In this document: positions 1-64,000 of the stretch, piece by piece
How positions within the stretch are numbered: the first letter of the stretch is position 1
Layout of the letters: each line of letters begins with the position of its first letter
Origin: Allobosea sp.
GTDB lineage: Bacteria > Pseudomonadota > Alphaproteobacteria > Rhizobiales > Beijerinckiaceae
Direction: 5' to 3'
Length of the DNA: 64,000 nucleotides
Assembly: GCF_017308075.1 (NCBI RefSeq)
Contig: NZ_JAFKFX010000040.1
Location: 1 to 64,000 of the forward strand
Notes under the pieces: generated by a model
What the model was told of the DNA's origin: nothing
Seen by the model: the letters and a program-made list of their open reading frames with translations, nothing else
Databases searched by the model: none
Translations under genes and position numbers: made by a program

Positions 1-303
1 CATGCCGGCGCCTATGCCAATGCCCATGTCTACACGGCCCGCGAGGCGCAGCTTGCGGCGCTGATGCCGGAAAAGGCCGCGCCCGACACCGGAAAATTCC
101 TGCTCTGCCCGATGCCCGGACTGGTCAAGGCGCTCTTCGTCAGCCTCGGTCAGGAGGTCAAGGCCGGCGAGCCGCTCGCCATGGTCGAGGCGATGAAGAT
201 GGAAAACGTCCTGCGCGCCGAAAAGGACGTCACCATCGCAAAAATCCTCGCCAAGGAAGGCGACTCACTCGCCGTCGACGCCGTCATTATGGAATTCAAG
301 TGA
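1..303 (+). CDS. pccA: Propionyl-CoA carboxylase alpha subunit, C-terminal end (partial)
   Basis: Only the last 100 residues are inside the window; the gene begins to the left. They form the biotin carboxyl carrier domain: a CPMPGLV turn, then VEAMKMENVL, whose central lysine is the residue that carries biotin, and a closing VDAVIMEF strand. The domain swings carboxybiotin between the biotin carboxylase half of this subunit and the carboxyltransferase subunit. In this family the enzyme makes methylmalonyl-CoA from propionyl-CoA. The residues ahead of the domain (AYANAHVYTAREAQLAALMP) match what I know of alphaproteobacterial PccA tails better than those of acetyl-CoA or methylcrotonyl-CoA carboxylases. 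A separate methylcrotonyl-CoA carboxylase alpha gene lies further right, which supports the distinction. Confidence 0.85.
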   Translation, partial: HAGAYANAHVYTAREAQLAALMPEKAAPDTGKFLLCPMPGLVKALFVSLGQEVKAGEPLAMVEAMKMENVLRAEKDVTIAKILAKEGDSLAVDAVIMEFK

Positions 304-312
304 GCGCTTCGT

Positions 313-432
313 CATTGCGAGCCCCCGGGTCTTGCCTTCGGCAAGCCCGAGGACAGGCTCCGCGAAGCAACCCAGAAGCATGGAGCTCTGCCGCCCCTGG
401 ATTGCTTCGTCGGCTGACGCCTCCTCGCAATG
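313..432. repeat. Dispersed palindromic intergenic repeat
   Basis: The element is bounded by CATTGCGAG and its reverse complement CTCGCAATG, and contains a CTGGATTGCTTCGTCGGCT core facing a partly complementary GCGAAGCAACCCAG. This class of repeat is common between genes in Bosea-like and Bradyrhizobium-like chromosomes. It fills most of the gap between pccA and the GST gene. ORFs drawn through it are not genes. Confidence 0.6.
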
Positions 433-513
433 GCGGGGGCGCCTGACCGCGCCGCTTGCCTTCGTTCGTTCGCCGTCTGATTGTCGCGCCCCCATGAGGC
501 GAAGGTGACGAAC

Positions 514-1134
514 ATGCTGACGATCTTCGGGCGGATCAGCTCGATCAATGTGCAGAAGGCGGTATGGGCGGCGGGCGAGGTCGGCCAGCCCTTCGAGCGG
601 ATCGATATCGGCGGGGCGTTCGGTGGCAACAAGGAGCCGGCCTATCTCGCCAGGAATCCGAACGGCCAGATCCCGACCCTGGAGGATGGTGAGGTCTGCA
701 TCTGGGAATCGAACAGCATCGTGCGCTATCTCGCCGCCCGCTACGGCGCCGGCTGGATCTGGGAGGAGGACCCGGCCCGCCGCGCCGATGCCGATCGCTG
801 GATGGACTGGATGCTGGCCGAATTGCAGCCGGCGATGACGCCGGCTTTCTGGGGGCTGATCCGCAAGACGCCGGGCTATACCGAGGCGGCGGTGATCGAG
901 GCCGCGATCGGCCGGACCGAAGCAAAGCTCGACATCCTCGAAGCGCATCTGGCGGGCCGGACCTATCTCGCCGGCGAGCGCTTTGGCATGGCCGACATCA
1001 CGGTCGCGCCGGGCGCGCATCGCTGGTTGCATATGCCGGTGCCGCAGCGGGAACGCCCCAATCTGGCGCGCTGGTATGCCCAGGTCGCGGCGCGTCCGGC
1101 AGCGCGCCCGGCGCTGCCGCTGCCGGTCACGTGA
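514..1134 (+). CDS. Glutathione S-transferase family protein
   Basis: A 206-residue protein with the two-domain GST plan. The N-terminal thioredoxin-like half has the start MLTIFGRISSINVQK, the cis-proline segment NGQIPTLEDG and the glutathione-binding ESNSIVRYLA helix. The C-terminal half is helical and carries the conserved FGMADITVAP turn (N-capping box). Such enzymes conjugate or reduce electrophiles with glutathione in the cytoplasm; the substrate cannot be read from sequence. I chose the ATG at MLTIFG instead of an upstream TTG because the family begins here and GAAGGTG sits a few bases ahead. It follows pccA in the same direction, separated by a dispersed repeat, so co-transcription is uncertain. 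Confidence 0.85.
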   Translation: MLTIFGRISSINVQKAVWAAGEVGQPFERIDIGGAFGGNKEPAYLARNPNGQIPTLEDGEVCIWESNSIVRYLAARYGAGWIWEEDPARRADADRWMDWMLAELQPAMTPAFWGLIRKTPGYTEAAVIEAAIGRTEAKLDILEAHLAGRTYLAGERFGMADITVAPGAHRWLHMPVPQRERPNLARWYAQVAARPAARPALPLPVT

Positions 1135-1169
1135 AGTGTCGCGGCCTTGACCACGCCGCGCCGCCCGTC

Positions 1170-1694
1170 ATGATCGTGACGATGCGTCAGACGACACTCC
1201 TCGCCACCGCGTTCCTGCTGGTCTCCGCTGTGCCGGTCCTGGCGCAGGCTCCGGGCAACACTGTGCAGCCGGCCGACCGGCTGCAGATCGCTTCCTGCAT
1301 GCGCCGAGGCGCGGCAACGACCGCCGCCTGCATCGGTTCGATCGCCGTGCCTTGCGTGCGCGCCGCCAGCGGCGATCGTCGCGATGCCGAGATCGTCTGT
1401 GCGAGGCGCGAGGAGGCGGTCTGGCGCGAGCGCCTGACGCTGGCGACGCAGATGCTGGGCCGTTCGCTCGACGCGGGCGGGCGCAGCCAGTTCACAGCAC
1501 TGCAGTTCGCCTGGGAGGGCTTTGCCGTGCAGAAATGCGCCTTCTATGGCAGCGCCCAGCCGGCGGCCCGCTCGGCCGGGCTGCAGGCCGGCTGCGAATT
1601 GCGCGAGGTCGCCCAGCGGGCCCTCGAAGTCGAGCGCTTTGCAGCCGGACGCGGGCGCCGCGCCCCGGCGAGTCCACCGCAGATCATCCGATAG
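1170..1694 (+). CDS. Exported lysozyme-inhibitor LprI-like (DUF1311) protein
   Basis: The protein has a cleavable signal peptide: a short basic start, the hydrophobic run TLLATAFLLVSAVPV and an AQA cleavage site. The mature part has spaced cysteines and the AWEGFAVQKCAFYG segment found in LprI/DUF1311 domains, a periplasmic family that includes lysozyme inhibitors. Two in-frame ATGs (MIVTMRQTT) both give a plausible signal peptide; a GTG further upstream overlaps the GST stop and would give an unusual leader. The function is inferred from the family only. The C-terminal 25 residues are low-complexity and basic. Confidence 0.65.
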   Translation: MIVTMRQTTLLATAFLLVSAVPVLAQAPGNTVQPADRLQIASCMRRGAATTAACIGSIAVPCVRAASGDRRDAEIVCARREEAVWRERLTLATQMLGRSLDAGGRSQFTALQFAWEGFAVQKCAFYGSAQPAARSAGLQAGCELREVAQRALEVERFAAGRGRRAPASPPQIIR

Positions 1695-1768
1695 GCCCCC
1701 TGCGGAAGGCGGCTACCGTGCCCGCGGAAGCAAGAAATCTCGTAGGCGTCGCTGCCAATGCACCCTGG

Positions 1769-1881
1769 TCGTCCCGGGCGTAGCGCAGCGGAGACCCGGG
1801 CCCCGTGCCAGAACCTTCATGGCCAAGTGCTCCGGCATGGATCCCGGATCAGCGCGGCTTTACCGCTTGTCCGGGATGACG
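1769..1881. repeat. Dispersed palindromic intergenic repeat
   Basis: Begins with TCGTCCCGGGCG and ends with TTGTCCGGGATGACG, with internal GGAGACCCGGG and GGATCCCGGATC blocks. It is another of the GTCATCCCGG-type elements scattered through this chromosome. It occupies the 308-base gap before the YdcF gene, where I see no other coding capacity. Confidence 0.55.
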
Positions 1882-2002
1882 CCGTTTCATGTGTGAACGG
1901 CGTTGCCATGCGGTCAAGGCGAGGGGGTCGAATATTGGCGCATCGCCATAACCTCCCGTCAGCTTTCATCGGCTATGGAAAGGCCCGCGCAGAAAGGCCG
2001 CC

Positions 2003-2791
2003 ATGTTCTTCGCCCTCTCCAAAATCGTCTGGTTTCTGGCTTCGCCGGTGAATCTCGCCATTGGCGGGCTCGCGCTCGCGAGCCTGCTCGCCTTCACGCG
2101 TTTCGCCCGGCCGGCGCGCTGGCTCGGGCTGTTCTGCGCCGCGGTCCTGGTCGCGCTCGCCTTCAGCCCGCTGCCGCGCATCCTGATGCGGCCGCTGGAG
2201 GACCGCTTCCCGCAGCAGGCGGTGCATTCCGGCAAGGTCGACGGCATCATCGTGCTCGGCGGGGCCATCGGCGTCGCGCGGGAGGACATCGTGCTCAACA
2301 ATGCCGCGGCGCGGATGACCAAGGCGGTGGAACTGGCCCGCGCGCATCCCGAGGCGAAACTGGTCTTCACCGGCGGCGGCGCCAATCTGCTTTCCCCGGT
2401 GGTCCGGACCGAGGCCGATGGGGCGCGCCTGCTCTTCCTGGCGCTCGGACTGCCGGAGACCCGCCTCGTCCTCGAGGACAAGTCGCGCAACACGCTGGAG
2501 AACGCGGTCTTCACGCGCAGGCTCGTCGATCCCAAGCCCGGGGAGCGCTGGCTGCTGGTGACCTCGGCCTGGCACATGCCGCGCGCCATGGGCGTCTTCC
2601 GCCAGGCGGGTTTCGACGTCGAGGCCTTTCCGGTGGATTTCCTCACCGGCGGCGAAAGAGCCGATTTCTTCCGGCCCTATCGCAAGGCGGCGCGCGGGCT
2701 CGACATCGCCGACGACGCCTTCAAGGAATGGGTCGGCCTCGTGGTCTATCGCCTCGCCGGCTATTCCAACGCGCTGTTCCCGGGGCCGTAA
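2003..2791 (+). CDS. YdcF/ElyC/SanA family (DUF218) membrane protein
   Basis: A 262-residue protein. The first 60 residues contain two hydrophobic segments (IVWFLASPVNLAIGGLALAS and WLGLFCAAVLVALAFS). The rest is the soluble DUF218 fold: GIIVLGGAIGVA, the acidic LVLEDKSRNTLENA motif and LVTSAWHMPRAMGVF, all diagnostic of this family. Relatives such as ElyC are linked to envelope and peptidoglycan precursor homeostasis; the biochemical activity is unknown. The ATG has AAAGGCCGCC upstream. Its last 31 bases overlap the 3' end of the DUF3253 gene, which runs the other way. Confidence 0.8.
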   Translation: MFFALSKIVWFLASPVNLAIGGLALASLLAFTRFARPARWLGLFCAAVLVALAFSPLPRILMRPLEDRFPQQAVHSGKVDGIIVLGGAIGVAREDIVLNNAAARMTKAVELARAHPEAKLVFTGGGANLLSPVVRTEADGARLLFLALGLPETRLVLEDKSRNTLENAVFTRRLVDPKPGERWLLVTSAWHMPRAMGVFRQAGFDVEAFPVDFLTGGERADFFRPYRKAARGLDIADDAFKEWVGLVVYRLAGYSNALFPGP

Positions 2792-3069
2792 TCCTCGCCT
2801 GCTTCCGGCAGGCGCAGGCGGTAGACGCCGCGGAAATCGTCGGGATCGACCGGCTTGCCCTTGCGGATGATGACGAGCCTGCCTTCTTTCATCAGGCGAA
2901 TGGTGAGATGGCGGATCGGCTGCATCAGCGGTCCCCAGCCGTCGGGATGGTCGCCGCCGACCGCGCGCGCCGCATCGGTGGCGGAGATCGTCCGGCCGGA
3001 GCCGCGCTCGCCAAGGAGGGTGAAAATCGCCGCTTCCAGGGCGGCGTCGCGGTCCTCGCGCGGGCTCAT
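2761..3069 (-). CDS. DUF3253 domain protein
   Basis: A 102-residue protein starting MSPREDRDAALEAAIFTLL and reading like a small winged-helix module: TISATDAARAVGG, a helix with IRHLTIRLMKEGRL, then VIIRKGKPVDPDDFRGVYRL. This is the DUF3253 pattern, a family of unknown function whose fold suggests nucleic-acid binding. Its ATG overlaps the stop of the DUF599 gene in an ATGA arrangement, so the two are probably translated together. The 3' end overlaps ydcF tail to tail. The longer ORF on this strand that runs further upstream lies out of frame with DUF599 and is a shadow. Confidence 0.75.
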   Translation of the reverse strand: MSPREDRDAALEAAIFTLLGERGSGRTISATDAARAVGGDHPDGWGPLMQPIRHLTIRLMKEGRLVIIRKGKPVDPDDFRGVYRLRLPEAGEDYGPGNSALE

Positions 3070-3785
3070 CGGCCGGTCTCCGCATTCGGGGGCTGTGACG
3101 GCGTTGGCCGCCGGAAGACGCGGGTGGCGTCGGAGGCGAACTGGCGCCGCCACATCGCCGTCAATACCGCTCCGGTGAAGCCGATGAAGGCGACCGGGCC
3201 GAGAAACCAGCCGAGATAGGCGAGGGCGAAGAAGAAGGCGCGCTGGCCACGGTTGAAGTGCCGGCCGGCGGCGATGTTCATCTGGGTGGTCTCGTGCACC
3301 GCCTGTTCGATCTCGTCCAGCGTCGCCTGGCGCGGCGAGGGCAGGGCGCCGAGCAGGATCACGCAGTAATTGAACAGCCGGTAGCTCCAGGCGAATTTGA
3401 AGAAGGCATAGCCGAAGATCGCGGAAAGCCCGATCACCTTGATCTCCCAGACTGCCGCCGTGGTGGTGCCGGCGAAGGGCAGATCGGCGAAGAGCGCGAC
3501 GACGCGGTCGGTCGACTGCAGCAGGGTCAGCGAGCCACCGATGGCGATCAGCGAGGTCGAGGCGAAGAAGGCGGTGCCGTTCTGCAGCCCGCCCATCACC
3601 TGCGTGTCTACGATGCGGTTGTCGCGCTCCATTGCCTCGCGGATCCAGCGGGCGCGGCGCGAATTCATCATCACGTTGAGGCTCCGGCCGGAATGCGGGC
3701 CGATCTCGACGGCGTAATGATAGCCGAGCCAGGACAGCAGGAAGAAGGCGAGGGCGATGGTGTCGAGCGTGGTGAAGCCGGCCAT
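3066..3785 (-). CDS. DUF599 family integral membrane protein
   Basis: A 239-residue membrane protein with four hydrophobic segments: TIALAFFLLSWLGYHYAVEI, STSLIAIGGSLTLL, IFGYAFFKFAWSYRLFNYCV and FFFALAYLGWFLGPVAFIGF. The segments LNVMMNSRRARWIREAMERD and RHFNRGQRAFFFALAYLGWF are characteristic of DUF599, a proteobacterial family without an assigned role. It is the first gene of a two-gene unit with the DUF3253 protein (4-base overlap). Confidence 0.8.
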   Translation of the reverse strand: MAGFTTLDTIALAFFLLSWLGYHYAVEIGPHSGRSLNVMMNSRRARWIREAMERDNRIVDTQVMGGLQNGTAFFASTSLIAIGGSLTLLQSTDRVVALFADLPFAGTTTAAVWEIKVIGLSAIFGYAFFKFAWSYRLFNYCVILLGALPSPRQATLDEIEQAVHETTQMNIAAGRHFNRGQRAFFFALAYLGWFLGPVAFIGFTGAVLTAMWRRQFASDATRVFRRPTPSQPPNAETGR

Positions 3786-4009
3786 GGGTTCTCCTAGAGC
3801 CGGATCCGACCAGATTATCGGTGAAACCGTCTCTCACTTTAAGATAAAGGCCGCTCTGTCGGTCAGCTTGTCGTGCAAGCCGATCGGAACGGGCTCCAGC
3901 GGTGCGCAGATTGGCTGCGGGGCCGGCCTGCGGCAAGTGCGATTGACGCGGCCCTGCACAGGCGCCACCTTGCGCGCCGCGCCGGAGACGGGTGCATGGG
4001 GAGGCCGGG

Positions 4010-4420
4010 ATGCCGCAGACGATCACCAAGGGCTACAAGGCGCTGCTGGCCGAGGCCGAAGCCAAGGTGAAGACGCTCTCGGTCGAGGAGGCGCAGGTGC
4101 TGTCCGGGCGTGACGACACGGTCTTCGTCGACCTGCGCGATCCACGCGAGCGCGAGCGCGAAGGCAAGATGCCGGGCGCCTTCCATTGCCCGCGCGGCAT
4201 GCTCGAATTCTGGATCGACCCGGAAAGCCCTTATGCCAAGCCGGTCTTCCAGGAGGACAAGCAGTTCGTCTTCTTCTGCGCCGGCGGCTGGCGCTCGGCT
4301 CTGGCGGCGCAGGTGGCGCAGGAGATGGGGCTGAAGCCGGTCGCGCATATCGCCGGCGGCTTCGGCGCCTGGAAGAAGGCCGGTGCGCCCTTCGAGGAGC
4401 CCGAGCCCAGAAAGGGCTGA
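4010..4420 (+). CDS. Rhodanese-like domain sulfurtransferase
   Basis: A 136-residue single rhodanese domain: VDLRDPRERE at residues 40-49, GAFHCPRGML, then the active-site loop FFCAGGWRSA with the catalytic cysteine at about residue 90, and IAGGFGAWKKAG at the end. Such proteins carry sulfane sulfur as a cysteine persulfide in the cytoplasm; the partner is not evident. The chosen ATG has GGGGAGG five bases ahead, which beats an in-frame ATG six codons upstream. A small hydrophobic ORF follows nine bases after the stop. Confidence 0.85.
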   Translation: MPQTITKGYKALLAEAEAKVKTLSVEEAQVLSGRDDTVFVDLRDPREREREGKMPGAFHCPRGMLEFWIDPESPYAKPVFQEDKQFVFFCAGGWRSALAAQVAQEMGLKPVAHIAGGFGAWKKAGAPFEEPEPRKG

Positions 4421-4429
4421 GCGGGCGTC

Positions 4430-4606
4430 TTGTCGCATTTCCTGATCGTCCTGGCGGTCGTCGCCTTCCTGTTCCGCAAGCCGCTCGGCCGGCTGATCGC
4501 CCGGAAATTTCCGGACCGGGCGAAGCGGCAGCGCGTGCTCGGCACGATCATCGCCGGCTTCCTGCTGGTGATCGGAATCAGGCTGCTTGCGCTGTTCTGG
4601 AAATAG
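4430..4606 (+). CDS. Small two-segment membrane protein (58 residues)
   Basis: I propose this unrecognised small protein from its composition. It starts at TTG, reads SHFLIVLAVVAFLFRKPL, has a basic loop (ARKFPDRAKRQR) and ends with a second hydrophobic segment, TIIAGFLLVIGIRLLALFWK. Two membrane spans joined by a positive loop suggest a small inner-membrane protein with both ends outside. It follows the rhodanese gene closely in the same direction and could be translated with it. The weak point is the TTG start without a strong ribosome binding site. Confidence 0.4.
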   Translation: MSHFLIVLAVVAFLFRKPLGRLIARKFPDRAKRQRVLGTIIAGFLLVIGIRLLALFWK

Positions 4607-4950
4607 GCGTCTCTCGCGAATCGTCGCGCGCGGGTGACGGTTCATTTCGGCGGGAATGCGAGCGCTTCCCTCCCATGGGCTGCAACCACCCCATGCATCA
4701 CACGCCGCTTGCACAATAAGCGGGCATGCGGCATTCTGTCTTCCTGGCTCCAACTCACGAAAGGGAGGGCTGAATGCAATTCTTCAACATCGCCACTCCC
4801 CCAAAGCGGTCCTTCCACTAGGTCGGACTCGCCCGTGGCCCGCCTCCTCGGCGGCCCGAGCCAATATTTCCATCGCTTTTTCTGAAGCCCGCGGCCGCGG
4901 TCGCGCTTCATCTTGATTTGGAGCCGGTCTCTCGCCGACCGGATGCTTTC
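4607..4950. other. Intergenic region before the ABC exporter
   Basis: No gene is supported here. Several short overlapping ORFs exist on both strands but none resembles a protein or has a ribosome binding site. It presumably carries the promoter of the ABC exporter; I cannot point to a convincing -35/-10 pair. Confidence 0.4.
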
Positions 4951-6747
4951 ATGTCTCTTTCCTCGGAACCGGGGCGGCGGGAGCCGTTCCGTGCCGTTCT
5001 CGGCTTCACTTTTTCACATTGGGCCCGCCAGCCCTGGCGGGTTGCGGGAGTCGTCTTGACGGTGATGGCGGCGACGGCCGCCGATCTGTTCATGCCGCTC
5101 TATGCCGGGCGGCTGGTCGATGCCGTCTCGGGCGAGCGCGCGGCCGGCCTCGATCCGGCCCTCTGGGCGCTCGGCATGATGATCGCGCTCGGTGCCGGCA
5201 CGGTGTTCTTCCGGCACCTGTCCTTCGTCGGCATCACCGAGATGACGCTGCGCACCATGGCGGACGTTGCCGGCGAGGCCTTTGCGCGTCTGCAACGCTT
5301 CTCGACCGACTGGCACGCCAACAACTTCGCGGGCTCGACGGTGCGCAAGATCACGCGCGGCATGTGGGCGCTCGACCTGCTGACCGATACCGTGCTGATC
5401 GCGCTGCTGCCTTCGCTGGTGGTGCTGCTCGGCACCACGGTGCTGCTCGCCTGGCACTGGCCGGCGATGGGCGCGGTCGTACTCGCCGGCGCGGTGATCT
5501 ACATCGCGGTGACGGTGGCGCTCTCGCTCAGCTATGTCGCGCCGGCGGCGACGCTCGCCAACAGCTGGGATACGAGGCTCGGCGGCGCGCTCGCCGATGC
5601 GATCTCGTGCAATCCCGTGGTCAAGGCCTTCGGCGCCGAAGGCCGCGAGGACAGCCGGCTCGGCGGTGTGGTGGCGAAATGGGCGCAGCGTACGCGGCGC
5701 ACCTGGCTGCGCGGCACGGCCTCGGGCACGGCTCAGCAGATCGTGCTGCTGGCCTTGCGCGCGGCGGTGATCGGCCTCGTGATCTGGCTCTGGGCACAGG
5801 GGCAGGCGAGCCCGGGCGACGTCGCCTTCGTGCTGACCAGCTATGCGGTGGTGCATGGCTATCTGCGCGATGTCGGCCAGCACATCCACAACCTCCAGCG
5901 TTCGGTGAACGACATGGAGGAGCTGGTCGCGATGCACGAGCTGCCCTTCGGCGTGCCGGATCGTCCCGGTTCGACGGCGATGAACGTGACGGCCGGCGAG
6001 ATCGCCTTCGAGCGCGTGACCTTCCACTATGGAGGCCATGTCGAGCCGCTTTATCGCGACTTCTCGCTGACGATCAAAGCCGGCGAGAAGGTCGGCCTCG
6101 TCGGGCGCTCCGGCTCCGGCAAGACAACCTTCGTCAAGCTGGTGCAGCGGCTCTACGACGTCACGGGCGGGCGTATCGCCATCGACGGGCGCGACATCGC
6201 GACGGCGACGCAGGCCTCCCTGCGCGCCCAGATCGCGATCGTGCAGCAGGAACCGGTGCTGTTCCACCGCTCGCTGGCCGACAACATAGCCTATGGCAGG
6301 CCGGGCGCCTCGCAGGCCCAGATCGAGCAGGCGGCGAAGCTCGCCAATGCGCATGAGTTCATCATGCGCCTGCCCAAGGGCTACGGCACGCTCGTCGGTG
6401 AGCGCGGCGTCAAGCTTTCGGGCGGCGAGCGGCAAAGGGTGGCGCTGGCCCGAGCCTTCCTGGCCGATGCACCGATCCTGATCCTGGACGAGGCGACATC
6501 GAGCCTCGATTCGGAATCGGAGGCGCTGATCCAGGAGGCGATGGAGCGGCTGATGGAAGGCCGCACCACCATCGTCATCGCGCACCGGCTCTCGACGGTG
6601 CGCGCCATGGACCGGATCCTCGTCTTCGACCGCGGCACGGTCGTGGAGGAGGGGCCGCACGAGGCGCTGCTGACGCGGCAGGACGGGGCCTACCGGGCGC
6701 TGTTCGAGAAGCAGGTCAGCGAGCTGGCGAAAGGACTGGTGGCGTAG
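4951..6747 (+). CDS. ABC exporter, fused permease and ATPase
   Basis: A 598-residue half-transporter of the type I exporter class. Residues 30-310 hold about six transmembrane helices, starting with VVLTVMAATAADLFMPLYAG. The C-terminal ATPase has a Walker A GLVGRSGSGKTTFVKL, a Q-loop in AIVQQEPVLF, the signature LSGGERQRVALARAFL, a Walker B ILILDEATSSLDSESE and the switch IVIAHRLSTV, so it should be an active homodimer or half of a heterodimer. The cargo is unknown; the family exports lipids, peptides or drugs. I prefer the ATG at MSLSSEPG to a TTG eleven codons earlier. No partner gene adjoins it. Confidence 0.88.
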   Translation: MSLSSEPGRREPFRAVLGFTFSHWARQPWRVAGVVLTVMAATAADLFMPLYAGRLVDAVSGERAAGLDPALWALGMMIALGAGTVFFRHLSFVGITEMTLRTMADVAGEAFARLQRFSTDWHANNFAGSTVRKITRGMWALDLLTDTVLIALLPSLVVLLGTTVLLAWHWPAMGAVVLAGAVIYIAVTVALSLSYVAPAATLANSWDTRLGGALADAISCNPVVKAFGAEGREDSRLGGVVAKWAQRTRRTWLRGTASGTAQQIVLLALRAAVIGLVIWLWAQGQASPGDVAFVLTSYAVVHGYLRDVGQHIHNLQRSVNDMEELVAMHELPFGVPDRPGSTAMNVTAGEIAFERVTFHYGGHVEPLYRDFSLTIKAGEKVGLVGRSGSGKTTFVKLVQRLYDVTGGRIAIDGRDIATATQASLRAQIAIVQQEPVLFHRSLADNIAYGRPGASQAQIEQAAKLANAHEFIMRLPKGYGTLVGERGVKLSGGERQRVALARAFLADAPILILDEATSSLDSESEALIQEAMERLMEGRTTIVIAHRLSTVRAMDRILVFDRGTVVEEGPHEALLTRQDGAYRALFEKQVSELAKGLVA

Positions 6748-6753
6748 TGCCTT

Positions 6754-6888
6754 CCTTCTCCCCTTGCGGGAGAAGGTGGCCCGAAGGGCCGGATGAGGGG
6801 TCGTGCTAACCTTGTCGGCTGGCGGCAATGCCGTCGGCAGCGTCGCGCGACCCCTCACCCCAACCCTCTCCCGCAGGGGGAGAGGGGG
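6754..6888. repeat. Inverted-repeat intergenic element
   Basis: Two facing halves: CTTCTCCCCTTGCGGGAGAAGG, GGATGAGGGGTCG on the left and CGACCCCTCACCCC, CCCTCTCCCGCAGGGGGAGAG on the right, so the whole can fold into a long stem. The left half directly follows the ABC exporter stop and may act as a transcript end. The same family recurs after the gamma-glutamylcyclotransferase-like gene and after mccA. Confidence 0.65.
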
Positions 6889-6924
6889 CAACTCGCGCTG
6901 ATCCGGCCTGCGGCCTCGATGTCC

Positions 6925-7443
6925 TTACTTCGGAGCGACTGCCCGCGGACGGACGCCCGGAACTGGGCCGGGCGGCAATGCCACGCTGGCATCCTGATTC
7001 AGGGACTTCAGATCGAGATTCGGCCTGCTCAGGAACTGAGTCATGCCGGCGACGTAAGTCTCTGGCAAAGCCCAGTCTTTCGCTGCGGCGACGACCTGTT
7101 CGAGATAGCCGGGCCTGGGCTTTCCGGGCGAGCCGCTGCGCCCGATATAGATCAGCGCCCGCTTCGCCCCGCCCTCGACGATGACCGGTTGGCTGATCTT
7201 GACGTAGAGCCCGCTGGCGAGGTCCTCGAACTTGTCGAGCGTGCGGATGTCGCCGAGCGCGCAATCCCAGAGCACGCCATGGACGTTCTCGCGGGGATCG
7301 CGGATCACCGTCGCGTAGCCATCCGTGTTGACGATGAAGCGGTGGCGCGGCAGCCGGGCGAGGCCGAGCGGTTTTGCGCGCGGGCAGCGCTGCGCCATGC
7401 CGGCGACGTCCATATTGAGGCCATAGGCGAAATAGAGGGGCAT
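6925..7443 (-). CDS. Gamma-glutamylcyclotransferase-like (AIG2/GGCT) protein
   Basis: A 172-residue protein. It starts MPLYFAYGLNMDVAGMAQRC, the YGxNM glycine-rich substrate loop of the GGCT fold, followed by FIVNTDGYATVIRDPRENVHGVLWD and LDKFEDLASGLYVK, the usual order of conserved strands. The acidic residue in LDKFED fits the catalytic glutamate region. The family releases 5-oxoproline from gamma-glutamyl amines or peptides, or acts on related small molecules; the substrate here is unknown. The C-terminal 30 residues are proline-rich and probably disordered. It is flanked on both sides by inverted-repeat elements, so it is probably a single-gene transcript. Confidence 0.75.
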   Translation of the reverse strand: MPLYFAYGLNMDVAGMAQRCPRAKPLGLARLPRHRFIVNTDGYATVIRDPRENVHGVLWDCALGDIRTLDKFEDLASGLYVKISQPVIVEGGAKRALIYIGRSGSPGKPRPGYLEQVVAAAKDWALPETYVAGMTQFLSRPNLDLKSLNQDASVALPPGPVPGVRPRAVAPK

Positions 7444-7470
7444 CGTCCTGTCCGCTCATCATGGCGCGCG

Positions 7471-7616
7471 GGGAACCCCTCTCCCGGATGGGAGAGGGGC
7501 AGGGGTGAGGGATTGCCGCTGCAAAGGGAGATGCAACGGCGCCGCTGCGGCCTCAATCGGCGAGGGCAGGCCCTCATCCGGCGCTCCGCGCCACCTTCTC
7601 CCATCCGGGAGAAGGC
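7471..7616. repeat. Inverted-repeat intergenic element
   Basis: Starts with ACCCCTCTCCCGGATGGGAGAGGGG and ends with CCACCTTCTCCCATCCGGGAGAAGG; the outer arms carry the GAGGG/CCCTC signature of the element after the ABC exporter. It fills the gap between the GGCT-like gene and the 3' end of ivd. Confidence 0.65.
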
Positions 7617-7634
7617 AGAAAGCGTCGCGCTCCC

Positions 7635-8807
7635 TCACTTCGTCTTGTTGAACAATTCCCGGCCGATCAGCATGCGGCGGATCTCGCTCGTGCCGGCGCC
7701 GATCTCGTAGAGCTTGGCGTCGCGCAGCAGGCGGCCGGTCGGGTAATCGTTGATATAGCCGTTGCCGCCGAGCAGCTGGATCGCGTCCAGCGCCAGCTGG
7801 GTCGCCTTCTCGGCGGCGATCAGGATGGCGCCGGCGGCGTCCTCGCGGGTGGTTTCGGCCCGGTCGCAGGCCTTGGCGACGGCGTAGACATAGGCCTTGC
7901 AGGAGTTCATCGCGACATACATGTCGGCGACCTTGCCCTGGACGAGCTGGAACTCGCCGATCGACTGGCCGAACTGCTTGCGCTCGTGGATATAGGGCAG
8001 GACGATGTCCATCGCCGCCTGCATGATGCCGAGCGGACCGGCCGAGAGCACGACGCGCTCATAGTCGAGCCCGCTCATCAGCACGTTGACGCCGCGCCCG
8101 ACCGAGCCGAGCACATTCTCCTCGGGAACCTCGCAGTCCTCGAAGACGAGCTCGCAGGTGTCCGAGCCGCGCATGCCGAGCTTGTCGAGCTTCTGATGGG
8201 TCGAGAAACCCTTCATGCCCTTCTCGATCAGGAAGGCGGTGATGCCTTTCGGGCCGGCCTCCGGATCGGTCTTGGCGTAGACCACCAAGGTCTCGGCGAT
8301 CGGGCCGTTGGTGATCCACATCTTGTTGCCGGTCAGGACATAGCGATCGCCCTTCCTGACCGCCTTGGTCTTCATCGAGACGACGTCGGAGCCCGAGCCC
8401 GGCTCGGACATGGCGAGCGCGCCGACATGCTCGCCGGAGATTAGCTTCGGCAGGTACTTCTTCTTCTGTGCATCGTTGCCGTTGCGGGCGATCTGGTTGA
8501 CGCAGAGATTGGAATGGGCGCCGTAGCTGAGGCCGACCGAGGCCGAGGCGCGGCTGACCTCCTCGATCGCGACGCAATGCTCGAGATAGCCGAGGCCGGC
8601 GCCGCCATATTCCTCCGGGACGGTGATGCCGTGCAGGCCGAGCGCGCCCATTTGCGGCCAGAGATCACGCGGAAACTGGTTCGTCCTGTCGATTTCCTCG
8701 GCGCGCGGGGCGATCTTCTCCTGCGCGAAGGCATGGACGGTGTCGCGGATCGCGTCGGCGGTCTCGCCGAGGTCGAAATTGAACGGGCGCGGCGCGTTGG
8801 CGAGCAT
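7635..8807 (-). CDS. ivd: Isovaleryl-CoA dehydrogenase
   Basis: A 390-residue acyl-CoA dehydrogenase, close to full family length. It shows the FAD and substrate motifs [15 protein letters not shown] (about 131-145) and [17 protein letters not shown], and the C-terminal [20 protein letters not shown] and [19 protein letters not shown]. The catalytic glutamate lies in GLDYERVVL (residue 250), the position specific to isovaleryl- and long-chain dehydrogenases; in most relatives it lies near residue 370. The enzyme oxidises isovaleryl-CoA to 3-methylcrotonyl-CoA in leucine breakdown, feeding the carboxylase encoded by mccB and mccA further right. The start is fixed by GGGAGG seven bases upstream. 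Confidence 0.92.
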
Positions 8808-9066
8808 GGTGACCTCCCGGCTGGAAACAGGCGGGGCGCTGCCGCGCCCCTTTCCAGCGTTATAGCGCGCGCCCGGCGAGCAAGTCAGCTTGCGGGAGCC
8901 GGCAGTTGGTTCTGCGCCGATGCGCAGGCGCTCGCGCGAATGGGACCGGCGATGCGGTCCTCCGGCTTCTCGGCGAAGCAGGCCGCTGCTATCCTGAGGG
9001 CGATGGCCGTGCCTGAGCGCGATGTTTTGCGCGTCGATTTGCTTGTTCTCCGAGACAGGTGATCAA

Positions 9067-10029
9067 ATGGCGATCCGTGCTTCCATCCTCGAGCCCAATT
9101 ACGACTCGTTCTTCGATCCCGCAGGGCCGGGGCGACCGGCGCAGATCCGCATCAGGTTGAAGGTGACGCTCGTCCCGCTCGATCCCTCGACCGCGTGGGC
9201 GAGGACGGGCCACGGCGCCAAATTGCCGGGGACGCGACCGGGACCGGCGCCGCCATCGCATCTCGCAGCGAACCAGGCCGCCATCAAACGGGGCAGTGTC
9301 ATCGATGCGAGCAGCCAGCCCGTGCCTTGCCGGAGTTGGCTCGCCAGCGAATGGCAGGCCTTTACCCCGCGCTTCAAGCACACGGTCGAAAATGCCTGGA
9401 ACAACCAGATGGTGTTCCTGCCGGTCGAAAAAGGCGACACGCTGAGCGACGCGGAGTTCAAGCAGCTGATCGGCAACCCGAAAGCGCCGGCGCATGTCGT
9501 GGGCGTGCTCGAAGTCGATCTGCAGCCGGCCGGCGCGGACAGCCACGCCATCATCGAAGTCGCGCATCTGGCGAATCCGGGCGATAGCTTTCGCGATCGG
9601 ATGACCCGCATCACCGATGAGAGCGTGCTGTTCACCGTGAACCGCTTCACCGCAGGGCGCGCGCGCGGAATCGGTGGCGAGACCGGCCAGATCGCTGCGG
9701 CCCATGAGGTCGGCCATTGGCTGCGCAATCCTGGAACCAAGGTCTTCGACCATGTCGATCGCAGCTACGCGCTGACCCTGCCGCGCGCGCAGCAGGACAA
9801 TGCGCAATATGGCCGCACGCTGGGGCGATATTATTCGATGATGGGCGGTGGAAGCGTGGTGACGAACCATGATGCCACGCCATGGCTATCGCGATTGCGC
9901 CGGCACACGCCGATGAAGCTCGGCTGGGTGTATGTGCATCGCCTGCATTTCCGCTGGAGTCCGCAAGACGTGTCGGCACGTCAGAAGCGCATCCTGCTCG
10001 CAGCGCAGTTCATGCCGAAGATCGCCTGA
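9067..10029 (+). CDS. Putative zinc metallopeptidase-like protein (HEVGH motif)
   Basis: A 320-residue protein I do not recognise as a named family. The notable part is QIAAAHEVGHWLRNPG: HEVGH at residues 213-217 is an HExxH zinc-binding motif on a predicted helix. About 40 residues later, GRYYSMMGGGSVVTNHDA contains SMMG, which resembles the methionine turn of metzincin peptidases, and H229 or nearby histidines could give a third ligand. No signal peptide or membrane segment is visible. The N-terminal 80 residues are rich in proline. The gene stands alone between ivd and an AraC regulator, both transcribed leftward. Activity is inference from the motif only. Confidence 0.6.
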   Translation: MAIRASILEPNYDSFFDPAGPGRPAQIRIRLKVTLVPLDPSTAWARTGHGAKLPGTRPGPAPPSHLAANQAAIKRGSVIDASSQPVPCRSWLASEWQAFTPRFKHTVENAWNNQMVFLPVEKGDTLSDAEFKQLIGNPKAPAHVVGVLEVDLQPAGADSHAIIEVAHLANPGDSFRDRMTRITDESVLFTVNRFTAGRARGIGGETGQIAAAHEVGHWLRNPGTKVFDHVDRSYALTLPRAQQDNAQYGRTLGRYYSMMGGGSVVTNHDATPWLSRLRRHTPMKLGWVYVHRLHFRWSPQDVSARQKRILLAAQFMPKIA

Positions 10030-10222
10030 CCGGAGGGCAAGGGACCCGCAGCTCCGTCGGACAGGGCGCTGGGCATATTCAATACCGGCCTCGCCTCGGG
10101 GCGGTTCCTGGTGAACTCTTGTTTCAGCCTATTGCCTTGCGCGGCTTGAGTGGCCGGTAGACCGTGCCGCATCACGGCAATCACTCCGCTGCCCGAACGG
10201 GATCGCGCTCAACGCAACCAAT

Positions 10223-11224
10223 TCAGCCCAGCCTCGATTGCTCGCGGAACTGACGCGGCGTGACACCCGTCATACGACGAAAGGCGCGGCTGAAATGGGC
10301 GGGATCCGAGTAGCCGGAGGACAGGGCGACGTCGATGATCCGGCAATCGGTGTCGCGCAGCAGCCCGCTCGCATGCTCGTACCTGACGGTGTCGAGTATG
10401 TCCGAATAGGTCAGGCCGAGATCGGCGAGCTTGCGTTGCAAGGTCCGGGGAGAAAGGCCGGCAATCCCGGCGATGTCGGTGAGGGCGGTTCTGCCATCGT
10501 CGAGATAGGCCGGCAACATCAGCTTGAGCAGCTGGACGATGTCATAGGCCGCAGGGGCGTCCTCGCGATCCTGCTGCGGAGAAAGGCAAGCCGCCGATCG
10601 GTTGGCGAGGCCAAGGAGCGAGGTCGGCAGGCTGACCCAAGCGGCATGCTGGTTCGAGAGAAACCGGACATTCGGCCATGCGGATCGCGTCGCGCGGCTC
10701 GGCGCATAGGACGATTCGAAGGCGATCGCGGCCGGCATCCAGTCCTGCCCGGCGAATTCCCTGATGATGTGGATTGGGAAGATGTTCTGGATCCATTGTG
10801 TGTGTTTCAGATGCAGCAGCCCCTGTGTCCCGGCGAGCCTGCTGCAGATCCGCACGTGATCATCGTATTGCTCGATCCACATGCTCAGGATCGTATCTTC
10901 CCGCGACGCCCAATGGCAGGCGTGTCGCAGCGCGACGAGCAGCGTCGGGGCGTGGGCGATCAGGACCCGGGTCTTTTCCCTCAGATGGGAAAAATGCAGG
11001 CGCTGTGCGGCGAGAAAGCCGAAATCCTCGATGCCCTGGGAGCGCTGTGCGGTTTCCACGAAGCGCAGCGCCGGCAGGAGCGGAATGTAGAGCTCGCTCT
11101 TGTCCTCCAGAGAGGATGGCAGCCGGGACTTCTCCAGGAGCGTATCGGTCGACGCGCCGATATCGTCGAGGATGCTGACGAAAGGGAGCAGAAACTGGCC
11201 GCGCGTCAGAGGGATGTCAGCCAT
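10223..11224 (-). CDS. AraC family transcriptional regulator (OruR-like)
   Basis: A 333-residue regulator. The N-terminal 210 residues resemble the Arabinose_bd domain of OruR/ArgR-type AraC proteins (FGFLAAQRLHFSHL, ALRHACHWASREDTILSMW). The C-terminal 100 residues hold the two helix-turn-helix motifs: LTDIAGIAGLSPRTLQRKLADLGLTYSDIL and IIDVALSSGYSDPAHFSRAFRRMTGVTPRQFR. It probably senses a small molecule and controls nearby genes. It is divergent from the acid phosphatase gene, about 300 bases away, but no operator is obvious in between, so the target is unknown. Confidence 0.85.
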   Translation of the reverse strand: MADIPLTRGQFLLPFVSILDDIGASTDTLLEKSRLPSSLEDKSELYIPLLPALRFVETAQRSQGIEDFGFLAAQRLHFSHLREKTRVLIAHAPTLLVALRHACHWASREDTILSMWIEQYDDHVRICSRLAGTQGLLHLKHTQWIQNIFPIHIIREFAGQDWMPAAIAFESSYAPSRATRSAWPNVRFLSNQHAAWVSLPTSLLGLANRSAACLSPQQDREDAPAAYDIVQLLKLMLPAYLDDGRTALTDIAGIAGLSPRTLQRKLADLGLTYSDILDTVRYEHASGLLRDTDCRIIDVALSSGYSDPAHFSRAFRRMTGVTPRQFREQSRLG

Positions 11225-11521
11225 TCGACCTCGCCGCGATCATCAGGGTGACGCCTTCCGCAAGGCCGGCTTTCGGGGGATTCGCCGCCGGCGAGATTGG
11301 AGCATAGCGGCTCGTGGTTGTCGCGAAATGGCAAGACCGGCGCTCTGCCCATGCGCGAAATGAGCGCGACGGAGTTCGCCTGCCGGCTAGAGGGCAATCG
11401 GCGGAATGTCAGCACTCCGGCGGTTTTCCTGTGAGGTGACGCGGCGCGGCCCCGCCCTGGCTGCGACATGCCGATTCTGACCGGGCTGTTCGTGAACTCG
11501 GCGATGTCGAAAGGGATGGCA

Positions 11522-12355
11522 ATGCTCGTGACTGGCAATACGGTACGCGCCGCGGCTGTTTCCGCGCTTGCCCTGCTGGCGCTAGGGGGGCAGGCTCTCG
11601 CGCAGACCGGCGAGGCCCAGCCCAAGGTCACAGATCCGCATTTCAAGATCGCGCCGGGCTATCTGAAGCAGTCCGACTTGCCGAACAGCCTGCTCCTGCT
11701 CGGCTCACCCCCTGAAAAGGACTCGGCTGCCCTGGCCCGGGACGAGGAGGTGCGCAAGGCGACGATCCCCCTGCGAGACAGCGCGCGCTGGAAGCTCGCC
11801 TTCACCGATGCCGATCTCGCCTTTCCGCAGGTCGCCGACAATTTCTCCTGCGCGATGGGCGTCAGGATCGACGCCGAGCAGACGCCGCGCCTCTACGCCA
11901 TGATGCAGAAGACGCTCTCGGATTTCGGCCTCTCCACCTATGGCGTGAAGAACAAGTACAACCGGGTCCGTCCCTTCGTGGTTCACGGCGAAGCGACCTG
12001 CCGGGCCGATCAGGAGGCGATTCTGCGGAGCGACGGCTCCTATCCATCCGGTCATACCGCTGCTGGCTGGGGCTGGGCTCTCGTCTTCGCGCAGATCAAT
12101 CCCGAGCGCTCGAACGCGCTGCTCCAGCGCGGTCTCGAATTCGGGCAAAGCCGCGTGATCTGCAACGCCCATTGGCAGAGCGATGTCGATGCCGGGCGGA
12201 TCATGGGCGCGGCGACCGTGGCTCGGCTGCAGACAGACCCGGCCTTCCTTGCCGATATCGAGGCCGCGAAGGCCGAGGTCGAGGCTGCGAAGGCGAAGCG
12301 GACGGGCCCGGCGCCGGATTGCGCTGCCGAGATCGCGGCGCTGTCCGGGCAATAG
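11522..12355 (+). CDS. Class A non-specific acid phosphatase (PAP2 superfamily), exported
   Basis: An exported protein with a signal peptide ending near GGQALAQTG. The vanadium-haloperoxidase-type phosphatase motif is complete in three parts: KNKYNRVRP, GSYPSGHT and SRVICNAHWQSDVDAGR, which supply the phosphate-binding lysine, arginines and the two catalytic histidines. Class A enzymes of this kind hydrolyse many organic phosphate monoesters in the periplasm. An alanine/lysine-rich helix and a late cysteine make up the tail. Several ATGs lie in frame; the chosen one has AAAGGG six bases ahead and gives a standard signal peptide. The roughly 300 bases between the AraC gene and this start contain no other gene. 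Confidence 0.88.
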   Translation: MLVTGNTVRAAAVSALALLALGGQALAQTGEAQPKVTDPHFKIAPGYLKQSDLPNSLLLLGSPPEKDSAALARDEEVRKATIPLRDSARWKLAFTDADLAFPQVADNFSCAMGVRIDAEQTPRLYAMMQKTLSDFGLSTYGVKNKYNRVRPFVVHGEATCRADQEAILRSDGSYPSGHTAAGWGWALVFAQINPERSNALLQRGLEFGQSRVICNAHWQSDVDAGRIMGAATVARLQTDPAFLADIEAAKAEVEAAKAKRTGPAPDCAAEIAALSGQ

Positions 12356-12430
12356 TCGATTACCAGCCGGTGCCGCGCGCGATCAGAAACGCCTCGCCCG
12401 GCGCCATCCCTGAAAGAAGAGGTAAGTTCC

Positions 12431-13465
12431 ATGTTGCGATTGGTTGGAATCGGTCTCGTGCTCGCATCGGCCGCGCTGGCGACCGGAGTGCTCGCCCAGG
12501 AACGCGGCGGCAAAGTGCCGGTGACCGTCGACAATTTCATCCGCGCCGAGACCGACCACTACCTCGCGGCGAACGCAAAGACCGTAGGCGGGTTGGGCAG
12601 GTTTCTGCACTCCCGGGAGCCGACGGCGATCGATCGGCAAACGGTCATTCGCATGAACCGGGATACGCTTTATTCGTTTGCCGTGTTCGATCTTGCCGCC
12701 GGGCCGGTCACGCTTTCACTGCCTGACACCGGCAAGCGCTACATGTCGATGATGGTCGTCGATCAGGATCACTACCTGCCGATCGTCAGCTACGGTACGA
12801 AGCCGGTTACGCTGACCAAGGAAACGGTCGGCACGCGATACGCGTTCGTCGCGATCCGGACGCTGGTCGATCCGAGCGATCCGAAGGATCTCGAAGCGGT
12901 CCACACGCTGCAGGACGCCATCAAGGTCAGCCAGAAGGATTCAGGGAAGCTCGAGCTTCCGAACTGGGACGAGGAGAGCCTCACGGGCGTTCGCAATGCG
13001 CTGCTCGCGCTGGCAAAATACCAGACGTCGTTTCGCGGTTCCTTCGGAGCCCGTGGCGAGGTCGAGCCGATCCAGCACCTGATCGGCACAGCCGCCGGAT
13101 GGGGCGGCATTCCCGACAAGGACGCCATCTACGCGAGCTTCACGCCCGCGAAGAACGACGGCAAAACGGTCTACACCATCAATGTGCCAAAGACCGTTCC
13201 GGTGAAGGAATTCTGGTCGATCAGCGTCTACAATCGAAAGGGGTTCTTCGAGAAAAACCCCTACAATGCCTATTCGATCAACGACATCACCGCGAAGAGA
13301 AGCGAGGATGGTTCGGTGACCGTCCAGCTCGGCGGCTGTGACGGCAAGATCCCGAACTGCCTGCCGATCGTCGAGGGCTGGAACTATACGGTGCGGCTCT
13401 ATCGTCCCGAGCAAGCCATCCTCAGCGGCAAGTGGGTTTTCCCGGACGCGAAGGCGGCAAACTGA
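12431..13465 (+). CDS. Exported DUF1254/DUF1214 protein
   Basis: A 344-residue protein with a signal peptide (MLRLVGIGLVLASAALATGV, cleavage after LAQ). The N-terminal part has the DUF1254 signature IDRQTVIRMNRDTLYSFAVFDL and the C-terminal part the DUF1214 signature KEFWSISVYNRKGFF...NPYNAYSIND, with LPIVEGWNYTVRLYRP at the end. The family is periplasmic and of unknown function. A GAGG sequence precedes the ATG. It lies 75 bases after the acid phosphatase gene in the same direction and may be co-transcribed. Confidence 0.85.
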   Translation: MLRLVGIGLVLASAALATGVLAQERGGKVPVTVDNFIRAETDHYLAANAKTVGGLGRFLHSREPTAIDRQTVIRMNRDTLYSFAVFDLAAGPVTLSLPDTGKRYMSMMVVDQDHYLPIVSYGTKPVTLTKETVGTRYAFVAIRTLVDPSDPKDLEAVHTLQDAIKVSQKDSGKLELPNWDEESLTGVRNALLALAKYQTSFRGSFGARGEVEPIQHLIGTAAGWGGIPDKDAIYASFTPAKNDGKTVYTINVPKTVPVKEFWSISVYNRKGFFEKNPYNAYSINDITAKRSEDGSVTVQLGGCDGKIPNCLPIVEGWNYTVRLYRPEQAILSGKWVFPDAKAAN

Positions 13466-13471
13466 GCCGAG

Positions 13472-13522
13472 ACGGACCGCCATGCGGGGGGAGGCCGGTT
13501 GTCCGCCATGGCGGTCGTCCGT
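13472..13522. terminator. Imperfect hairpin after the DUF1254 gene
   Basis: ACGGACCGCCATG faces CATGGCGGTCGTCCGT across a 22-base loop, with one unpaired stretch. It begins eight bases after the DUF1254 stop. There is no T-run, so it is a weak candidate for a transcript end or a short repeat. Confidence 0.3.
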
Positions 13523-13594
13523 GGCGGGCGGCGCTCTGGTTGGTCGATCGTGCAGCCCAAATGGCTCCGCGCCGGTGGCGGGCGGCCTGCGCGG

Positions 13595-14464
13595 CTAAGC
13601 CGACAGGACCCGTTCAGCGAAGAGTTCGGGCCGGGCGGCTGCGATCCTCCAGTCGATCTCGCCACCGAAGAGTTCGGCCGCGAGGCTGCAATCGAGGGCG
13701 CTGTAATGGGGCCGGCGGACGGTGCCGCCGAACTCCGCCATCGGAACCCGCACAAGCGCTGGCGTTTGCCGCCCGGCACGATGCAGCGCCTCGAACGCGG
13801 CGGCGACCCAGTCGGCGCGTGATACGGGCGGCGATCCGGCGATGTGCAGCATTCTTGGCGTGGCTTCGCCGGCGCCGAGCCGGCCGGCCAGCGCCAGCAG
13901 GCGCTCGGCGAGCGGGACGATCGGCGTCGGCGAGCCGATCTGATCGTCTGCGACGCGGACGGTCTCGGTGTCGCCCCGCAACAGGGTCGCGATGAAATCC
14001 TCGCCATCGCCGAAGAGCCAGGCCACACGGGCGATGCAGGCCCTGTCGTTTGCGGAGAGGACGTTGCGCTCGCCCTCGGCCTTCAGGCGGCCATAGCTGT
14101 TGACGGGCGATACCGGATCCGACTCGCGCCAGGGCCGCAGGGTCTCGGCCCCGAAGACATAGTCGGTCGAGATCTGGATCAGGGGCAGGCCGCGCTCCGC
14201 GCAGGCTCGTGCGATATCGCCCGGCGCTTCGGCGTTGACGGCGCGCGCGCGCTCCGGTGCGGTGTCAGAATCCTGGACGCGGCTGAGCGCGGCGGCATTG
14301 ATCACGACAGCCGGGCGCAGCCGATCGAGCGCGGACCGGACGGCGGCGGGATCGGTGATGTCGAGTTCCCGGCTCGACAGGCCACGAACGCCCGGGCCTC
14401 CGACTTGCGACAAGGCGCGCCCGAGCCGTCCGCCGCCGCCAGTGACAAGCACATTGCTGCGCAC
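13595..14464 (-). CDS. rfbD: dTDP-4-dehydrorhamnose reductase (RmlD/RfbD-like)
   Basis: A 289-residue extended SDR. It begins RSNVLVTGGGGRLGRALSQ, a nucleotide-binding glycine loop, then LDITDPAAV, VVINAAALSRVQ, ISTDYVFGAETLRPWRESDP, and the catalytic YGRLKAEGE (Tyr and Lys). The order is that of RmlD, which makes dTDP-L-rhamnose for surface polysaccharides. The GTG start has GGGAG eight bases ahead; longer ORF starts would add an unrelated leader and run into the transporter region. No other rhamnose genes adjoin it, so a different sugar-nucleotide substrate is possible. Confidence 0.8.
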   Translation of the reverse strand: MRSNVLVTGGGGRLGRALSQVGGPGVRGLSSRELDITDPAAVRSALDRLRPAVVINAAALSRVQDSDTAPERARAVNAEAPGDIARACAERGLPLIQISTDYVFGAETLRPWRESDPVSPVNSYGRLKAEGERNVLSANDRACIARVAWLFGDGEDFIATLLRGDTETVRVADDQIGSPTPIVPLAERLLALAGRLGAGEATPRMLHIAGSPPVSRADWVAAAFEALHRAGRQTPALVRVPMAEFGGTVRRPHYSALDCSLAAELFGGEIDWRIAAARPELFAERVLSA

Positions 14465-14556
14465 AAGCTTTCTCCCGTGCCCGGCTCCCACTCCCGCAGA
14501 TCCTACGCGGACCATCGGTAAAGGTTCGCTTTCGCCGGAGCAGACCCACGCGCCAC

Positions 14557-15591
14557 TCAACCGATCACGTTTCGGCGCTTGAGCAGCCAGAAGACCGCGC
14601 CCGCCGCCAGCCCCGACAGGCCGAGAATATAGAGCCAGCCGAACTCGGTCTCGAGGAAGGGCAGGGCCTTGGTGTTGACGCCGAAGTAGCCGGTGACCAG
14701 CGTCGCCGGCATCAGCGTCGCGGTCAGGATCGAGAGCACGTAGAGATGGTGGTTGGTCTGGGCGCTGAGACGGGCGGCGATCTCGTCCTGCAGAAGCCTT
14801 GCGCGCTGCTGCACGAGCTGGACGTCGCCCAGCATGGTGTCGACGCGGTGAAGCAGCCTTGCGGTCGCGCTCCTGACCTTCTCCGGCGCGGCGCGGGCGG
14901 TCGCAGTCTCCTGGAAGCGGCGGAAGAGCTGGTGCAGACCGTTGAGCTGGCGATGCAGCCTGACCGTGCGCCGGCGGATCGCGCCGAGCTTGCGGGCCTC
15001 GTCGCCGATCCTATCGTCGATGATGTGGTCCTCGATCGAGTCGGCGTCGTCGGCGAGGCGGTTCACATCCTCGGCGACATCCTCGATCACGAATTCGATG
15101 ACGCGCTCGAACAGCATTTCGGGGGAGGTGGCGCGAAAGCCCGCCTCCAGCGTGTCGCGGGTCAGCCGTGTCGCCTGCAAGGCCTGGCGGCGGCCGGTGA
15201 TCAGGAAGCGCTCGCCGACGATCCAGTGCATCATGCCCCAGTCATCGGCGAGGCTGTCGACCTCGCGGACCTGGTCATAGGTGATGCCCCAGACGAAATC
15301 CGGGTCGTGATAGAGCCGCTGATGCTCGTCCTGCGACAGGAATACGGCCTGCGCCTCGAGCGGCAGCTCGCTGCGCTCGGCGATCCATTGCTTGGTGCGG
15401 CTGTGGACGAGATCGAGATGGAGCCAGACGAATTTGGCGCCGTCGAGGGCGAGCGCGGGGGCCCGGTCGCGCGGCACGAGGCTGGCACGGCCCTCATCGT
15501 CGAAGCGATAGGCCCAGATGAAACCGGCCCGGGACTGGATATCCTGAAGTATCGACACGCTGCTTCCGGCTGACGGGATGTCCGCCAGCAT
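14557..15591 (-). CDS. CorA family transporter, ZntB-like
   Basis: A 344-residue protein with a large cytoplasmic N-terminal domain (FVWLHLDLVHSRTKQWI...), a long helix and two C-terminal transmembrane helices (LYVLSILTATLMPATLVTGY and WLYILGLSGLAAGAVFWLL). Between them is YFGVNT, the position of the CorA GMN selectivity motif; a GVN-type variant is typical of ZntB-like members that move zinc. The protein ends with a short basic tail, as usual. It is the nearest gene upstream of rfbD on the same strand, about 90 bases away. The transported ion is inferred. Confidence 0.82.
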   Translation of the reverse strand: MLADIPSAGSSVSILQDIQSRAGFIWAYRFDDEGRASLVPRDRAPALALDGAKFVWLHLDLVHSRTKQWIAERSELPLEAQAVFLSQDEHQRLYHDPDFVWGITYDQVREVDSLADDWGMMHWIVGERFLITGRRQALQATRLTRDTLEAGFRATSPEMLFERVIEFVIEDVAEDVNRLADDADSIEDHIIDDRIGDEARKLGAIRRRTVRLHRQLNGLHQLFRRFQETATARAAPEKVRSATARLLHRVDTMLGDVQLVQQRARLLQDEIAARLSAQTNHHLYVLSILTATLMPATLVTGYFGVNTKALPFLETEFGWLYILGLSGLAAGAVFWLLKRRNVIG

Positions 15592-15710
15592 CAGCGCCCG
15601 TCATATGACGGTTTCGCGACAGTCCGTCTGGCATGTCTGCAAATGAGAGCCTGTTGATCGAAGTCGGGCACGCCGCCGTCATTCTGCGCAAGCCGCGAGG
15701 CGGCGCAGAT

Positions 15711-15753
15711 CCGGGGTCCATCGTAGGAAACCGAGCTCTACGATGGACCCCGG
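15711..15753. repeat. Perfect 16-base inverted repeat in a dispersed element
   Basis: CCGGGGTCCATCGTAG is followed after 11 bases by its exact reverse complement. It sits inside a larger GTCATTCTGCGC...CAGGATGAGG element of about 120 bases that lies between the CorA-like gene and the first GH25 gene. It has no T-run and could cap transcripts from both sides. Confidence 0.6.
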
Positions 15754-15806
15754 GCCGAGCTACGCTCGCCCAGGATGAGGGAAGCCACCTGTGAGAACGG
15801 CAGGCT

Positions 15807-16787
15807 CTAGTTGCGCTTGATCGAGCCCGTGCTGGCGACCTGGCGCGTCAGCAATGCCTTTGGCGGCCGCGGGGCCGGCACCAGTGCCGGTGGCGTACCG
15901 CGGGCGAGCTTCGTCTCGACGGCCGCGGGGCGTGCCGCCGGTTTGGGCGACGCGACCTTCGGCTCGCCGCCACGCCATTGGCGCGCGCCGATGTCGAAGT
16001 GGCCCTCGCGCCAGGCGGTGAATTCGCGTTCCGTGCCGAAGAAGGCATTGCGGTCGACATCGCCGGTGATGCCGGGCACGCGGCCGGTGGCGGTGAACTG
16101 CCAGAATTCCCACTGCTTGCGCTCATAGCGATGGCGCAGTGGCGCCGCGGTCGAGCGCAGCCAATAGGGGTGGTTGTTGAACTCGCCTTCCAGCACGTCC
16201 TCGTGGAAGGTAATGTCGGTGTAGATGATCGGCTTCTTGCCGGTGTGCTCCTGCAGGCCTTTCAGCATCTCGCGGATCTTGGCGAGCGCCTTGGCGCGCG
16301 GAATCTTCTTGCCGCAGGCTTCCGAATGCCCGTTCCACTCGACATCGAGCACTGGCGGCAATGCGTCGGCGTCGCGCGGGATGTGGCGTTTCATCCAGCG
16401 CACCTGATCCTTGGCCGGACGGCACCAATAGACGAAGTGGTAGGCGCCGCGCGGCACGCCGGCCTTCTTGGCGCCTTCCCAGTTCTTGCGGAAATTCGGG
16501 TCGATATGGTCACCGCCCTCGGTCGCCTTGATGAAGGCGAAGCGGGTGCCGGCGTCCTTGACCCTGGCCCAGTCGATGTCGCCCTGCCAGCGCGAGACGT
16601 CGATGCCCTGGATCGAGCGCCGGCGGGCGTCGCTGACGCCGGCATGCGGGCTGGAATCGCCCTTTTTCGGGTAGAGCGCCTGAGCGGGCGTGGCGCAGAG
16701 CAGGCCGAGCCCTGCCGTCATCAACAGGCGGTAGCCAAGGCCGGGCATGCGCCGCTTTCCTGAACTGGTTTCAGCGCGGCGCGCCAT
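15807..16787 (-). CDS. GH25 family lysozyme, copy 1
   Basis: A 326-residue exported protein: signal peptide LGYRLLMTAGLGLLCATPAQA, then a GH25 domain with GIDVSRWQGDIDW, FIKATEGGDHIDPNF, GVPRGAYHFVYWCRPAKDQ, LPPVLDVEWNG and IIYTDITFHEDVL. The aspartate and glutamate of DVEWNG and the GIDVS aspartate are the catalytic residues of this family, which cleaves the N-acetylmuramyl linkage of peptidoglycan. A proline/alanine/lysine-rich tail of about 50 residues follows. The start is set by GGGAGG seven bases upstream. The next gene upstream is a close paralogue. Confidence 0.9.
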   Translation of the reverse strand: MARRAETSSGKRRMPGLGYRLLMTAGLGLLCATPAQALYPKKGDSSPHAGVSDARRRSIQGIDVSRWQGDIDWARVKDAGTRFAFIKATEGGDHIDPNFRKNWEGAKKAGVPRGAYHFVYWCRPAKDQVRWMKRHIPRDADALPPVLDVEWNGHSEACGKKIPRAKALAKIREMLKGLQEHTGKKPIIYTDITFHEDVLEGEFNNHPYWLRSTAAPLRHRYERKQWEFWQFTATGRVPGITGDVDRNAFFGTEREFTAWREGHFDIGARQWRGGEPKVASPKPAARPAAVETKLARGTPPALVPAPRPPKALLTRQVASTGSIKRN

Positions 16788-16899
16788 ACGGACCTCCCTG
16801 TGTCCAGGCAGGATAGGCGGGCGCCGGGTTAAGAGGTGGTTAGCATTCGAGCGAGCGGCTTCAGCCTTGGTTAACCGGTGAGGCGCTGCCGCCGCCGGC

Positions 16900-17844
16900 T
16901 CACTCCGCCTCGGCTTCGCCCTGCTCGGCGACCTGGCCGAGGCTCGCCGGATGGAATCGCGATGCCGCGACCGGGGCGGCCGCGCCCGGCAGCGTCGCGA
17001 CCGGTGGATGTTCGGGGCCGGGGGTCGGATTGGGCGGGACGCCACGTTCGCGCGTCCAGGTCCGGGTGCCGATGTCGAAGCGGCCCTCGCGCCAGCCGGC
17101 GAACTCGCCTTCGTTGCCGTAGAAGGCGTTGCGGTCGACATCGCCCTTGATGCCGGGAATGCGCCCGGTGGTGGTGAATTGCCAGAACGACCAGCGCCGG
17201 TTGTTGTAGCGCGCCTCTGGCTTGGCTGCCGTCGAGCGGATCCAGTAGGCGTAGTCGTCGAACTCGCCTTCCAGCACGTCCTTGTGGAAGGTGATGTCGG
17301 TGTAGATCACCGGCTTCTTGCCGGTGAGCTGCTCTAGCTCGGTCAGCATCAGCCGGATCTTCTCCAGCGCCAGCGAGCGCTCGACCTTCTTCGGGCAGGT
17401 CTTGGAATGGCCGTTCCACTCGACGTCGAGCACCGGGGGCAGGGCGTCGGGATCGTTCGGGATCTGCTGCTTGAACCAGACCGCCTGCTCATGGGCCGGA
17501 CGGCACCAGTAGACGAAGTGATAGGCACCGCGCGGCACACCGGCCCGGCGCGCGCCCTCCCAGTTCCTCTGGAAAGCCGGATCGATATGGTCGCCGCCCT
17601 CGGTCGCCTTGATATAGGCGAAGCGGGTGCCGGCGGCCTTGACCGAGGCCCAGTCGATCTCACCCTGCCAGCGCGAGATGTCGATGCCCTGGATCGGATA
17701 CCGGCGCGCCGCCTCGACCCCGGGATGGGGGCGCGCATCGCCCTTGCTCGGATAATGGTCCAGCGCCACGCAACCACCCAGCACGGCGAGCGCGGCAGCG
17801 AGGACGAGCGAGGCTGAAAATCGGTGTGGCATGCGGCGGAGCGT
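16900..17844 (-). CDS. GH25 family lysozyme, copy 2 (lipoprotein)
   Basis: This 314-residue paralogue keeps the same GH25 blocks (GIDISRWQGEIDW, KATEGGDHIDPAF, LPPVLDVEWNG, VIYTDITFHKDVLEGEF, GDVDRNAFYG). Unlike copy 1 it has a lipoprotein signal: AALAVLGGC gives a lipobox with the cysteine near residue 26, so it is probably anchored to a membrane. The tail is rich in proline and alanine and ends EQGEAEAE. Which of three closely spaced starts is used is uncertain; I took the first ATG. The two copies form a tandem duplication whose products would act at different places in the envelope. Confidence 0.88.
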   Translation of the reverse strand, partial: TLRRMPHRFSASLVLAAALAVLGGCVALDHYPSKGDARPHPGVEAARRYPIQGIDISRWQGEIDWASVKAAGTRFAYIKATEGGDHIDPAFQRNWEGARRAGVPRGAYHFVYWCRPAHEQAVWFKQQIPNDPDALPPVLDVEWNGHSKTCPKKVERSLALEKIRLMLTELEQLTGKKPVIYTDITFHKDVLEGEFDDYAYWIRSTAAKPEARYNNRRWSFWQFTTTGRIPGIKGDVDRNAFYGNEGEFAGWREGRFDIGTRTWTRERGVPPNPTPGPEHPPVATLPGAAAPVAASRFHPASLGQVAEQGEAEAE

Positions 17845-17926
17845 CATCCTCGGCAAGATTGCGGAGAAATCTTGACGCTCGGTTTACGTTACCGGTTTTT
17901 CTTCGGCCGTTGCGGCTTTCCCTGGG

Positions 17927-19333
17927 TCAGCCCAGGCGCAGCAGGATTGTCGCGATGCCGAGGAAGGAGAAGAATCCGACGACGTCGGTGACCGTGGTGA
18001 CGAAGGTACCGGACGAGATCGCCGGGTCGATGCCGGCCTTGTCAAGCGCGAGCGGCACGACGACGCCGGCGAGCGCCGCGACCACAAGGGTCGCGACCAT
18101 GGCGAGCGCGATCACTACGCCGAGCATCAGATTGCCGAACCAGAAGCCGGAGACCGTGCCGGTGATCACCGCGAAGGCGACGCCGTTCAACAGGCCGACG
18201 ATCATCTCGCGCCGGAAGAAGCGCGTCCGGTTCCAGCTGCCGAGCTGGCCGGTGCCGAGGGCGCGGATCGCCACCGTCATGGTCTGGGTCGCGGCATTGC
18301 CGCCCTGGCTGGCGACGATCGGCGCGAGCACGGCGAGGGCGACCAGCTTGGAGAGCTGGGCCTCGAACATCGCCATCACCGAGGCGCTGATGAAGGCGGC
18401 GATCAGGCTGATGAAGCGCCAGCGAAAGCGGCTCAGCGCGACCTCGCCGACCGGGTCGGAGAGTTCTTCGTCGGCATTGACGCCGCCGAGCTGCTTGACG
18501 TCGTCGTCCGCCGCATCCTCGATGACGTCGACGACGTCGTCGATGGTCATCACGCCGACGAGGCGGCCGCTCTTGTCGACGACCGGGGCGGCGACGAGAT
18601 CGTAGCGCTGGAACATCCGCGCCACGTCCTCGAGGTCGTCATCGGCCTGGACGATGCGGCGGTCGTCCTCGATCAGATCGGCGATGCTGACCGGCCGCTT
18701 GGTGCGCAGCAGCCGGTCGAGCCGGACCGTGCCGACGAAACGGTGGCCGGGGTCGGCGACGAAGATCTCGAAGAAGCGCTCGGGCAGGTCCTGCGTGTCG
18801 CGCAGATAGTCGATGGTCTGGCCGACGGTCCAGAAGGGCGGCACGGCGATCAGCTCGGCCTGCATGCGCCGGCCGGCCGAGCCCTCGGGATAGTCGAGGC
18901 CCTGCTGCAGCACGCTGCGCTCGGCCGGGCTCAGCCGGTCGAGAATCTTCTTCTTGTCGGCCTCGTCGAGGTCCTCGAGGATGTAGACCGCATCGTCGGT
19001 GTCGAGCTCGCGCACGCCCTCGGCGACCGTTTCCGGCGAGAGCTCGTCGAGAATCTCCTCGCGGACGGCGTCGTCGACCTCGGTCAGCGCGGTGAAGTCG
19101 AAATCGCCGCCGAGCAGCGAGATCAGCTTCGGCCGTTCCTCGCTGTCGAGCGCTTCGAGCAGGCCGCCGAGATCGGCCTCGTGCAGGTCGCCGACGAGAT
19201 CGCGCAGCGTCGTCAGGTCCGAGAGCAGGACGGCCTGCGAGACCTGCTCGACGAATCCTTCGTCCATGACGCCGTCTTCGTCGCGGATCGGCCGCGCCAG
19301 CTTTTCGTCGGGAGCGCTCTCGGCTTCCACCAT
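17927..19333 (-). CDS. mgtE: Magnesium transporter MgtE
   Basis: A 468-residue protein with the full MgtE plan: an acidic N-terminal domain (LVGDLHEADLGGLLEAL, LSPETVAEGVRELDTDDAVYIL), two CBS domains (about residues 150-275, with GVMTIDDVVDVIEDAADDD), a connecting helix and five C-terminal transmembrane helices. Conserved pore residues are seen in VLAPIVASQGGNAATQT and LALDKAGIDPAISSGTFVTTVTDVVGF. The N and CBS domains sense cytoplasmic magnesium and gate the channel. It stands alone, with tRNA-Leu upstream on the same strand. A short CCTGGG/CCCAGG hairpin overlaps the stop codon. Confidence 0.93.
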   Translation of the reverse strand: MVEAESAPDEKLARPIRDEDGVMDEGFVEQVSQAVLLSDLTTLRDLVGDLHEADLGGLLEALDSEERPKLISLLGGDFDFTALTEVDDAVREEILDELSPETVAEGVRELDTDDAVYILEDLDEADKKKILDRLSPAERSVLQQGLDYPEGSAGRRMQAELIAVPPFWTVGQTIDYLRDTQDLPERFFEIFVADPGHRFVGTVRLDRLLRTKRPVSIADLIEDDRRIVQADDDLEDVARMFQRYDLVAAPVVDKSGRLVGVMTIDDVVDVIEDAADDDVKQLGGVNADEELSDPVGEVALSRFRWRFISLIAAFISASVMAMFEAQLSKLVALAVLAPIVASQGGNAATQTMTVAIRALGTGQLGSWNRTRFFRREMIVGLLNGVAFAVITGTVSGFWFGNLMLGVVIALAMVATLVVAALAGVVVPLALDKAGIDPAISSGTFVTTVTDVVGFFSFLGIATILLRLG

Positions 19334-19458
19334 CGGTCCGGCTCCAGGATTCGAGGCTGGGGATTCGCTTGCAGGCGGCGAGCCGCCCTTGTGTCAGCGG
19401 CGCGCCCTCGTGGCAACGCGGCATGACCGTTTCGCGACGAAAACACGGCAGCCGCAAC

Positions 19459-19488
19459 GAAAAACGGCGACCCTTGCGGATCGCCGTT
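19459..19488 (-). terminator. Rho-independent terminator of tRNA-Leu
   Basis: Read on this strand, AACGGCGA and TCGCCGTT form an 8-base stem with a GC-rich 10-base loop, followed by a run of T. It is about 20 bases beyond the 3' end of the tRNA. Confidence 0.7.
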
Positions 19489-19509
19489 CCCGGGGCATCA
19501 GCCCAAATT

Positions 19510-19594
19510 TGGTGCGGTCAAGAGGACTCGAACCTCCACGGGTCTCCCCGCTACCACCTCAAGGTAGTGCGTCTACCAATTCCGCCATGACCGC
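19510..19594 (-). tRNA. tRNA-Leu (anticodon GAG)
   Basis: The cloverleaf reads on the minus strand: acceptor GCGGTCA pairing with TGACCGC, a D-arm GGCGGAATTGGTAGACGC, anticodon stem CTACC/GGTAG with loop TTGAGGT (anticodon GAG), a long variable arm as in leucine tRNAs (AGCGGGGAGACCCGT), and the T-arm GGTTCGAGTCC. The discriminator base is A and the CCA end is encoded. It reads CUU and CUC codons. Confidence 0.95.
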
Positions 19595-19868
19595 AGCGGC
19601 TCGAAGCTCGGCCGCGCAGTGGCGGTGAACTCCGAGAGCGGCGTGGGTCTACCAAATGGAATCTCAGGCCACAAGAGGCTGAGAAGGAAAATCGGGATAA
19701 GTTTCGGCGGCTAACGCCGGGTCCCAGGAAAACCGGTCTCTTTCGGCGTGAAACAGGCCGAAAAGCGCGAAAATAGGCGGCTCAAAGGCCGTTTCCGGCA
19801 AGCGAAGCGCTGGGGACAACCCCTGAAGGCGAGGCCGGGGGCGCCCGGCGCTGTGCAATGCGCGCGAT

Positions 19869-20138
19869 TCAGGCGGCTTCGGCGACGGTGTCGAGCGTGA
19901 ACACGGTCGGGCGCTTCAGCATCTCGGTGATCTCGACCGAGATTCGGGTGCCGCTGACGACGACATGGCCTTTGGCGAAGGGGTGGTTGTTGGCGAGAAT
20001 CTGGACTTCGTCGGTCTCGCTGGAATTGAGCTCGATGATTGCGCCGCGGCCCATGCGCAGCAATTTGTAGATCGGCATCTGGGTCGAACCGAGCACCACG
20101 GTCAGCTCTATCGAGACGAGATCGAGATCAGCCTTCAA
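19869..20138 (-). CDS. FliN/SpoA-domain protein, stand-alone
   Basis: An 89-residue protein consisting of one SpoA domain: LDLVSIELTVVLGSTQMPIY, RMGRGAIIELNSSETDEVQI and HPFAKGHVVVSGTRISVEIT. This is the C-ring fold of flagellar FliN and of type III secretion YscQ/HrcQ. It is shorter than most FliN proteins, lacking an N-terminal extension. No other flagellar or secretion gene is in the window; its neighbours are tRNA-Leu and lipB. It may be a real motor component encoded away from the flagellar cluster or a protein with another job. Confidence 0.8.
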   Translation of the reverse strand: MKADLDLVSIELTVVLGSTQMPIYKLLRMGRGAIIELNSSETDEVQILANNHPFAKGHVVVSGTRISVEITEMLKRPTVFTLDTVAEAA

Positions 20139-20267
20139 AATCCGCCTCCGGGGACCTACTTCACAACGATTCTACGAACTTGCCAGCGACGTGGAAAACG
20201 GCGCATGAGCACGGCGCGGCAAGGGCGAGCCGGTTACCGAGAGTTGAACGGACAGGGTTAATCCAAG

Positions 20268-20972
20268 GTGAAGACGCGCGAGGCGCTGGCGGTTTCTTTC
20301 CTGCCCGAGGCAGGTTCGCCGCCGGTCGAATGGGTGATTGCCGAGGCTCCGGTCGGTTACGAGGCCGCCGTCGCCGAAATGGAGGCACGGGCGGCGCTGA
20401 TCGCCGACGGGCTTGCGGCCGAGCGGGTCTGGCTGGTCGAGCATCCCGCGCTCTACACCGCCGGCACCTCCGCGAAGGACGAGGACCTGTTGGCGCCGGG
20501 GCGATTCCCGGTGCACCGCACCGGCCGGGGCGGGCAGTTCACCTATCACGGTCCCGGCCAGCGGGTCGCCTATGTGATGCTCGACCTGAAGCGCCGCGAG
20601 CCCGACCTCCGGCGCTTCGTCGCCGCGCTGGAGGCCTGGCTGATCGGCACGCTCGATCAGTTCAACATCCGCGGCGAACGGCGCGAGGAGCGCGTCGGCG
20701 TCTGGGTGCGCCGCCCGGAGAAGGGCGCCGAGGTCGAGGACAAGATCGCCGCGCTCGGCATCCGCGTCCGACGCTGGGTCTCGTTCCATGGGATTTCGCT
20801 GAATGTCGAGCCGGAGCTCTCGCATTTCGACGGCATCGTGCCCTGCGGCATCGCCGGCCATGGCGTGACCTCGCTGGTCGATCTCGGCCTGCCGCTGACC
20901 ATGCCCGAGGTCGACAGCGTCCTGCGGGCGCAGTTCGAGCATGTCTTCGGCCCGACCGTCCTGCCCGGTTGA
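20268..20972 (+). CDS. lipB: Octanoyltransferase LipB
   Basis: A 234-residue enzyme that moves octanoyl groups from acyl carrier protein to the lipoyl domains of 2-oxoacid dehydrogenases and GcvH, the first step of lipoate synthesis. Conserved blocks: [20 protein letters not shown], the [21 protein letters not shown] substrate loop, [18 protein letters not shown] with the catalytic lysine, and [14 protein letters not shown] with the catalytic cysteine. It starts with ATG-less GTG (gtgaagacgcgc) preceded by AAGG and is divergent from the FliN-type gene. Confidence 0.93.
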
Positions 20973-21059
20973 GGTGCTGCGGCGGTCGCGGGCGCTGTTC
21001 ACGTCCCGTTGACCATGTCCGCCCATCCTGGCCCCATCAGAGAATTCTTGAGGATGAAG

Positions 21060-21260
21060 ATGAGGACATTTCTGTTGGCGGGCTGCCTGGCGGCCCTGCT
21101 GGGCGCCTGCACGACCACGGATCAACGCATCGCCGGGGCCGCGGCAGGCGCGGGCACGGGGGCGCTGATCGGCGGGCCGATCGGGGCGGTCGCGGGCGGC
21201 GCGATCGGGGCCGTCTCGGCGCCGACGGTGACCCGCTCGGTCAGGCGCATGCGGGATTAG
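21060..21260 (+). CDS. Small glycine-zipper (YMGG-like) lipoprotein
   Basis: A 66-residue protein with a lipoprotein signal peptide: MRTFLLAGCLAALLGAC, with the lipobox cysteine at residue 17. The mature part is a glycine zipper (AGAAAGAGTGALIGGPIG, then AVAGGAIGAV) ending in a basic tail. Small proteins of this type sit in the outer membrane of many alphaproteobacteria; the role is unknown. Of two adjacent ATGs the second is chosen because GAGG lies six bases ahead of it. Confidence 0.7.
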   Translation: MRTFLLAGCLAALLGACTTTDQRIAGAAAGAGTGALIGGPIGAVAGGAIGAVSAPTVTRSVRRMRD

Positions 21261-21326
21261 TCGCCATTCCCAGGCGGCCGGACTTTCCGGCGGCCTGAAC
21301 TCCGCCGGGGAGCGGGATCGTCCTTT

Positions 21327-21644
21327 TCACCGGCTGGCGATCCCGGCAGCCGCACCGCCGCCGAGGAGGAAAGCGAGGCGCTCATCGGCCTTGCCGGGCG
21401 TGATCGAGAGAATCTCGGCCTCGACGATGCGTTCCGCCACGAACGGATCTTCGCTCACGCGGGCCTGAAGCTCGGGCAGCGTCGTCGCATGCGCCAGGAT
21501 CGCGCCGCCGAGCTTCGGCTGGAGGCTGCCGGCGAGCAGGAAGACGCCGTCGGCGAAGCCGCGCGCGAGCCAGGCGTTATGTCCGCCCATCAGTTCGGCG
21601 GCTCGGTCCTTCTCGCCGGAGAATCTGAGCAAGATGACAAACAT
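21327..21644 (-). CDS. YciI family protein
   Basis: A 105-residue protein: MFVILLRFSGEKDRAAELMG, HNAWLARGFADGVFLLAGSL, ending with FVAERIVEAEILSITPGKAD. This is the YCII ferredoxin-like fold with a conserved histidine in the first helix. Members have been proposed as small dehydrochlorinase-like or signal-linked enzymes; no function can be assigned. It is 42 bases downstream of the TetR gene on the same strand and may be co-transcribed with it. Confidence 0.8.
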   Translation of the reverse strand: MFVILLRFSGEKDRAAELMGGHNAWLARGFADGVFLLAGSLQPKLGGAILAHATTLPELQARVSEDPFVAERIVEAEILSITPGKADERLAFLLGGGAAAGIASR

Positions 21645-21686
21645 GGCTGCGACCTCTCCAGGAAAACGACGGGGAATGGCCGGGCA

Positions 21687-22304
21687 TCACGCGGCCGGTA
21701 TGGGGCGGTCTTGCGCATCCAGCCAGGCGTGCATCCGTGCGACCTCGCCGCGGACGAACGTCTCATCCCGGAAGGCGCTGGCGAGCGTCGCGACGCCCTG
21801 GCTCTGGACCAGGAGCTGCATGGCAAGCGTATCGGCGTCGGCCGTGCGGCCGAGCCTGGCGAATTCGCGGGCCAGCCAGTCGCGGAACAGCGTGAAGACC
21901 TCGCCGGCCCGGGGGTGGGCGAAATGGTCGAGCTTCGCCAGCTCGTTGCAGAGCGTGCCGACCGGGCAGCCATGGGCCATGATCTTCGCCCGATTGGCGA
22001 TCAGCATGTCGATGAAGCTGCGGATGCGGGCTGCCGGGTCGTCGTCGCCATCCGCCCATTGCGCCAGCATGCGGCCGGTATTGGCGAGACGCTGCTCGAT
22101 CACGGCGTCGAGAATCTCGTCCTTGGTCTTGAAATGATAGTAGAAATTGCCGCGCGAGAGGCCGATCGGCGCGGCGATGTCGGCGAATGAGGTATGGGCG
22201 AAACCGCGCTCGTAGAACAGCCGGTCGGCCGTCTCGACGATGCGTTCGCGGGTCGTCCTCTCGGTCACGGCCTTCAACCCCGAATCGATCCGGTCCATTC
22301 TCAT
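21687..22304 (-). CDS. TetR family transcriptional regulator
   Basis: A 205-residue TetR repressor. The N-terminal helix-turn-helix is complete: RIVETADRLFYERGFAHTSFADIAAPIGLSRGNFYYHFKTKDEIL. The C-terminal ligand domain includes AHGCPVGTLCNELAKLDH, a signature of the QacR/AcuR-like subgroup with a TetR_C_33 type domain. It is divergent from mccB, and overlapping inverted repeats lie in the shared promoter region only 16 bases ahead of its ATG, so it probably represses itself and possibly mccB. Confidence 0.88.
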   Translation of the reverse strand: MRMDRIDSGLKAVTERTTRERIVETADRLFYERGFAHTSFADIAAPIGLSRGNFYYHFKTKDEILDAVIEQRLANTGRMLAQWADGDDDPAARIRSFIDMLIANRAKIMAHGCPVGTLCNELAKLDHFAHPRAGEVFTLFRDWLAREFARLGRTADADTLAMQLLVQSQGVATLASAFRDETFVRGEVARMHAWLDAQDRPIPAA

Positions 22305-22319
22305 GAATGTAGGTCAACC

Positions 22320-22347
22320 GTCCTAATTCTGTCTAGGACAAATGTCC
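22320..22347. promoter_or_regulatory. Overlapping inverted repeats, probable TetR operator
   Basis: GTCCTA and TAGGAC flank an 8-base spacer, and the right arm is shared with a second perfect repeat, GGACA-AA-TGTCC. Such overlapping palindromes suit a TetR dimer pair. The site lies in the 175-base divergent region between the TetR gene and mccB. Confidence 0.6.
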
Positions 22348-22479
22348 AACGTGACCGCGCAGGGCCATGGCGCGGTCCGGCCCGGCTTTGCGCACGGCGC
22401 ATCTGGGCGCGGGCGCCGGTTGGCGTTTTTCGCGCGCCGCGCCATAACCCCGAGGAGAGATTTCGCCAGGGAGCGCGTC

Positions 22480-24087
22480 GTGCCGGTCATCGAGAGCAAG
22501 GTCGACCTGAATTCGGCCGAGACGCGCGCCAATGCCGAGGCCTGGGCCGCGCTGCGCGGCGAGCTGCAGGAGCGGCGCGCTACCGCAGCCCTCGGCGGCA
22601 ATGCCCGCTCGCGCGAGCGCCATACCGCGCGCGGCAAGCTGCTGCCGCGGGAGCGCGTGCTGCGCCTGCTCGATCCGGGCTCGGCTTTCCTCGAGATCGG
22701 CTCGCTCGCCGCCTATGACATGTATGAGAAGGATGTGCATGGCGCCGGCATGATTGCCGGCATCGGCCGTGTCGCCGGCCGCGAAGCGATGGTGGTCTGC
22801 AATGACGCCACCATCAAGGGCGGCACCTATTATCCGATGACGGTGAAGAAGCATCTGCGGGCGCAGGAGATCGCGCGCGAGAACAACCTGCCCTGCATCT
22901 ACCTCGTCGATTCCGGCGGCGCCAACCTGCCGCACCAGACCGAGGTCTTCCCGGACCGCGAGCATTTCGGACGAATCTTCTACAATCAGGCGACATTGTC
23001 CGGGCTCGGCATCCCGCAGATCGCGGTGGTGATGGGCTCCTGCACCGCCGGCGGCGCCTATGTCCCGGCGATGTCGGACGAGACGATCATCGTCAAGAAC
23101 CAGGGCACGATCTTCCTCGGCGGCCCGCCGCTGGTGAAGGCGGCGACCGGCGAGGTCGTTTCGGCCGAGGATCTCGGCGGCGCCGACGTCCATGCCCGGC
23201 TTTCCGGTGTCGCCGACCATTATGCCGGCGACGACACCCATGCGCTGGCGATCGCCCGGCGCATCGCCGGCAATTTCAACAGCGTCAAGCGCCCGGACAT
23301 CGACATCGCCGAGAGCGTCGAGCCGCTCTATGCGGCGGACGAGCTCGAAGCGGTCGTCCCGACCGACCTGAAGAAGCAGTACGATATCCGCGAGGTCATC
23401 GCCCGGCTGGTCGACGGTTCGGAGTTCGACGAGTTCAAGCGCCTCTACGGCACGACGCTTGTCACCGGTTTTGCCCGCATCCACGGCATCCCGGTCGGCA
23501 TCATCGGCAATAACGGCATCCTGTTCTCGGAGAGCGCGCTGAAGGGCGCGCATTTCATCGAGCTGTGCTGCCAGCGCCGGATTCCGTTGCTCTTCCTGCA
23601 GAACATCACCGGCTTCATGGTCGGGCGCGATTTCGAGACGCGCGGCATCGCGAAGGACGGCGCCAAGCTCGTCACCGCCGTCGCCTCGGCAAGGGTGCCG
23701 AAGATCACCGTGCTGGTCGGCGGCTCGTTCGGCGCCGGCAATTACGGCATGTGCGGGCGGGCCTATTCGCCGCGCTTCCTGTTCTCATGGCCGAACTCGA
23801 AGATCTCGGTGATGGGCGGCGAGCAAGCGGCGAGCGTGCTCGCGACGGTGCGCGGCGACAATCTCGAGGCGGCCGGCAAGCCCTGGACTGCCGAGCAGGC
23901 CGAGGCCTTCAAGGCGCCGATCCGCGACCAGTTCGAGGCCGAAGGCTCGCCCTATTACGCGACGGCCCGGCTCTGGGACGACGGCATCATCCTGCCCTCG
24001 GAGACGCGCCGGGTGCTGGCGCTCGCCTTCTCGGCCTGTCTCAACGCCGAGATCCCCGAGACCCGCTTCGGCGTCTTCAGGATGTGA
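22480..24087 (+). CDS. mccB: Methylcrotonyl-CoA carboxylase beta (carboxyltransferase) subunit
   Basis: A 535-residue carboxyltransferase, exactly the usual MCC beta length with the GTG start that follows AGGGAG by six bases; the longer ORF upstream runs through the operator region. Conserved features: [19 protein letters not shown], the N-half CoA site [29 protein letters not shown], and the C-half [21 protein letters not shown] and [18 protein letters not shown]. The GANLPHQ and AYSPRF sequences separate MCC from propionyl-CoA carboxylase. It transfers CO2 from biotin on MccA to 3-methylcrotonyl-CoA in leucine degradation. Unusually, mccA is about 7 kb away instead of adjacent. Confidence 0.92.
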
Positions 24088-24115
24088 AAAAGGCGCGGCA
24101 GTTTCCCGCCGCGCC
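24086..24115. terminator. Terminator between mccB and the Bug receptor gene
   Basis: GGCGCGGC and GCCGCGCC form an 8-base stem with an 8-base loop. The left flank is a run of five A, giving a U-run for leftward transcripts, so it suits the end of the Bug-receptor gene best while also ending mccB. Confidence 0.7.
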
Positions 24116-24138
24116 TTCGGTGCCGCGGAATCCGGGGC

Positions 24139-25104
24139 TTAGTTCTTGGCGAGTCCGAGTTCCTTCAGCACGGCGTTGCCGCGTTCGCCGAAGGTCTTCA
24201 CATAGGCCTGGAGCTCGGCCGGCGTGTCCCAGACCGGGGTGATGCCGCGATCGGCCATGCCCTTGCGGACGTCCTCGCGCTTCATCGTGCGCTCGGCCGC
24301 CTCGTAGAGGATCTTGCGCCGATCAGCCGGGACGCCCTTCGGTGCGGCGATGGCGAACCAGTTCTGATAGGTCCAGTCGAGACCGGCCTCCTTGGCGCTG
24401 GGCACGTCCGGGAAGTTCGGGTGCCGCTCCTCGGTCATCAGCAGGATGGTGCGCACGCGCCCGCCATCCAGCATCGCCTTGGCCTCGATCGGCGAGCCGG
24501 TGAAGGCGCTGATGCCGCCGGCCGCGAGGTCCTGCAGGGCAGGTGCGCCGCCATTGCTCGGCACCCAGCGGATCTGATCGGCCGGCAGGCCCGCTGCCTT
24601 CATCAGCCCGCCGGCGGCAACATGCCAGGAGCCGCCCATGCCTGTGCCCGAGGAGGTGAAGGTGCCCTTCGGGCTCTCCTTCACCGCCTTGATGAAGTCG
24701 GCGATCGTCTTGTAGGGCGAATCCATCTTCACCGTCACGCCAGCCGGAATCAGCGAGACGCGCGAGAACATGTCGATGCTCTCCGGCGTCAGGTCGCCGA
24801 GGCCGAGCGTCTTGAAGAAGGAGATTTCGGGGCTGGCGCCGCCGATGGTGTAGCCGTCAGCGGTCGCCGTCGCGATGGCAGTGTGGCCGGTGACGCCGCC
24901 GCCGCCGGTGCGGTTGATGACGGTGACCGGCTGCTTCAGCTCGGCCTCGAGCCCGTTGGCGAAGATCCGCATCACCGCATCCATGCCGCCGCCGGCTGCC
25001 CACGGCACGATCAACTGCACCGGGCGGTCCGGAAAGGCGAAAGCCGGGCCGGCGGCGAGCGCCAGCGTTGCCATGGCCAAAGCGGCCCTGCGGAAATTCT
25101 TCAT
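24139..25104 (-). CDS. Bug family (tripartite tricarboxylate transporter-type) solute receptor
   Basis: A 321-residue periplasmic binding protein. It has a signal peptide MKNFRRAALAMATLALAAGP ending AFA, then the Bug signature FPDRPVQLIVPWAAGGGMDAV and the ligand loop GGGVTGHTAIATA. Bug receptors bind carboxylates with two ordered water molecules and may serve TctAB permeases or act as sensors; no permease gene adjoins it. The ATG is set by GGGAGG nine bases upstream. Repeated operator-like boxes lie 30-95 bases ahead of the start. Confidence 0.85.
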   Translation of the reverse strand: MKNFRRAALAMATLALAAGPAFAFPDRPVQLIVPWAAGGGMDAVMRIFANGLEAELKQPVTVINRTGGGGVTGHTAIATATADGYTIGGASPEISFFKTLGLGDLTPESIDMFSRVSLIPAGVTVKMDSPYKTIADFIKAVKESPKGTFTSSGTGMGGSWHVAAGGLMKAAGLPADQIRWVPSNGGAPALQDLAAGGISAFTGSPIEAKAMLDGGRVRTILLMTEERHPNFPDVPSAKEAGLDWTYQNWFAIAAPKGVPADRRKILYEAAERTMKREDVRKGMADRGITPVWDTPAELQAYVKTFGERGNAVLKELGLAKN

Positions 25105-25133
25105 GGTCGACCTCCCGTATGTGGCGATAATTC

Positions 25134-25198
25134 TTGTATGCAATTTCTAGAACGGTCGCGCCTTGTCGACAAGTCGGTATGCGGAATTTTGTATGCAA
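25134..25198. promoter_or_regulatory. Operator cluster upstream of the Bug receptor gene
   Basis: Two identical TTGTATGCAA boxes (first 10 and last 10 bases) flank a perfect 12-base palindrome CTTGTCGACAAG, and a GTATGCGGAA box lies just before the second. TTGTATNCAA boxes resemble GntR-family operators. The 360 bases between the Bug gene and the kelch gene contain no coding sequence other than these sites. Confidence 0.5.
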
Positions 25199-25466
25199 CG
25201 TAGGGACGACCAACGCGTGCCGGGTCGAGTCGAGGCGTTGCGGCATCGAGAGGTCGGGGCGAGCCTGCCATCGCCGCGCAAGCACCGCGCCCCGCGACAT
25301 GGGCAGGGCTTGCTTGGTGGAAAGCAGTCCAGATGGCGAAAGCCCGCTCCGGAGCGGACGTTCGCGGGCACATCTCAGCGCCTGCCGGCTCCCGCGGTCG
25401 GAGCTTGTCAGGCGGTCAGCCTGCCGGAACGCTTGCGGGGGCGGCCAAGGGGCGCTGCCGGTGTTC

Positions 25467-26552
25467 TCAGCCCAGCCTGAACGCCTCGTGGATTGCGCTC
25501 TGGACGCCGCCGCCCATGATCGGGCCGCCGCCGGCGACATGGATCGCGTCGCCGACCAGGGCGGCACCGAGGCCGTGGCGCGGGGTCAGCATCGGGGCGT
25601 ACTGCTCCCAGCCGTCGCTGGCGGGATCATAGGCCTCCATCTGGCCGAAGACGCGGTTGGTGCCTTCGCCGCCCATCACGAAGACTTTTCCGCGATAGAG
25701 CACGGCGCCGTGCCCGGAACGGGCGGTGGGCAGCGGGTTGCGCGGCGCCCATTTGTCGGTCGCCGGGTCATAGGCGTGATGCAGGTTCGAATTGGTGTGG
25801 AAGCTATCGACCCGCCCGCCGATGACATGGATCAGCTCGCCGATGGCCAGCGTGCCGGTGTGGTCGCGCGCCGTCGGCATCGGCGTACGCTCGCTCCATT
25901 TGTCGGACTTGGGATCGTAGACGCGGTGCCAGTTGACCGAGGTCTTGGTGTCGGTGCTGTCACCGATCGCCCCTCCGATCGAGTGCAGCAGGCCACCTAA
26001 GCCCACGATGGCGGCCGAGCCGACCGGGCGGGGCAGGGGCGCGATCTCGGCCCATTTGTCGCTCTTCGGATCGTAGACGAAGCAGCGCGGATGCGGCTTG
26101 CGGTTCTGCTCGAGGAAGCCGCCGATGGCGTAGAGCTTGCCATCGAGAAAGGCGACGCCGACATGGTTGGCGCCCTGCGGCAGAGGCGCGCCGTCGCTCC
26201 ATTTGTCGGCCTTGGGATCGTAGACGTGGTGATAGGGCCGGTCGGTGCGCTGCTCGCCATAGCCGCCGACGATATGCATGCGCTCGTCATGCGCCGCCGC
26301 CCAGGCCATTTCCGAACGGGGCAGCGGCAGCAAGGCCCTGGCGCTCCAGCGGCCGGGATCGGCGGCTTTCGGCGCGGGGGAATCGAATACGTTCTGCGAG
26401 TCCGCCAGGGCCGGCTTCGGAATGCGTCCGGGCTGGTTCAGCCGCTCGTAATGGCCACCATGATGCTCATGGCCGGGTTGCTGGGCCAGCGCCGGCGCGG
26501 CAAGGCTCGCGGCTCCGGCTGCGATGAAACCGCGGCGGCTCAGGCTGGTCAT
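25467..26552 (-). CDS. Tat-exported kelch-repeat protein
   Basis: A 361-residue protein starting MTSLSRRGFIAAGAASLAAP, a twin-arginine signal peptide, so it is exported folded. After a histidine-rich linker (GHEHHGGHYERL) there are about six kelch repeats of 45-50 residues, each with a double glycine and a YDPKSDKW-type turn (for example YAIGGFLEQNRKPHPRCFVY and VMGGEGTNRVF), forming a beta-propeller. The partner or ligand is unknown; exported kelch proteins include sugar isomerases and oxidases, but no catalytic signature is seen. GGGAGGAAG precedes the ATG. It is divergent from an SDR gene. Confidence 0.85.
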   Translation of the reverse strand: MTSLSRRGFIAAGAASLAAPALAQQPGHEHHGGHYERLNQPGRIPKPALADSQNVFDSPAPKAADPGRWSARALLPLPRSEMAWAAAHDERMHIVGGYGEQRTDRPYHHVYDPKADKWSDGAPLPQGANHVGVAFLDGKLYAIGGFLEQNRKPHPRCFVYDPKSDKWAEIAPLPRPVGSAAIVGLGGLLHSIGGAIGDSTDTKTSVNWHRVYDPKSDKWSERTPMPTARDHTGTLAIGELIHVIGGRVDSFHTNSNLHHAYDPATDKWAPRNPLPTARSGHGAVLYRGKVFVMGGEGTNRVFGQMEAYDPASDGWEQYAPMLTPRHGLGAALVGDAIHVAGGGPIMGGGVQSAIHEAFRLG

Positions 26553-26635
26553 GGCGCTTCCTCCCTCGCTAGAAGAGTAAGGCAGACGTTGCGTCAGGCA
26601 AGTGAGAGGGCGGAGCCGGTCTGCTGGAAAAGCAG

Positions 26636-26653
26636 TTCCGCATACTGCATACG
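26636..26653. promoter_or_regulatory. Shared GTATGCGGAA box between kelch and SDR genes
   Basis: On the minus strand this reads CGTATGCAGTATGCGGAA, two GTATGC half-sites. The 10-mer GTATGCGGAA also occurs in the operator cluster ahead of the Bug receptor gene, suggesting one regulator for both intergenic regions. Confidence 0.4.
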
Positions 26654-26709
26654 CTGCTATGGTCCTGCCGCCTGAAACGGTTGAAAACACGGGAAACGCG
26701 AGGATACGC

Positions 26710-27471
26710 ATGTCTGGGCACAACAAGGTCGCCATCATCACCGGTGCCGGTTCTGGCGTCGGCCGGGCCGTCGCAATCGCCTTCCTGAAGGACGGCTACC
26801 GTACGGTGCTCGCCGGGCGCCGCACTGAGGCGCTGGAGGAGACGATCAAGCTCTCGGGCGTCGATGCCGCCCAGGCGCTGGCTGTGCCGACCGACGTGAC
26901 CAACCAGGATTCGGTCAAGGCGCTGTTCGCCAGGACCAAGGAGAAGTTCGGACGGCTCGACGTGCTGTTCAACAACGCCGGCGTCAACGCGCCGGGCGGC
27001 ATCATGCTCGAGGATCTGTCGCTCGAGGACTGGCAGAAGGTGGTCGACACCAACCTGACCGGGCCGTTCCTGTGCACGCAGGAAGCCTTCAAGCTGATGA
27101 AGGACCAGCAGCCGCAGGGCGGCCGCATCATCAATAACGGCTCGATCTCGGCCCATGCGCCGCGGCCAAACTCGGTCGCCTACACCGCGACCAAGCACGC
27201 CATCACCGGCCTGACCAAGACCTCGTCGCTCGATGGGCGCAAATACGACATCGCGGTCGGCCAGGTCGATATCGGCAATGCGCTCACCGAGATGGCGCAG
27301 CGCATGACGACCGGCGTGCCGCAGGCCGACGGCTCGATCAAGGTCGAGGCGGTGATGGATGTCGGCCACGTCGCCTCGACGGTTCTGCACATGGCAAGCC
27401 TGCCGCTCGAGGCCAATGTGCTCACCGTCACGGTGATGGCGACCAAGGCCCCCTTCGTCGGCCGCGGCTGA
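26710..27471 (+). CDS. SDR family oxidoreductase
   Basis: A 253-residue classical short-chain dehydrogenase: nucleotide loop [18 protein letters not shown], the NNGSISA serine region and the catalytic YTATKHA (Tyr and Lys). The arginines in [10 protein letters not shown] after the second strand favour NADP. The substrate is unknown. The ATG at MSGHNKVAI has GAGGATACGC ahead and matches the family start. It is divergent from the kelch gene and shares a possible operator with it and with the Bug receptor gene, so these three may handle one compound. Confidence 0.85.
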
Positions 27472-27490
27472 GGCTGCTTGACCGATCCGC

Positions 27491-27650
27491 TGTCGTCATG
27501 GTCGGCCTCGTGCCGACCATCCACGTCTTGCGACGGGCGGATTTTCCGCGACACTGGGCGAGGCGGCTCTGGAGCGCCTCGCATGTCGGCTTTCGATGGG
27601 CTTCGACGGCCTGAAGACGTGGATGCCCGGGACAAGCCCGGGCATGACGG
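27491..27650. repeat. Dispersed repeat ahead of the CDF-like gene
   Basis: Contains ATCCACGTCTTGCGACGGGC on the left and GGCCTGAAGACGTGGATGCC, then CGGGACAAGCCCGGGCATGA on the right. Read as protein the right half gives the RDKPGHDG string that such repeats produce in many annotated genomes. Confidence 0.6.
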
Positions 27651-27693
27651 GGAAGGCACTCGCAATCAGGGCGAGCCCGGCCATGCCGCCCCC

Positions 27694-28299
27694 GTGGCTC
27701 CCAGTGTGGAGCGGGCCTATCGGCTGACGATCTGGGCGATCGCGCTCGGCATCCTGATCTTCGCGGCCCTCGTCGTCGCCTGGGCGCTCGCCATCGGCAA
27801 TAGTCAGCTCCTCAAGGACGGCGTCGACTGGGTCTACGACGTCGCGCTCTACGGCATCGCGGCGCTGGTCTTCGGCCGTGACGGGCGGGCGGAGAAGCTC
27901 GCGGCGCTCGGCATCGGCGCGGTGATGGCGGTCGCCGGGCTGCACACGCTCTACGATCTCTGGGACAAGATTCTGCGGCCGCGGCCGATCGAGCTCTTCA
28001 CGCTCGGCTTCTCGGCGGGAAGCGCGATCCTGATCGCCTATCTGATCGTGCTCGCGCTCTGGCGCTTCCGGCGCGAACCCAACCCGGTGATCAAGGCGAC
28101 CTGGCTTTCGAGCCGCAACGACACGATCTCGACCACCGGCTTTGCGCTGGTCGGGCTTGCGGCAAGGCTCGCGCCGGTGCGCTGGCCGGAATACCTGCTC
28201 GACCTCGTCGTCGCCGGCCTCTGCTTCCAGGCGAGCTGGGCGATCTGGCGCTCGGTCAAGGCAACGGCCTCGGGGGCGAAAACGGCTGCGAAAGAATAA
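27694..28299 (+). CDS. Cation-diffusion-facilitator-like membrane protein
   Basis: About 200 residues with five to six hydrophobic segments: LTIWAIALGILIFAALVVAW, YDVALYGIAALVFGRDGRAE, LAALGIGAVMAVAGLHTLYD, SAILIAYLIVLALWRF and LLDLVVAGLCFQASW. The order LLKDGVDWVYDVALYG and VKATWLSSRNDTISTTG resembles the two metal-site helices of CDF transporters (xxDGxDxxxD and SxxDxxxD-like), and the cytoplasmic tail domain is missing. The start is uncertain: the ORF is open upstream, but that part is a dispersed repeat, so I chose an in-frame GTG after it. No strong ribosome binding site is seen. Confidence 0.6.
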   Translation: MAPSVERAYRLTIWAIALGILIFAALVVAWALAIGNSQLLKDGVDWVYDVALYGIAALVFGRDGRAEKLAALGIGAVMAVAGLHTLYDLWDKILRPRPIELFTLGFSAGSAILIAYLIVLALWRFRREPNPVIKATWLSSRNDTISTTGFALVGLAARLAPVRWPEYLLDLVVAGLCFQASWAIWRSVKATASGAKTAAKE

Positions 28300-28466
28300 T
28301 CTTCTATCGCTACCAAGGTCGTACGACTGGCTTCTTCCGCCTTGATAGCAAACAAAAAAATCCTGTCCGGCTTCTCTTGGGCGGGGTGTGGCGAAATCAT
28401 GACGGCTCCGAATTTCAAGCCGACCCAGCCCGCGAAAACCGGCCGGTCGGCAGCAAGGAGCCGAGA

Positions 28467-29402
28467 ATGTCCGTGATATCCCTTCTTCGCCGCGGCGCCC
28501 TGGCGCTGGCTGCGGGCCTGCTGGCCAGCACTGCCGCCTTCGCCCAGTCGGGGCCGCTGGTCACCACCGAATGGCTCGAAAAGAACCTCAGCGATCCCAA
28601 GGTCCGCATCGTCGAGGTCAGCGTCGAGCCGGGCGTCTATGAGCGCGGCCATATCCCGGGCGCCCAGAACGTCGTCTGGCACACCGATCTCGTCGAGACC
28701 GTCTCGCGCGACATTGCGAGCCCGGAGAAGTTCCAGGCGCTCGCCCGCAAGCTCGGCGTCGACAAGGACACGACCGTCGTCCTCTACGGCGACAGCAACA
28801 ACTGGTTCGCCGCCTGGGGCGCCTGGGTGTTCGACATTTACGGCCTGCGCGACAATGTGAAACTGCTCGATGGCGGCCGCAAGAAGTGGGAGCTGGAGAA
28901 GCGCCCGGTCGCGACCAACCCCGTCGCAGTCAAGGCCTCGGCCTTCACCGTCGCCGAGCCGAACCGCAAGCTGCGCGCGCGCCTGACCGACGTCGTCGCC
29001 ACCGTCGAGAAGAAGTCGGACGCCCGCATCCTCGACATCCGCTCGCCCGACGAGTTCTCCGGCAAGATCATCGCGCCGGCCGGCTTCCAGGAGCTGGCGC
29101 TGCGCGCCGGCCATATCCCTGGCTCGGTCAACGTCGCCTGGGCCCGCGCGGTCAACCAGGCCGACGGCACGATCAAGCCGGTCGAGGAGCTGAAGAAGCT
29201 CTATGCCGAGGCCGGCATCGACGGCTCGAAGCCGGTGATCACCACCTGCCGCATCGGCGAGCGCTCGAGCCATACCTGGTTCATCCTCTCGCGCGTGCTC
29301 GGCTACCAGGTCGCCAATTATGACGGCTCGTGGACCGAATACGGCAATGTGGTCGGCCTGCCGATCAGCAACCCGGCCGGCACGGTCTGGACCGGCAAGT
29401 AA
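28467..29402 (+). CDS. Exported thiosulfate-type sulfurtransferase (tandem rhodanese)
   Basis: A 311-residue protein with a signal peptide (LLRRGALALAAGLLAS, cleavage after AFA). It has two rhodanese domains. The first (about 30-150) has the CH2A-type EVSVEPGVYERGHIPGA but no active cysteine. The second (about 185-300) has the active loop TTCRIGERSSHTW with catalytic Cys261. CRIGERS-type loops are found in thiosulfate and 3-mercaptopyruvate sulfurtransferases. It would work in the periplasm. A YeeE/YedE permease gene follows 19 bases later, suggesting that sulfur loaded here is imported or passed on. GGAG precedes the ATG by seven bases. Confidence 0.9.
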   Translation: MSVISLLRRGALALAAGLLASTAAFAQSGPLVTTEWLEKNLSDPKVRIVEVSVEPGVYERGHIPGAQNVVWHTDLVETVSRDIASPEKFQALARKLGVDKDTTVVLYGDSNNWFAAWGAWVFDIYGLRDNVKLLDGGRKKWELEKRPVATNPVAVKASAFTVAEPNRKLRARLTDVVATVEKKSDARILDIRSPDEFSGKIIAPAGFQELALRAGHIPGSVNVAWARAVNQADGTIKPVEELKKLYAEAGIDGSKPVITTCRIGERSSHTWFILSRVLGYQVANYDGSWTEYGNVVGLPISNPAGTVWTGK

Positions 29403-29421
29403 GCGGCGGCGCTCCAGAGCC

Positions 29422-30675
29422 ATGAGCATTTCCGACGATGGCGGCGCGCTCGACTATGAGCAGGCGCGCCGGCAGAGCGGGGCGGTGGAGGCGAGTACGC
29501 TTCCGCCGCTGCGCCTTTTCATTGCGGCCGCCGTCCTGATCGGCCTCGCTGCGGCAGTCCAGCTCGTCGGCCGCCATGCCGAGCCGGCGGCGCAGCTCCA
29601 GCTCTCGTTGATCCTCGGCGTCGCCTTCGGCTTCGTGCTGCAGCGCTCGCGTTTCTGCTTCTTCTGCATCTGGAAGGACTGGCTCGACAGGCGCGATTCG
29701 CAGGGGCTGCTCGGCATCCTCGCGGCGCTCGGCGTCGGGCTCGTCGGCTACACGCTGATCTATGGCGCCTGGCTGCCCGATCCGTCGGGGACGCGCCTGC
29801 CGCCGACGGCCCACATCGGCCCGGTCGGCCCGGCGCTGCTGCTGGCGGGCCTGGCCTTCGGTGCCGGTATGGCGATCTCCGGCTCCTGCATCAGCGCTCA
29901 TCTCTACCGGCTCGGGGAGGGCTCGCCGACCTCGCCCTTCGCGCTGATCGGTGCGGTCGGCGGCTTCATCCTCGGCTTCCTGAGCTGGAACCCGCTCTAT
30001 CTCGGCACGATCTCGGAATCGCCGGTGCTCTGGCTGCCGCGTCAGCTCGGCTATGGCGGCGCGCTGATCGCCGGGCTCTTCGTGCTCGGGGGGCTTGCCT
30101 ATTGGCTGCTGCGCACCGGCCGGCGCGCCGCAGGCCCGGACGCGCCAGCTGCCGCTGCCGATCCGCTGGCCGCGATCTTCCTGCGGCGCTGGCCGTCCTG
30201 GCTCGGCGGGCTCTTCGTCGGGCTGATCGGCATCGCCGCCTATCTGCGCCTCTCGCCGCTCGGCGTCACCGCCGAGATCGGCTCGCGCTCGCGCCAGCTT
30301 GCGACGCATTTCGAGCTGCTGCCGTCGCGCCTCGAAGGGCTCGACAGTTTTCGCGGCTGCGCCACCGCGATCCGCGACGCGCTGCTGACCCCGAACGGCC
30401 TGTTCATCGCCGGCATCGTCACCTCGGCTTTCGCGGCGGCGCTCGCCGCCGGCGAGTTCAAGCCGAAGCGTCCGGGTGGAGGCCATGTGCTGCGCGGGCT
30501 GATCGGCGGGGCGCTGCTCGGCTGGGGCACGGTGATTGGGCTCGGCTGCACGGTCGGCACGCTGCTCTCCGGCATTTCGGCGGGGGCGGTCTCGGGCTGG
30601 GTCTTCGGCATCGGGCTACTCGCCGGCACGACGCTGACGCTGAAGCTCGGGCGGCGGCTGGGGCTGCTGGCCTGA
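29422..30675 (+). CDS. YeeE/YedE (DUF395) family sulfur-compound permease
   Basis: A 417-residue membrane protein with about nine or ten hydrophobic segments. It carries the family repeats with conserved cysteines: LQRSRFCFFCIWKDW, GAGMAISGSCISAHLYRLGEGS and the C-terminal GTVIGLGCTVGTLLSGISAG. In YeeE these cysteines relay thiosulfate through the inner membrane. The gene follows the exported sulfurtransferase closely, so the pair probably takes up thiosulfate or a related sulfur compound. The start at MSISDDGGALDYEQAR is favoured because the upstream part overlaps the preceding gene. Confidence 0.85.
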   Translation: MSISDDGGALDYEQARRQSGAVEASTLPPLRLFIAAAVLIGLAAAVQLVGRHAEPAAQLQLSLILGVAFGFVLQRSRFCFFCIWKDWLDRRDSQGLLGILAALGVGLVGYTLIYGAWLPDPSGTRLPPTAHIGPVGPALLLAGLAFGAGMAISGSCISAHLYRLGEGSPTSPFALIGAVGGFILGFLSWNPLYLGTISESPVLWLPRQLGYGGALIAGLFVLGGLAYWLLRTGRRAAGPDAPAAAADPLAAIFLRRWPSWLGGLFVGLIGIAAYLRLSPLGVTAEIGSRSRQLATHFELLPSRLEGLDSFRGCATAIRDALLTPNGLFIAGIVTSAFAAALAAGEFKPKRPGGGHVLRGLIGGALLGWGTVIGLGCTVGTLLSGISAGAVSGWVFGIGLLAGTTLTLKLGRRLGLLA

Positions 30676-30682
30676 GGCTCGG

Positions 30683-30828
30683 CGTCATTCCGGGGCGCGC
30701 CGAAGGCGCGAGCCCGGAACCCATGAACACCACCTTCCAGAATGGGGCACGTCGAGGGCGGCGGTCTGCCTGGCTGCGCCGTGTCCATGGGTTCCGGGCT
30801 CTTCGCTGTGCGAAGCCCCGGAATGACG
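30683..30828. repeat. Dispersed palindromic intergenic repeat
   Basis: Bounded by CGTCATTCCGGGG and CCCCGGAATGACG, with inner arms GCCCGGAACCCATGAACAC and GTCCATGGGTTCCGGGCTCT. It lies between the YeeE permease and mccA. Confidence 0.7.
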
Positions 30829-30934
30829 AAGAGGTGCAAGCGCCCATCCGCACCCTGCGCAACATGGCGCAGACAAGGGCCGCGGCTGGGCTATAACGGG
30901 GCATCGGTTCGAGGATGTCCCCGAGGAAGCTTGT

Positions 30935-32920
30935 ATGTCGATTGCCGCCAAACTGCCCTCCATCCTGATCGCCAATCGCGGCGAGATCGCCTGCCGGGTG
31001 ATCCGCACCGCCAGGCGGCTCGGCCTGCGCACCATCGCCGTCTATTCGGACGCCGATGCCGAGGCGCTGTTCGTCGAAATGGCCGACGAGGCCTACCGGA
31101 TCGGCCCGGCGCCGGCCCGCGAGAGCTATCTCGATGCCGACAAGATACTCGCGGTGGCGAAGCAGGCCGGCGCGGCCTGCATCCATCCGGGCTATGGCTT
31201 CCTCTCCGAGAACGCCGACTTCGCCGATGCCTGTGCCGCCGCCGGCATCGTCTTCGTCGGCCCGCCGGCCTCGGCGATCCGGGCCATGGGTCTGAAGGAC
31301 GCCGCCAAGGCGCTGGTCGAGAAGGCCAATGTCCCGGTCGTGCCGGGCTATCACGGTGCCGAGCAGGGCGTCGATTTTCTCAGCAAGGAGGCCGAGCGCA
31401 TCGGCTATCCCGTGCTGATCAAGGCGGTCGCCGGCGGCGGCGGCAAGGGCATGAAGAAGGTCGACCGGGCGGAGGACTTCGCCGATGCGCTCGCCAGCGC
31501 CCAGCGCGAGGGCAAGAACGCCTTCGGCGATGCGCGCGTGCTGGTCGAGAAATACGTGCTCTCGCCGCGCCATGTCGAAATCCAGGTGTTCGGCGACAGC
31601 CATGGCAATGTCGTCCACCTCTACGAGCGCGACTGCTCGCTGCAGCGCCGCCACCAGAAAGTCATCGAGGAAGCCCCTGCGCCGGGCATGACGCCTGAGG
31701 TGCGCGCCGCTATGGGCAAGGCGGCGACCGAGGCGGCGCGCGCGGTCGGCTATGTCGGGGCCGGTACGGTCGAGTTCATCGCCGATGGCCGCGAGGGGCT
31801 GAAGGCTGACCGCTTCTATTTCATGGAGATGAACACCCGTCTCCAGGTCGAGCATCCCGTCACCGAGGCGATCACAGGGCTCGATCTCGTCGAGCTCCAG
31901 CTCAAGGTCGCGGCCGGCGAGCCGCTCGGCTTCGCGCAGGAGGATGTCCGCGCCGAAGGGCACGCCGTCGAGGCGCGGCTCTATGCCGAGGACCCGGAGA
32001 AGGGCTTCCTGCCCTCGACCGGCAAGCTCTGGGCGCTGCAATTCCCTCAGAGTGAGGACATCCGCATCGACACCGGCGTCGAGGCCGGCGATTCCGTGAC
32101 GCCGCATTACGATCCGATGATCGCCAAGGTGATCGCGCATGGCCGCACCCGCGACGAGGCGCTCGATCATCTTGCTTTCGCGCTCGGCGAGACCATCGTC
32201 GCCGGCCCGCGCACCAATCTCGCCTTCCTGAAGAAGCTGGCCGAGGCCGAGGGCTTCCGGAAGGGGCCGTTCGACACCGGCTTCATCGACCGCAACATCG
32301 CGGCGCTCGGGGCCGAGCCGCAGCCGCTCGACGCTGCCGCGGTCGCGGCTGCCGCCTTGCAGCTCGAGGAGGAGCGCCAGCTCGCCGGGCTCGAGGCCGC
32401 CGCCGTCCGGGCGGAAGGCGAGGCGCGCTCGCCCTGGCTCGACGCCGACGCCTTCTCGCTGATGCCGCGCCCGGCGCTCGGCCTGCCGCTGCTGGTCGAT
32501 GGCGAGCGCATCGAGGCGAAGATCGAATGGAGCGGCGACGATGCCCGCGTCTCGCTGCCGGGCCATCCTTTGGCCGAGGGCGAGCATGAGGTGACGTTGG
32601 CGCGGGCCGAGGGCGGCACCTATCTCGCGCTGCACCGCGGCCGGCAGACGGCGGTTTCGCTGTTCGACCCGTTCAGTGTCGATCTCGATGCGGTCGGCGG
32701 CTCGGGCGGCGTGATCAAGGCGCCGATGCACGGCAAGCTGATCGCGCTCTTCGTTCGGGCGGGCGAGGCGGTCGTGAAGGGCCAGCGCCTCGCCATCGTC
32801 GAGGCGATGAAGATGGAACACATGCTGACCGCCCCGCGCGACGGCACCGTCACCGAACTCGGCGCCGAGCCGGGCGCGCAGGTGGCCGAGGGTGCGAAGG
32901 TCGTGGTGCTCGGGGAGTGA
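30935..32920 (+). CDS. mccA: Methylcrotonyl-CoA carboxylase alpha (biotin) subunit
   Basis: A 661-residue biotin-dependent carboxylase subunit. The biotin carboxylase half starts with ILIANRGEIACRVIRTARRL and has the ATP-binding glycine loop KAVAGGGGKGMKKV, then FMEMNTRLQVEHPVTEAITG. A BT-type linker domain follows, and the C-terminal carrier domain ends with VEAMKMEHML, biotin being attached at Lys626. The length and the GHAVEARLYAEDPEKGFLPS segment fit MccA. With MccB it carboxylates 3-methylcrotonyl-CoA in leucine catabolism. It is separated from mccB by several unrelated genes, which is unusual because the two are mostly adjacent. The ATG follows CGAGGAAG. Confidence 0.88.
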   Translation: MSIAAKLPSILIANRGEIACRVIRTARRLGLRTIAVYSDADAEALFVEMADEAYRIGPAPARESYLDADKILAVAKQAGAACIHPGYGFLSENADFADACAAAGIVFVGPPASAIRAMGLKDAAKALVEKANVPVVPGYHGAEQGVDFLSKEAERIGYPVLIKAVAGGGGKGMKKVDRAEDFADALASAQREGKNAFGDARVLVEKYVLSPRHVEIQVFGDSHGNVVHLYERDCSLQRRHQKVIEEAPAPGMTPEVRAAMGKAATEAARAVGYVGAGTVEFIADGREGLKADRFYFMEMNTRLQVEHPVTEAITGLDLVELQLKVAAGEPLGFAQEDVRAEGHAVEARLYAEDPEKGFLPSTGKLWALQFPQSEDIRIDTGVEAGDSVTPHYDPMIAKVIAHGRTRDEALDHLAFALGETIVAGPRTNLAFLKKLAEAEGFRKGPFDTGFIDRNIAALGAEPQPLDAAAVAAAALQLEEERQLAGLEAAAVRAEGEARSPWLDADAFSLMPRPALGLPLLVDGERIEAKIEWSGDDARVSLPGHPLAEGEHEVTLARAEGGTYLALHRGRQTAVSLFDPFSVDLDAVGGSGGVIKAPMHGKLIALFVRAGEAVVKGQRLAIVEAMKMEHMLTAPRDGTVTELGAEPGAQVAEGAKVVVLGE

Positions 32921-32964
32921 AGGGATCGCGATCACCAGGCGATCCCCCATCCGACGAAGAAGGC

Positions 32965-33117
32965 GCGGGGAACCCTCTCCTGTAAGGAGAGGGCAGGGTG
33001 AGGTGTAGGCTGTTTACCCAGTTCCGCGAGCCTTCTCCGCGCGGTCGGGTTCAGGCCAACGTTTCCGCTCCGAACACCTCACTCCTACCCCTCTCCTTCC
33101 AGGAGAGGGGATCCCGC
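32965..33117. repeat. Inverted-repeat intergenic element
   Basis: AACCCTCTCCTGTAAGGAGA, GGGCAGGGTGAGGTG on the left faces CACCTCACTCCTACCCCTCT, CCTTCCAGGAGAGGGG on the right. It belongs to the same CCTCTCC family as the elements beside the GGCT-like gene and follows mccA. Confidence 0.65.
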
Positions 33118-33153
33118 GCCAATATGCTCGGCGCGGCGCGCGGAACGACGGTG

Positions 33154-33999
33154 CTAACCCGCATCCAGCGCCACGACCGCCCTTGCTGCCACGGCAAAAT
33201 TGATCTCCGCCAGCGGGTCCTCATCGCCGAGGAACCAGGCGGCCGAGAGTCCGCACCAGGCCAGGATCCAATTCAGCAGGCGTTCGCGCTCCAGCCCGGA
33301 TTTCGCCAGCACGATCTCCAGCCGGCGCTCGAAGCGGCCGGGCAGGGTGGCGACCGGCGGCTTGGGATCGGCGAGATCGGGGTCGCAAAACAGGATCGTG
33401 TATTCGAAGGCGCGGTCGCCGATAACGCATTTCGGGTCGATGGCGAGCCAGCCGCGCGCTCCGAAATTGAGGACATTGTCATGGTGCAGGTCGGCATGTA
33501 GCGGCAGGACCTCGCGCTGCGCCGCGAGCAGCTGCCGGGCTGCCGCAGCCGAGCGGGCGAGGATGCCGCCACGCTCCTGTGCCATCGGGAAGAGGTCGGC
33601 GAACCAGGTTTCGAGCGGGATCAGGCCTGACGGCTCCGGCCCGCGCGGCTTCTGCAGGGCGGCGATGGCGTCGCAGAGGATCACGGTCGCCGCGTCGTCG
33701 CCCTCCGCACCGCTGCGGGCCATGGCGGCGAGCGAGCGCGATCCGGTGGCGCGCTCGATCAGCATGGCATCGCCCGAGTCGGAGCAGGCGAGCAGGCGGG
33801 CGGCGCCGTCGCCATTCCAGTATTCCAGCGGCAGGTAGCCGAGGCGCTCGTCGGGCGCGTCCGGCAGCTTCAGCATCGCCGGCTCGTCGCCGCGCCGGAC
33901 CGGCAGCAGGCGGCTGGAATGCGTGGTGATCGGCGCGCCATCGGGAACGAGTCCCCAGCGCGCCAGCCAGGGCGCGTATTCTGCGGACTGTACGGTCAC
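33154..33999 (-). CDS. APH(6)/streptomycin-kinase-like phosphotransferase
   Basis: A 281-residue aminoglycoside/hydroxyurea kinase-family protein. The kinase-like core shows PAMLKLPDAPDERLG, the catalytic loop LPLHADLHHDNVL (Asp170 as base) and the metal-binding WLAIDPKCVIGDRAFEY (Asp188), followed by ERRLEIVLAKSGLERERLLNW. These are the motifs of the StrB/APH(6) group, which adds phosphate to streptomycin, but chromosomal members in soil bacteria may have other substrates. It ends close to the start of an SDR-type gene on the same strand (three bases before its own start lies the SDR stop). Confidence 0.8.
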   Translation of the reverse strand: MTVQSAEYAPWLARWGLVPDGAPITTHSSRLLPVRRGDEPAMLKLPDAPDERLGYLPLEYWNGDGAARLLACSDSGDAMLIERATGSRSLAAMARSGAEGDDAATVILCDAIAALQKPRGPEPSGLIPLETWFADLFPMAQERGGILARSAAAARQLLAAQREVLPLHADLHHDNVLNFGARGWLAIDPKCVIGDRAFEYTILFCDPDLADPKPPVATLPGRFERRLEIVLAKSGLERERLLNWILAWCGLSAAWFLGDEDPLAEINFAVAARAVVALDAG

Positions 34000-34002
34000 C
34001 TC

Positions 34003-34785
34003 TCAGCTCATCTGCGAGCGGTTGCGGCCGATCAGCGGGTATTGCTCGGCCTCGTAGATCTGGCCGGAGACCGGGGCGCTGTCGTCCGAGAGCCAGAAGG
34101 CGGTATGGGCGGCGATCTCCTCGGGCTGCATCAGCCGGCCGGTCGGTGCGAACAGGGCGGAGACGTCCTTCTCCCAGCCGGGTTTGCGGCCATGACGCTG
34201 CTGCGTCGCGTCCTCATTGGCGGTGAAGGTCCAGCCGACATTGAGCTGATTGACGCGGATCCGCTCGCTGCCGAGCGCGTCGGCGAGATTGCGCGTCATG
34301 GTTGTCAGCGCGCCCTTGGACATCGAATAGACCGTGAGGTCGGACTGGCCGCAGAGCGCGTTGATCGATCCGACGGTGACGATGGCTCCGCCCGATTTCT
34401 GCAGGCGGAAGGCGCGGATCGCGGCCTCGGCGCAGAGCAGGGGCGCGCGGGTGTTGATGGCAAAGACATGGTCGAAGAAGGCCGCGGTGCTCTCGCCGAT
34501 GACGCCGCGCGGATAGATGCCGGCATTGTTCACAAGCCCGTCGATGCGGCCGAAGGCCTTGCAGGTCGCGTCGACCAGCGCTTGGGCCGTCGCGGGCTCG
34601 GCAAGGTCGCCGGCGACCCCGTGGCAGCCGCTGCCGAGCTTGCTGCAGGCGGCCTTGACCTCATTCTCGTCGCGGCCATGGACCAGCACCCTGGCGCCTT
34701 CGGCGAGGAGCCGCCGCGCCATTGCCTGGCCGATTCCGGTCGAGGAACCGGTGACGAGAATGGCCTTGCCTGCGAGTCCTTGCAT
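34003..34785 (-). CDS. SDR family oxidoreductase
   Basis: A 260-residue classical SDR: TGSSTGIGQAMA nucleotide loop, LVHGRDENEV (arginine, NADP preference), NNAGIYPRG, the VGSINALCG serine region and the catalytic YSMSKGAL. The C-terminus (PEEIAAHTAFWLSDDSAPVS) is typical of 3-ketoacyl reductase-like or sugar dehydrogenases. The substrate is unknown. It is upstream of the phosphotransferase on the same strand, so the two may form an operon. The leading bases around MQGLAGKAI carry a GGAGACAAG ribosome binding site. Confidence 0.85.
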   Translation of the reverse strand: MQGLAGKAILVTGSSTGIGQAMARRLLAEGARVLVHGRDENEVKAACSKLGSGCHGVAGDLAEPATAQALVDATCKAFGRIDGLVNNAGIYPRGVIGESTAAFFDHVFAINTRAPLLCAEAAIRAFRLQKSGGAIVTVGSINALCGQSDLTVYSMSKGALTTMTRNLADALGSERIRVNQLNVGWTFTANEDATQQRHGRKPGWEKDVSALFAPTGRLMQPEEIAAHTAFWLSDDSAPVSGQIYEAEQYPLIGRNRSQMS

Positions 34786-34990
34786 GTCTTGTCTCCGTTC
34801 GGGTCGCCGATCTTAGTAGCCTGCAGTCGCGGCGACGTCATGACCGCGAGGCCGCCTTGGCCGGCGGCCGGTACCTGCTCCGATCCCCGCGAGGACGAGC
34901 GAACATGCCGCACCCGTCAGGGCGGCCGGCTTGTGGGAAACGGGCCGCGGCCTCTGGCCGGACCGGGCCGAGGGGACTAGGTTGCCGGCC

Positions 34991-35428
34991 ATGCCGCTTC
35001 ATCTGCTCAAGCTCTGCGTCGGCGCCGAATCGATCAGCGATCTTGAGGAATGGATCGCCGAGCGGCAGGCGCAGCGCCGCGCCCGCGGCGAGCCGGCCGA
35101 ACAGCTCCATACCACCCGCATGGTGCCGAAGCGGATCGAGGAGATCGTCTCCGGCGGCTCGCTCTACTGGGTGATCAAGGGCCAGCTCAGCGCCCGCCAG
35201 CGCCTGATCGATATCCGCCCCTTCACCGATGCCGAGGGTATCGGACGTTGCCATCTGGTGATGGAGCCGGTGGTCGTTCCGGTCGAGCCCCGGCCGTACC
35301 GGCCGTTCCAGGGCTGGCGCTATCTGCAGGACAAGGACGCGCCGCGCGACATCGACGGCCGCAGCGGCGATCTTGGCGCCATGCCCGAGCAGATGCGGCG
35401 CGAGCTGGCGGAACTCGGGCTGCTGTAG
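34991..35428 (+). CDS. DUF1489 family protein
   Basis: A 145-residue protein beginning MPLHLLKLCVGAESISDLEE, with TTRMVPKRIEEIVSGGSLYW and VIKGQLSARQRLIDIRPF, then GWRYLQDKDAPRDID. This is the full DUF1489 pattern, found across alphaproteobacteria and of unknown function. The ATG at MPLHLL is the conserved family start; the ORF upstream of it is open by chance. It is divergent from the SDR gene. Confidence 0.85.
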   Translation: MPLHLLKLCVGAESISDLEEWIAERQAQRRARGEPAEQLHTTRMVPKRIEEIVSGGSLYWVIKGQLSARQRLIDIRPFTDAEGIGRCHLVMEPVVVPVEPRPYRPFQGWRYLQDKDAPRDIDGRSGDLGAMPEQMRRELAELGLL

Positions 35429-35570
35429 CGCGGGCCCCGCAGCCGCGCGATGCCGGGCATGCCGGCCGCGGCAGAGTACGGTATTTGACTCTCGCTGCGC
35501 GACTCAGGCGTTCTCGGGCCGGAGGCCGCCGAGGGCGGTACTCCGCGACGACAGCCTGGGGGAAACAACG

Positions 35571-36053
35571 ATGATGCCGATCCGCTTTGCCGCTGCGGTC
35601 CTGGCCGCATGTGTCGCCATGCCGTTTCAGGGCCTGGCGGCGATGCCGCTCTCTTCCGCCGCTCCGCTTGTCTCGGCTGCGGCACCCGATCTCGTCGTCA
35701 AGACCAGCGGCGCGGTCGTCCGGAGCGGCGCTGCCGTCGGCCCGCGGGGCGGCGCTGTGGCGGGGCGCAGCTATGCTGCCCGCGGGCCGCAGGGCAATGT
35801 CGCCGTGGGCAGGAGCACCACGGTGGTGCGTCCGGGCCGCCGGCCGCCCGCCGCTGCGGGCGCGGTTTGGGTTCGCCCGACGAGCTACTGGTGGCATCCG
35901 GGCATGGCCGTCGTCTCCGGAGCGGCGATCGGCTTCGTCGCGGCCACGGCGGCCACGGCCTATGCGACCTCGCCGGCGCCGGCGCCAGGCTATTGCTGGT
36001 ACTATACCAACCCCGAGCGCACCCAGGGCTTCTGGGACGTCTGTCCGCGCTGA
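35571..36053 (+). CDS. Exported alanine/glycine-rich protein
   Basis: A 160-residue protein with a signal peptide (PIRFAAAVLAACVAMPFQG, cleavage after LAA). The middle is low-complexity (SGAVVRSGAAVGPRGGAVAG), then a hydrophobic segment AVVSGAAIGFVAATAATAYA and a conserved-looking end PGYCWYYTNPERTQGFWDVC. I recognise this ending as recurring in small rhizobial exported proteins of unknown function. It is probably a small envelope protein with one membrane span. The first of two ATGs follows GGGGGAAAC. Upstream ORF extension in this frame is not protein-like. Confidence 0.65.
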   Translation: MMPIRFAAAVLAACVAMPFQGLAAMPLSSAAPLVSAAAPDLVVKTSGAVVRSGAAVGPRGGAVAGRSYAARGPQGNVAVGRSTTVVRPGRRPPAAAGAVWVRPTSYWWHPGMAVVSGAAIGFVAATAATAYATSPAPAPGYCWYYTNPERTQGFWDVCPR

Positions 36054-36105
36054 GCGCTTCGCGCGGCGCCTCCCCGGCGAGGCGCCTGCCGGTCCCGGCC
36101 CGGTC

Positions 36106-36954
36106 TCACACCCCGATATTGTCGATCAGCCGCGTGCCGCCCAGCCTCGCCGCCACGAGGATCCGGATCGGGCCATCGGCGAGCGAGGTCACGGGGGCGA
36201 GCGTCTGCGCATGCCGCGCCTCGAGGTAATCGAGCTCGAAGCCGGCAGTGATGATCTCGCTCTGGGCCTCGCCGACGGCGCGGAACAGGTCGTCGCGGTT
36301 GCGCAGCCGTGCCGCCAGCGCCTGCATGACGCGGTGGAGCAGCGGCGCCAGCGCCCGCTCCTCGGAGGAGAGGTAGCGGTTGCGCGAGGACATGGCGAGG
36401 CCGTCGGGCTCGCGGAAGGTGGCGAGCGGCACGATCTCGATGCCGAGATCGAGATCGGCGGCCATGCGGGTCACCACCTTGAGCTGCTGGTAGTCCTTCT
36501 CACCGAAGACCGCGAAATCGGCCCGGCTCTGGGTGAAGAGCTTGCAGCAAACCGTTGCGACGCCTTCGAAATGGGTCGGCCGGAAGCGGTCGTCGAGGCC
36601 GACGGCCGCCGGTCCGAGCAGCAGGATGCGCGTCGCGAAGCCCGCTGGATACATCTCCTCGACCGGCGGGAAGAAGATCGCGTCGGCGCCGACCTCGGCG
36701 AGCTGCGCCCGGTCGCTCTCGAAAGTCCGCGGATACTTCTTGAAGTCCTCGTGCGGGGCGAACTGCGTCGGGTTGACGAAGATCGAAACGATGACGTGTT
36801 TCGCGTGCTTCTGCGCCTCGGCCACCAGCGCGATATGGCCCTGATGCAGCGCGCCCATGGTCGGCACGAGCGCGACCTTCTCGCCAGCGGCGTGCCATCC
36901 GGCTACCGCGGCGCGCATCGCCTTGACCGACTCGAAAACCGCGACCTGCCCCAT
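36106..36954 (-). CDS. panC: Pantothenate synthetase
   Basis: A 282-residue enzyme joining pantoate and beta-alanine with ATP. Motifs: VALVPTMGALHQGHIALVAE (the HxGH nucleotide site), VSIFVNPTQFAPHEDFKKYP, the VFGEKDYQQLKVV KDYQQ site and EPDGLAMSSRNRYLS. The length is typical. The start MGQVAVFES has GGGAG ahead; a longer reading is less likely. panB is not next to it. It lies tail-to-tail with the exported protein gene. Confidence 0.93.
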   Translation of the reverse strand: MGQVAVFESVKAMRAAVAGWHAAGEKVALVPTMGALHQGHIALVAEAQKHAKHVIVSIFVNPTQFAPHEDFKKYPRTFESDRAQLAEVGADAIFFPPVEEMYPAGFATRILLLGPAAVGLDDRFRPTHFEGVATVCCKLFTQSRADFAVFGEKDYQQLKVVTRMAADLDLGIEIVPLATFREPDGLAMSSRNRYLSSEERALAPLLHRVMQALAARLRNRDDLFRAVGEAQSEIITAGFELDYLEARHAQTLAPVTSLADGPIRILVAARLGGTRLIDNIGV

Positions 36955-37154
36955 GCCGTTTCTCCCGGGCAGTGTCCGCGAAGTAGGGTCACTTCCGCGC
37001 ACCGAGATGCCCAATCCATTGCGTTGAGCGGCTTTCGACCGTCCGACCGAGGCTGGCCAAACGGAAGGCGCGCTGTCGGACGGGTAGCAAATGCCGGCGG
37101 CGCGGCCAATATCTTCGGAAGAGGCGAATCCCGGCGAGCGACTTGGCGAGGGAC

Positions 37155-37904
37155 ATGGCGAACGAAGACGGCAAGGCAGTAGGCAAGGCGAGGGAGACGC
37201 GACCGAGCGAGGGCGCGGCGCGCTCGAAGCCCGGCGAGATCGACCGCTTCCTCGGGGCGGCGAAGCAGCTCGCTCCGCTCGCGACCGGCCAGGCCGGCCG
37301 GCTGGTCTTCGCGCTCGACGCCACGATGAGCCGCCAGCCGAGCTGGGATCTCGCCTGCTCGCTGCAGGGCAGGATGTTCGAGGTCGCCGACAGGACCGGC
37401 GGCCTCGCGGTCCAGCTGGTCTATTTCCGCGGCCTTGCCGAATGCCGGGCCTCGGGCTGGATCGGCGAGCCGCGGCGCCTGACCGGTCTGATGAACGGTA
37501 TCGCCTGCCAGGGCGGGCAGACCCAGATCGGCCGCGTGCTGGCCCATATCCGCGACGAGGAAAGGCGGGTTCCGATCCGCGCCTTCGTCTATGTCGGCGA
37601 TGCGATGGAGGAGGAGGTCGACAGGCTCTGCGCGCTCGCCGGCGAGCTCGGCCTGCGCGGGGTACGCGGCTTCGTCTTCCAGGAAGGCTTCGACCCGGCG
37701 GCGAGCGCGGCCTTCGCCGAAATCGCGCGGCTGACCGGCGGGGCGCATGCGCGCTTCGACGTCAACGCCCCGAACTCGCTGCTCGAATTGCTGCGCGGTG
37801 CCGCGGCCTATGCCAGCGGCGGCCGCGAGGCGCTGCTGCGGCTGGCGGGCGCGAGCCCGGCCGCCCAAGGTTTGCTGACGGCGATGGAGGGCCGCAAATC
37901 GTGA
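37155..37904 (+). CDS. VWA-like domain protein
   Basis: A 249-residue protein. After a charged N-terminus, residues 50-200 fold like a von Willebrand A domain: LVFALDATMSRQPSWDLACS (a DxTxS-type metal site), LAVQLVYFRG, QTQIGRVLAHI and VPIRAFVYVGDAM, where the last aspartate is in the usual MIDAS position. No signal peptide is seen. GAGGGAC precedes the ATG. Its stop overlaps the GTG start of a membrane J-domain protein in a GTGA arrangement, so the two are translated together and probably work together. Function unknown. Confidence 0.75.
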   Translation: MANEDGKAVGKARETRPSEGAARSKPGEIDRFLGAAKQLAPLATGQAGRLVFALDATMSRQPSWDLACSLQGRMFEVADRTGGLAVQLVYFRGLAECRASGWIGEPRRLTGLMNGIACQGGQTQIGRVLAHIRDEERRVPIRAFVYVGDAMEEEVDRLCALAGELGLRGVRGFVFQEGFDPAASAAFAEIARLTGGAHARFDVNAPNSLLELLRGAAAYASGGREALLRLAGASPAAQGLLTAMEGRKS

Positions 37905-38629
37905 CGCTGCTCTACGGCATCGCAGCCGTCATCCTGGTCTGGTATTTTTCAAAGCTCTTCGCGGGTGCCGACCCGAAGAAACTGGTCAGGCTCGGCAAGG
38001 TCGTCGGCGGCACGGCGGCGCTCGCCGTGGCCGGGCTGATGATGCTGCGCGGGCGCCTCGACATGGCGATCTTCATGGGCGGCCTTGGCGCCTGGCTGTT
38101 CGGCTGGAGCGCCTATGGGCCGGGCGGGCTCAAAATGCCGGATTGGGCCAAGGACTGGGGCGGAACGAAATCCGCAGGCCGCTCCAAGGTCGCTTCGGTC
38201 CTGCTCGCCATGGAACTCGACCATGACAGCGGCGGCGTCACCGGAAAGGTGCAGGCCGGCGGTTTCGCCGGCCGCGATCTCGACGAACTCAATCTCGGCG
38301 AGCTCAGCGTGCTGATGCGCGAATGCCTCGCGACGGACCCGGACGGGGCCCGGCTGCTAGAGGCTTATCTCGACCGCCGGGCGCCCGGCTGGCGTGAAGA
38401 CGCTGATCGACACCGAGACCCGGGGCAGGGCCGCGCGCCTGGCGCGGGCGCGATGACGGATCAGGAGGCCTACGAGATCCTGGGGCTTCAGCCGGGCGCG
38501 GGGGAGGAGGCGGTTCGCGAGGCCCATAGGGCTTTGATGAAACGCATCCATCCTGACGCCGGGGGTACCAGCGGCCTTGCCGCCCGCGTCAATCAGGCCA
38601 AGGATACCTTGCTGAAGAAACATGGCTGA
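37901..38629 (+). CDS. Membrane-anchored J-domain protein
   Basis: A 242-residue protein with an N-terminal membrane part (LLYGIAAVILVWYFSKLFAG; GTAALAVAGLMMLRG; MAIFMGGLGAWLFGWSAYGP), a cytoplasmic linker (ELDHDSGGVTGKVQAGGFAG) and a C-terminal J domain: DQEAYEILGLQPGAGEEAV, then ALMKRIHPDAGGTSG. The HPD tripeptide that stimulates DnaK is present. This arrangement resembles the TIM14/Pam18-type membrane J proteins. It starts at GTG overlapping the VWA gene by four bases. It probably recruits DnaK to the membrane; the client is unknown. Confidence 0.8.
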   Translation: MTLLYGIAAVILVWYFSKLFAGADPKKLVRLGKVVGGTAALAVAGLMMLRGRLDMAIFMGGLGAWLFGWSAYGPGGLKMPDWAKDWGGTKSAGRSKVASVLLAMELDHDSGGVTGKVQAGGFAGRDLDELNLGELSVLMRECLATDPDGARLLEAYLDRRAPGWREDADRHRDPGQGRAPGAGAMTDQEAYEILGLQPGAGEEAVREAHRALMKRIHPDAGGTSGLAARVNQAKDTLLKKHG

Positions 38630-38647
38630 GTTCCTTCTCTGGTCCGG

Positions 38648-40312
38648 TTAGCCGCGGGTCGCGAAGCAGGCGAAGCCGCCGCGCTTGAGCTGGGCGCAGG
38701 CCTTCTCGGCGTCCTTGGACTCCTCGAAGCCGGCGAAGCGAGCGCGATAGAGGGTGGTGCCGCGCGACTCGACCTTCTGGGTGAAGGGCGATGCGTCGGC
38801 GAGCGGGCCGGCAGCCTTGGCGCGGGCCCGGGCAAGGATGTCCCTGGCCTTCGATTCATCGTCGGTGGCGCCGAGCTGGATCACCCATTTCGAGGCCGGT
38901 GCGGCCTTTTCCACGGGGCGCGCGGCGGGCTTGGGCTCGCTCGCCTCGATCTTGCGCGGCTCGGGCTGGGCCAACGCGACCTGGGCGGCGGGCGCCGGCT
39001 CGGCGACCTTGGCGATCGAGGAGGTGGTGTCGACATTCGCCGGCGGGCGCAGGACCTTGCCATCGGCGGCCGGGGCGCCGATCGACCAGCGCATCGCGGA
39101 CGGGGTCGTCGTGGCGCTGACCGGGCGCATGCCGGAAAGCTGCAGCGGCTGGCCGGCGCTGGCCGAGATCGTGCGCGGCGGCGCGATCGGGGTGGTGGTC
39201 GGCGTCGCGGCATAGGCGCGGGCGGCGGCGGGCAGTTCGGGCTCGATGCGCGGGCGCGGCACCGGCATCGGGGCGGGCTCGGGCGCCTGGGCGACGACAG
39301 CCTGCGCGGCGGCAGCCTGGGCGATAGCCGCCGGCCGGGCCGGCGGTTCCGGCGCGACGGCGGGCGCCGCGATGCGGGCGCGTTCCGGTTGCGGCTCGGG
39401 CGCTTCGGCGACCATCGGGGCGCTGCGGCCGCCGCTGGTGGCGCGGGGCAGGGCGGCGACCACGAGATCGGCCATCACCTTGTCGCGGGCGGCGCCGGAG
39501 CGGCCGCCGAGCACCACGGAGACGACATGGCGGCCATCGGCCTTGGCCGAGGTCATCAGGTTGAAGCCCGAGGCCCGGGTGTAGCCGGTCTTGATGCCGT
39601 CCACACCCTCGATGCGGCCGAGCAGCTTGTTGTGGTTGCGGTAGGCGCCGCCCGCATAGTTGAAGACGCGCGTTCCGAACATCGGATAGTAGCGCGGGAA
39701 GCGCTCCTGGATGGCGCGGGCGAGGATGGTCAGATCGCGCGCCGTCGTGATGTTCGGCGGATCATGCGGCAGGCCGTGGGCGTTGTAGAAGGTCGTGCGG
39801 CTCATGCCGAGCGAACGGGCGCGGGCGGTCATCATCCGCGCGAACTCGTCCTCGGAGCCGCCGACATTCTCGGCGACGGTGGTCGCGACGTCGTTGGCGG
39901 ATTTCGTGATCAGGGCGAGGATCGCGTCCCGGACGGCGATCGTCTCGCCCGGCTCGAAGCCGATCTTCGACGGCGCCTCGCGGGCGGCGTTGGCCGAGAC
40001 CTTGAGCGGGGAGTCCATGCTCAGCCGGCCGCGCTCGAGCTGCTCGAACAGCAGATAGAGCGTCATCACCTTGGTGATCGAGGCGGGGATGCGCGCCGCA
40101 TCCTCGTTGACCGCGTGCAGGGTGCGGCCGCTCTTGGCGTCGACCACCATCGCGGCATAGGGCGGGGCGTAGCCGCCGCTGACCTGGCGCCGCTTCTTGC
40201 GGGCCGCCTCAGCGGGGGAAGCCGTCGCGACCAGGGTCACGGCAGCGACACTCACCAGACCGATGAACGCGAACCAGCGTCCGCGCCCGGTACCAACGCA
40301 ACCAGAAGCCAT
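38648..40312 (-). CDS. D-alanyl-D-alanine carboxypeptidase with C-terminal SPOR domain
   Basis: A 554-residue exported penicillin-binding protein. Signal peptide: FAFIGLVSVAAVTLVATASP. The S11 peptidase domain has all three active-site motifs: ASITKVM (Ser78, Lys81), KSAN (Ser138-Asn140) and KTGYTRASG (Lys241). Residues 290-465 are a long proline/alanine-rich linker. The last 80 residues are a SPOR domain (WVIQLGATDDESKARDILAR, TLYRARFAGFEESKDAEKA), which binds denuded glycan at division sites. So it probably trims pentapeptides at the septum. The ATG is preceded by GGCGGGTTTC. It is divergent from the phasin gene. Confidence 0.9.
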   Translation of the reverse strand: MASGCVGTGRGRWFAFIGLVSVAAVTLVATASPAEAARKKRRQVSGGYAPPYAAMVVDAKSGRTLHAVNEDAARIPASITKVMTLYLLFEQLERGRLSMDSPLKVSANAAREAPSKIGFEPGETIAVRDAILALITKSANDVATTVAENVGGSEDEFARMMTARARSLGMSRTTFYNAHGLPHDPPNITTARDLTILARAIQERFPRYYPMFGTRVFNYAGGAYRNHNKLLGRIEGVDGIKTGYTRASGFNLMTSAKADGRHVVSVVLGGRSGAARDKVMADLVVAALPRATSGGRSAPMVAEAPEPQPERARIAAPAVAPEPPARPAAIAQAAAAQAVVAQAPEPAPMPVPRPRIEPELPAAARAYAATPTTTPIAPPRTISASAGQPLQLSGMRPVSATTTPSAMRWSIGAPAADGKVLRPPANVDTTSSIAKVAEPAPAAQVALAQPEPRKIEASEPKPAARPVEKAAPASKWVIQLGATDDESKARDILARARAKAAGPLADASPFTQKVESRGTTLYRARFAGFEESKDAEKACAQLKRGGFACFATRG

Positions 40313-40488
40313 GAAACCCGCCTCAACTCGACACTACAGCCCCCGCAGCGCCTGAAACTCGACGTGGCGGGAAGGACACACTCAGAGAGGTTAGAGCGAT
40401 GCGGTTACGGAGGTGTTAAGCCTGCCGGCCGGTCCTCGGTATTGCTGCGAACCATTCCCTCGACGGGCTGGGCAGCTTTGCATTTGAT

Positions 40489-40500
40489 GCATTGCAATGC
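40489..40500. promoter_or_regulatory. 12-base palindrome upstream of the phasin promoter
   Basis: GCATTGCAATGC is a perfect palindrome ending five bases before the -35 box; TGCATTTGATGCA partly overlaps it on the left. TGC/GCA-rich palindromes are the kind of site bound by PhaR, the repressor of phasin genes in related bacteria. Confidence 0.45.
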
Positions 40501-40504
40501 GTTC

Positions 40505-40532
40505 TTGACTTTTATGTTGCGGTGCACAATAT
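40505..40532 (+). promoter_or_regulatory. Sigma-70-type promoter of the phasin gene
   Basis: TTGACT is followed after 16 bases by CAATAT, a good -35/-10 pair, about 110 bases ahead of the phasin ATG. The 327-base gap between the carboxypeptidase gene and the phasin gene holds this promoter, the adjoining palindrome and no other gene. Confidence 0.5.
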
Positions 40533-40639
40533 GAAGGCGGTCCCCGGTGATGAGCGTTTCATCCGACCTTGGGGCGAGGAACCTGGGCCGCAAGGCTCGC
40601 CAGCAAGAGGCGGCGTCCCCGAGGCGCTGTGGGAAAAAC

Positions 40640-40984
40640 ATGATCCAGCAGTTCGAGACCATCCAGAAGGCCTCCAAAGAGAACGTCGACGCCGCTCTGA
40701 AGTCGTTCGGCGCCACCTCGAAGGGCGTCCAGACGCTCGCCGTCGAGGCCACCGACTATGCCAAGAAGTCGTTCGAGGCCGGCACGGCCGCGATCGAGAA
40801 GCTCGCCGGCGTCAAGACGCTGGACAAGGCCATCGAGATCCAGAGCGACTACGTCAAGACCGCTTTCGAGGGCTATGTCGCCCAGGTCACCAAGATGGGC
40901 GAGCTCTTCTCGGCCATCGCCAAGGACGCCTACAAGCCGTTCGAAGGCATCGTCGCCAAGTCGGTTCCGACCCCGGCCAAGTGA
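40640..40984 (+). CDS. Phasin family protein
   Basis: A 114-residue helical protein of the phasin family (Phasin_2 type): MIQQFETIQKASKENVDAAL, SKGVQTLAVEATDYAKKSFE, AIEIQSDYVKTAFEGYVAQV and MGELFSAIAKDAYKPFE. Phasins coat polyhydroxybutyrate granules and help their synthesis; some paralogues act as general small stress-type proteins. The start at MIQQFE follows GGGAAAAAC; the earlier in-frame ATG has no family similarity. It has its own promoter and a strong terminator, so it is a single-gene transcript that is probably abundant. Confidence 0.88.
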   Translation: MIQQFETIQKASKENVDAALKSFGATSKGVQTLAVEATDYAKKSFEAGTAAIEKLAGVKTLDKAIEIQSDYVKTAFEGYVAQVTKMGELFSAIAKDAYKPFEGIVAKSVPTPAK

Positions 40985-41041
40985 TCTGCACGGCATGAGC
41001 CGAAGGCCGGCATCGCGCCGGCCGCAGCAACGCGATCTACG

Positions 41042-41068
41042 AAAGCCCGGCCAAAGGCCGGGCTTTTT
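41042..41068 (+). terminator. Rho-independent terminator of the phasin gene
   Basis: AAAGCCCGGCC, a three-base loop AAA, then GGCCGGGCTTTTT: an 11-base stem followed by a T-run, about 57 bases after the phasin stop. Confidence 0.9.
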
Positions 41069-41201
41069 GCATGGCGGATACAGGTTGTGGGCGTTCGTGC
41101 GGAACGGGCTGGCGAAGCCGGCGCGACGCCTGTAAATTCTCGGGCGAAGCACTATCTTGGGGTCTAGCGCCGAAAGAGAACTCTTGAGCCAAGCAGCCAT
41201 C

Positions 41202-41618
41202 ATGCCGATCGAAACGGACCTTCCTGCCGGCACCCGCCCGGTGGAGCGCCTCGGCCGGATCGAGCCCCGGCTGGCGAGCAAGCCGCGCCCGCCGGCGATC
41301 CCGGTGGATGGTGGCCGGGACGGCAGCGGCACCGGCGCCGCGGTCCTGACCCGGACGCGCACCCGCAAGCCCAATCTCTACCGCGTCCTCATCCTCAACG
41401 ACGATTACACGCCGATGGAATTCGTCGTGCATGTGCTGGAACGCTTCTTCAACAAGGACCGGGCCGAGGCGACGCGGATCATGATGCATGTCCACCAGAA
41501 CGGCGTCGGCGAATGCGGCGTCTTCACCTACGAGGTCGCCGAGACCAAGGTGACGCTGGTGATGGATCTCGCCCGCAAGCACATGCATCCGCTGCAATGC
41601 GTGATGGAGAAGAAGTGA
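41202..41618 (+). CDS. clpS: ATP-dependent Clp protease adaptor ClpS
   Basis: A 138-residue ClpS. The core matches well: [52 protein letters not shown]-like [11 protein letters not shown] and [12 protein letters not shown]. It delivers N-degron substrates to ClpA; DDYTPMEF and the VHQNG histidine form the N-end residue pocket. A basic, proline-rich N-terminal extension of about 60 residues is longer than in Escherichia coli. A TTG six codons earlier with AAGAG ahead is a possible alternative start. clpA follows 46 bases later. Confidence 0.92.
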
Positions 41619-41664
41619 TCTTGAACGCCACCATTTCCCGAGAACTGGATCAGGAGCGCTGACC

Positions 41665-44181
41665 GTGCCGAGCTTCTCGCGCAGCCTCGAACAGGCGCTA
41701 CACCGGGCCCTCGCGCTCGCCAATGAACGCCATCACGAATACGCCACGCTGGAGCACCTGTTGCTGGCCCTGGTCGACGACCAGGACGCCGCCGCGGTGA
41801 TGCGGGCGTGCAGCGTCGATCTCGACACGCTGCGCCGCAATCTCGTCGATTATATCGACGCGGAGCTGACCAATCTCGTCACCGACGGGCGCGACGATTC
41901 CAAGCCGACGGCGGGCTTCCAGCGCGTGATCCAGCGCGCGGTGATCCATGTCCAGTCCTCGGGCCGCGAGGAGGTGACCGGCGCCAATGTGCTCGTCGCC
42001 ATGTTCGCCGAGCGCGAGAGCCACGCCGCCTATTTCCTGCAGGAGCAGGACATGACCCGCTACGACGCGGTCAACTATATCAGCCACGGCATCGCCAAGC
42101 GCCCCGGCGCCGGCGAGACGCGCGCCGTGCGCGGTGCCGACGAGGAGCCGGAGCAGCAGCGCGAGCAGCGCTCCGATTCCGGCAATGACGGCGACAAGGA
42201 CAAGAAGAAGAAGGAAAGCGCGCTCGAAGCCTATTGCGTCAATCTCAACCGCAAGGCGCGCGACGGGCGCATCGATCCGCTGATCGGCCGTGAGGCCGAG
42301 GTGCAGCGCACCATCCAGATCCTCTGCCGCCGGCAGAAGAACAATCCGCTGCTGGTCGGCGAGCCCGGCGTCGGCAAGACCGCGATCGCCGAGGGGCTGG
42401 CGCTGAAGATCATCCGCGGCGAGGTACCAGAGGTACTCGAGGACGCGACGGTGTTCTCGCTCGACATGGGTACGCTGCTCGCCGGCACGCGCTATCGCGG
42501 CGATTTCGAGGAACGCCTCAAGCAGGTGATGAAGGAGATCGAGCAGCACCCGAAGGCGATCATGTTCATCGACGAGATCCATACGGTGATCGGCGCCGGT
42601 GCGACCTCGGGCGGTGCGATGGACGCCTCGAACCTCTTGAAGCCGGCGCTGGCCTCGGGCTCGCTGCGCTGCATCGGCTCGACCACCTACAAGGAATACC
42701 GCCAGTATTTCGAGAAGGACCGGGCGCTGGTCCGGCGCTTCCAGAAGATCGACGTCAACGAGCCGTCGATCCCGGACACGATCGAGATCCTGAGGGGGCT
42801 GAAGCCCTATTTCGAGGAGTTCCACAAGCTGCGCTACACCAACGACGCCATCAAGGCGGCGGTGGAGCTCTCGGCGCGCTACATCCACGACCGCAAGCTG
42901 CCGGACAAGGCGATCGACGTGATCGACGAGACCGGCGCCTCGCAGATGCTGGTGACCGAGGCCAAGCGCAAGAAGACGATCGGCGTCAAGGAGATCGAGG
43001 CGGCGATCGCGACGATGGCGCGCATCCCGGCCAAGACCGTCTCCAAGGACGATGCCGAGGTGCTGCGCAATCTCGAGACCACGCTGAAGCGCACCGTCTA
43101 CGGCCAGGAGAAGGCGATCGAGGCTTTGTCCTCCTCGATCAAGCTCGCCCGCGCCGGGCTGCGCGACGGCGAGAAGCCGATCGGTTGCTATCTCTTCGCC
43201 GGACCGACCGGTGTCGGCAAGACCGAGGTCGCGCGTCAGCTGGCCTCGTCGCTGGGCGTGGAGCTCGTGCGCTTCGACATGTCTGAATATATGGAGCGTC
43301 ACACCGTCTCGCGGCTGATCGGCGCGCCTCCCGGCTATGTCGGCTTCGATCAGGGCGGGCTGCTGACTGACCAGATCGACCAGCACCCGCATTGCGTGCT
43401 GCTGCTCGACGAGATCGAGAAGGCCCATCCCGACCTGTTCAACATCCTCCTGCAGGTGATGGACCACGGCAAGCTGACCGACAATAACGGCAAACAGGTC
43501 GATTTCAGGAACGTCATCCTGATCATGACCACCAATGCCGGGGCCGCCGATATGGCCAAGAACGCCTATGGTTTCACCCGCACCAAGCGCGAAGGTGACG
43601 ACCAGGAGGCGATCAACAAGCTGTTCGCGCCGGAATTCCGCAACCGGCTCGACGCGACGATCTCCTTCGGCCATCTGCCGAAAACGGTGGTGGCGCGGGT
43701 CGTCGACAAGTTCGTGCTGCAGCTCGAGGCCCAGCTCGCCGACCGCAACGTCACGATCGAGCTCTCGGACGAGGCGCGCGACTGGCTGGTCGAGAACGGC
43801 TATGACGAGGCGATGGGCGCGCGCCCGATGGCGCGGCTGATCCAGCAGACGATCAAGACGCCGCTCGCCGACGAGGTGCTGTTCGGCAGGCTGAAGAATG
43901 GCGGCGCGGTCAAGGTCGTGGTCGTCCAGTCCGAGACCGGCATCAAGGTGCTCGGCCTCGAATTCCCCGATGGGCCGGCCAAGCCCAAGCCGGAGAAGGA
44001 TGTCGCTGCCGCGGCCGAGAAAAGAACGCCGCGCAAGCCCCGCGCCAAGGGGGGCGCCAAGGCCAAGGCCGGCCCGGCCGGCAGCCTGAAGCGCGGCCCC
44101 AAGCCGGATGCGCCGGTCTCGCCGCCGAAAGCGGCGGGCAGCGTCCGCACCGTCCCGAAAGTCCCGTTGACGAAGGCCTGA
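41665..44181 (+). CDS. clpA: ATP-dependent Clp protease ATP-binding subunit ClpA
   Basis: An 838-residue AAA+ unfoldase. It has the N-terminal Clp repeat domain that binds ClpS, a first ATPase with Walker A GEPGVGKT (232-239) and Walker [11 protein letters not shown], and a second with [13 protein letters not shown] and [13 protein letters not shown]. The ClpP-docking IGF-type loop region lies in the second ATPase. It feeds substrates to ClpP. The start is GTG. The last 65 residues are a lysine/alanine/proline-rich tail ([20 protein letters not shown]) absent from the Escherichia coli protein. It follows clpS in an operon. Confidence 0.95.
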
Positions 44182-44185
44182 GACC

Positions 44186-44464
44186 GTGTGGTTCCGACGC
44201 AAATCCGAGAGCGCATGGGCGCAGGATGGTGAAGCCACGGCTACGGCAGTGGCCGCCGCCGCGCCGAAGGAGAAGCTCGGCTGGTTCGAGAAGCGCGCCC
44301 GCCGCCGCCGGCGCCGCATCGTCTTCGAGGAAGTGCTGGGCTGGATCCTGGTCCCGGCATTCTTCTATCTGGGTTGGCTCGCCTATCAGGCCGTCGGCGG
44401 CGTGCCGAAGGAGATCGTCGACTTCGGGAACGAACTGCTCGGGCTGGCGCTGAAGAGCTTCTGA
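44186..44464 (+). CDS. Small membrane protein downstream of clpA
   Basis: A 92-residue protein starting MWFRRKSESAW, with a very basic stretch WFEKRARRRRRRIVFEEVLG and one hydrophobic segment WILVPAFFYLGWLAYQAVGG, then a helical end (IVDFGNELLGLALKSF). The GTG start is four bases after the clpA stop, so it is probably translated in the same operon. The positive residues before the membrane span predict a cytoplasmic N-terminus. I do not recognise the family and cannot assign a role. Confidence 0.65.
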   Translation: MWFRRKSESAWAQDGEATATAVAAAAPKEKLGWFEKRARRRRRRIVFEEVLGWILVPAFFYLGWLAYQAVGGVPKEIVDFGNELLGLALKSF

Positions 44465-44674
44465 CCGCGCCGTCGCTTGCGCCCGGCGCAGGCCCGAAGC
44501 GCGGCAAGGCCTCTGCCCCGCCGTGGCGGGAATGCGCATTAAGCATTCCTCGCTGGCCGGCCCGGCCTGCGCATGTCCGGTTCTTCGAGCATCCATGAGT
44601 CAACCTTCTCCCGAGCCGCAGCTCTCGACGCGCGCGCGAGCGCCGAGCCGGCCGGGCTCCGGCGCGGTGTCCGC

Positions 44675-45421
44675 ATGAGTTCGGCTGGCCGCTGGCAGTG
44701 GCTGCGCCCGGCGTTGATCGGCTTCCGCGACGCGCTGATGCTGCCGGCCTGGGTCGTCGGCCTCGGCCTGGTCGGCGTCGGCTCGCTGGCGCGCGATGTC
44801 GGATACCCCGTCGAGGTGGCGGTGCTGTCGACCCTGCTGGTCTGGGCCGGGCCGTCGCAGGTGCTGTTCTTCGCTTCGATCGCGGCCGGAGCCGCCTGGA
44901 GCGCGATCGCGCTGGCGATCGGTTTTGCCTCCCTGCGCTTCCTGCCGATGACGATCGCGCTCCTGCCGCTGCTGCGCCGGCCGGGGCAGGGCGTCGGCAT
45001 GCAGATCCTGCTCTCGCACTATGTCGCCGTCACCGCCTGGACCGAGGCGCTGCGCCGCCTGCCGGCACTGCCGCCGGAGCAGCGGCCGAGCTATTTCCTC
45101 GGCTTCGCCAATGCGCTGATCCTTGTCTCGGCGCTCTGCACCTATGCCGGCTACTATCTCGCCGGCGCGGTGCCGATTCCCATCGCGGCCGGACTTCTCG
45201 CCCTGTCGCCGATCTTCTTCATGACATCGCTGACGGTCGGGGTGCGTGGCTTCGGCGACGGGCTCGCCATCTTTCTCGGCCTCGCGCTGTCGCCGGTGGC
45301 GAGCTGGGCGATCGGCGGCGGCTTCGATCTGCTCGCCGCCGGCCTCGTCGGCGGGACGATCGCCTTCGCGGTGCAGCGCTGGCGTCGTCGTGCGATGGCA
45401 GGCGCAAAGGCCGGGACATGA
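44675..45421 (+). CDS. azlC: AzlC family branched-chain amino acid exporter, large subunit
   Basis: A membrane protein of about 248 residues with seven or so hydrophobic segments. Family motifs: GFRDALMLPAWVVGLGLVGV, LVWAGPSQVLFFASIAAG, LRFLPMTIALLPLLRRP and LTVGVRGFGDGLAIFLGLAL. AzlCD (BrnFE) pairs export branched-chain or similar amino acids. The start is uncertain: an earlier ATG adds 34 residues of low-complexity sequence that precede the first family block. The stop overlaps the ATG of azlD by four bases (ATGA). Confidence 0.85.
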   Translation: MSSAGRWQWLRPALIGFRDALMLPAWVVGLGLVGVGSLARDVGYPVEVAVLSTLLVWAGPSQVLFFASIAAGAAWSAIALAIGFASLRFLPMTIALLPLLRRPGQGVGMQILLSHYVAVTAWTEALRRLPALPPEQRPSYFLGFANALILVSALCTYAGYYLAGAVPIPIAAGLLALSPIFFMTSLTVGVRGFGDGLAIFLGLALSPVASWAIGGGFDLLAAGLVGGTIAFAVQRWRRRAMAGAKAGT

Positions 45422-45774
45422 CGGCGCCGATCGCTTTTCTCGACGGTCCCTGGTGGCCCTATCTGGCGCTGCTGCTCTTCGCGGTGATCCCGACCGAGAT
45501 GTGGCGCTGGCTCGCGGTCGCCTTCGCGCGTCGCCTCGACGACGGCTCGCCCTGGCTCGAATGGGTGCGGCTGGTCGCGACGGCGCTGCTAGCAGGCGTC
45601 GTCGCCAAGCTGATGCTGACACCGCCCGGCGTGCTGGCCGATGTGCCGCTGCTCGTCCGCCTTGCCGCGATCGCTGTCCCGGTCGCGATCGTGCGCTTGA
45701 CCAATCGCAGGGTGATGCTGGCGGTGGTCGCGGCCGAGGCGGTGCTGATCGGCGGGGCCTGGTGGCTGATATAG
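45418..45774 (+). CDS. azlD: AzlD family branched-chain amino acid exporter, small subunit
   Basis: A 118-residue membrane protein with about four hydrophobic segments: WWPYLALLLFAVIPTEMWRW, VRLVATALLAGVVAKLMLTP, VRLAAIAVPVAIVRL and VMLAVVAAEAVLIGGAWW. This is the small AzlD partner of AzlC, and the four-base overlap with the preceding gene means coupled translation. The ATG start is fixed by the overlap. Confidence 0.8.
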   Translation: MTAPIAFLDGPWWPYLALLLFAVIPTEMWRWLAVAFARRLDDGSPWLEWVRLVATALLAGVVAKLMLTPPGVLADVPLLVRLAAIAVPVAIVRLTNRRVMLAVVAAEAVLIGGAWWLI

Positions 45775-45907
45775 TGCGGCATCGCCACTTGTCTCGGCGA
45801 GCGCGGACCGATGATCCGCCGCCCTGCAACACAACCGGTTTCAGCCATGAAGCCGCACCGCCCTCCGAAACCGGGACGCGTTCTCCATGTAAGCCAGCAA
45901 TCGCATC

Positions 45908-46336
45908 GTGCTTTCCAGCGATCATGCCGCGATCCAGTTCCGGCAGGCCATCGCCGCTCATCTCGCGGCACTGGGCTGGGTGGTGGTCGACATCGGACCA
46001 TCGAGCCCGGAAAGCACGCCCTATCCCAGGCATGGCGAGGCGGCGGCGCGGCTCGTCGCCTCCGGCGAGTGCCGGTTCGGCATCATTCTGTGCGGCACCG
46101 GCCAGGGCATCATGATGGCGGCGAACAAGGTGAAGGGCATTCGTTGCGGCGTCTGCGCCGACACGTTTTCAGCCCGGATGATCCGACAGCACAACGACGC
46201 CAACATGCTCTCGCTCGGTGCGCGCGTGGTCGGCGAGGGGCTCGCGCTCGATATCGTCGACGCCTTCCTCTCGGCCGAATTCGAGGGTGGCCGCCATGCG
46301 ACGCGGGTCGCGATGATCGAGGCGCTTGAGGGCTAG
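45908..46336 (+). CDS. RpiB/LacA/LacB-family sugar-phosphate isomerase
   Basis: A 142-residue protein with the RpiB pattern: SSDHAAIQFRQAIAAHL, VVDIGPSSPESTPYPRHGEA, GIILCGTGQGIMMAANKVKG (catalytic cysteine in LCGTGQG), IRCGVCADTFSARMIRQHND and ANMLSLGARVVG. It interconverts ribose or allose 5/6-phosphates or similar. The start is odd: family proteins begin about two residues before SSDHA-like RI-V-L, but an in-frame stop lies five codons upstream of the only usable codon, GTG, giving MLSSDHA. No ribosome binding site is clear. Compare the start-codon finding below. Confidence 0.8.
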   Translation: MLSSDHAAIQFRQAIAAHLAALGWVVVDIGPSSPESTPYPRHGEAAARLVASGECRFGIILCGTGQGIMMAANKVKGIRCGVCADTFSARMIRQHNDANMLSLGARVVGEGLALDIVDAFLSAEFEGGRHATRVAMIEALEG

Positions 46337-46399
46337 CGCTCTCCTCGTTCCGGAGACGCTGGCTCGGCTCGGGTCGTGAGCGAGGCTGGAGCACCGGAG

Positions 46400-46447
46400 C
46401 CCCAGAATGGATTCCGGCGTTTCGCTTCGCGCCAGCCGGAATGACGG
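46400..46447. repeat. Short dispersed repeat fragment
   Basis: GGATTCCGGCGTTTCGCTTC, GCGCCAGCCGGAATGACGG: a short copy of the CCGGAATGACG repeat class, with imperfect inverted arms around TTCGCTTCGCG. It lies at the end of the ECF sigma gene. Confidence 0.5.
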
Positions 46448-46469
46448 TGAAAGTTGATCGGCATCTGTC

Positions 46470-47360
46470 CTATGCGTCCGACAGGTCGAGATGCCTGAGC
46501 TTGTCGGGATTGCGCACGATGTAGATCGCCTGGACGCGCCCGTCGCGGATATCGAGCGCGGTCGCCTGCAGGGTCTCGCCGCGTTCGAGGCTGAGATAGC
46601 CGGGCAGGCCGTTGATCAGCACCGGCTTGAACAGCGTGGTCGGCTTGTTGCGGTGGGCGAGCTTGGCGTTGATGCCGGCGAAGAAGCGCGAGACCCGGTC
46701 GATGCCGTAGAGCGGGTTGATCACCGCCAGAACCTTGCCGCCGCCATCGCTGTGGAAGGCGACATCCTGCGCGAGCAGGGCTTGGAGATCACTCGGATCG
46801 GCCTTGTGGGCCGCCTTGAAGAAGGCGTCGACGAAGCGCTTCGCCTCGACCGGGTCGACCTTGTTGCGCGGCGGCATGTCGATGCGGACATGCTCGCGCG
46901 CCCGCTTGGCGAGCTGGCGGCAGGCGCTCTCGCTGCGGTCGATGGTGCGGGCGATCTCGGCGAAATCCATCTCGAAAATGTCGTGCAGCAGGAAGGCGGC
47001 TCGCTCGAGCGGGGAGAGCCGCTCGAGCGCCAGCATCAGCGCGATCGGCGCATCGAGCCCGGCATCGGCCGGGACCTCGCCGCCGAGCGCCTCGACCAGC
47101 GGTTCCGGCAGCCAGGAGCCGACATAGAACTCGCGGCGGCTGCGGGCCGATTTCATCTGGTCGAGGCAGAGCCGCGTCACGATGCGCGCCAGGAAGGCGC
47201 GCGGCTGTGCGATCTCTGCCCGCTCGCTCTCGCGCCAGCGCAGCCAGGCCTCCTGCACGATATCCTCGGCATCGCTGACCGAACCGAGCATGCGATAGGC
47301 GAGGCGGGTCAGGAAGCGGCGATGGCTGTCGAACGGGTCGGTGGCAGGCGCTGAGGTCAT
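46470..47360 (-). CDS. ECF41-family RNA polymerase sigma factor with SnoaL-like C-terminal domain
   Basis: A 296-residue sigma factor. Sigma2 has MLGSVSDAEDIVQEAWLRWR, and sigma4 has LSPLERAAFLLHDIFEMDFAEIARTIDRS. Three signature motifs of ECF41 are present: WLPEP in the linker (83-87), DGGGK in the C-terminal NTF2/SnoaL-like domain (205-209) and NPDKL near the end (284-288). ECF41 sigma factors have no anti-sigma protein; their own C-terminal domain controls activity, and they typically adjoin carboxymuconolactone-decarboxylase, oxidoreductase or epimerase genes. Here two such genes lie directly upstream on the same strand (14 bases to the nearer one). This assignment is from motif recall, not from a search. 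Confidence 0.9.
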   Translation of the reverse strand: MTSAPATDPFDSHRRFLTRLAYRMLGSVSDAEDIVQEAWLRWRESERAEIAQPRAFLARIVTRLCLDQMKSARSRREFYVGSWLPEPLVEALGGEVPADAGLDAPIALMLALERLSPLERAAFLLHDIFEMDFAEIARTIDRSESACRQLAKRAREHVRIDMPPRNKVDPVEAKRFVDAFFKAAHKADPSDLQALLAQDVAFHSDGGGKVLAVINPLYGIDRVSRFFAGINAKLAHRNKPTTLFKPVLINGLPGYLSLERGETLQATALDIRDGRVQAIYIVRNPDKLRHLDLSDA

Positions 47361-47374
47361 CGCGGGTTCCGTCC

Positions 47375-47833
47375 TCAGGCCACGACCGCCCGGTCGTTCG
47401 GATGGGCCGAGCGGAAGCCGATGGCGATGCGGTTCCAGCTGTTGATCGTGGCGATCAGCATGGTGAGCTTCACCGTTTCCTCCGGGCTGAAATGGCGCTG
47501 CACCTCTTCATAGACCTCGTCCGGCGCGTGGGTCTGCGAGACCAGCGTCAGCGCGTCGGTCCAGGCGAGGGCGGCGCGCTCGCGCGGGCTATAGAGCGCC
47601 GACTCGTGCCAGGCGTCGAGCAGGAAGAGTCGCGCCGGGCTCTCGCCCTCTTTCATCGCGTCGGCGGAGTGCATGTGCAGGCAATAGGCGCAGCCATTGA
47701 TCTGCGAGGCCCGCATCTTCACCAGATGGATCAGGCCGTGTTCGAGCCCGCTCTCCTTGAGCGTCGCTTCGAGCGCGATCAGCGGCTTCATGGTGTCGGG
47801 CGCGGCGACATAGGGGTTCAGGCGCTTGGTCAT
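47375..47833 (-). CDS. Carboxymuconolactone decarboxylase / AhpD-like protein, copy 1
   Basis: A 152-residue protein: LNPYVAAPDTMKPLIALEAT, LVKMRASQINGCAYCLHMHS with the redox pair Cys48-Cys51 and His55, and HFSPEETVKLTMLIATINSW. The C-x-x-C...H site matches AhpD-like peroxidase-disulfide members of the CMD family. It lies just before the ECF41 sigma gene and 71 bases after a close paralogue; all three form an apparent operon. GGAGAT precedes the ATG. The substrate is unknown. Confidence 0.85.
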   Translation of the reverse strand: MTKRLNPYVAAPDTMKPLIALEATLKESGLEHGLIHLVKMRASQINGCAYCLHMHSADAMKEGESPARLFLLDAWHESALYSPRERAALAWTDALTLVSQTHAPDEVYEEVQRHFSPEETVKLTMLIATINSWNRIAIGFRSAHPNDRAVVA

Positions 47834-47904
47834 GGCGGGATCTCCGCAGGAGGGAAAAGCCCGGCCGGTGCGAAGCCGCGCCCGGCCGGCTGTACGAGTG
47901 CCGC

Positions 47905-48372
47905 TCAAGCCCCGGCTGTCTCGCGGCGACGATCCTGCGGATGGCGGGTGCGGAAGCCGGCATTGATCCGGTTCCAGACATTGATCATGCCGATGGCGAC
48001 GGAGAGATCGACGATCTCCTTCTCGCTGAAATGCTCGCGCAGTTCGGCGAAGGCCTCGTCGCTCGGGCTGCGCTCGGTGAGCCTTGTCAGCTCCTCGGTC
48101 CAGCGCAGGGCGGCGCGCTCACGCGGGGTGTAGAGCTCTGATTCTTCCCAGGCGCTGAGCAGGGTGATGCGAGCCTCGCTCTCGCCGGCCTTGCGCGCAT
48201 CGGCCATGTGCATGTGCAGGCAATAGGCGCAGCGGTTGAGCTGCGAGGCGCGGATCTTCACCAGCTCCTGGAGGCTATGTTCCAGCGGCGACTGGTTCAC
48301 ATAGTCCTGCAGGCCGCGCATGGCCGCGTAGGCGTCGGGGGCGGCCTGGAAGGCGTTGAGGCGTTGGGTCAT
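47905..48372 (-). CDS. Carboxymuconolactone decarboxylase / AhpD-like protein, copy 2
   Basis: A 155-residue paralogue of the next gene: LNAFQAAPDAYAAMRGLQDY, LVKIRASQLNRCAYCLHMHM with Cys48, Cys51 and His55, and REHFSEKEIVDLSVAIGMIN. It is the first gene of the ECF41 operon; the promoter site lies about 35 bases upstream of the ATG. The start is set by GGAG six bases ahead. The two copies share most residues near the active site but diverge elsewhere. Confidence 0.85.
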   Translation of the reverse strand: MTQRLNAFQAAPDAYAAMRGLQDYVNQSPLEHSLQELVKIRASQLNRCAYCLHMHMADARKAGESEARITLLSAWEESELYTPRERAALRWTEELTRLTERSPSDEAFAELREHFSEKEIVDLSVAIGMINVWNRINAGFRTRHPQDRRRETAGA

Positions 48373-48404
48373 CCTGGTCTCCATCATTGGCTGATGCAGA
48401 CCAG

Positions 48405-48431
48405 GACGAGGCAGCGTGCGGGCGCGTGACA
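48405..48431 (-). promoter_or_regulatory. Probable ECF41-dependent promoter
   Basis: On the minus strand TGTCACG is followed after 16 bases by CGTC. The published ECF41 consensus, as I recall it, is TGTCACA then about 16 bases then CGTC. Position and spacing suit transcription of the two CMD genes and the sigma gene, meaning autoregulation. Confidence 0.6.
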
Positions 48432-48453
48432 TGCGCCGCGAAATTTTTTCGGG

Positions 48454-48882
48454 TCAGGCGTCCTTGAGCGCGGCGCGGAGCTTCTCGGCGGCCTCGGTCA
48501 GCTCCTCGGGCTTGGCCATCACGCTCGCCGGCGGCTTCATCGCGATGCCGTCATGGCGCGGGATGACGTGGACATGAAGATGGAAGACGACCTGACCGCC
48601 GGCGCTCTCGTTGAACTGCTGCACCGTGATCCCGTCCGCCGCGAAAGCCTTCATCCCGGCCCGGGCGATGCGTTGCGAAACCTGGGCGACATGGGCGAGA
48701 TCGGCCGGCGCGACATCGAGCAGGTTGCGGGCCGGGTTCTTCGGGATGATCAGGGTGTGGCCGGGCGCGCGCGGCATGATGTCGAGGAAGGCCAGCGCCT
48801 TGTCGTCCTCATAGACGCGGTGGGCCGGCAATTCGCCGCGCAGGATCTTGGCGAAGATGTTGTTCTGGTCGTAGGCGATCAT
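48454..48882 (-). CDS. HIT family nucleotide-binding protein
   Basis: A 142-residue protein with the histidine triad HLHVHVIPRHD near residue 97, plus NNIFAKILRGELPAHRVYED and ALAFLDIMPRAPGHTLIIP, which mark the HinT/HIT branch. These enzymes hydrolyse AMP-lysyl or AMP-amide bonds or related nucleotides. The ATG follows ACCGCC and the family begins at MIAYDQNNIF; the earlier start adds unrelated residues. The C-terminal helix PEELTEAAEKLRAALKD is typical. Confidence 0.88.
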   Translation of the reverse strand: MIAYDQNNIFAKILRGELPAHRVYEDDKALAFLDIMPRAPGHTLIIPKNPARNLLDVAPADLAHVAQVSQRIARAGMKAFAADGITVQQFNESAGGQVVFHLHVHVIPRHDGIAMKPPASVMAKPEELTEAAEKLRAALKDA

Positions 48883-48935
48883 GGCGGTGGTTCCCGTATC
48901 TGGCGAGTGAAGCTGGGGCTGAGGGAGGCCTGAGG

Positions 48936-49691
48936 TCAAGCGATGGGCGCGCCGCCGAGCGGCAGCGTCTCGGTGATCCGGCTATCGAGCACGAGATCGT
49001 CGCTGGCGCCCATCAGCCAGAGCGCGTCGACCCGCAGGCGTAGCAGCGGCCTGTCCCACCAGCGCGCCAGCAGCGCGGCGAGGGCTCGCGTCTCCTGCGG
49101 GTCGAGATCGTCGATCAGGTTGTAGTAGCCGAGGAGGTAGAGGTCGCCGGCCGGGCGACCGAAGGCCTGCTGGATCTGCTGGAACGGGTTGAGGCCCGGC
49201 GCCTGCTGCGGATAGGCGCGCAGATAGAGCCGCCCACGATTGACGTTGCCGGAGAACAGGCCGCGCAATTCGACCTCGAAGGGCGCGATGGCGGCAAGCC
49301 GGGCGCGGATCTCCGGAGCGATCACGGGACGCTCGCTCCGGCCGAGCGAACCGACGATGGTGGCGTGCAGGCGTGCGGCGCGCTTCGGCAGCAGGTCCCA
49401 GGCGATCTTGCCGGCGAAGGGGCCGGCGCGCAGCTCGGCCTCGAGCGCGCGCCAGGCCGGCGAAGCGCCCGGTGCGTCTTCCGGAACCGGCATCACCAGC
49501 GAGAAGATCTCGGCATGGCGGCCCATTTCGTAGCCGCGATCGTCGAGCCGCGGGATCACCCGTGGATGCTCGGGCGCCAGCAAAGGCAGATGGGCGAGGC
49601 GGTAGCTCTCGTCGAGCGCCAGCGGTGAGGAGAAGTCGGTCAGGCTGCGGCGGTAGCCCAGCGTATCGTCGCTGCAGAACTCAGTCGGCAA
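48936..49691 (-). CDS. Hypothetical protein coupled to the FemAB-like gene
   Basis: A protein of about 251 residues that I do not recognise. Visible features: LHATIVGSLGRSERP near the middle, FEVELRGLFSGNVNRGRLYL, NPFQQIQQAFGRPAGDLYLL and a Trp/Arg-rich end LLARWWDRPLLRLRVDALWL. HAT in LHATIVGS recalls one half of a 2H phosphoesterase motif, but I cannot find the second half, so no function is claimed. The best start is TTG inside the end of the upstream gene, with GGAG six bases ahead, giving an 11-base overlap and probable coupled translation. Confidence 0.6.
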   Translation of the reverse strand: MPTEFCSDDTLGYRRSLTDFSSPLALDESYRLAHLPLLAPEHPRVIPRLDDRGYEMGRHAEIFSLVMPVPEDAPGASPAWRALEAELRAGPFAGKIAWDLLPKRAARLHATIVGSLGRSERPVIAPEIRARLAAIAPFEVELRGLFSGNVNRGRLYLRAYPQQAPGLNPFQQIQQAFGRPAGDLYLLGYYNLIDDLDPQETRALAALLARWWDRPLLRLRVDALWLMGASDDLVLDSRITETLPLGGAPIA

Positions 49692-50922
49692 GGTCGGCTC
49701 CGGATCTGAAGGGCAGTTCGGCTTCGAGCGCCAGCTTCGCGGCGGCGATCTCGCGGCGCTCGCCGGGCAGATAGGCGGCGACGGCACGCGCCAGGCCGGG
49801 ATCGGCGAGGAAATGGGCAGAGCGTGTGATCACCGGCCGGTAGCCGCGCGCCAGCTTGTGCTCGCCCTGGGCGCCGGCCTCGACACGCACGAGCTTGTGC
49901 GCGATCGCATAGTCGATGGCCTGGTGGTAGCAGAGCTCGAAATGCAGGAAGGGGTGATCCTCGATGCAACCCCAGTTGCGGCCATAGAGCGTGTTGCCGC
50001 CGCGGAAATTGATGGCGCCGGCGATGTTGCGCCCGGCCCGGCGCGCCAGCATCAGCACGACGCGCTCGCCCATGCTCTGGCCGATCTCCGAGAAGAAGCG
50101 GCGGTTGAGATAGGGCCGGCCCCATTTGCGCGAGCCGGTGTCCTCGTAGAAGGCGTGGAAATCGTCCCAGACGCTCTCGGTCAGGTCCGAGCCCGAAAGT
50201 ACCGAAACCTCGATGCCGGCGGAGAGCGCATCGCGCCGCTCGCGCTTCAGCGCCTTGCGCTTGCGCGAGGCGAGGAGGGCGAGGAAGTCGTCATAGCTGG
50301 CAAAGCCCTCGTTCCGCCAATGGAACTGGATGTCGTGACGTTCGAGATAGCCGGCCTCCAGCAGCGCCGCCATGTCCCTTTCCTGCGCGAAGGTGACGTG
50401 CACGGAGGAGCCGCGGACCTGCTCCCTCACGGCTTCCAGGCCGGCGATCAGCGCCTCGCGCGCTGCGTTCGCCTGCGCGCCAGGAGCGACGAGCAGGCGC
50501 GGGCCGTTGGCGGGCGTGAAGGGGGCGGCGACCTGGACCTTCGGATAGTAGCGGCCGCCGGCGCGCATATAGGCTTCGGCCCAGCTATGGTCGAAGACGT
50601 ATTCGCCTTGGCTGTGGCCCTTCACGAAGGAGGGCGCCGCGGCGATCAGTCGGCCCGCCCCGTCTTCGACCAGCAGATAGGCCGGTGACCAGCCGGTGCG
50701 CCCGCCAACGCAGCCGCTCTCTTCCAGGGCACGCAGAAAAGCGTAGGAAATGAATGGGTTGTCAGGGTCTTGCTGAGAAAATGAATCCGCTGGCTGAGAG
50801 GTTGATTCAAGCTTCGCGGCGGCGCCGGGATTGGCGCAGGCGTCCCAGTCGGCGGCCGGGACGCCTTTCAGCGAGGTCGTGACGCGGACGGTGAGGCCCC
50901 CGTGCGGACCGGTTTCGCTCAA
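49681..50922 (-). CDS. FemAB-like GNAT-family peptidoglycan-biosynthesis protein (PF04339 type)
   Basis: A 413-residue protein of the DUF482/PF04339 acyltransferase family: NPFISYAFLRALEESGCVGG, YVFDHSWAEAYMRAGGRYYP, FTPANGPRLLVAPG, DIQFHWRNEGFASYDDFLAL, RKRKALKRERRDALSAGI and GAINFRGGNTLYGRNWGCIE. It has two GNAT-like halves as in FemAB proteins, which move aminoacyl groups; the substrate in this subfamily is not established. Its ATG overlaps the GDPD stop by four bases. It is the second of a tightly packed leftward cluster: RidA, GDPD, this gene, then an unknown gene. Confidence 0.85.
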   Translation of the reverse strand: MSETGPHGGLTVRVTTSLKGVPAADWDACANPGAAAKLESTSQPADSFSQQDPDNPFISYAFLRALEESGCVGGRTGWSPAYLLVEDGAGRLIAAAPSFVKGHSQGEYVFDHSWAEAYMRAGGRYYPKVQVAAPFTPANGPRLLVAPGAQANAAREALIAGLEAVREQVRGSSVHVTFAQERDMAALLEAGYLERHDIQFHWRNEGFASYDDFLALLASRKRKALKRERRDALSAGIEVSVLSGSDLTESVWDDFHAFYEDTGSRKWGRPYLNRRFFSEIGQSMGERVVLMLARRAGRNIAGAINFRGGNTLYGRNWGCIEDHPFLHFELCYHQAIDYAIAHKLVRVEAGAQGEHKLARGYRPVITRSAHFLADPGLARAVAAYLPGERREIAAAKLALEAELPFRSGADLAD

Positions 50923-51668
50923 GGGCGGAAGCCCTCGAAGACCATCTGGTCGGCATGCTCGGCGGCGCGGAGCCGATCTTCCGGCGTGCGCACGGTCCAG
51001 CTCATCAGCGGCAGGCCGAGCGCCTTGCGGCAGAGGAAGGGTGCGGCGGTCGGCAGGTCCGCGACCTTCCAGGAGACGAAGTCAGGCTGGCTTTCCCCGA
51101 AATGCAGGAGATTGGCGAGGGCGTGCTTCTGGGCCGGCGTGAGATGGACATAGTCGCCATATTCATAGGCGTTCATCGCGACGATACCGCGGGCGAAGTC
51201 CGGTGCCAGCTCGCGCAATGCCGCGACGATCACTGGATCGAAGGATTTCAGCACGATCGGCCGGTCCTTGTGCCCGGCGACGATCTCGGCGGTGCGCTTC
51301 GCCAGGCGCAGATCGCCGTCGAAGCGGCTCTTGATCTCGATCACCAGCGGCGTCCTGCCGCCGATCGCATCGAGGAAGCCGGTGAGCGTCGGGATCCTGT
51401 CGCCGGAGCCCTTAAGTCCGATGCCGGAAAGCTCGGCCGCCTTGCGGGCATCGACACGCCCGGTCTCGCCAGTCAGCCGGTCCAGAGTGAAGTCGTGGAA
51501 GACCAGCGCCTCCTCGTCGGCGCTGAGCTGGACATCGCATTCGATGGCGAAGCCGCCCGCGATGGCGGCCTGCGCCGCCGACAGGGAGTTCTCGATCACG
51601 CCGCTCGCGAGATCGTGCAGTCCGCGATGGGCGATCGGACGGGCGGTCAGCCAGGGCTCTGCGCGCAT
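50919..51668 (-). CDS. Glycerophosphodiester phosphodiesterase
   Basis: A 249-residue GDPD of the TIM-barrel type. The N-terminal PIAHRGLHDLASGVIENSLS contains the metal-binding HRG and ENS, FAIECDVQLSADEEALVFHD gives the second metal and catalytic residues, and LVIEIKSRFDGD the third metal site. The family hydrolyses glycerophosphodiesters from phospholipid turnover; the absence of a signal peptide suggests a cytoplasmic enzyme. Its ATG shares one base with the stop of the RidA gene. Confidence 0.9.
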   Translation of the reverse strand: MRAEPWLTARPIAHRGLHDLASGVIENSLSAAQAAIAGGFAIECDVQLSADEEALVFHDFTLDRLTGETGRVDARKAAELSGIGLKGSGDRIPTLTGFLDAIGGRTPLVIEIKSRFDGDLRLAKRTAEIVAGHKDRPIVLKSFDPVIVAALRELAPDFARGIVAMNAYEYGDYVHLTPAQKHALANLLHFGESQPDFVSWKVADLPTAAPFLCRKALGLPLMSWTVRTPEDRLRAAEHADQMVFEGFRP

Positions 51669-52141
51669 CAGGCGATCTCGAACATCGCTTCGACCTCGAC
51701 GGCGGCATCGGCCGGCAGGTTGGCGACGCCGACGGTGGAGCGGGCATGGCGACCGGCATCGCCGAGCACCTCGACCATCAGGTCGGAGGCGCCGTTCATG
51801 ATCGCGGGCAGGGCGGAGAAATGCGGGGTGGCGTTGATGAAGCCGCCGAGGCGGACGCAGCGCTTGATCTTTCCGAGATCGCCGCCGAGCGCCGCCTTGG
51901 CCTGGGCCAGGACGTTGATGGCGCAGAGCCTGGCCGCCTCGAGTCCGGCCTCGTTGAAGATCTCGGCGCCGAGCTTGCCCTTGTGCGCGTCGGAGAGCTT
52001 GCCGTCGAGCCCGAAGCAGAGCTGGCCGGAGATCACCAGCAGATTGCCGGTGATGACATAGGGCACATAGTTTGCGACCGGCGCGGCCGGCGCCGGCAGG
52101 GTGATGCCGAGGGCGGCGAGCTTGGTGTCGATGGCGTTCAT
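51668..52141 (-). CDS. RidA/YjgF family protein
   Basis: A 157-residue member of the RidA/YjgF/Rid superfamily, in the longer branch: LAALGITLPAPAAPVANYVP, LLVISGQLCFGLDGKLSDAH, ARLCAINVLAQAKAALGGD and the C-terminal RSTVGVANLPADAAVEVEAM. The conserved arginine of the deaminase pocket, in HARSTVGV, is present. RidA removes reactive enamines and imines from amino-acid metabolism; this subgroup has no proven substrate. It is the first gene of the RidA-GDPD-FemAB-like cluster. Confidence 0.88.
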   Translation of the reverse strand: MNAIDTKLAALGITLPAPAAPVANYVPYVITGNLLVISGQLCFGLDGKLSDAHKGKLGAEIFNEAGLEAARLCAINVLAQAKAALGGDLGKIKRCVRLGGFINATPHFSALPAIMNGASDLMVEVLGDAGRHARSTVGVANLPADAAVEVEAMFEIA

Positions 52142-52329
52142 CGCGGTTCTCTCGGGTTGGCCGGCAAAGGCAGGCTCTCCTTCATGGCCGATGGTCGCAA
52201 GCCGGGCAAGCGTGCCCGTCGTGTGCCGGGCCGAGCCTCGCGCCATGTTTGCGCCATCGCCGCAGTGCACCTAATTTGTAGTGATGGCGGCTCTGGCCGC
52301 TGCGGCGAGAATCGGGATCGAGGTTCGGC

Positions 52330-53157
52330 ATGGAACGTTGCGGCTATGGGATCGCGGGCGCGGCGCTGGCCGTCATGCTGGCGCCTGCGGTGCAGGCGCA
52401 GGCTCCGGCCGAGCGTGTCGTGCTGGTGCCGCATCGCGCGATCTACGATCTTACCCTCGACAGCACCAAGCCCTCCCGCGACATCACCACGGCGCGTGGC
52501 CGCATCGCCTTCGACTTCTCGGGGGATGCCTGCGACGGCTATGCGCTTTCCTTCCGCCAGGTCACCGAGCTGACCAGCGAGATCGGTCCGCGCATCATCG
52601 ATGCCCGCACCACGAGCTTCGAGGAAGGAGACGCCAAGAGCTACCGCTTCAAGACCGAGAGCTCGACAGCCGGCGCGCCGCCCGACGTGGTCGACGGCAC
52701 CGCGAAGAAGGGCGATGCCGGCTATGAGGTGAGCCTGCGCGCGCCCAAGGCCGAGACGCACCGCGAAGCCGCGATGGCGATGTTCCCGAACGAACAGATG
52801 AAGGCGGTGATCAAGGCGGCGCGGGCGGGCCAGACCACCTTCAATGTCCGCCTCTATGACGGTGCCAACAGCGGCAAGGACGTCTATGACACGCTGTCGG
52901 TGATCGGCCGCAAGATCGAGGCCAAGCCGGGGGAAGCGCCGCTGCAGCGCCCGGAATTCGAGAAGCTGGCGCGCTGGCCGGTGACGATCTCCTATTTCAA
53001 GGTCGGCTCGGGCGAGACCACGCCGGCCTATACCGTCGCCTTCGAGCTCTACGAGAACGGCGTCACCGGTGCGATCCGGCTGGACTATGGGTCCTTCGCG
53101 CTGCGCGGCACGCTCACGCGTCTGGATCTTCTGCCGGGGAGCGACTGCTCGAAATAG
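52330..53157 (+). CDS. eipB: Cell-envelope integrity protein EipB-like (DUF1849)
   Basis: A 275-residue exported protein. Signal peptide: [20 protein letters not shown]. The mature part has the DUF1849 pattern: [51 protein letters not shown] and [17 protein letters not shown], ending GSDCSK. Two cysteines, residues 68 and 273, match the disulfide in Brucella EipB, a periplasmic beta-spiral protein needed for envelope integrity. It starts about 190 bases from RidA, in the opposite direction, and its last 44 bases overlap dinB, transcribed from the other side. Confidence 0.88.
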
Positions 53158-54481
53158 TCTGGCCGGAAGCAGGGCTGCGCCGGTCGCGCAGCGACAGGCC
53201 CTTGCCAATCGCGGTATCGCCGAAGCGGGCGCGGACCGCATCGAGTGCGCTCTCGACGGCTTTCAGGCGCGGCGTCTGCGTGTCGGCGAGGTCGCCGCGG
53301 TCGGCATCGGCCGGATCGGAGAAGTCGCTCGCACCGATGCCGATCAGCCGGTAGCGCGGGCCGGTGCATTCACGCTTCAGGAGGTCGCGGCCGGCCGCGA
53401 ACAGGCGGGCGGCGAGCTGCGTCGGCTCGGGCAGCCGCGAGGCGCGGGTGACGATGTGGAAATCCTGGGTCTTCAGCTTGAGCGTGATCGTGCGCCCGGC
53501 GAGACCCTGCGCCTTCAACCGCTTCGAGGTCTTCTCGCAGAGCCGCCAGAGGATCGGCTCCAGCTCCTCGAAGCTGGCGAGGTCGACATCGAGCGTCGTC
53601 TCGGTCGAGACCGTCTTGGCTTCGTGCTCGACCGTGACCTGGCGCGGATCGATGCCACGGGCGAGATTGCGCAGGCGCGGCCCGTCCTTGCCGATGGTGC
53701 GGTAGAGGGTTTCGACCTCGGCGGCGGCGAGGTCGCCGATACGACGGAAGCCGGCCTGCGCCAGCCGCGCCACGCCGGCCTGGCCGATGCCGGGAATCAT
53801 CCCGACCGGTTTCGGAGCCAGGAAAGCCACCGCTTCCGCCCGGCCGATGATCGAGAAGCCGCGCGGCTTGTCGAGGTCGGAGGCGACCTTGGCGAGGAAT
53901 TTGGCGTAGGACAGGCCGACCGAGACGGTGATGCCGATCTCGCCCTCGACACGGCGCTGGAAGCGGGCGAGCACCAGTGCCGGGCTGGCGTGGTGCAGGC
54001 GCTCGGTGCCGCCGAGATCGAGAAAGGCCTCGTCGATCGAGAGCGGTTCGACCAGCGGGGTCAGCTCCTGCATCAGCCGGCGTACCTGCCGGCCGACGCC
54101 GACATATTTCGCCATGTCCGGCTTGATGACCACGGCTTCCGGGCAGGCCTGCAGGGCCTTGAACATCGGCATGGCGGAGCGCACGCCGGACATGCGGGCG
54201 ATGTAGCAGCAGGTCGAGACGACGCCGCGCTTGCCGCCGCCGACGATCACCGGCTTGTCGAGCAGGGACGGATCGTCGCGCTTTTCGATCGCGGCGTAGA
54301 AGGCGTCGCAATCGATATGGGCGAGATGGAGCTCGTCCCGCTCGGGATGCCGCAGCAGCCGGGGCGAGCCGCAGGCCGCGCAACGCCGCAGCGGTGCGGC
54401 GGGCGGCGCCTCGCCATGGTCGCGCAGGCAATCGCGGCAGAGTACGCGCCCCGCTCCAGCCGCGGCGGGCGCGCTGCTCAC
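53114..54481 (-). CDS. dinB: DNA polymerase IV (DinB) with N-terminal zinc-ribbon-like extension
   Basis: A 455-residue Y-family polymerase. The catalytic motifs are [40 protein letters not shown], and [11 protein letters not shown] with the two catalytic acidic residues, then [16 protein letters not shown] and the helix-hairpin-helix region [13 protein letters not shown]. The little finger follows. Ahead of the polymerase, the first 40 residues carry four cysteines in two pairs, VLCRDC and RCAACG, an apparent zinc ribbon. The C-terminus is extended and lacks an obvious clamp-binding sequence. It makes error-prone or translesion DNA. Confidence 0.93.
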
Positions 54482-54768
54482 GGCTCGAAGACTTCGGGCG
54501 GGCCGGCGAGAATCTCACGCGCCTGGCCGACAATGTCCGGATTCAGGCCTAAATTGGCGGCAAACTCGAGCAGCAGCGATTCGCTGGCACAGAGATGGTC
54601 GATGACGCCGAGGAGGAAGCCGGGTTCTTGCGCTGCAGAGCGCAGGGTCGCCGGGCCGAGGCCGGTCGCTGCGAGAAAAGGCTCCAGGCGCTCCGGTTCG
54701 CCGGCCAGGAAGGTGAGGGCGCGCAATGCGAGCGTCTCGGCTTCCGGCAATGTGATGGGGCGGGGCAT
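54478..54768 (-). CDS. DUF3572 family protein
   Basis: A 96-residue alpha-helical protein: [60 protein letters not shown] and [16 protein letters not shown]. It fits DUF3572, an alphaproteobacterial family of unknown function that is often next to divK. Its stop overlaps the dinB start by four bases, so it is translationally coupled to dinB. The ATG at MPRPITLP is the conserved start; it is divergent from divK. Confidence 0.85.
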
Positions 54769-54905
54769 GATGTTTTGCTCGGTGTGTCTGCTAATGGGTT
54801 TGCGTTTCGTCAACGGCTCGCGTGCTAGCTTCATCATCGAACGGGGCTGCCGACTTGGGAAGTCCGGAACATCGGATACCCGTGCTGCGGCGGACTGGGG
54901 GCGGA

Positions 54906-55277
54906 ATGACAAAGACGGTACTGATCGTCGAGGACAATGAGCTCAACATGAAGCTCTTCAACGACCTGTTGGAGGCGCATGGCTATGCGACGCTCAAGAC
55001 GGCCGACGGCATCGAGGCGATCGAACTCGCCCGGGCGCATCATCCCGATCTGATCCTGATGGACATCCAGCTGCCGGAGGTTTCGGGGCTGGAGGTGACG
55101 AAATGGATCAAGGAGGATGATACCCTGAAGAGCATCCCGGTGATCGCCGTCACGGCCTTTGCGATGAAGGGCGACGAGGAGCGGATTCGCGATGGCGGCT
55201 GCGAGGCCTACATCTCCAAGCCGATCTCGGTGGGCAAGTTCCTGGAGACCGTTCGCGCCTATCTCGGCGCGGCCTGA
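54906..55277 (+). CDS. divK: Cell-cycle response regulator DivK
   Basis: A 123-residue single-domain receiver: [20 protein letters not shown], phospho-acceptor Asp53 in [14 protein letters not shown], the [14 protein letters not shown] switch threonine and EAYISKPIS lysine. No output domain follows, as in DivK, which controls the CtrA pathway by binding kinases such as DivJ, PleC and DivL. Its neighbour pleD matches the divK-pleD order of alphaproteobacteria. GGGGGCGGA precedes the ATG. Confidence 0.95.
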
Positions 55278-55294
55278 GCGGGAAGGCACTGCCG

Positions 55295-56671
55295 ATGTCC
55301 GCCCGGGTCCTGGTCGTCGACGACGTCGCAGCCAATGTGAAGCTGCTCGACGCCAAGCTGTCGGCCGAGTATTTCGACGTGGTGACCGCGACGAACGGCA
55401 TCGACGCTCTGGCGATCTGCGAGCGCGGCGAAGCCGACATCGTGCTGCTCGACGTGATGATGCCGGGCATGAACGGATTCGAGGTCTGCCGGCGCCTGAA
55501 GACCGGGCCGACCACCGCCCATATCCCGGTGGTGATGGTGACCGCGCTCGACCAGCCGAGCGATCGGCTCAAGGGGCTCGATGCCGGCGCCGACGACTTC
55601 CTGACCAAGCCGATCGACGACACCGCCCTGTTCGCGCGCGTGCGCAGCCTGGTCCGGCTGAAGTCGGTGACCGACGAGTTGCGGCAGCGCGCGCTGGCCT
55701 CGCGCCGGCTCGGCATCGCCGACCCGCTGGCCGCTGCGGCGGCGGAAACCGGGCTCAACGGCCGCATCCTCCTGATCGAGGATCGGCCGCTGATCGCCGA
55801 GCGGCTGACGCAGGCGCTTTCGACCTTTCATTCGATCGAGACCGAACCCGATGCGCACGCCGCCCTGGCGCGCGCGGCCGAAGGCGATTTCGAGATCGTG
55901 CTCGTCAGCCTCGACCTGCAATCCTATGACGGGCTGCGCCTGTGCAGCCAATTGCGCTCGCTCGAGAGCACCCGCAATCTCTCGGTTCTGGTGCTCGGGG
56001 AGGCGGATGATCGCCGCCGCGTCCTGCGCGGCCTCGAGATCGGCGCCCATGATTTCCTGGTCAGGCCGATCGACCGGAACGAGTTGCTGGCCCGCGCGCG
56101 CACCCTGGTCCGCCGCAAGCGCTTCGCCGAGCGTTTGCGCGACAGCGTCCAGTCCTCGATGGAAATGGCGGTGATGGATCAGCTCACCGGCCTCTACAAC
56201 CGGCGCTATCTCGACGGCCGGATCGCGGTTCTCTTCGACGAGTCCCTGCTGCGGGCGCGCTCGCTCTCGGTCCTCATGCTCGATGTCGACCGCTTCAAAT
56301 CGATCAATGACAGCTGGGGACACGACGCCGGCGACGAGGTTCTGCGCGAGTTCGCCGACCGGGTGCGCGCCTGCACGCGCGGTATCGATCTGGTGGCGCG
56401 GATGGGCGGAGAGGAGATCGTGGTCGTCCTGCCCGACACGACGCTCGAGGCGGCGCGTGCCGTCGCCGAGCGTATCCGCGAGCGGGTCGAGGGCGAAGCC
56501 TTCGAGATCCAGGGCGGTGCGCGCAAAATCCCGGTCACCGTGTCGATAGGCGTCGCCTGCCGGCGCGCCGGCGACCCATCCGCCAATGAAATGGTGAAGC
56601 GAGCCGACGAGGCGGTCTATCTCGCCAAGGCCGCGGGCCGCAATCGCGTGATCGTCGCCGCGGCTGCCTGA
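55295..56671 (+). CDS. pleD: Diguanylate cyclase response regulator PleD
   Basis: A 458-residue protein with two receiver domains and a GGDEF domain. The first receiver has Asp10, phospho-acceptor Asp53 (IVLLDVMMPGMNGFE) and Lys105; the second (about 155-275) lacks key residues and acts as an adaptor. The cyclase has MDQLTGLYNRRYL, the active site MGGEEIVVVLP (371-375) and an intact RxxD product-inhibition site RGID at 362-365. Phosphorylation drives dimers that make cyclic di-GMP for polar development. It follows divK by 17 bases, in the same operon. Confidence 0.95.
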   Translation: MSARVLVVDDVAANVKLLDAKLSAEYFDVVTATNGIDALAICERGEADIVLLDVMMPGMNGFEVCRRLKTGPTTAHIPVVMVTALDQPSDRLKGLDAGADDFLTKPIDDTALFARVRSLVRLKSVTDELRQRALASRRLGIADPLAAAAAETGLNGRILLIEDRPLIAERLTQALSTFHSIETEPDAHAALARAAEGDFEIVLVSLDLQSYDGLRLCSQLRSLESTRNLSVLVLGEADDRRRVLRGLEIGAHDFLVRPIDRNELLARARTLVRRKRFAERLRDSVQSSMEMAVMDQLTGLYNRRYLDGRIAVLFDESLLRARSLSVLMLDVDRFKSINDSWGHDAGDEVLREFADRVRACTRGIDLVARMGGEEIVVVLPDTTLEAARAVAERIRERVEGEAFEIQGGARKIPVTVSIGVACRRAGDPSANEMVKRADEAVYLAKAAGRNRVIVAAAA

Positions 56672-57301
56672 ACCCGAGAGACATGGGAAGCTCGGGGCCG
56701 GCGTGAACCGCCGCTGCCCGACGACGCTGATCATCGGCTCGACCGAAATCGCCTCATTGCGCCGCAGCCGTGCCGATCGGGCGGGCGCCTCATTGCCGGA
56801 TGGATGGTCGACGACGAACCGATTGCGGACATCGCAAGTGCGGAGGCGGCCGCCAGCCTGCGGCAAGATTTCTTGCGGTCGACTCAGGTAAATCCATGAA
56901 CGTATTGAGTGTTTTGTATTTACTATAGTTTTTACGGTAAATATCGAGGGTTATCCGGTAAGGTTAAAAAATACTGAAGAATGGTGAATCAACCCTAAAC
57001 GATTGATCCGCGGTCGCTTCGGCGTAGGGTCGTTTCCAGACAGGCGCCAGCCACAGGCTGTCGCCGCGAAATGCCCCCCGGGACCTCGGGTTCCGCCGCA
57101 TCTCCTGAGGAACCGGTGGGCTCGGCCGGTCGGTAGCGGGATATCTGGCCTCATCAGATCCGCCGCCGGCCGGCCACTATCGGCACCGCCATAGCATCGG
57201 ACCGAAAAGTGGACTCCGTCCTTCGGAACTCTCCGATGCGATAACAATGAGATGGGTCATCGTAATCGCGTCCGAACGGAGGCGCGGCCTCCAGCCAGCA
57301 G
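56672..57301. other. Intergenic region after pleD with an AT-rich core
   Basis: About 630 bases without a supported gene. Between roughly 56885 and 57000 the composition turns strongly AT-rich, unlike the rest of the window. It holds an inverted repeat TATTTAC...GTAAATA, the palindrome TTTAC-G-GTAAA and three GGTAA copies. Short ORFs on either side are not protein-like. Confidence 0.5.
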
Positions 57302-57502
57302 TCAGCGCCAGGCGCGCTCGAGCAGGGTCGGCAGCCAGTATCCGAGCAGGCCGAAGGCGGTCAGCAGCCCGATCAGCAGTAGCGCCGCCCGGATGCGGTT
57401 CAGCCGGGTGGGCGATTCATCGACCTCGACGATCAGGCGTAGGACGCGGCGCAGTGGCCCGGTGGCCGGCTGGCGTGTCTTGGCGGGGGGCGGGCCGTGC
57501 AA
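57302..57502 (-). CDS. Small membrane protein (66 residues)
   Basis: The sequence reads MHGPPPAKTRQPATGPLRRV with a charged linker LRLIVEVDESPTRLNRI, and then one hydrophobic segment RAALLLIGLLTAFGLLGYW, ending TLLERAWR. It looks like a single-span membrane protein with a cytoplasmic N-terminus. I recognise no family and no strong ribosome binding site, so the gene is a candidate only. It lies between the AT-rich region and a rightward-facing terminator area. Confidence 0.4.
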   Translation of the reverse strand: MHGPPPAKTRQPATGPLRRVLRLIVEVDESPTRLNRIRAALLLIGLLTAFGLLGYWLPTLLERAWR

Positions 57503-57871
57503 GGCGGGGCTCCAGGCGAGAGAGCAGGGCGATGGACGCGCCGCGACATTAGGAAAGATGCCGCGGATGCGCCAGAGGACATGTCACGCTTGCGAATAGC
57601 TGAGTTCTTTTCGCAGAAACGCCTGCCGTAAATGCAAAAAGCCGCCCGTTTCGAGGGGGCTTGCAGGAGCAGGCAAGTCTAGAGTCTACCGTCGAAAACT
57701 GGAAGCGAAGAATTCCTCTAGGGCATAGTCTGTGATCGGCCGCTTTGGCGATGGATCACGGTCGCAGCCATTCGGATGATGCGGGCCTGCCAAGCTGCGC
57801 TCCGGCGCATTGCTTACGCATCGGATTCGTCCGGAAAGGTGGATTCCACCTTTTGGTCCGAGGCGCCGCGG
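57503..57871. other. Intergenic region downstream of the outer-membrane-protein gene
   Basis: About 370 bases without a supported gene. It contains the terminator at 57636-57662 and a short CTTGC/GCAAG repeat. The small ORFs seen here lack any protein-like features. Confidence 0.4.
57636..57662 (-). terminator. Probable terminator of the outer-membrane-protein gene
   Basis: Read on this strand, AAGCCCCC and GGGCGGCTT form a stem with one bulge around TCGAAAC, followed by TTTTT. It lies downstream of the beta-barrel-like gene transcribed in this direction. Confidence 0.5.
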
Positions 57872-58741
57872 CTAGAGACGCGGCGGATGGTTACGCCGAT
57901 GGCAGGGGTCGTCACCATGCGCCCGGAACTTGCAGATCGCTCCGATGGTGAAGCCAATGCCGCCCTTGATGCCGGCGCCCATGACGTTGCCGATGGTCGG
58001 ATCGTCTTCCCGATGGCGCCGGATCAATGGCTTCGGCTGCCCTCCGAAATAGATGCTGAGGCCTGCCAGAGCGGTCACGTCACCGCCCTGATGCAGGGCG
58101 GCCCGTGCAAAAAGGCTGGGCTGGGCCGATCTGGTGCTCGTGAGCGCCCATTCGATGCCAAGACCTGCCACCACATGCCCACCCGAGACTGCTCCTGATG
58201 CCGTCAACGCCAAGTTGTCGTCGGGATACCAGGTGAAGCTGGCGCCTGCCACGAAATGCGTGCCGAGATCATGGCGCAGCGCTGTGGCATAGGTCGCGCC
58301 ACTGGCATCGGTGAGGCCGACCAGGCCTGCCAGCGTGATCGAGTTCCAGTAGCGCTCAGCCTCGATGCCGAGGGAATAAGTGTTGATCCCACCGCCCGCG
58401 TCGAGGCGCGCATAGCCGGCTTCGACGCCAACCATTCCCGTCGACGGATCGCGCCAGAACAGATGCGCCCCCGTGCCATAGAACGCCGATTTCCCCAGAG
58501 AGCCGTCCAGGCCACCGGCCGCGCCATCCAGCTGCAGGCCGAAACGCTGTCCGAGCGGCAGGGTTACGGCGCCTTCCAGGCCGGTCCAGTTGTCGCCGCC
58601 TGTGCCGCCATGGATGAACATCACCTTGCCGCTGAGCCCGTCCACAGCCGGTAGCGTCTGTTGAGCAGCGGCAGGCGAAGCGACCAGCAAGGCCATGGTC
58701 AGGAGGGCATGGAACGGCCGGAGACGAATCGTGACCTCCAT
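57872..58741 (-). CDS. Exported beta-barrel-like outer membrane protein
   Basis: A protein of about 290 residues with a signal peptide (RPFHALLTMALLVASPAAAQ). The mature part is rich in glycine, tyrosine and alternating hydrophobic residues (GMVGVEAGYARLDAGGGINT, ATALRHDLGTHFVAGASFTW, ALTASGAVSGGHVVAGLGIE), the pattern of an outer membrane barrel, ending near LAGLSIYFGG. The last 45 residues (KPLIRRHREDDPTIGNVMGA onwards) read less like a barrel and might come from a frameshift or a dispensable tail. No family is recognised. The start at MEVTIRL is the closest ATG to the signal peptide; another lies six codons earlier. Confidence 0.6.
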   Translation of the reverse strand: MEVTIRLRPFHALLTMALLVASPAAAQQTLPAVDGLSGKVMFIHGGTGGDNWTGLEGAVTLPLGQRFGLQLDGAAGGLDGSLGKSAFYGTGAHLFWRDPSTGMVGVEAGYARLDAGGGINTYSLGIEAERYWNSITLAGLVGLTDASGATYATALRHDLGTHFVAGASFTWYPDDNLALTASGAVSGGHVVAGLGIEWALTSTRSAQPSLFARAALHQGGDVTALAGLSIYFGGQPKPLIRRHREDDPTIGNVMGAGIKGGIGFTIGAICKFRAHGDDPCHRRNHPPRL

Positions 58742-59042
58742 CGCTAGGCGACGGAACATTGCCCGCCGGGAACCCGATCGTCTACAGGCGCGCGCCCGTC
58801 GCGGGCTCGTCCTGACGATGAAGCCGTCTCTTTCGCAGTGGCGAAAACGCCACGAGCGCTTCCAGCGGTTTGACCTTGTCCGTAGGGGGCTTTGCGCGCT
58901 CCGAGGGGCTGCATGGCCGTGCGGAAGCACAGGTGGAAAATCCTTGCAGCAGTGGAGCTGGAAATGAAGCGGCCTGGAAGAAGGAAGTTATAGCGCGGGG
59001 CGGGGAGCGTTCCGGCGCGACCCGTGACGATGCCCCCAAACG
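58742..59042. other. Intergenic region between the outer-membrane-protein gene and rpmG
   Basis: About 300 bases with no supported gene. The short ORFs overlap each other on both strands and are not protein-like. It must carry the promoter of the beta-barrel gene, but I see no convincing site. Confidence 0.35.
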
Positions 59043-59073
59043 AAAAAACCGCCCCAAATCAGGGCGGTTTTTA
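59043..59073. terminator. Rho-independent terminator of rpmG
   Basis: AACCGCCC and GGGCGGTT form the stem, with a six-base loop, and A- and T-runs lie on opposite sides, so it can stop transcripts from both directions. It is about 33 bases beyond the rpmG stop. Confidence 0.85.
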
Positions 59074-59105
59074 TGGCTAAGATCGATGTGTCATGCCTAA
59101 TGGCA

Positions 59106-59273
59106 TCACTTGATCTTGGTTTCCTTGAACTCGACGTGCTTGCGCGCGACGGGGTCGTACTTCTTCTTCGACATCTTTTCGGTCATCGTGCGCGAGTTCT
59201 TCTTGGTCACATAGAAGAACCCGGTGTCGGCCGTCGAGACGAGCTTGATCTTGATGGTCACGGCCTTGGCCAT
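59106..59273 (-). CDS. rpmG: 50S ribosomal protein L33
   Basis: A 55-residue protein, too short for many ORF callers. It reads [20 protein letters not shown], then [20 protein letters not shown] and [15 protein letters not shown]. This is the L33 sequence in its cysteine-free form, lacking the zinc-binding pairs of the other type. It is a component of the large ribosomal subunit at the E site. It has its own terminator downstream, and another terminator separates it from the NUDIX gene upstream, so it is transcribed alone. Confidence 0.95.
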
Positions 59274-59314
59274 GGCGAAGCCCTCGAACTGATGGGGCCG
59301 TCCTCGACCCGCGC

Positions 59315-59345
59315 ATGAAAAAGAAAAGGGCCGGGCGAGCCCGGC
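59315..59345 (-). terminator. Rho-independent terminator of the NUDIX operon
   Basis: On this strand GCCGGGC and GCCCGGC form a tight stem with a two-base loop, followed by CCCTTTTCTTTTTC. It ends the rnr-DUF983-NUDIX transcript before rpmG. Confidence 0.75.
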
Positions 59346-59448
59346 AATCCGATGGCGCCGGAATGCCGTATCGGCGCCTGCAAGTCAAGGAATATCGGGC
59401 GTGTATCTGCTCGCCTGCGAAATGGCCGGCGTTTTCCGCTCCTGCGGC

Positions 59449-60183
59449 TCAGATTTGCTCGCGCACGAAGCTGCCGCGCTTCTCCCAATAGAACGGTACC
59501 GGCAGATGCGCGCCGAATCCCGCCTTCAGCCGCTCCTCGACCTCGGCGATGATCACCTTGGTGATGGTCGGCAGGTCGAGCTCGCGGGCCTCGTCGAAGG
59601 TCACCGAGACGAGGTCGACCAGCTCGGAATCGGGGCCGATGATGCCTTCGACCTTGCCGGCAACGGCGCTGGCGTCGACGGTGAAGAAGCGGGTGTCGAA
59701 ACGCTTCGGCCGGCGCGGCGGCGTGATTGCCCGGGCGACGAATGTCACGGCGCCGAGATCGGGGAAGATGCCCTTCGACGCGAATTCCGACCAGACGCCG
59801 GGCGGCGGATTCTCGGGCGCGCCGTATTCGGCGCTGCCGAAGAGCAGCCCGGTCTCCTCGAAGGTCTCGCGGATCGCCGCCAGCGCCAGCGCCCGGCCGC
59901 GCTGGGCGCTCGGGCGCACGCAGCGCGCCGCGAGGCGCTGCTCGCAGGGGCCGGGAAGGGCGCCGGCCGCGATCATGCGGCGATCCTCGGGATCGATCCG
60001 CCCGCCGGGGAAGACGTATTTCCCGGGCATGAACTTGTGGCTCGGATGGCGCTTGCCCATCAGCACGCGCGGCTTGCGCCCGGAATGATCGAGAATCAGC
60101 ATGGTCGCGGCGTCGGCCGGGCGCAGATTCGTGGCCGTGCGGACGCGCTCGGCCTGGGTCAGGGTGACGGTGTGATCGCTCAT
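59449..60183 (-). CDS. NUDIX hydrolase
   Basis: A 244-residue protein. The Nudix box is AAIRETFEETG within ALALAAIRETFEETGLLFGS, preceded by the glycine of the usual spacing; KYVFPGGRIDPED lies ahead of it. The N-terminus LRPADAATMLILDHSGRKPR fits the family that hydrolyses CoA or nucleoside diphosphate derivatives; several large-loop NUDIX proteins of this kind occur in rhizobia. Substrate unknown. Its ATG overlaps the DUF983 stop by four bases (ATGA), so it is coupled to DUF983. Confidence 0.88.
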   Translation of the reverse strand: MSDHTVTLTQAERVRTATNLRPADAATMLILDHSGRKPRVLMGKRHPSHKFMPGKYVFPGGRIDPEDRRMIAAGALPGPCEQRLAARCVRPSAQRGRALALAAIRETFEETGLLFGSAEYGAPENPPPGVWSEFASKGIFPDLGAVTFVARAITPPRRPKRFDTRFFTVDASAVAGKVEGIIGPDSELVDLVSVTFDEARELDLPTITKVIIAEVEERLKAGFGAHLPVPFYWEKRGSFVREQI

Positions 60184-60626
60184 CGGCGGCCCATCTCGTT
60201 CGATGCCGGTTGACGTTCGGGCTCCGGCGCGGCACCACCGAAGCCATGCATGCGTAGCGCCCATTGCAGGCCGACCACTGCGCCCTTCGTCGGCTGCATC
60301 AGACCGAGGCACAGCACCACCGTCAGCAGCGGCCAGACCCACATATGCATCTGCATCGACCAGTCGCCGAATTTCTCGACCAGAACGAGACCGCCGACGA
60401 CGATATGGCCGACGATCGTGATCACGATATAGGGCGGCAGATCGTCGGCACGCTGGTGATGCAGTTCCTCGCCGCAGATTTCGCAGCTGGCGACCGGCTT
60501 CAGGAAGGCGCGGAACAGCCGGCCCTCGCCGCAACTCGGGCAGCGCCCCCTCAAGCCGCGTCCGATGGCCTGGCGCCAATTGCGCTCCGCGGGCGGGGCC
60601 GCCAGCTCGTGATAGTGGACGGACAT
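60180..60626 (-). CDS. DUF983 family membrane protein with zinc-ribbon N-terminus
   Basis: A protein of about 148 residues. The N-terminal GRCPSCGEGRLFRAFLKPVA followed by SCEICGEELHH gives four cysteines in two CxxC pairs, a likely zinc ribbon. Two transmembrane segments follow: PPYIVITIVGHIVVGGLVLV and MWVWPLLTVVLCLGLMQPTK. This is the DUF983 plan; role unknown. It lies between rnr and the NUDIX gene, which it overlaps. Of several in-frame starts I favour the ATG at MSVHYHEL because GGGGGTG lies ahead. Confidence 0.85.
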   Translation of the reverse strand: MSVHYHELAAPPAERNWRQAIGRGLRGRCPSCGEGRLFRAFLKPVASCEICGEELHHQRADDLPPYIVITIVGHIVVGGLVLVEKFGDWSMQMHMWVWPLLTVVLCLGLMQPTKGAVVGLQWALRMHGFGGAAPEPERQPASNEMGRR

Positions 60627-60654
60627 GGCTCTCATCACCCCCGAGGCGCTGGCC

Positions 60655-62961
60655 TCAGCGCTTCCGGCCGGGCTTGGCTCGGCCGGGCCGGGCCATACTG
60701 CGCCTTGCAGCTAGGGGACGCGCGGCTTTTTTGAAAGAGCGGTTCGATGTCACAGTCCGTCCCTCGCTCAGGAGCTCGAAGCGCAGGGCGCCCGCGACGG
60801 GGGCCGCCTCGACCAGGCGGACATGGACACGGTCGCCGAGACGCCAGCTTTCACCGCTGCGCTCGCCGATCAGCGCATGGGCGGCTTCGTCATGGCGGTA
60901 ATAATCCGCGCCGAGCGTCGAGGCCGGCACGAAGCCGTCGGCGCCGGTGCCGTCGAGCTTGACGAAGAGCCCGGCGCGATTGAGACCGGCGATGCGGCCA
61001 TCGAAGCTCGCGCCGATCTGGTCGGCGAGGAAATGCGCGATCAGCCGGTCGGTGGTCTCGCGCTCGGCCGCCATGGCGCGGCGCTCGGCCGCCGAGATCC
61101 GGGTCGCGACCTCGCGCAATTCGGCGAGCGTCGTCGCCTTGGGCAGCCCGTCATCGCCGCGCTTCATCGTCGCGATCAGGGCGCGATGGACGACGAGGTC
61201 GGCATAGCGCCGGATCGGCGAGGTGAAATGCGCGTAGCGGCGCAGGTTGAGGCCGAAATGCCCGTAGTTCTCGGCGATATATTCGGCCTGGGCCTGGGTG
61301 CGCAGCACCACCTCGTTGATGAAGAGCTCGTTCTCCGAACCCTTGATCATCTTGAGGATGCGGTTGAACAGCACCGGCCGCAGCGCGGCGTCCTTGGGCA
61401 GCTTGATGCCGATCGAGGCTAGGACCTCGCCGAGCGCGCGCATCTTCTCGAGCGAGGGCTCGTCATGGCAGCGATAGATCAGCAGGCTACCGGCCTTCTC
61501 CAGCGTCTCCGCCGCGGCGACGTTGGCGAGGATCATGAACTCCTCGATCAGCTTGTGGGTCGCCAGCCGGTCGGGGACGATGACGCGGTCGACCGAGCCG
61601 TCCGCCTTCAGGATCAGCTTGCGCTCGGGCAGGTCGAGATCGAGCGGCTGGCGCGCGTCGCGCGCCCGTGCCGCGACGCCATAGGCGGCCCAGAGCGGCA
61701 TCAGGATGCTCTCGCGGATCGCGGCGGTCGCCTCGTCCGGCTGGCCGTCGATCGCGGCTTGCGCCTGCTGGTAGGAGAGTTTTGCGGCCGAGCGCATCAG
61801 GATGCGGTGGAAGGAATGGCCCTTCTTCGAGCCGTCGGCCTTGAGCACTAGGCGGACGGCGAGCGCCGGCCGGTCCTCGCCGCCGCGCAGCGAGCAGAGG
61901 TCGTTCGAGATCCGCTCCGGCAGCATCGGCACGACGCGGTCGGGGAAATAGACCGAATTTCCGCGCTCCAGCGCCTCGCGGTCGAGCGCCGAGCCCGGCC
62001 GGACATAGGAAGCGACATCGGCGATGGCGACGGTGACGACATAACCGCCGGGATTGTCGGAGTCCTCGTCCGGCGCGGCGTGGACCGCATCGTCATGGTC
62101 CTTGGCGTCGGCCGGGTCGATGGTGATCAGCGGCAGGTCGCGCCAGTCCTCGCGACCGGCCAGCGTCGCCTTCGGCGCAGCCTCGGCCTCGGCGAGCGCT
62201 GCCGGCGAGAATTCGTTGGGGATGCCATGGGCGTGGATCGCGATCAGCGACACGGCCCGTTCCGACTTCAGCGAGCCGAGCCGCTCGCGCACCCGCGCCT
62301 CCGGCGGGCCGAAGCGACCCTCGCGCCGGAGCGAGACCGAAACGAGGTCGCCGTCCTGGGCGTCGCCGGTCTGGCCCTTCGGGATCAGCGCCTCGCGGCC
62401 CTGCGCCTTCTTGTCGACAGGGATGAGCCGGCCGGAGCCGTCGGGCAGGGCGCGGAAGATGCCGAGCACCTGCGCCTTGCCTTTGCCCATGATCTTCAGG
62501 ACGCGGCCGGACCAGGAAATGCCGGTCGTGCCACGCAGGCGCGAGAGCTTGAGCAGGACCTGGTCGCCGATGCCGGGCGCGGCGACCGCGGGGCCGGCTC
62601 GGCGCGAGCGCGACGGGCGGCCGGTCTCGATCAGGATCTTCGGCGCCTCGCCCTGGTCGGTCTCGTTCCATTCGAGCGGCACCGCGACGAGGTCGCCCTC
62701 GCGGTCACGGCTCTTGATCTCGCAGAGCAGCACGGCGGGCAGCGCGCTGTGCTTGCGCACCGGCGACCCATCCTCGGCCGCATCGACATGCGCTTCGTCC
62801 TCGAGCTCGCGCAGCAGCCGCTTCAGCCAGATCTTGCCGCCGGCATCGAGGCCGAAGGCCTTGGCGATGTCGCGCCGGCCAGGCTCACGGCCGGCGGCCC
62901 GCTCCTCCTCGATGAAGGCGAGGATGGCCTGGCGGGGAAGGTCAGGGGCTGGCGCTGGCAA
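60655..62961 (-). CDS. rnr: Ribonuclease R
   Basis: A 768-residue exoribonuclease. N-terminal: a winged-helix region (AILAFIEEERAAGREPGRRD) and cold-shock domains. The RNB catalytic domain has DPADAKDHDDAVHAAPDEDS with its metal-binding aspartates, YFPDRVVPMLPERISNDLCS, and RYAHFTSPIRRYADLVVHRA. A C-terminal S1 domain (GRIAGLNRAGLFVKLDGTGA) and a basic tail complete it. The enzyme degrades structured RNA 3'-5' and works in tmRNA quality control. The TTG start is the only in-frame start: a stop lies four codons upstream, and GAGG precedes it by seven bases. See the upstream unit below. Confidence 0.95.
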   Translation of the reverse strand: MPAPAPDLPRQAILAFIEEERAAGREPGRRDIAKAFGLDAGGKIWLKRLLRELEDEAHVDAAEDGSPVRKHSALPAVLLCEIKSRDREGDLVAVPLEWNETDQGEAPKILIETGRPSRSRRAGPAVAAPGIGDQVLLKLSRLRGTTGISWSGRVLKIMGKGKAQVLGIFRALPDGSGRLIPVDKKAQGREALIPKGQTGDAQDGDLVSVSLRREGRFGPPEARVRERLGSLKSERAVSLIAIHAHGIPNEFSPAALAEAEAAPKATLAGREDWRDLPLITIDPADAKDHDDAVHAAPDEDSDNPGGYVVTVAIADVASYVRPGSALDREALERGNSVYFPDRVVPMLPERISNDLCSLRGGEDRPALAVRLVLKADGSKKGHSFHRILMRSAAKLSYQQAQAAIDGQPDEATAAIRESILMPLWAAYGVAARARDARQPLDLDLPERKLILKADGSVDRVIVPDRLATHKLIEEFMILANVAAAETLEKAGSLLIYRCHDEPSLEKMRALGEVLASIGIKLPKDAALRPVLFNRILKMIKGSENELFINEVVLRTQAQAEYIAENYGHFGLNLRRYAHFTSPIRRYADLVVHRALIATMKRGDDGLPKATTLAELREVATRISAAERRAMAAERETTDRLIAHFLADQIGASFDGRIAGLNRAGLFVKLDGTGADGFVPASTLGADYYRHDEAAHALIGERSGESWRLGDRVHVRLVEAAPVAGALRFELLSEGRTVTSNRSFKKAARPLAARRSMARPGRAKPGRKR

Positions 62962-63060
62962 GCGGCGGCCTCATCAGGATATGGCGCTGCAATAAATCAC
63001 GCCTCTCTCTGGCATGTCCTGCCGCGGCGCGCCAGAAGCGGCTGCGCAGGGCCGATCGCG

Positions 63061-63095
63061 CAAAAGAGAAGGGCCGCCCTTGCGGGCAGCCCTTC
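63061..63095 (-). terminator. Rho-independent terminator between rnr and the tiny ORF unit
   Basis: On this strand GAAGGGCTGCCC, a GCAA tetraloop and GGGCGGCCCTTC form a 12-base stem (one G-T pair), followed by TCTTTTG. It ends 100 bases before the rnr start codon. Transcripts that read through it would reach rnr. Confidence 0.85.
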
Positions 63096-63142
63096 CATTG
63101 CCGAACCGCAGCCCCGGTAACCGGGCCTGACGTCGCGAAAAC

Positions 63143-63220
63143 TCAAACGGAACCGAACCCCTCATGGGACGAGTCCAGGCCATGCAGTCCCCGCGACAGC
63201 GGTTGATGACAATGAGACAC
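63143..63220 (-). CDS. Candidate 25-residue leader peptide or small gene
   Basis: A short ORF starting GTG, seven bases after GGAGG in AAAGGAGGTGATCCA, which is complementary to the whole 3' tail of 16S rRNA. The peptide reads SHCHQPLSRGLHGLDSSHEG and continues for a few residues to a TGA. It has four histidines and a cysteine, including an SHCHQP start. After the stop come a CCCGG/CCGGG stem and the terminator, then rnr on the same strand. It could be a translated leader that attenuates rnr, a separate small gene or part of a small RNA. It is too short to prove by sequence alone. Confidence 0.4.
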   Translation of the reverse strand: MSHCHQPLSRGLHGLDSSHEGFGSV

Positions 63221-63240
63221 TGGATCACCTCCTTTCAGTT

Positions 63241-63513
63241 GTTACCGACAAGGTGAGGCTAGGGTGATTCCAGCGCGCCCGTAAACGACAAAGATTCAGC
63301 GCCGATTTTGCTGTCCACTGCCGAATTCGACGGCGCTTTTGTTGCGCTGCACAGGCGCTGCCCAAATATTCACCGGCCGATCTGCCCGCGCCTTATGCAG
63401 ATGCGCTCGCATTGTCGCCCCGGGTCCACTGTTTCGGAGAAATCTGCCCGGAATGTCACCGGAACCGCGCAGTTTCCCGCATTTGCTGCGCTTGCGAACG
63501 CGGCCGGGGCGGT
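63241..63513. other. Intergenic region upstream of the urtA promoter
   Basis: About 270 bases without a supported gene, between the tiny ORF and the sigma-54 promoter. The only noted structure is an ATGCG-CT-CGCAT inverted repeat at 63401-63412, about 100 bases ahead of the -24 box, a plausible place for an activator to bind. Confidence 0.4.
63401..63412. promoter_or_regulatory. Inverted repeat, possible activator site for urtA
   Basis: ATGCG and CGCAT separated by CT. It is about 100 bases upstream of the sigma-54 promoter, where NtrC-type activators usually bind, but the sequence only loosely resembles the NtrC consensus (TGCAC...GTGCA). Confidence 0.25.
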
Positions 63514-63528
63514 TGGCACGTCGCTTGC
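63514..63528 (+). promoter_or_regulatory. Sigma-54 promoter of urtA
   Basis: TGGCACGTCGCTTGC matches the -24/-12 consensus TGGCAC-N5-TTGC exactly at the invariant GG and GC, with the correct spacing. It lies about 79 bases ahead of the urtA start. Nitrogen control of urea uptake fits this type of promoter. Confidence 0.85.
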
Positions 63529-63606
63529 GATCCCCCTGTCGCCAGCCAGCAAGGCTGCGCCGTGCCCGGCAGGGGCGCGGTCAACAGAATATCGGGGGAC
63601 ATCTCG

Positions 63607-64000
63607 ATGAAGCTCACACGTCGCGTTGTATTGGGTGCCGCCTTCCTCAGTGCCACGGCTCTCTCCACGGTGATTCCCGCAGCCGCACAGCAGGAGACCA
63701 TCAAGATCGGCATCCTGCACTCGCTCTCCGGCACGATGGCGATCTCGGAGACGACGTTGAAGGACGTCATGCTCATGCTCATCGAGGAGCAGAACAAGAA
63801 GGGCGGCGTGCTCGGCAAGAAGCTCGAGGCCGTCGTCGTCGATCCCGCCTCGAACTGGCCGCTCTTCGCCGAGAAGGCGCGCGAGCTGATCGTCAAGGAC
63901 AAGGTCGCGGCCGTGTTCGGCTGCTGGACCTCGGTCTCGCGCAAATCGGTGCTGCCGGTGTTCAAGGAGCTGAACTCGATCCTGTTCTACCCCGTGCAGT
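63607..64000 (+). CDS. urtA: Urea ABC transporter substrate-binding protein UrtA (5' part)
   Basis: The first 131 codons; the gene runs off the right edge. Signal peptide: [20 protein letters not shown] with cleavage near AAAQQ. The mature start, [20 protein letters not shown], then [40 protein letters not shown] and [20 protein letters not shown], is the UrtA pattern, a branch of the leucine-type binding proteins specific for urea. The sigma-54 promoter upstream indicates nitrogen-limitation control; urtBCDE probably follow outside the window. The ATG follows GGGGGAC. Confidence 0.93.

Follow-up and report, generated by a model that had tools for sequence, protein, structure and literature searches.

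An element with an extended anti-16S Shine–Dalgarno sequence upstream of rnr in Bosea is probably a stand-alone small mRNA of the CC2171 family

Upstream of the gene for RNase R (rnr), the window (the whole 64,000-nucleotide stretch of DNA analysed here) carries a compact element that is probably a stand-alone small mRNA rather than a control switch for rnr, as judged from its sequence and predicted structure. It combines an extended Shine–Dalgarno sequence, a small open reading frame (ORF), a long-range helix that we call P1 and an intrinsic terminator (Table 1). We consider it very likely that the element belongs to the alphaproteobacterial CC2171/rreB/rreR family, of which it is a new genus-level (Bosea) example; the family is described but poorly understood. 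A previous sequence-only reading of the window had reported a GTG-started ORF of 25 codons on the rnr strand, a CCCGG/CCGGG stem after its stop followed by a 12-base GCAA-loop terminator, and rnr close downstream. All of these parts were located; a gap of 108 nt separates the match to the Rfam family RF01867 from the called TTG start of rnr (62961).

Table 1. Positions of the element's parts and of the neighbouring rnr gene in the window
Feature	Position	Strand	Remarks
Promoter-like block TTGTCGTTTACG ... GAATCACCCTAGCCT	63256-63291	-	putative, from conservation in Bosea
RF01867 (CC2171) full-length match	63244-63070	-	88.4 bits, gathering score 75, model positions 1-159 of 159
Extended Shine–Dalgarno sequence GAAAGGAGGTGATCCA	63236-63221	-	complement of the 16S 3' end over 16 nt, or 17 if the G of GTG is counted
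GTG-started small ORF MSHCHQPLSRGLHGLDSSHEGFGSV and TGA stop	63220-63143	-	25 codons plus stop
P1 5' arm CATTGTC	63208-63214	-	codons 3-5; long-range helix
Inner hairpin CCCGG-TTA-CCGGG	63113-63125	-	in the sequence and in the predicted fold
P1 3' arm GGCAATG	63096-63102	-	abuts the terminator hairpin
Intrinsic terminator	63062-63095	-	12-bp stem, GCAA loop (hairpin 63095-63068), then TCTTTT
rnr, RNase R	60655-62961	-	TIGR02063 652.8 bits, cut-off 597.85; adjacent gene, considered separate from the unit

The element occurs once in its own genome. Matches to RF01867 were found in 47 of the 61 genomes that comprise its own and 60 relatives (35 above the cut-off) and in 74 of 149 genomes of an order sample, own genome included (13 above the cut-off); among 14 control genomes, Caulobacter vibrioides gave the sole match. 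Two genomes of the order sample (G781 and G786) have two matches each, compared with one in the other matching genomes listed. A strict pattern, AAAGGAGGTGATCCN{1,4}DTG, was present in 73 of 387 genomes of the class, with no match to the reversed control among the rows listed, and in a phylum sample it was present in 59 of 113 Alphaproteobacteria versus 1 of 186 other genomes. Five of eight loci scanned with RF01867 (L080, L129, L145, L152 and L243) matched below the gathering score of 75, at 37.6 to 71.7 bits, and share the layout of the element. Subthreshold scores include those of the Bradyrhizobium-type locus L080 (44.5 bits), one Sphingomonas locus (41.4 bits) and the Rhodobacterales loci L145 (40 bits) and L152 (37.6 bits); the gathering score excludes the loci of these three kinds that were tested. 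Many loci were found by the Shine–Dalgarno pattern (L032–L103) or by this pattern plus NTGTC (L126–L244), and the invariance of the Shine–Dalgarno sequence and start codon within these sets is circular because the loci were chosen by those features. Two other Rfam hits fell below their gathering scores and were taken as chance: the terminator matched ctRNA_p42d (31.2 bits versus 50) and locus L181 matched BjrC68 (25 bits versus 39).

The extended Shine–Dalgarno sequence had been read as complementary to twelve bases of the 16S tail. The complementarity is real, and its length was understated: it spans 16 nt, or 17 with the G of GTG. A search for the 16S gene in the genome's own sequence did not find one, and the pairing, including the full 17 nt, was therefore judged against the 16S end GCGGCTGGATCACCTCCTTTCT from a genome of the same order. 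The earlier statement that this site is far stronger than any other ribosome binding site in the window held up; the next-longest exact anti-16S run elsewhere in the window is 9 nt (4252 possible start codons), and the duplex with 16S has a calculated energy of −32.4 kcal/mol compared with −28.6 kcal/mol for the best among 224 other ORFs, for which several starts were scored per ORF. When up to three mismatches were allowed, the 16-mer occurred in the window a single time, at the element and with no mismatch; a match of this quality also turned up, once or more, in 27 of 100 shuffles. An intact copy of the 14-mer AAAGGAGGTGATCC is present in 44 of the 47 elements that were found via RF01867 and not via the Shine–Dalgarno pattern, a count affected by the fact that the RF01867 model itself scores this sequence; L108, L110 and L115 carry one or two changes in it. 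Predicted openness of the Shine–Dalgarno sequence is only modest, and the site is not clearly free: its mean unpaired probability is 0.41 versus 0.31 for the middle of the element, and it is the more open of the two in 124 of 170 cases. Some of its bases are paired with the tail of the terminator when the window element is folded to minimum energy, a pairing absent from the centroid, and a hairpin of 2–3 bp is placed inside it by both the Rfam model and RNAalifold (3 bp in the latter). A second candidate copy in the same genome, GGAGGTGATCCAGTG at C52:77710, was rejected as a chance coding site; it lies inside a long reading frame, which we take to be that of a DnaE-type polymerase.

Small mRNAs with a Shine–Dalgarno sequence of 17 nt were reportedly described by Hahn et al. 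in 2017 as rreB of Bradyrhizobium (14 amino acids) and rreR of the Rhodobacter/Roseobacter lineage (18 amino acids), and rreB is said to co-sediment with 30S subunits and to be weakly translated. A scan of named genomes gave at least 119 stretches, and among the matches listed we found 14-codon ORFs behind the same Shine–Dalgarno sequence in Bradyrhizobium (L166, L176, L180, L184, L202 and L222) and in a Bradyrhizobiaceae metagenome-assembled genome (MAG; L227), as well as 18-codon ORFs in Rhodobacterales. These presumably correspond to rreB and rreR, whose reported sizes they match. A table in PMC7217052, a paper that cites Hahn et al., lists peptides of 14 amino acids from B. japonicum and 18 amino acids from Dinoroseobacter shibae, both as unstructured. 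A literature search for a statement that equates CC2171 with rreB and rreR found none. Because 14- and 18-codon ORFs stand behind the same Shine–Dalgarno sequence, because of the cited peptides and because of the subthreshold RF01867 matches, we take CC2171, rreB and rreR as one putative family, with the assignment of rreB and rreR resting on the Shine–Dalgarno sequence, the layout and the reported ORF lengths. The window element itself has at least 16 nt of anti-16S sequence abutting the start codon (against the 16S end of the same-order genome), and a short ORF stands directly behind it, followed by its own terminator, as in rreB and rreR.

The predicted fold of the window RNA is more stable than those of 200 of 200 shuffles (z = −4.37), and it pairs codons 3–5 with the seven bases directly before the terminator, forming P1. 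This helix is already contained in the model structure of RF01867, which is named in a section of PMC11701678 among the families revised with R-scape. The position of P1 is constant across the class while its letters vary (CAUUGUC/GACAAUG, CAUGGUU/GACCAUG, GUGAG/CUCAC, GUGGGA/UCUCAC, CAUGAAU/AUUCAUG and others). The predicted helices P1 and terminator stem covary across the class, with many compensatory changes in P1. Swapping of arms was applied to sequences not chosen by P1, from 184 of 233 loci (49 without a located terminator were dropped). High-scoring P1 arm pairs numbered 73 of 142, compared with a mean of 14.4 and a maximum of 26 after swapping (300 rounds), and strongly pairing distinct 5' arms numbered 33 of 81, compared with a mean of 3.7 and a maximum of 11 (1000 rounds); related loci are not independent in these counts or in the conservation values given below. 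P1 went unrecognised in about half of the set of 142 arm pairs. A further 30 sequences were the author's choice (40 were wanted, of which 7 had no located terminator and 3 long ones were dropped) and are biased towards elements in which P1 had previously been seen; in this set, both partners vary at 5 of the 7 base pairs in P1 and at 10 of the 12 in the terminator, the outermost P1 pair (31-208) fails to form in 14 of the 30, and none of the slid P1 registers checked approaches the true one. RNAalifold, unaided, predicts four P1 pairs.

The covarying structure, the drift of the peptide, the duplex energy and the Rfam classification as an sRNA would all suit a CC2171-type non-coding RNA, an anti-16S decoy that sequesters 30S subunits or competes with the Shine–Dalgarno sequences of mRNAs and in which the ORF is incidental. 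This explanation deserves attention, but we consider it unlikely given the behaviour of the ORF. The frame is open for 14–59 codons in all 224 of 224 dereplicated elements, and a stop before codon 12 occurs in none of the 224 in the ORF frame versus 76 and 78 in the other two frames. Furthermore, a distance of precisely one base from GATCC to the start codon is kept in 72 of 73 class hits, where one to four were allowed, and the second codon begins with TC in 62 of 71 class-pattern loci, a feature that the pattern does not demand.

A functional micropeptide gene, with a product (MSHCHQP...) that acts in the cell and a Shine–Dalgarno sequence that drives its high expression, is improbable in our view. 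Among the 36 genomes of the genus that have a match, own genome included, 34 do share identical codons 1–8, except for a synonymous A/G in codon 6, and the synonymous excess in Bosea also fits such a gene. However, peptides differ from clade to clade and range from 14 to 59 codons in length, the pairing of P1 accounts for codons 3–5, an NCBIfam search with the window peptide gave no match, and the peptides of 14 and 18 amino acids are listed as unstructured in the table cited above (PMC7217052). The window peptide is rich in histidine, as the sequence-only reading had noted, but beyond MSHCHQPL it varies within the genus; histidine content is conserved neither among Bosea relatives nor between clades, and a histidine leader was rejected.

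Coding signals from the sequences of four clades are mixed. No marked excess of diversity at third positions was seen in any of the four (third versus other positions: Bosea, 0.226 versus 0.195 and 0.209; Rhodobacterales, 0.271 versus 0.278 and 0.268; Sphingomonadales, 0.242 versus 0.319 and 0.347; Bradyrhizobium, 0.031 versus 0.038 and 0.082). The synonymous fractions point both ways: those of Bosea (0.50 versus 0.23 and 0.23) and Rhodobacterales (0.40 versus 0.29 and 0.24) favour constraint on the peptide, whereas those of Sphingomonadales (0.20 versus 0.36 and 0.44) and of Bradyrhizobium (0.22 versus 0.00 and 0.35, with few changes) lend it no support. Each clade has a uniform ORF length, which is partly a consequence of picking the clades by start and length. 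Given that the ORF is kept open, that third positions show no excess, that the synonymous fractions are mixed and that codons 3–5 are bound in P1, we read the pattern as selection that acts more on translation through a fixed number of codons than on the peptide.

Two variants of the ORF were seen along the way. In six loci (L034, L037, L197 from Azospirillum sp. B21, L058, L101 and L102), an ORF of 55–59 codons stands behind the extended Shine–Dalgarno sequence and by eye resembles a short secreted peptide, with a hydrophobic stretch and an Ala-rich end; P1-like pairing is kept in L034 and L037. MSS-type elements (L095, L099, L108, L112, L113, L240 and similar) have a GGAG-CARC-CUCC-like hairpin inside the ORF. 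Near the ORF end this hairpin specifies 'EQP' or a similar motif that recurs, and what seems to be conserved is the RNA and not the peptide.

Conservation also bears on where the transcript begins and ends. Across 36 Bosea-type loci, the upstream segment 63245-63279 has a conservation of 0.81 compared with 0.57 for 63280-63370, and TTTACG is prominent in the Bosea upstream consensus; we infer a transcript start near 63250. A scan of 62900-63600 for the sigma-70 consensus gave no match, and a class-wide positional upstream consensus yielded nothing beyond one weak T upstream of an AACAA block. In the same 36 loci, conservation is 0.80 in the later codons and 0.95 in the region that spans the P1 3' arm and the terminator, which was not used to pick the loci; the 0.995 of codons 1–8 is so by choice, because the loci were picked by the first 24 bases of the ORF. 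It is 0.59 in the 108 nt from the terminator to rnr, compared with 0.57 in distant upstream sequence. By this comparison the conserved unit ends at its own terminator. A short independent transcript, one of two layouts that the sequence-only reading had put forward, is indirectly supported by the promoter-like block, the element's own terminator, its single copy and the class-wide family.

The other layout was a leader-peptide attenuator of rnr, for which the order and spacing of the parts fit and which gains from rnr adjoining the element in 35 of 119 loci, all from the genus of the window (34 genomes, the own one counted twice; the RNase R of the window was the query). Two loci of the same genus, L106 and L107, have no rnr within 4.1 kb. 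Among the at least 119 named-genome loci, rnr accompanies L139, L144, L241 and L244 (Bosea) and L170. The last of these (PNLY01000032.1) is a MAG titled Methylobacterium sp., with a Bosea-type element and rnr behind it, and is probably mislabelled. No rnr was found in the tested loci other than Bosea-type ones in either set (119 and at least 119 loci; L245–L250 and L252 were outside these tests), which means absence in the sequence covered, because many loci have only about 1.5 kb of downstream DNA and some have less than 300 nt. Neighbouring ORFs are diverse, with 273 clusters among 425, as counted with a crude ORF caller whose output contains spurious frames, and neither the minimum-energy nor the centroid fold contains a competing antiterminator. 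In the loci compared, the ORF stays open, P1 and the terminator covary, and adjacency to rnr is confined to Bosea-type loci. On the other side of the element, the window end cuts a divergent gene (63412-63999, plus strand), the start of which encodes a UrtA-like substrate-binding protein of a urea ABC transporter.

An attenuator in which translation of the small ORF decides terminator readthrough into the RNase R gene is thus highly improbable, and we reject it because synteny is not kept and the gap between terminator and rnr is unconserved, in addition to which no histidine leader is conserved. Across the loci compared, the adjacency of rnr shows no lasting link to the element, and a misleading connection between the element and RNase R is removed.

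We somewhat favour a stand-alone CC2171/rreB/rreR mRNA of about 180–190 nt in which the Shine–Dalgarno sequence would hold a 30S subunit and passage of the ribosome would open P1. The tight grip of the extended Shine–Dalgarno sequence on the 16S tail would keep a 30S subunit in place at the start codon. A ribosome that leaves initiation would have to open P1, and for that reason the RNA, through the state it is in and how long it lasts, would report on initiating 30S subunits and may titrate them, with translation of the ORF, more than its peptide, as the target of selection. Putative steps deduced from sequence are separate transcription, capture of the 30S subunit by the 17-nt duplex and the unfolding of P1 as the ribosome passes. 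That the whole chain operates, from a held 30S subunit to an RNA that reports on or titrates initiating subunits, is a possibility to which we give slightly less than even weight. More tentatively still, CC2171, rreB and rreR could be one Alphaproteobacteria-wide RNA, Sphingomonadales included, that senses or buffers free 30S subunits by means of a 17-nt anti-16S grip, a translated ORF without a conserved message and a conserved closing helix whose opening by the passing ribosome sets the fate of the RNA. Two points can be tested: P1 is open to compensatory mutation, and the presence of the ORF is kept more than its message.

Leader-peptide attenuators comprise a short ORF, a terminator, a regulated gene and regulatory codons. 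The window element resembles those of the trpL/peTrpL type in Sinorhizobium in having a short ORF followed by a terminator, but unlike them it has neither a conserved regulated gene nor conserved regulatory codons; the peTrpL leader peptide is treated in a passage of PMC7298713. MH_s33 of Mesorhizobium huakuii, a Rhizobiales relative, appears in a table of PMC5596092 as a predicted sRNA of RF01867 and, by that entry, belongs to the same Rfam family as the window element. The RF01867 model of the Caulobacter sRNA CC2171 has the same Shine–Dalgarno sequence, P1 and terminator as the window element, which differs in its longer middle region; Rfam files the family as an sRNA, whereas the elements examined here keep an open ORF, and these data tie the CC2171 'sRNA' to a family of small mRNAs. 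With rreB and rreR the window element has in common an extended Shine–Dalgarno sequence of 16–17 nt, a GTG start and the predicted form of a small mRNA; it differs from them in its 25-codon ORF of other sequence and in adjoining rnr.
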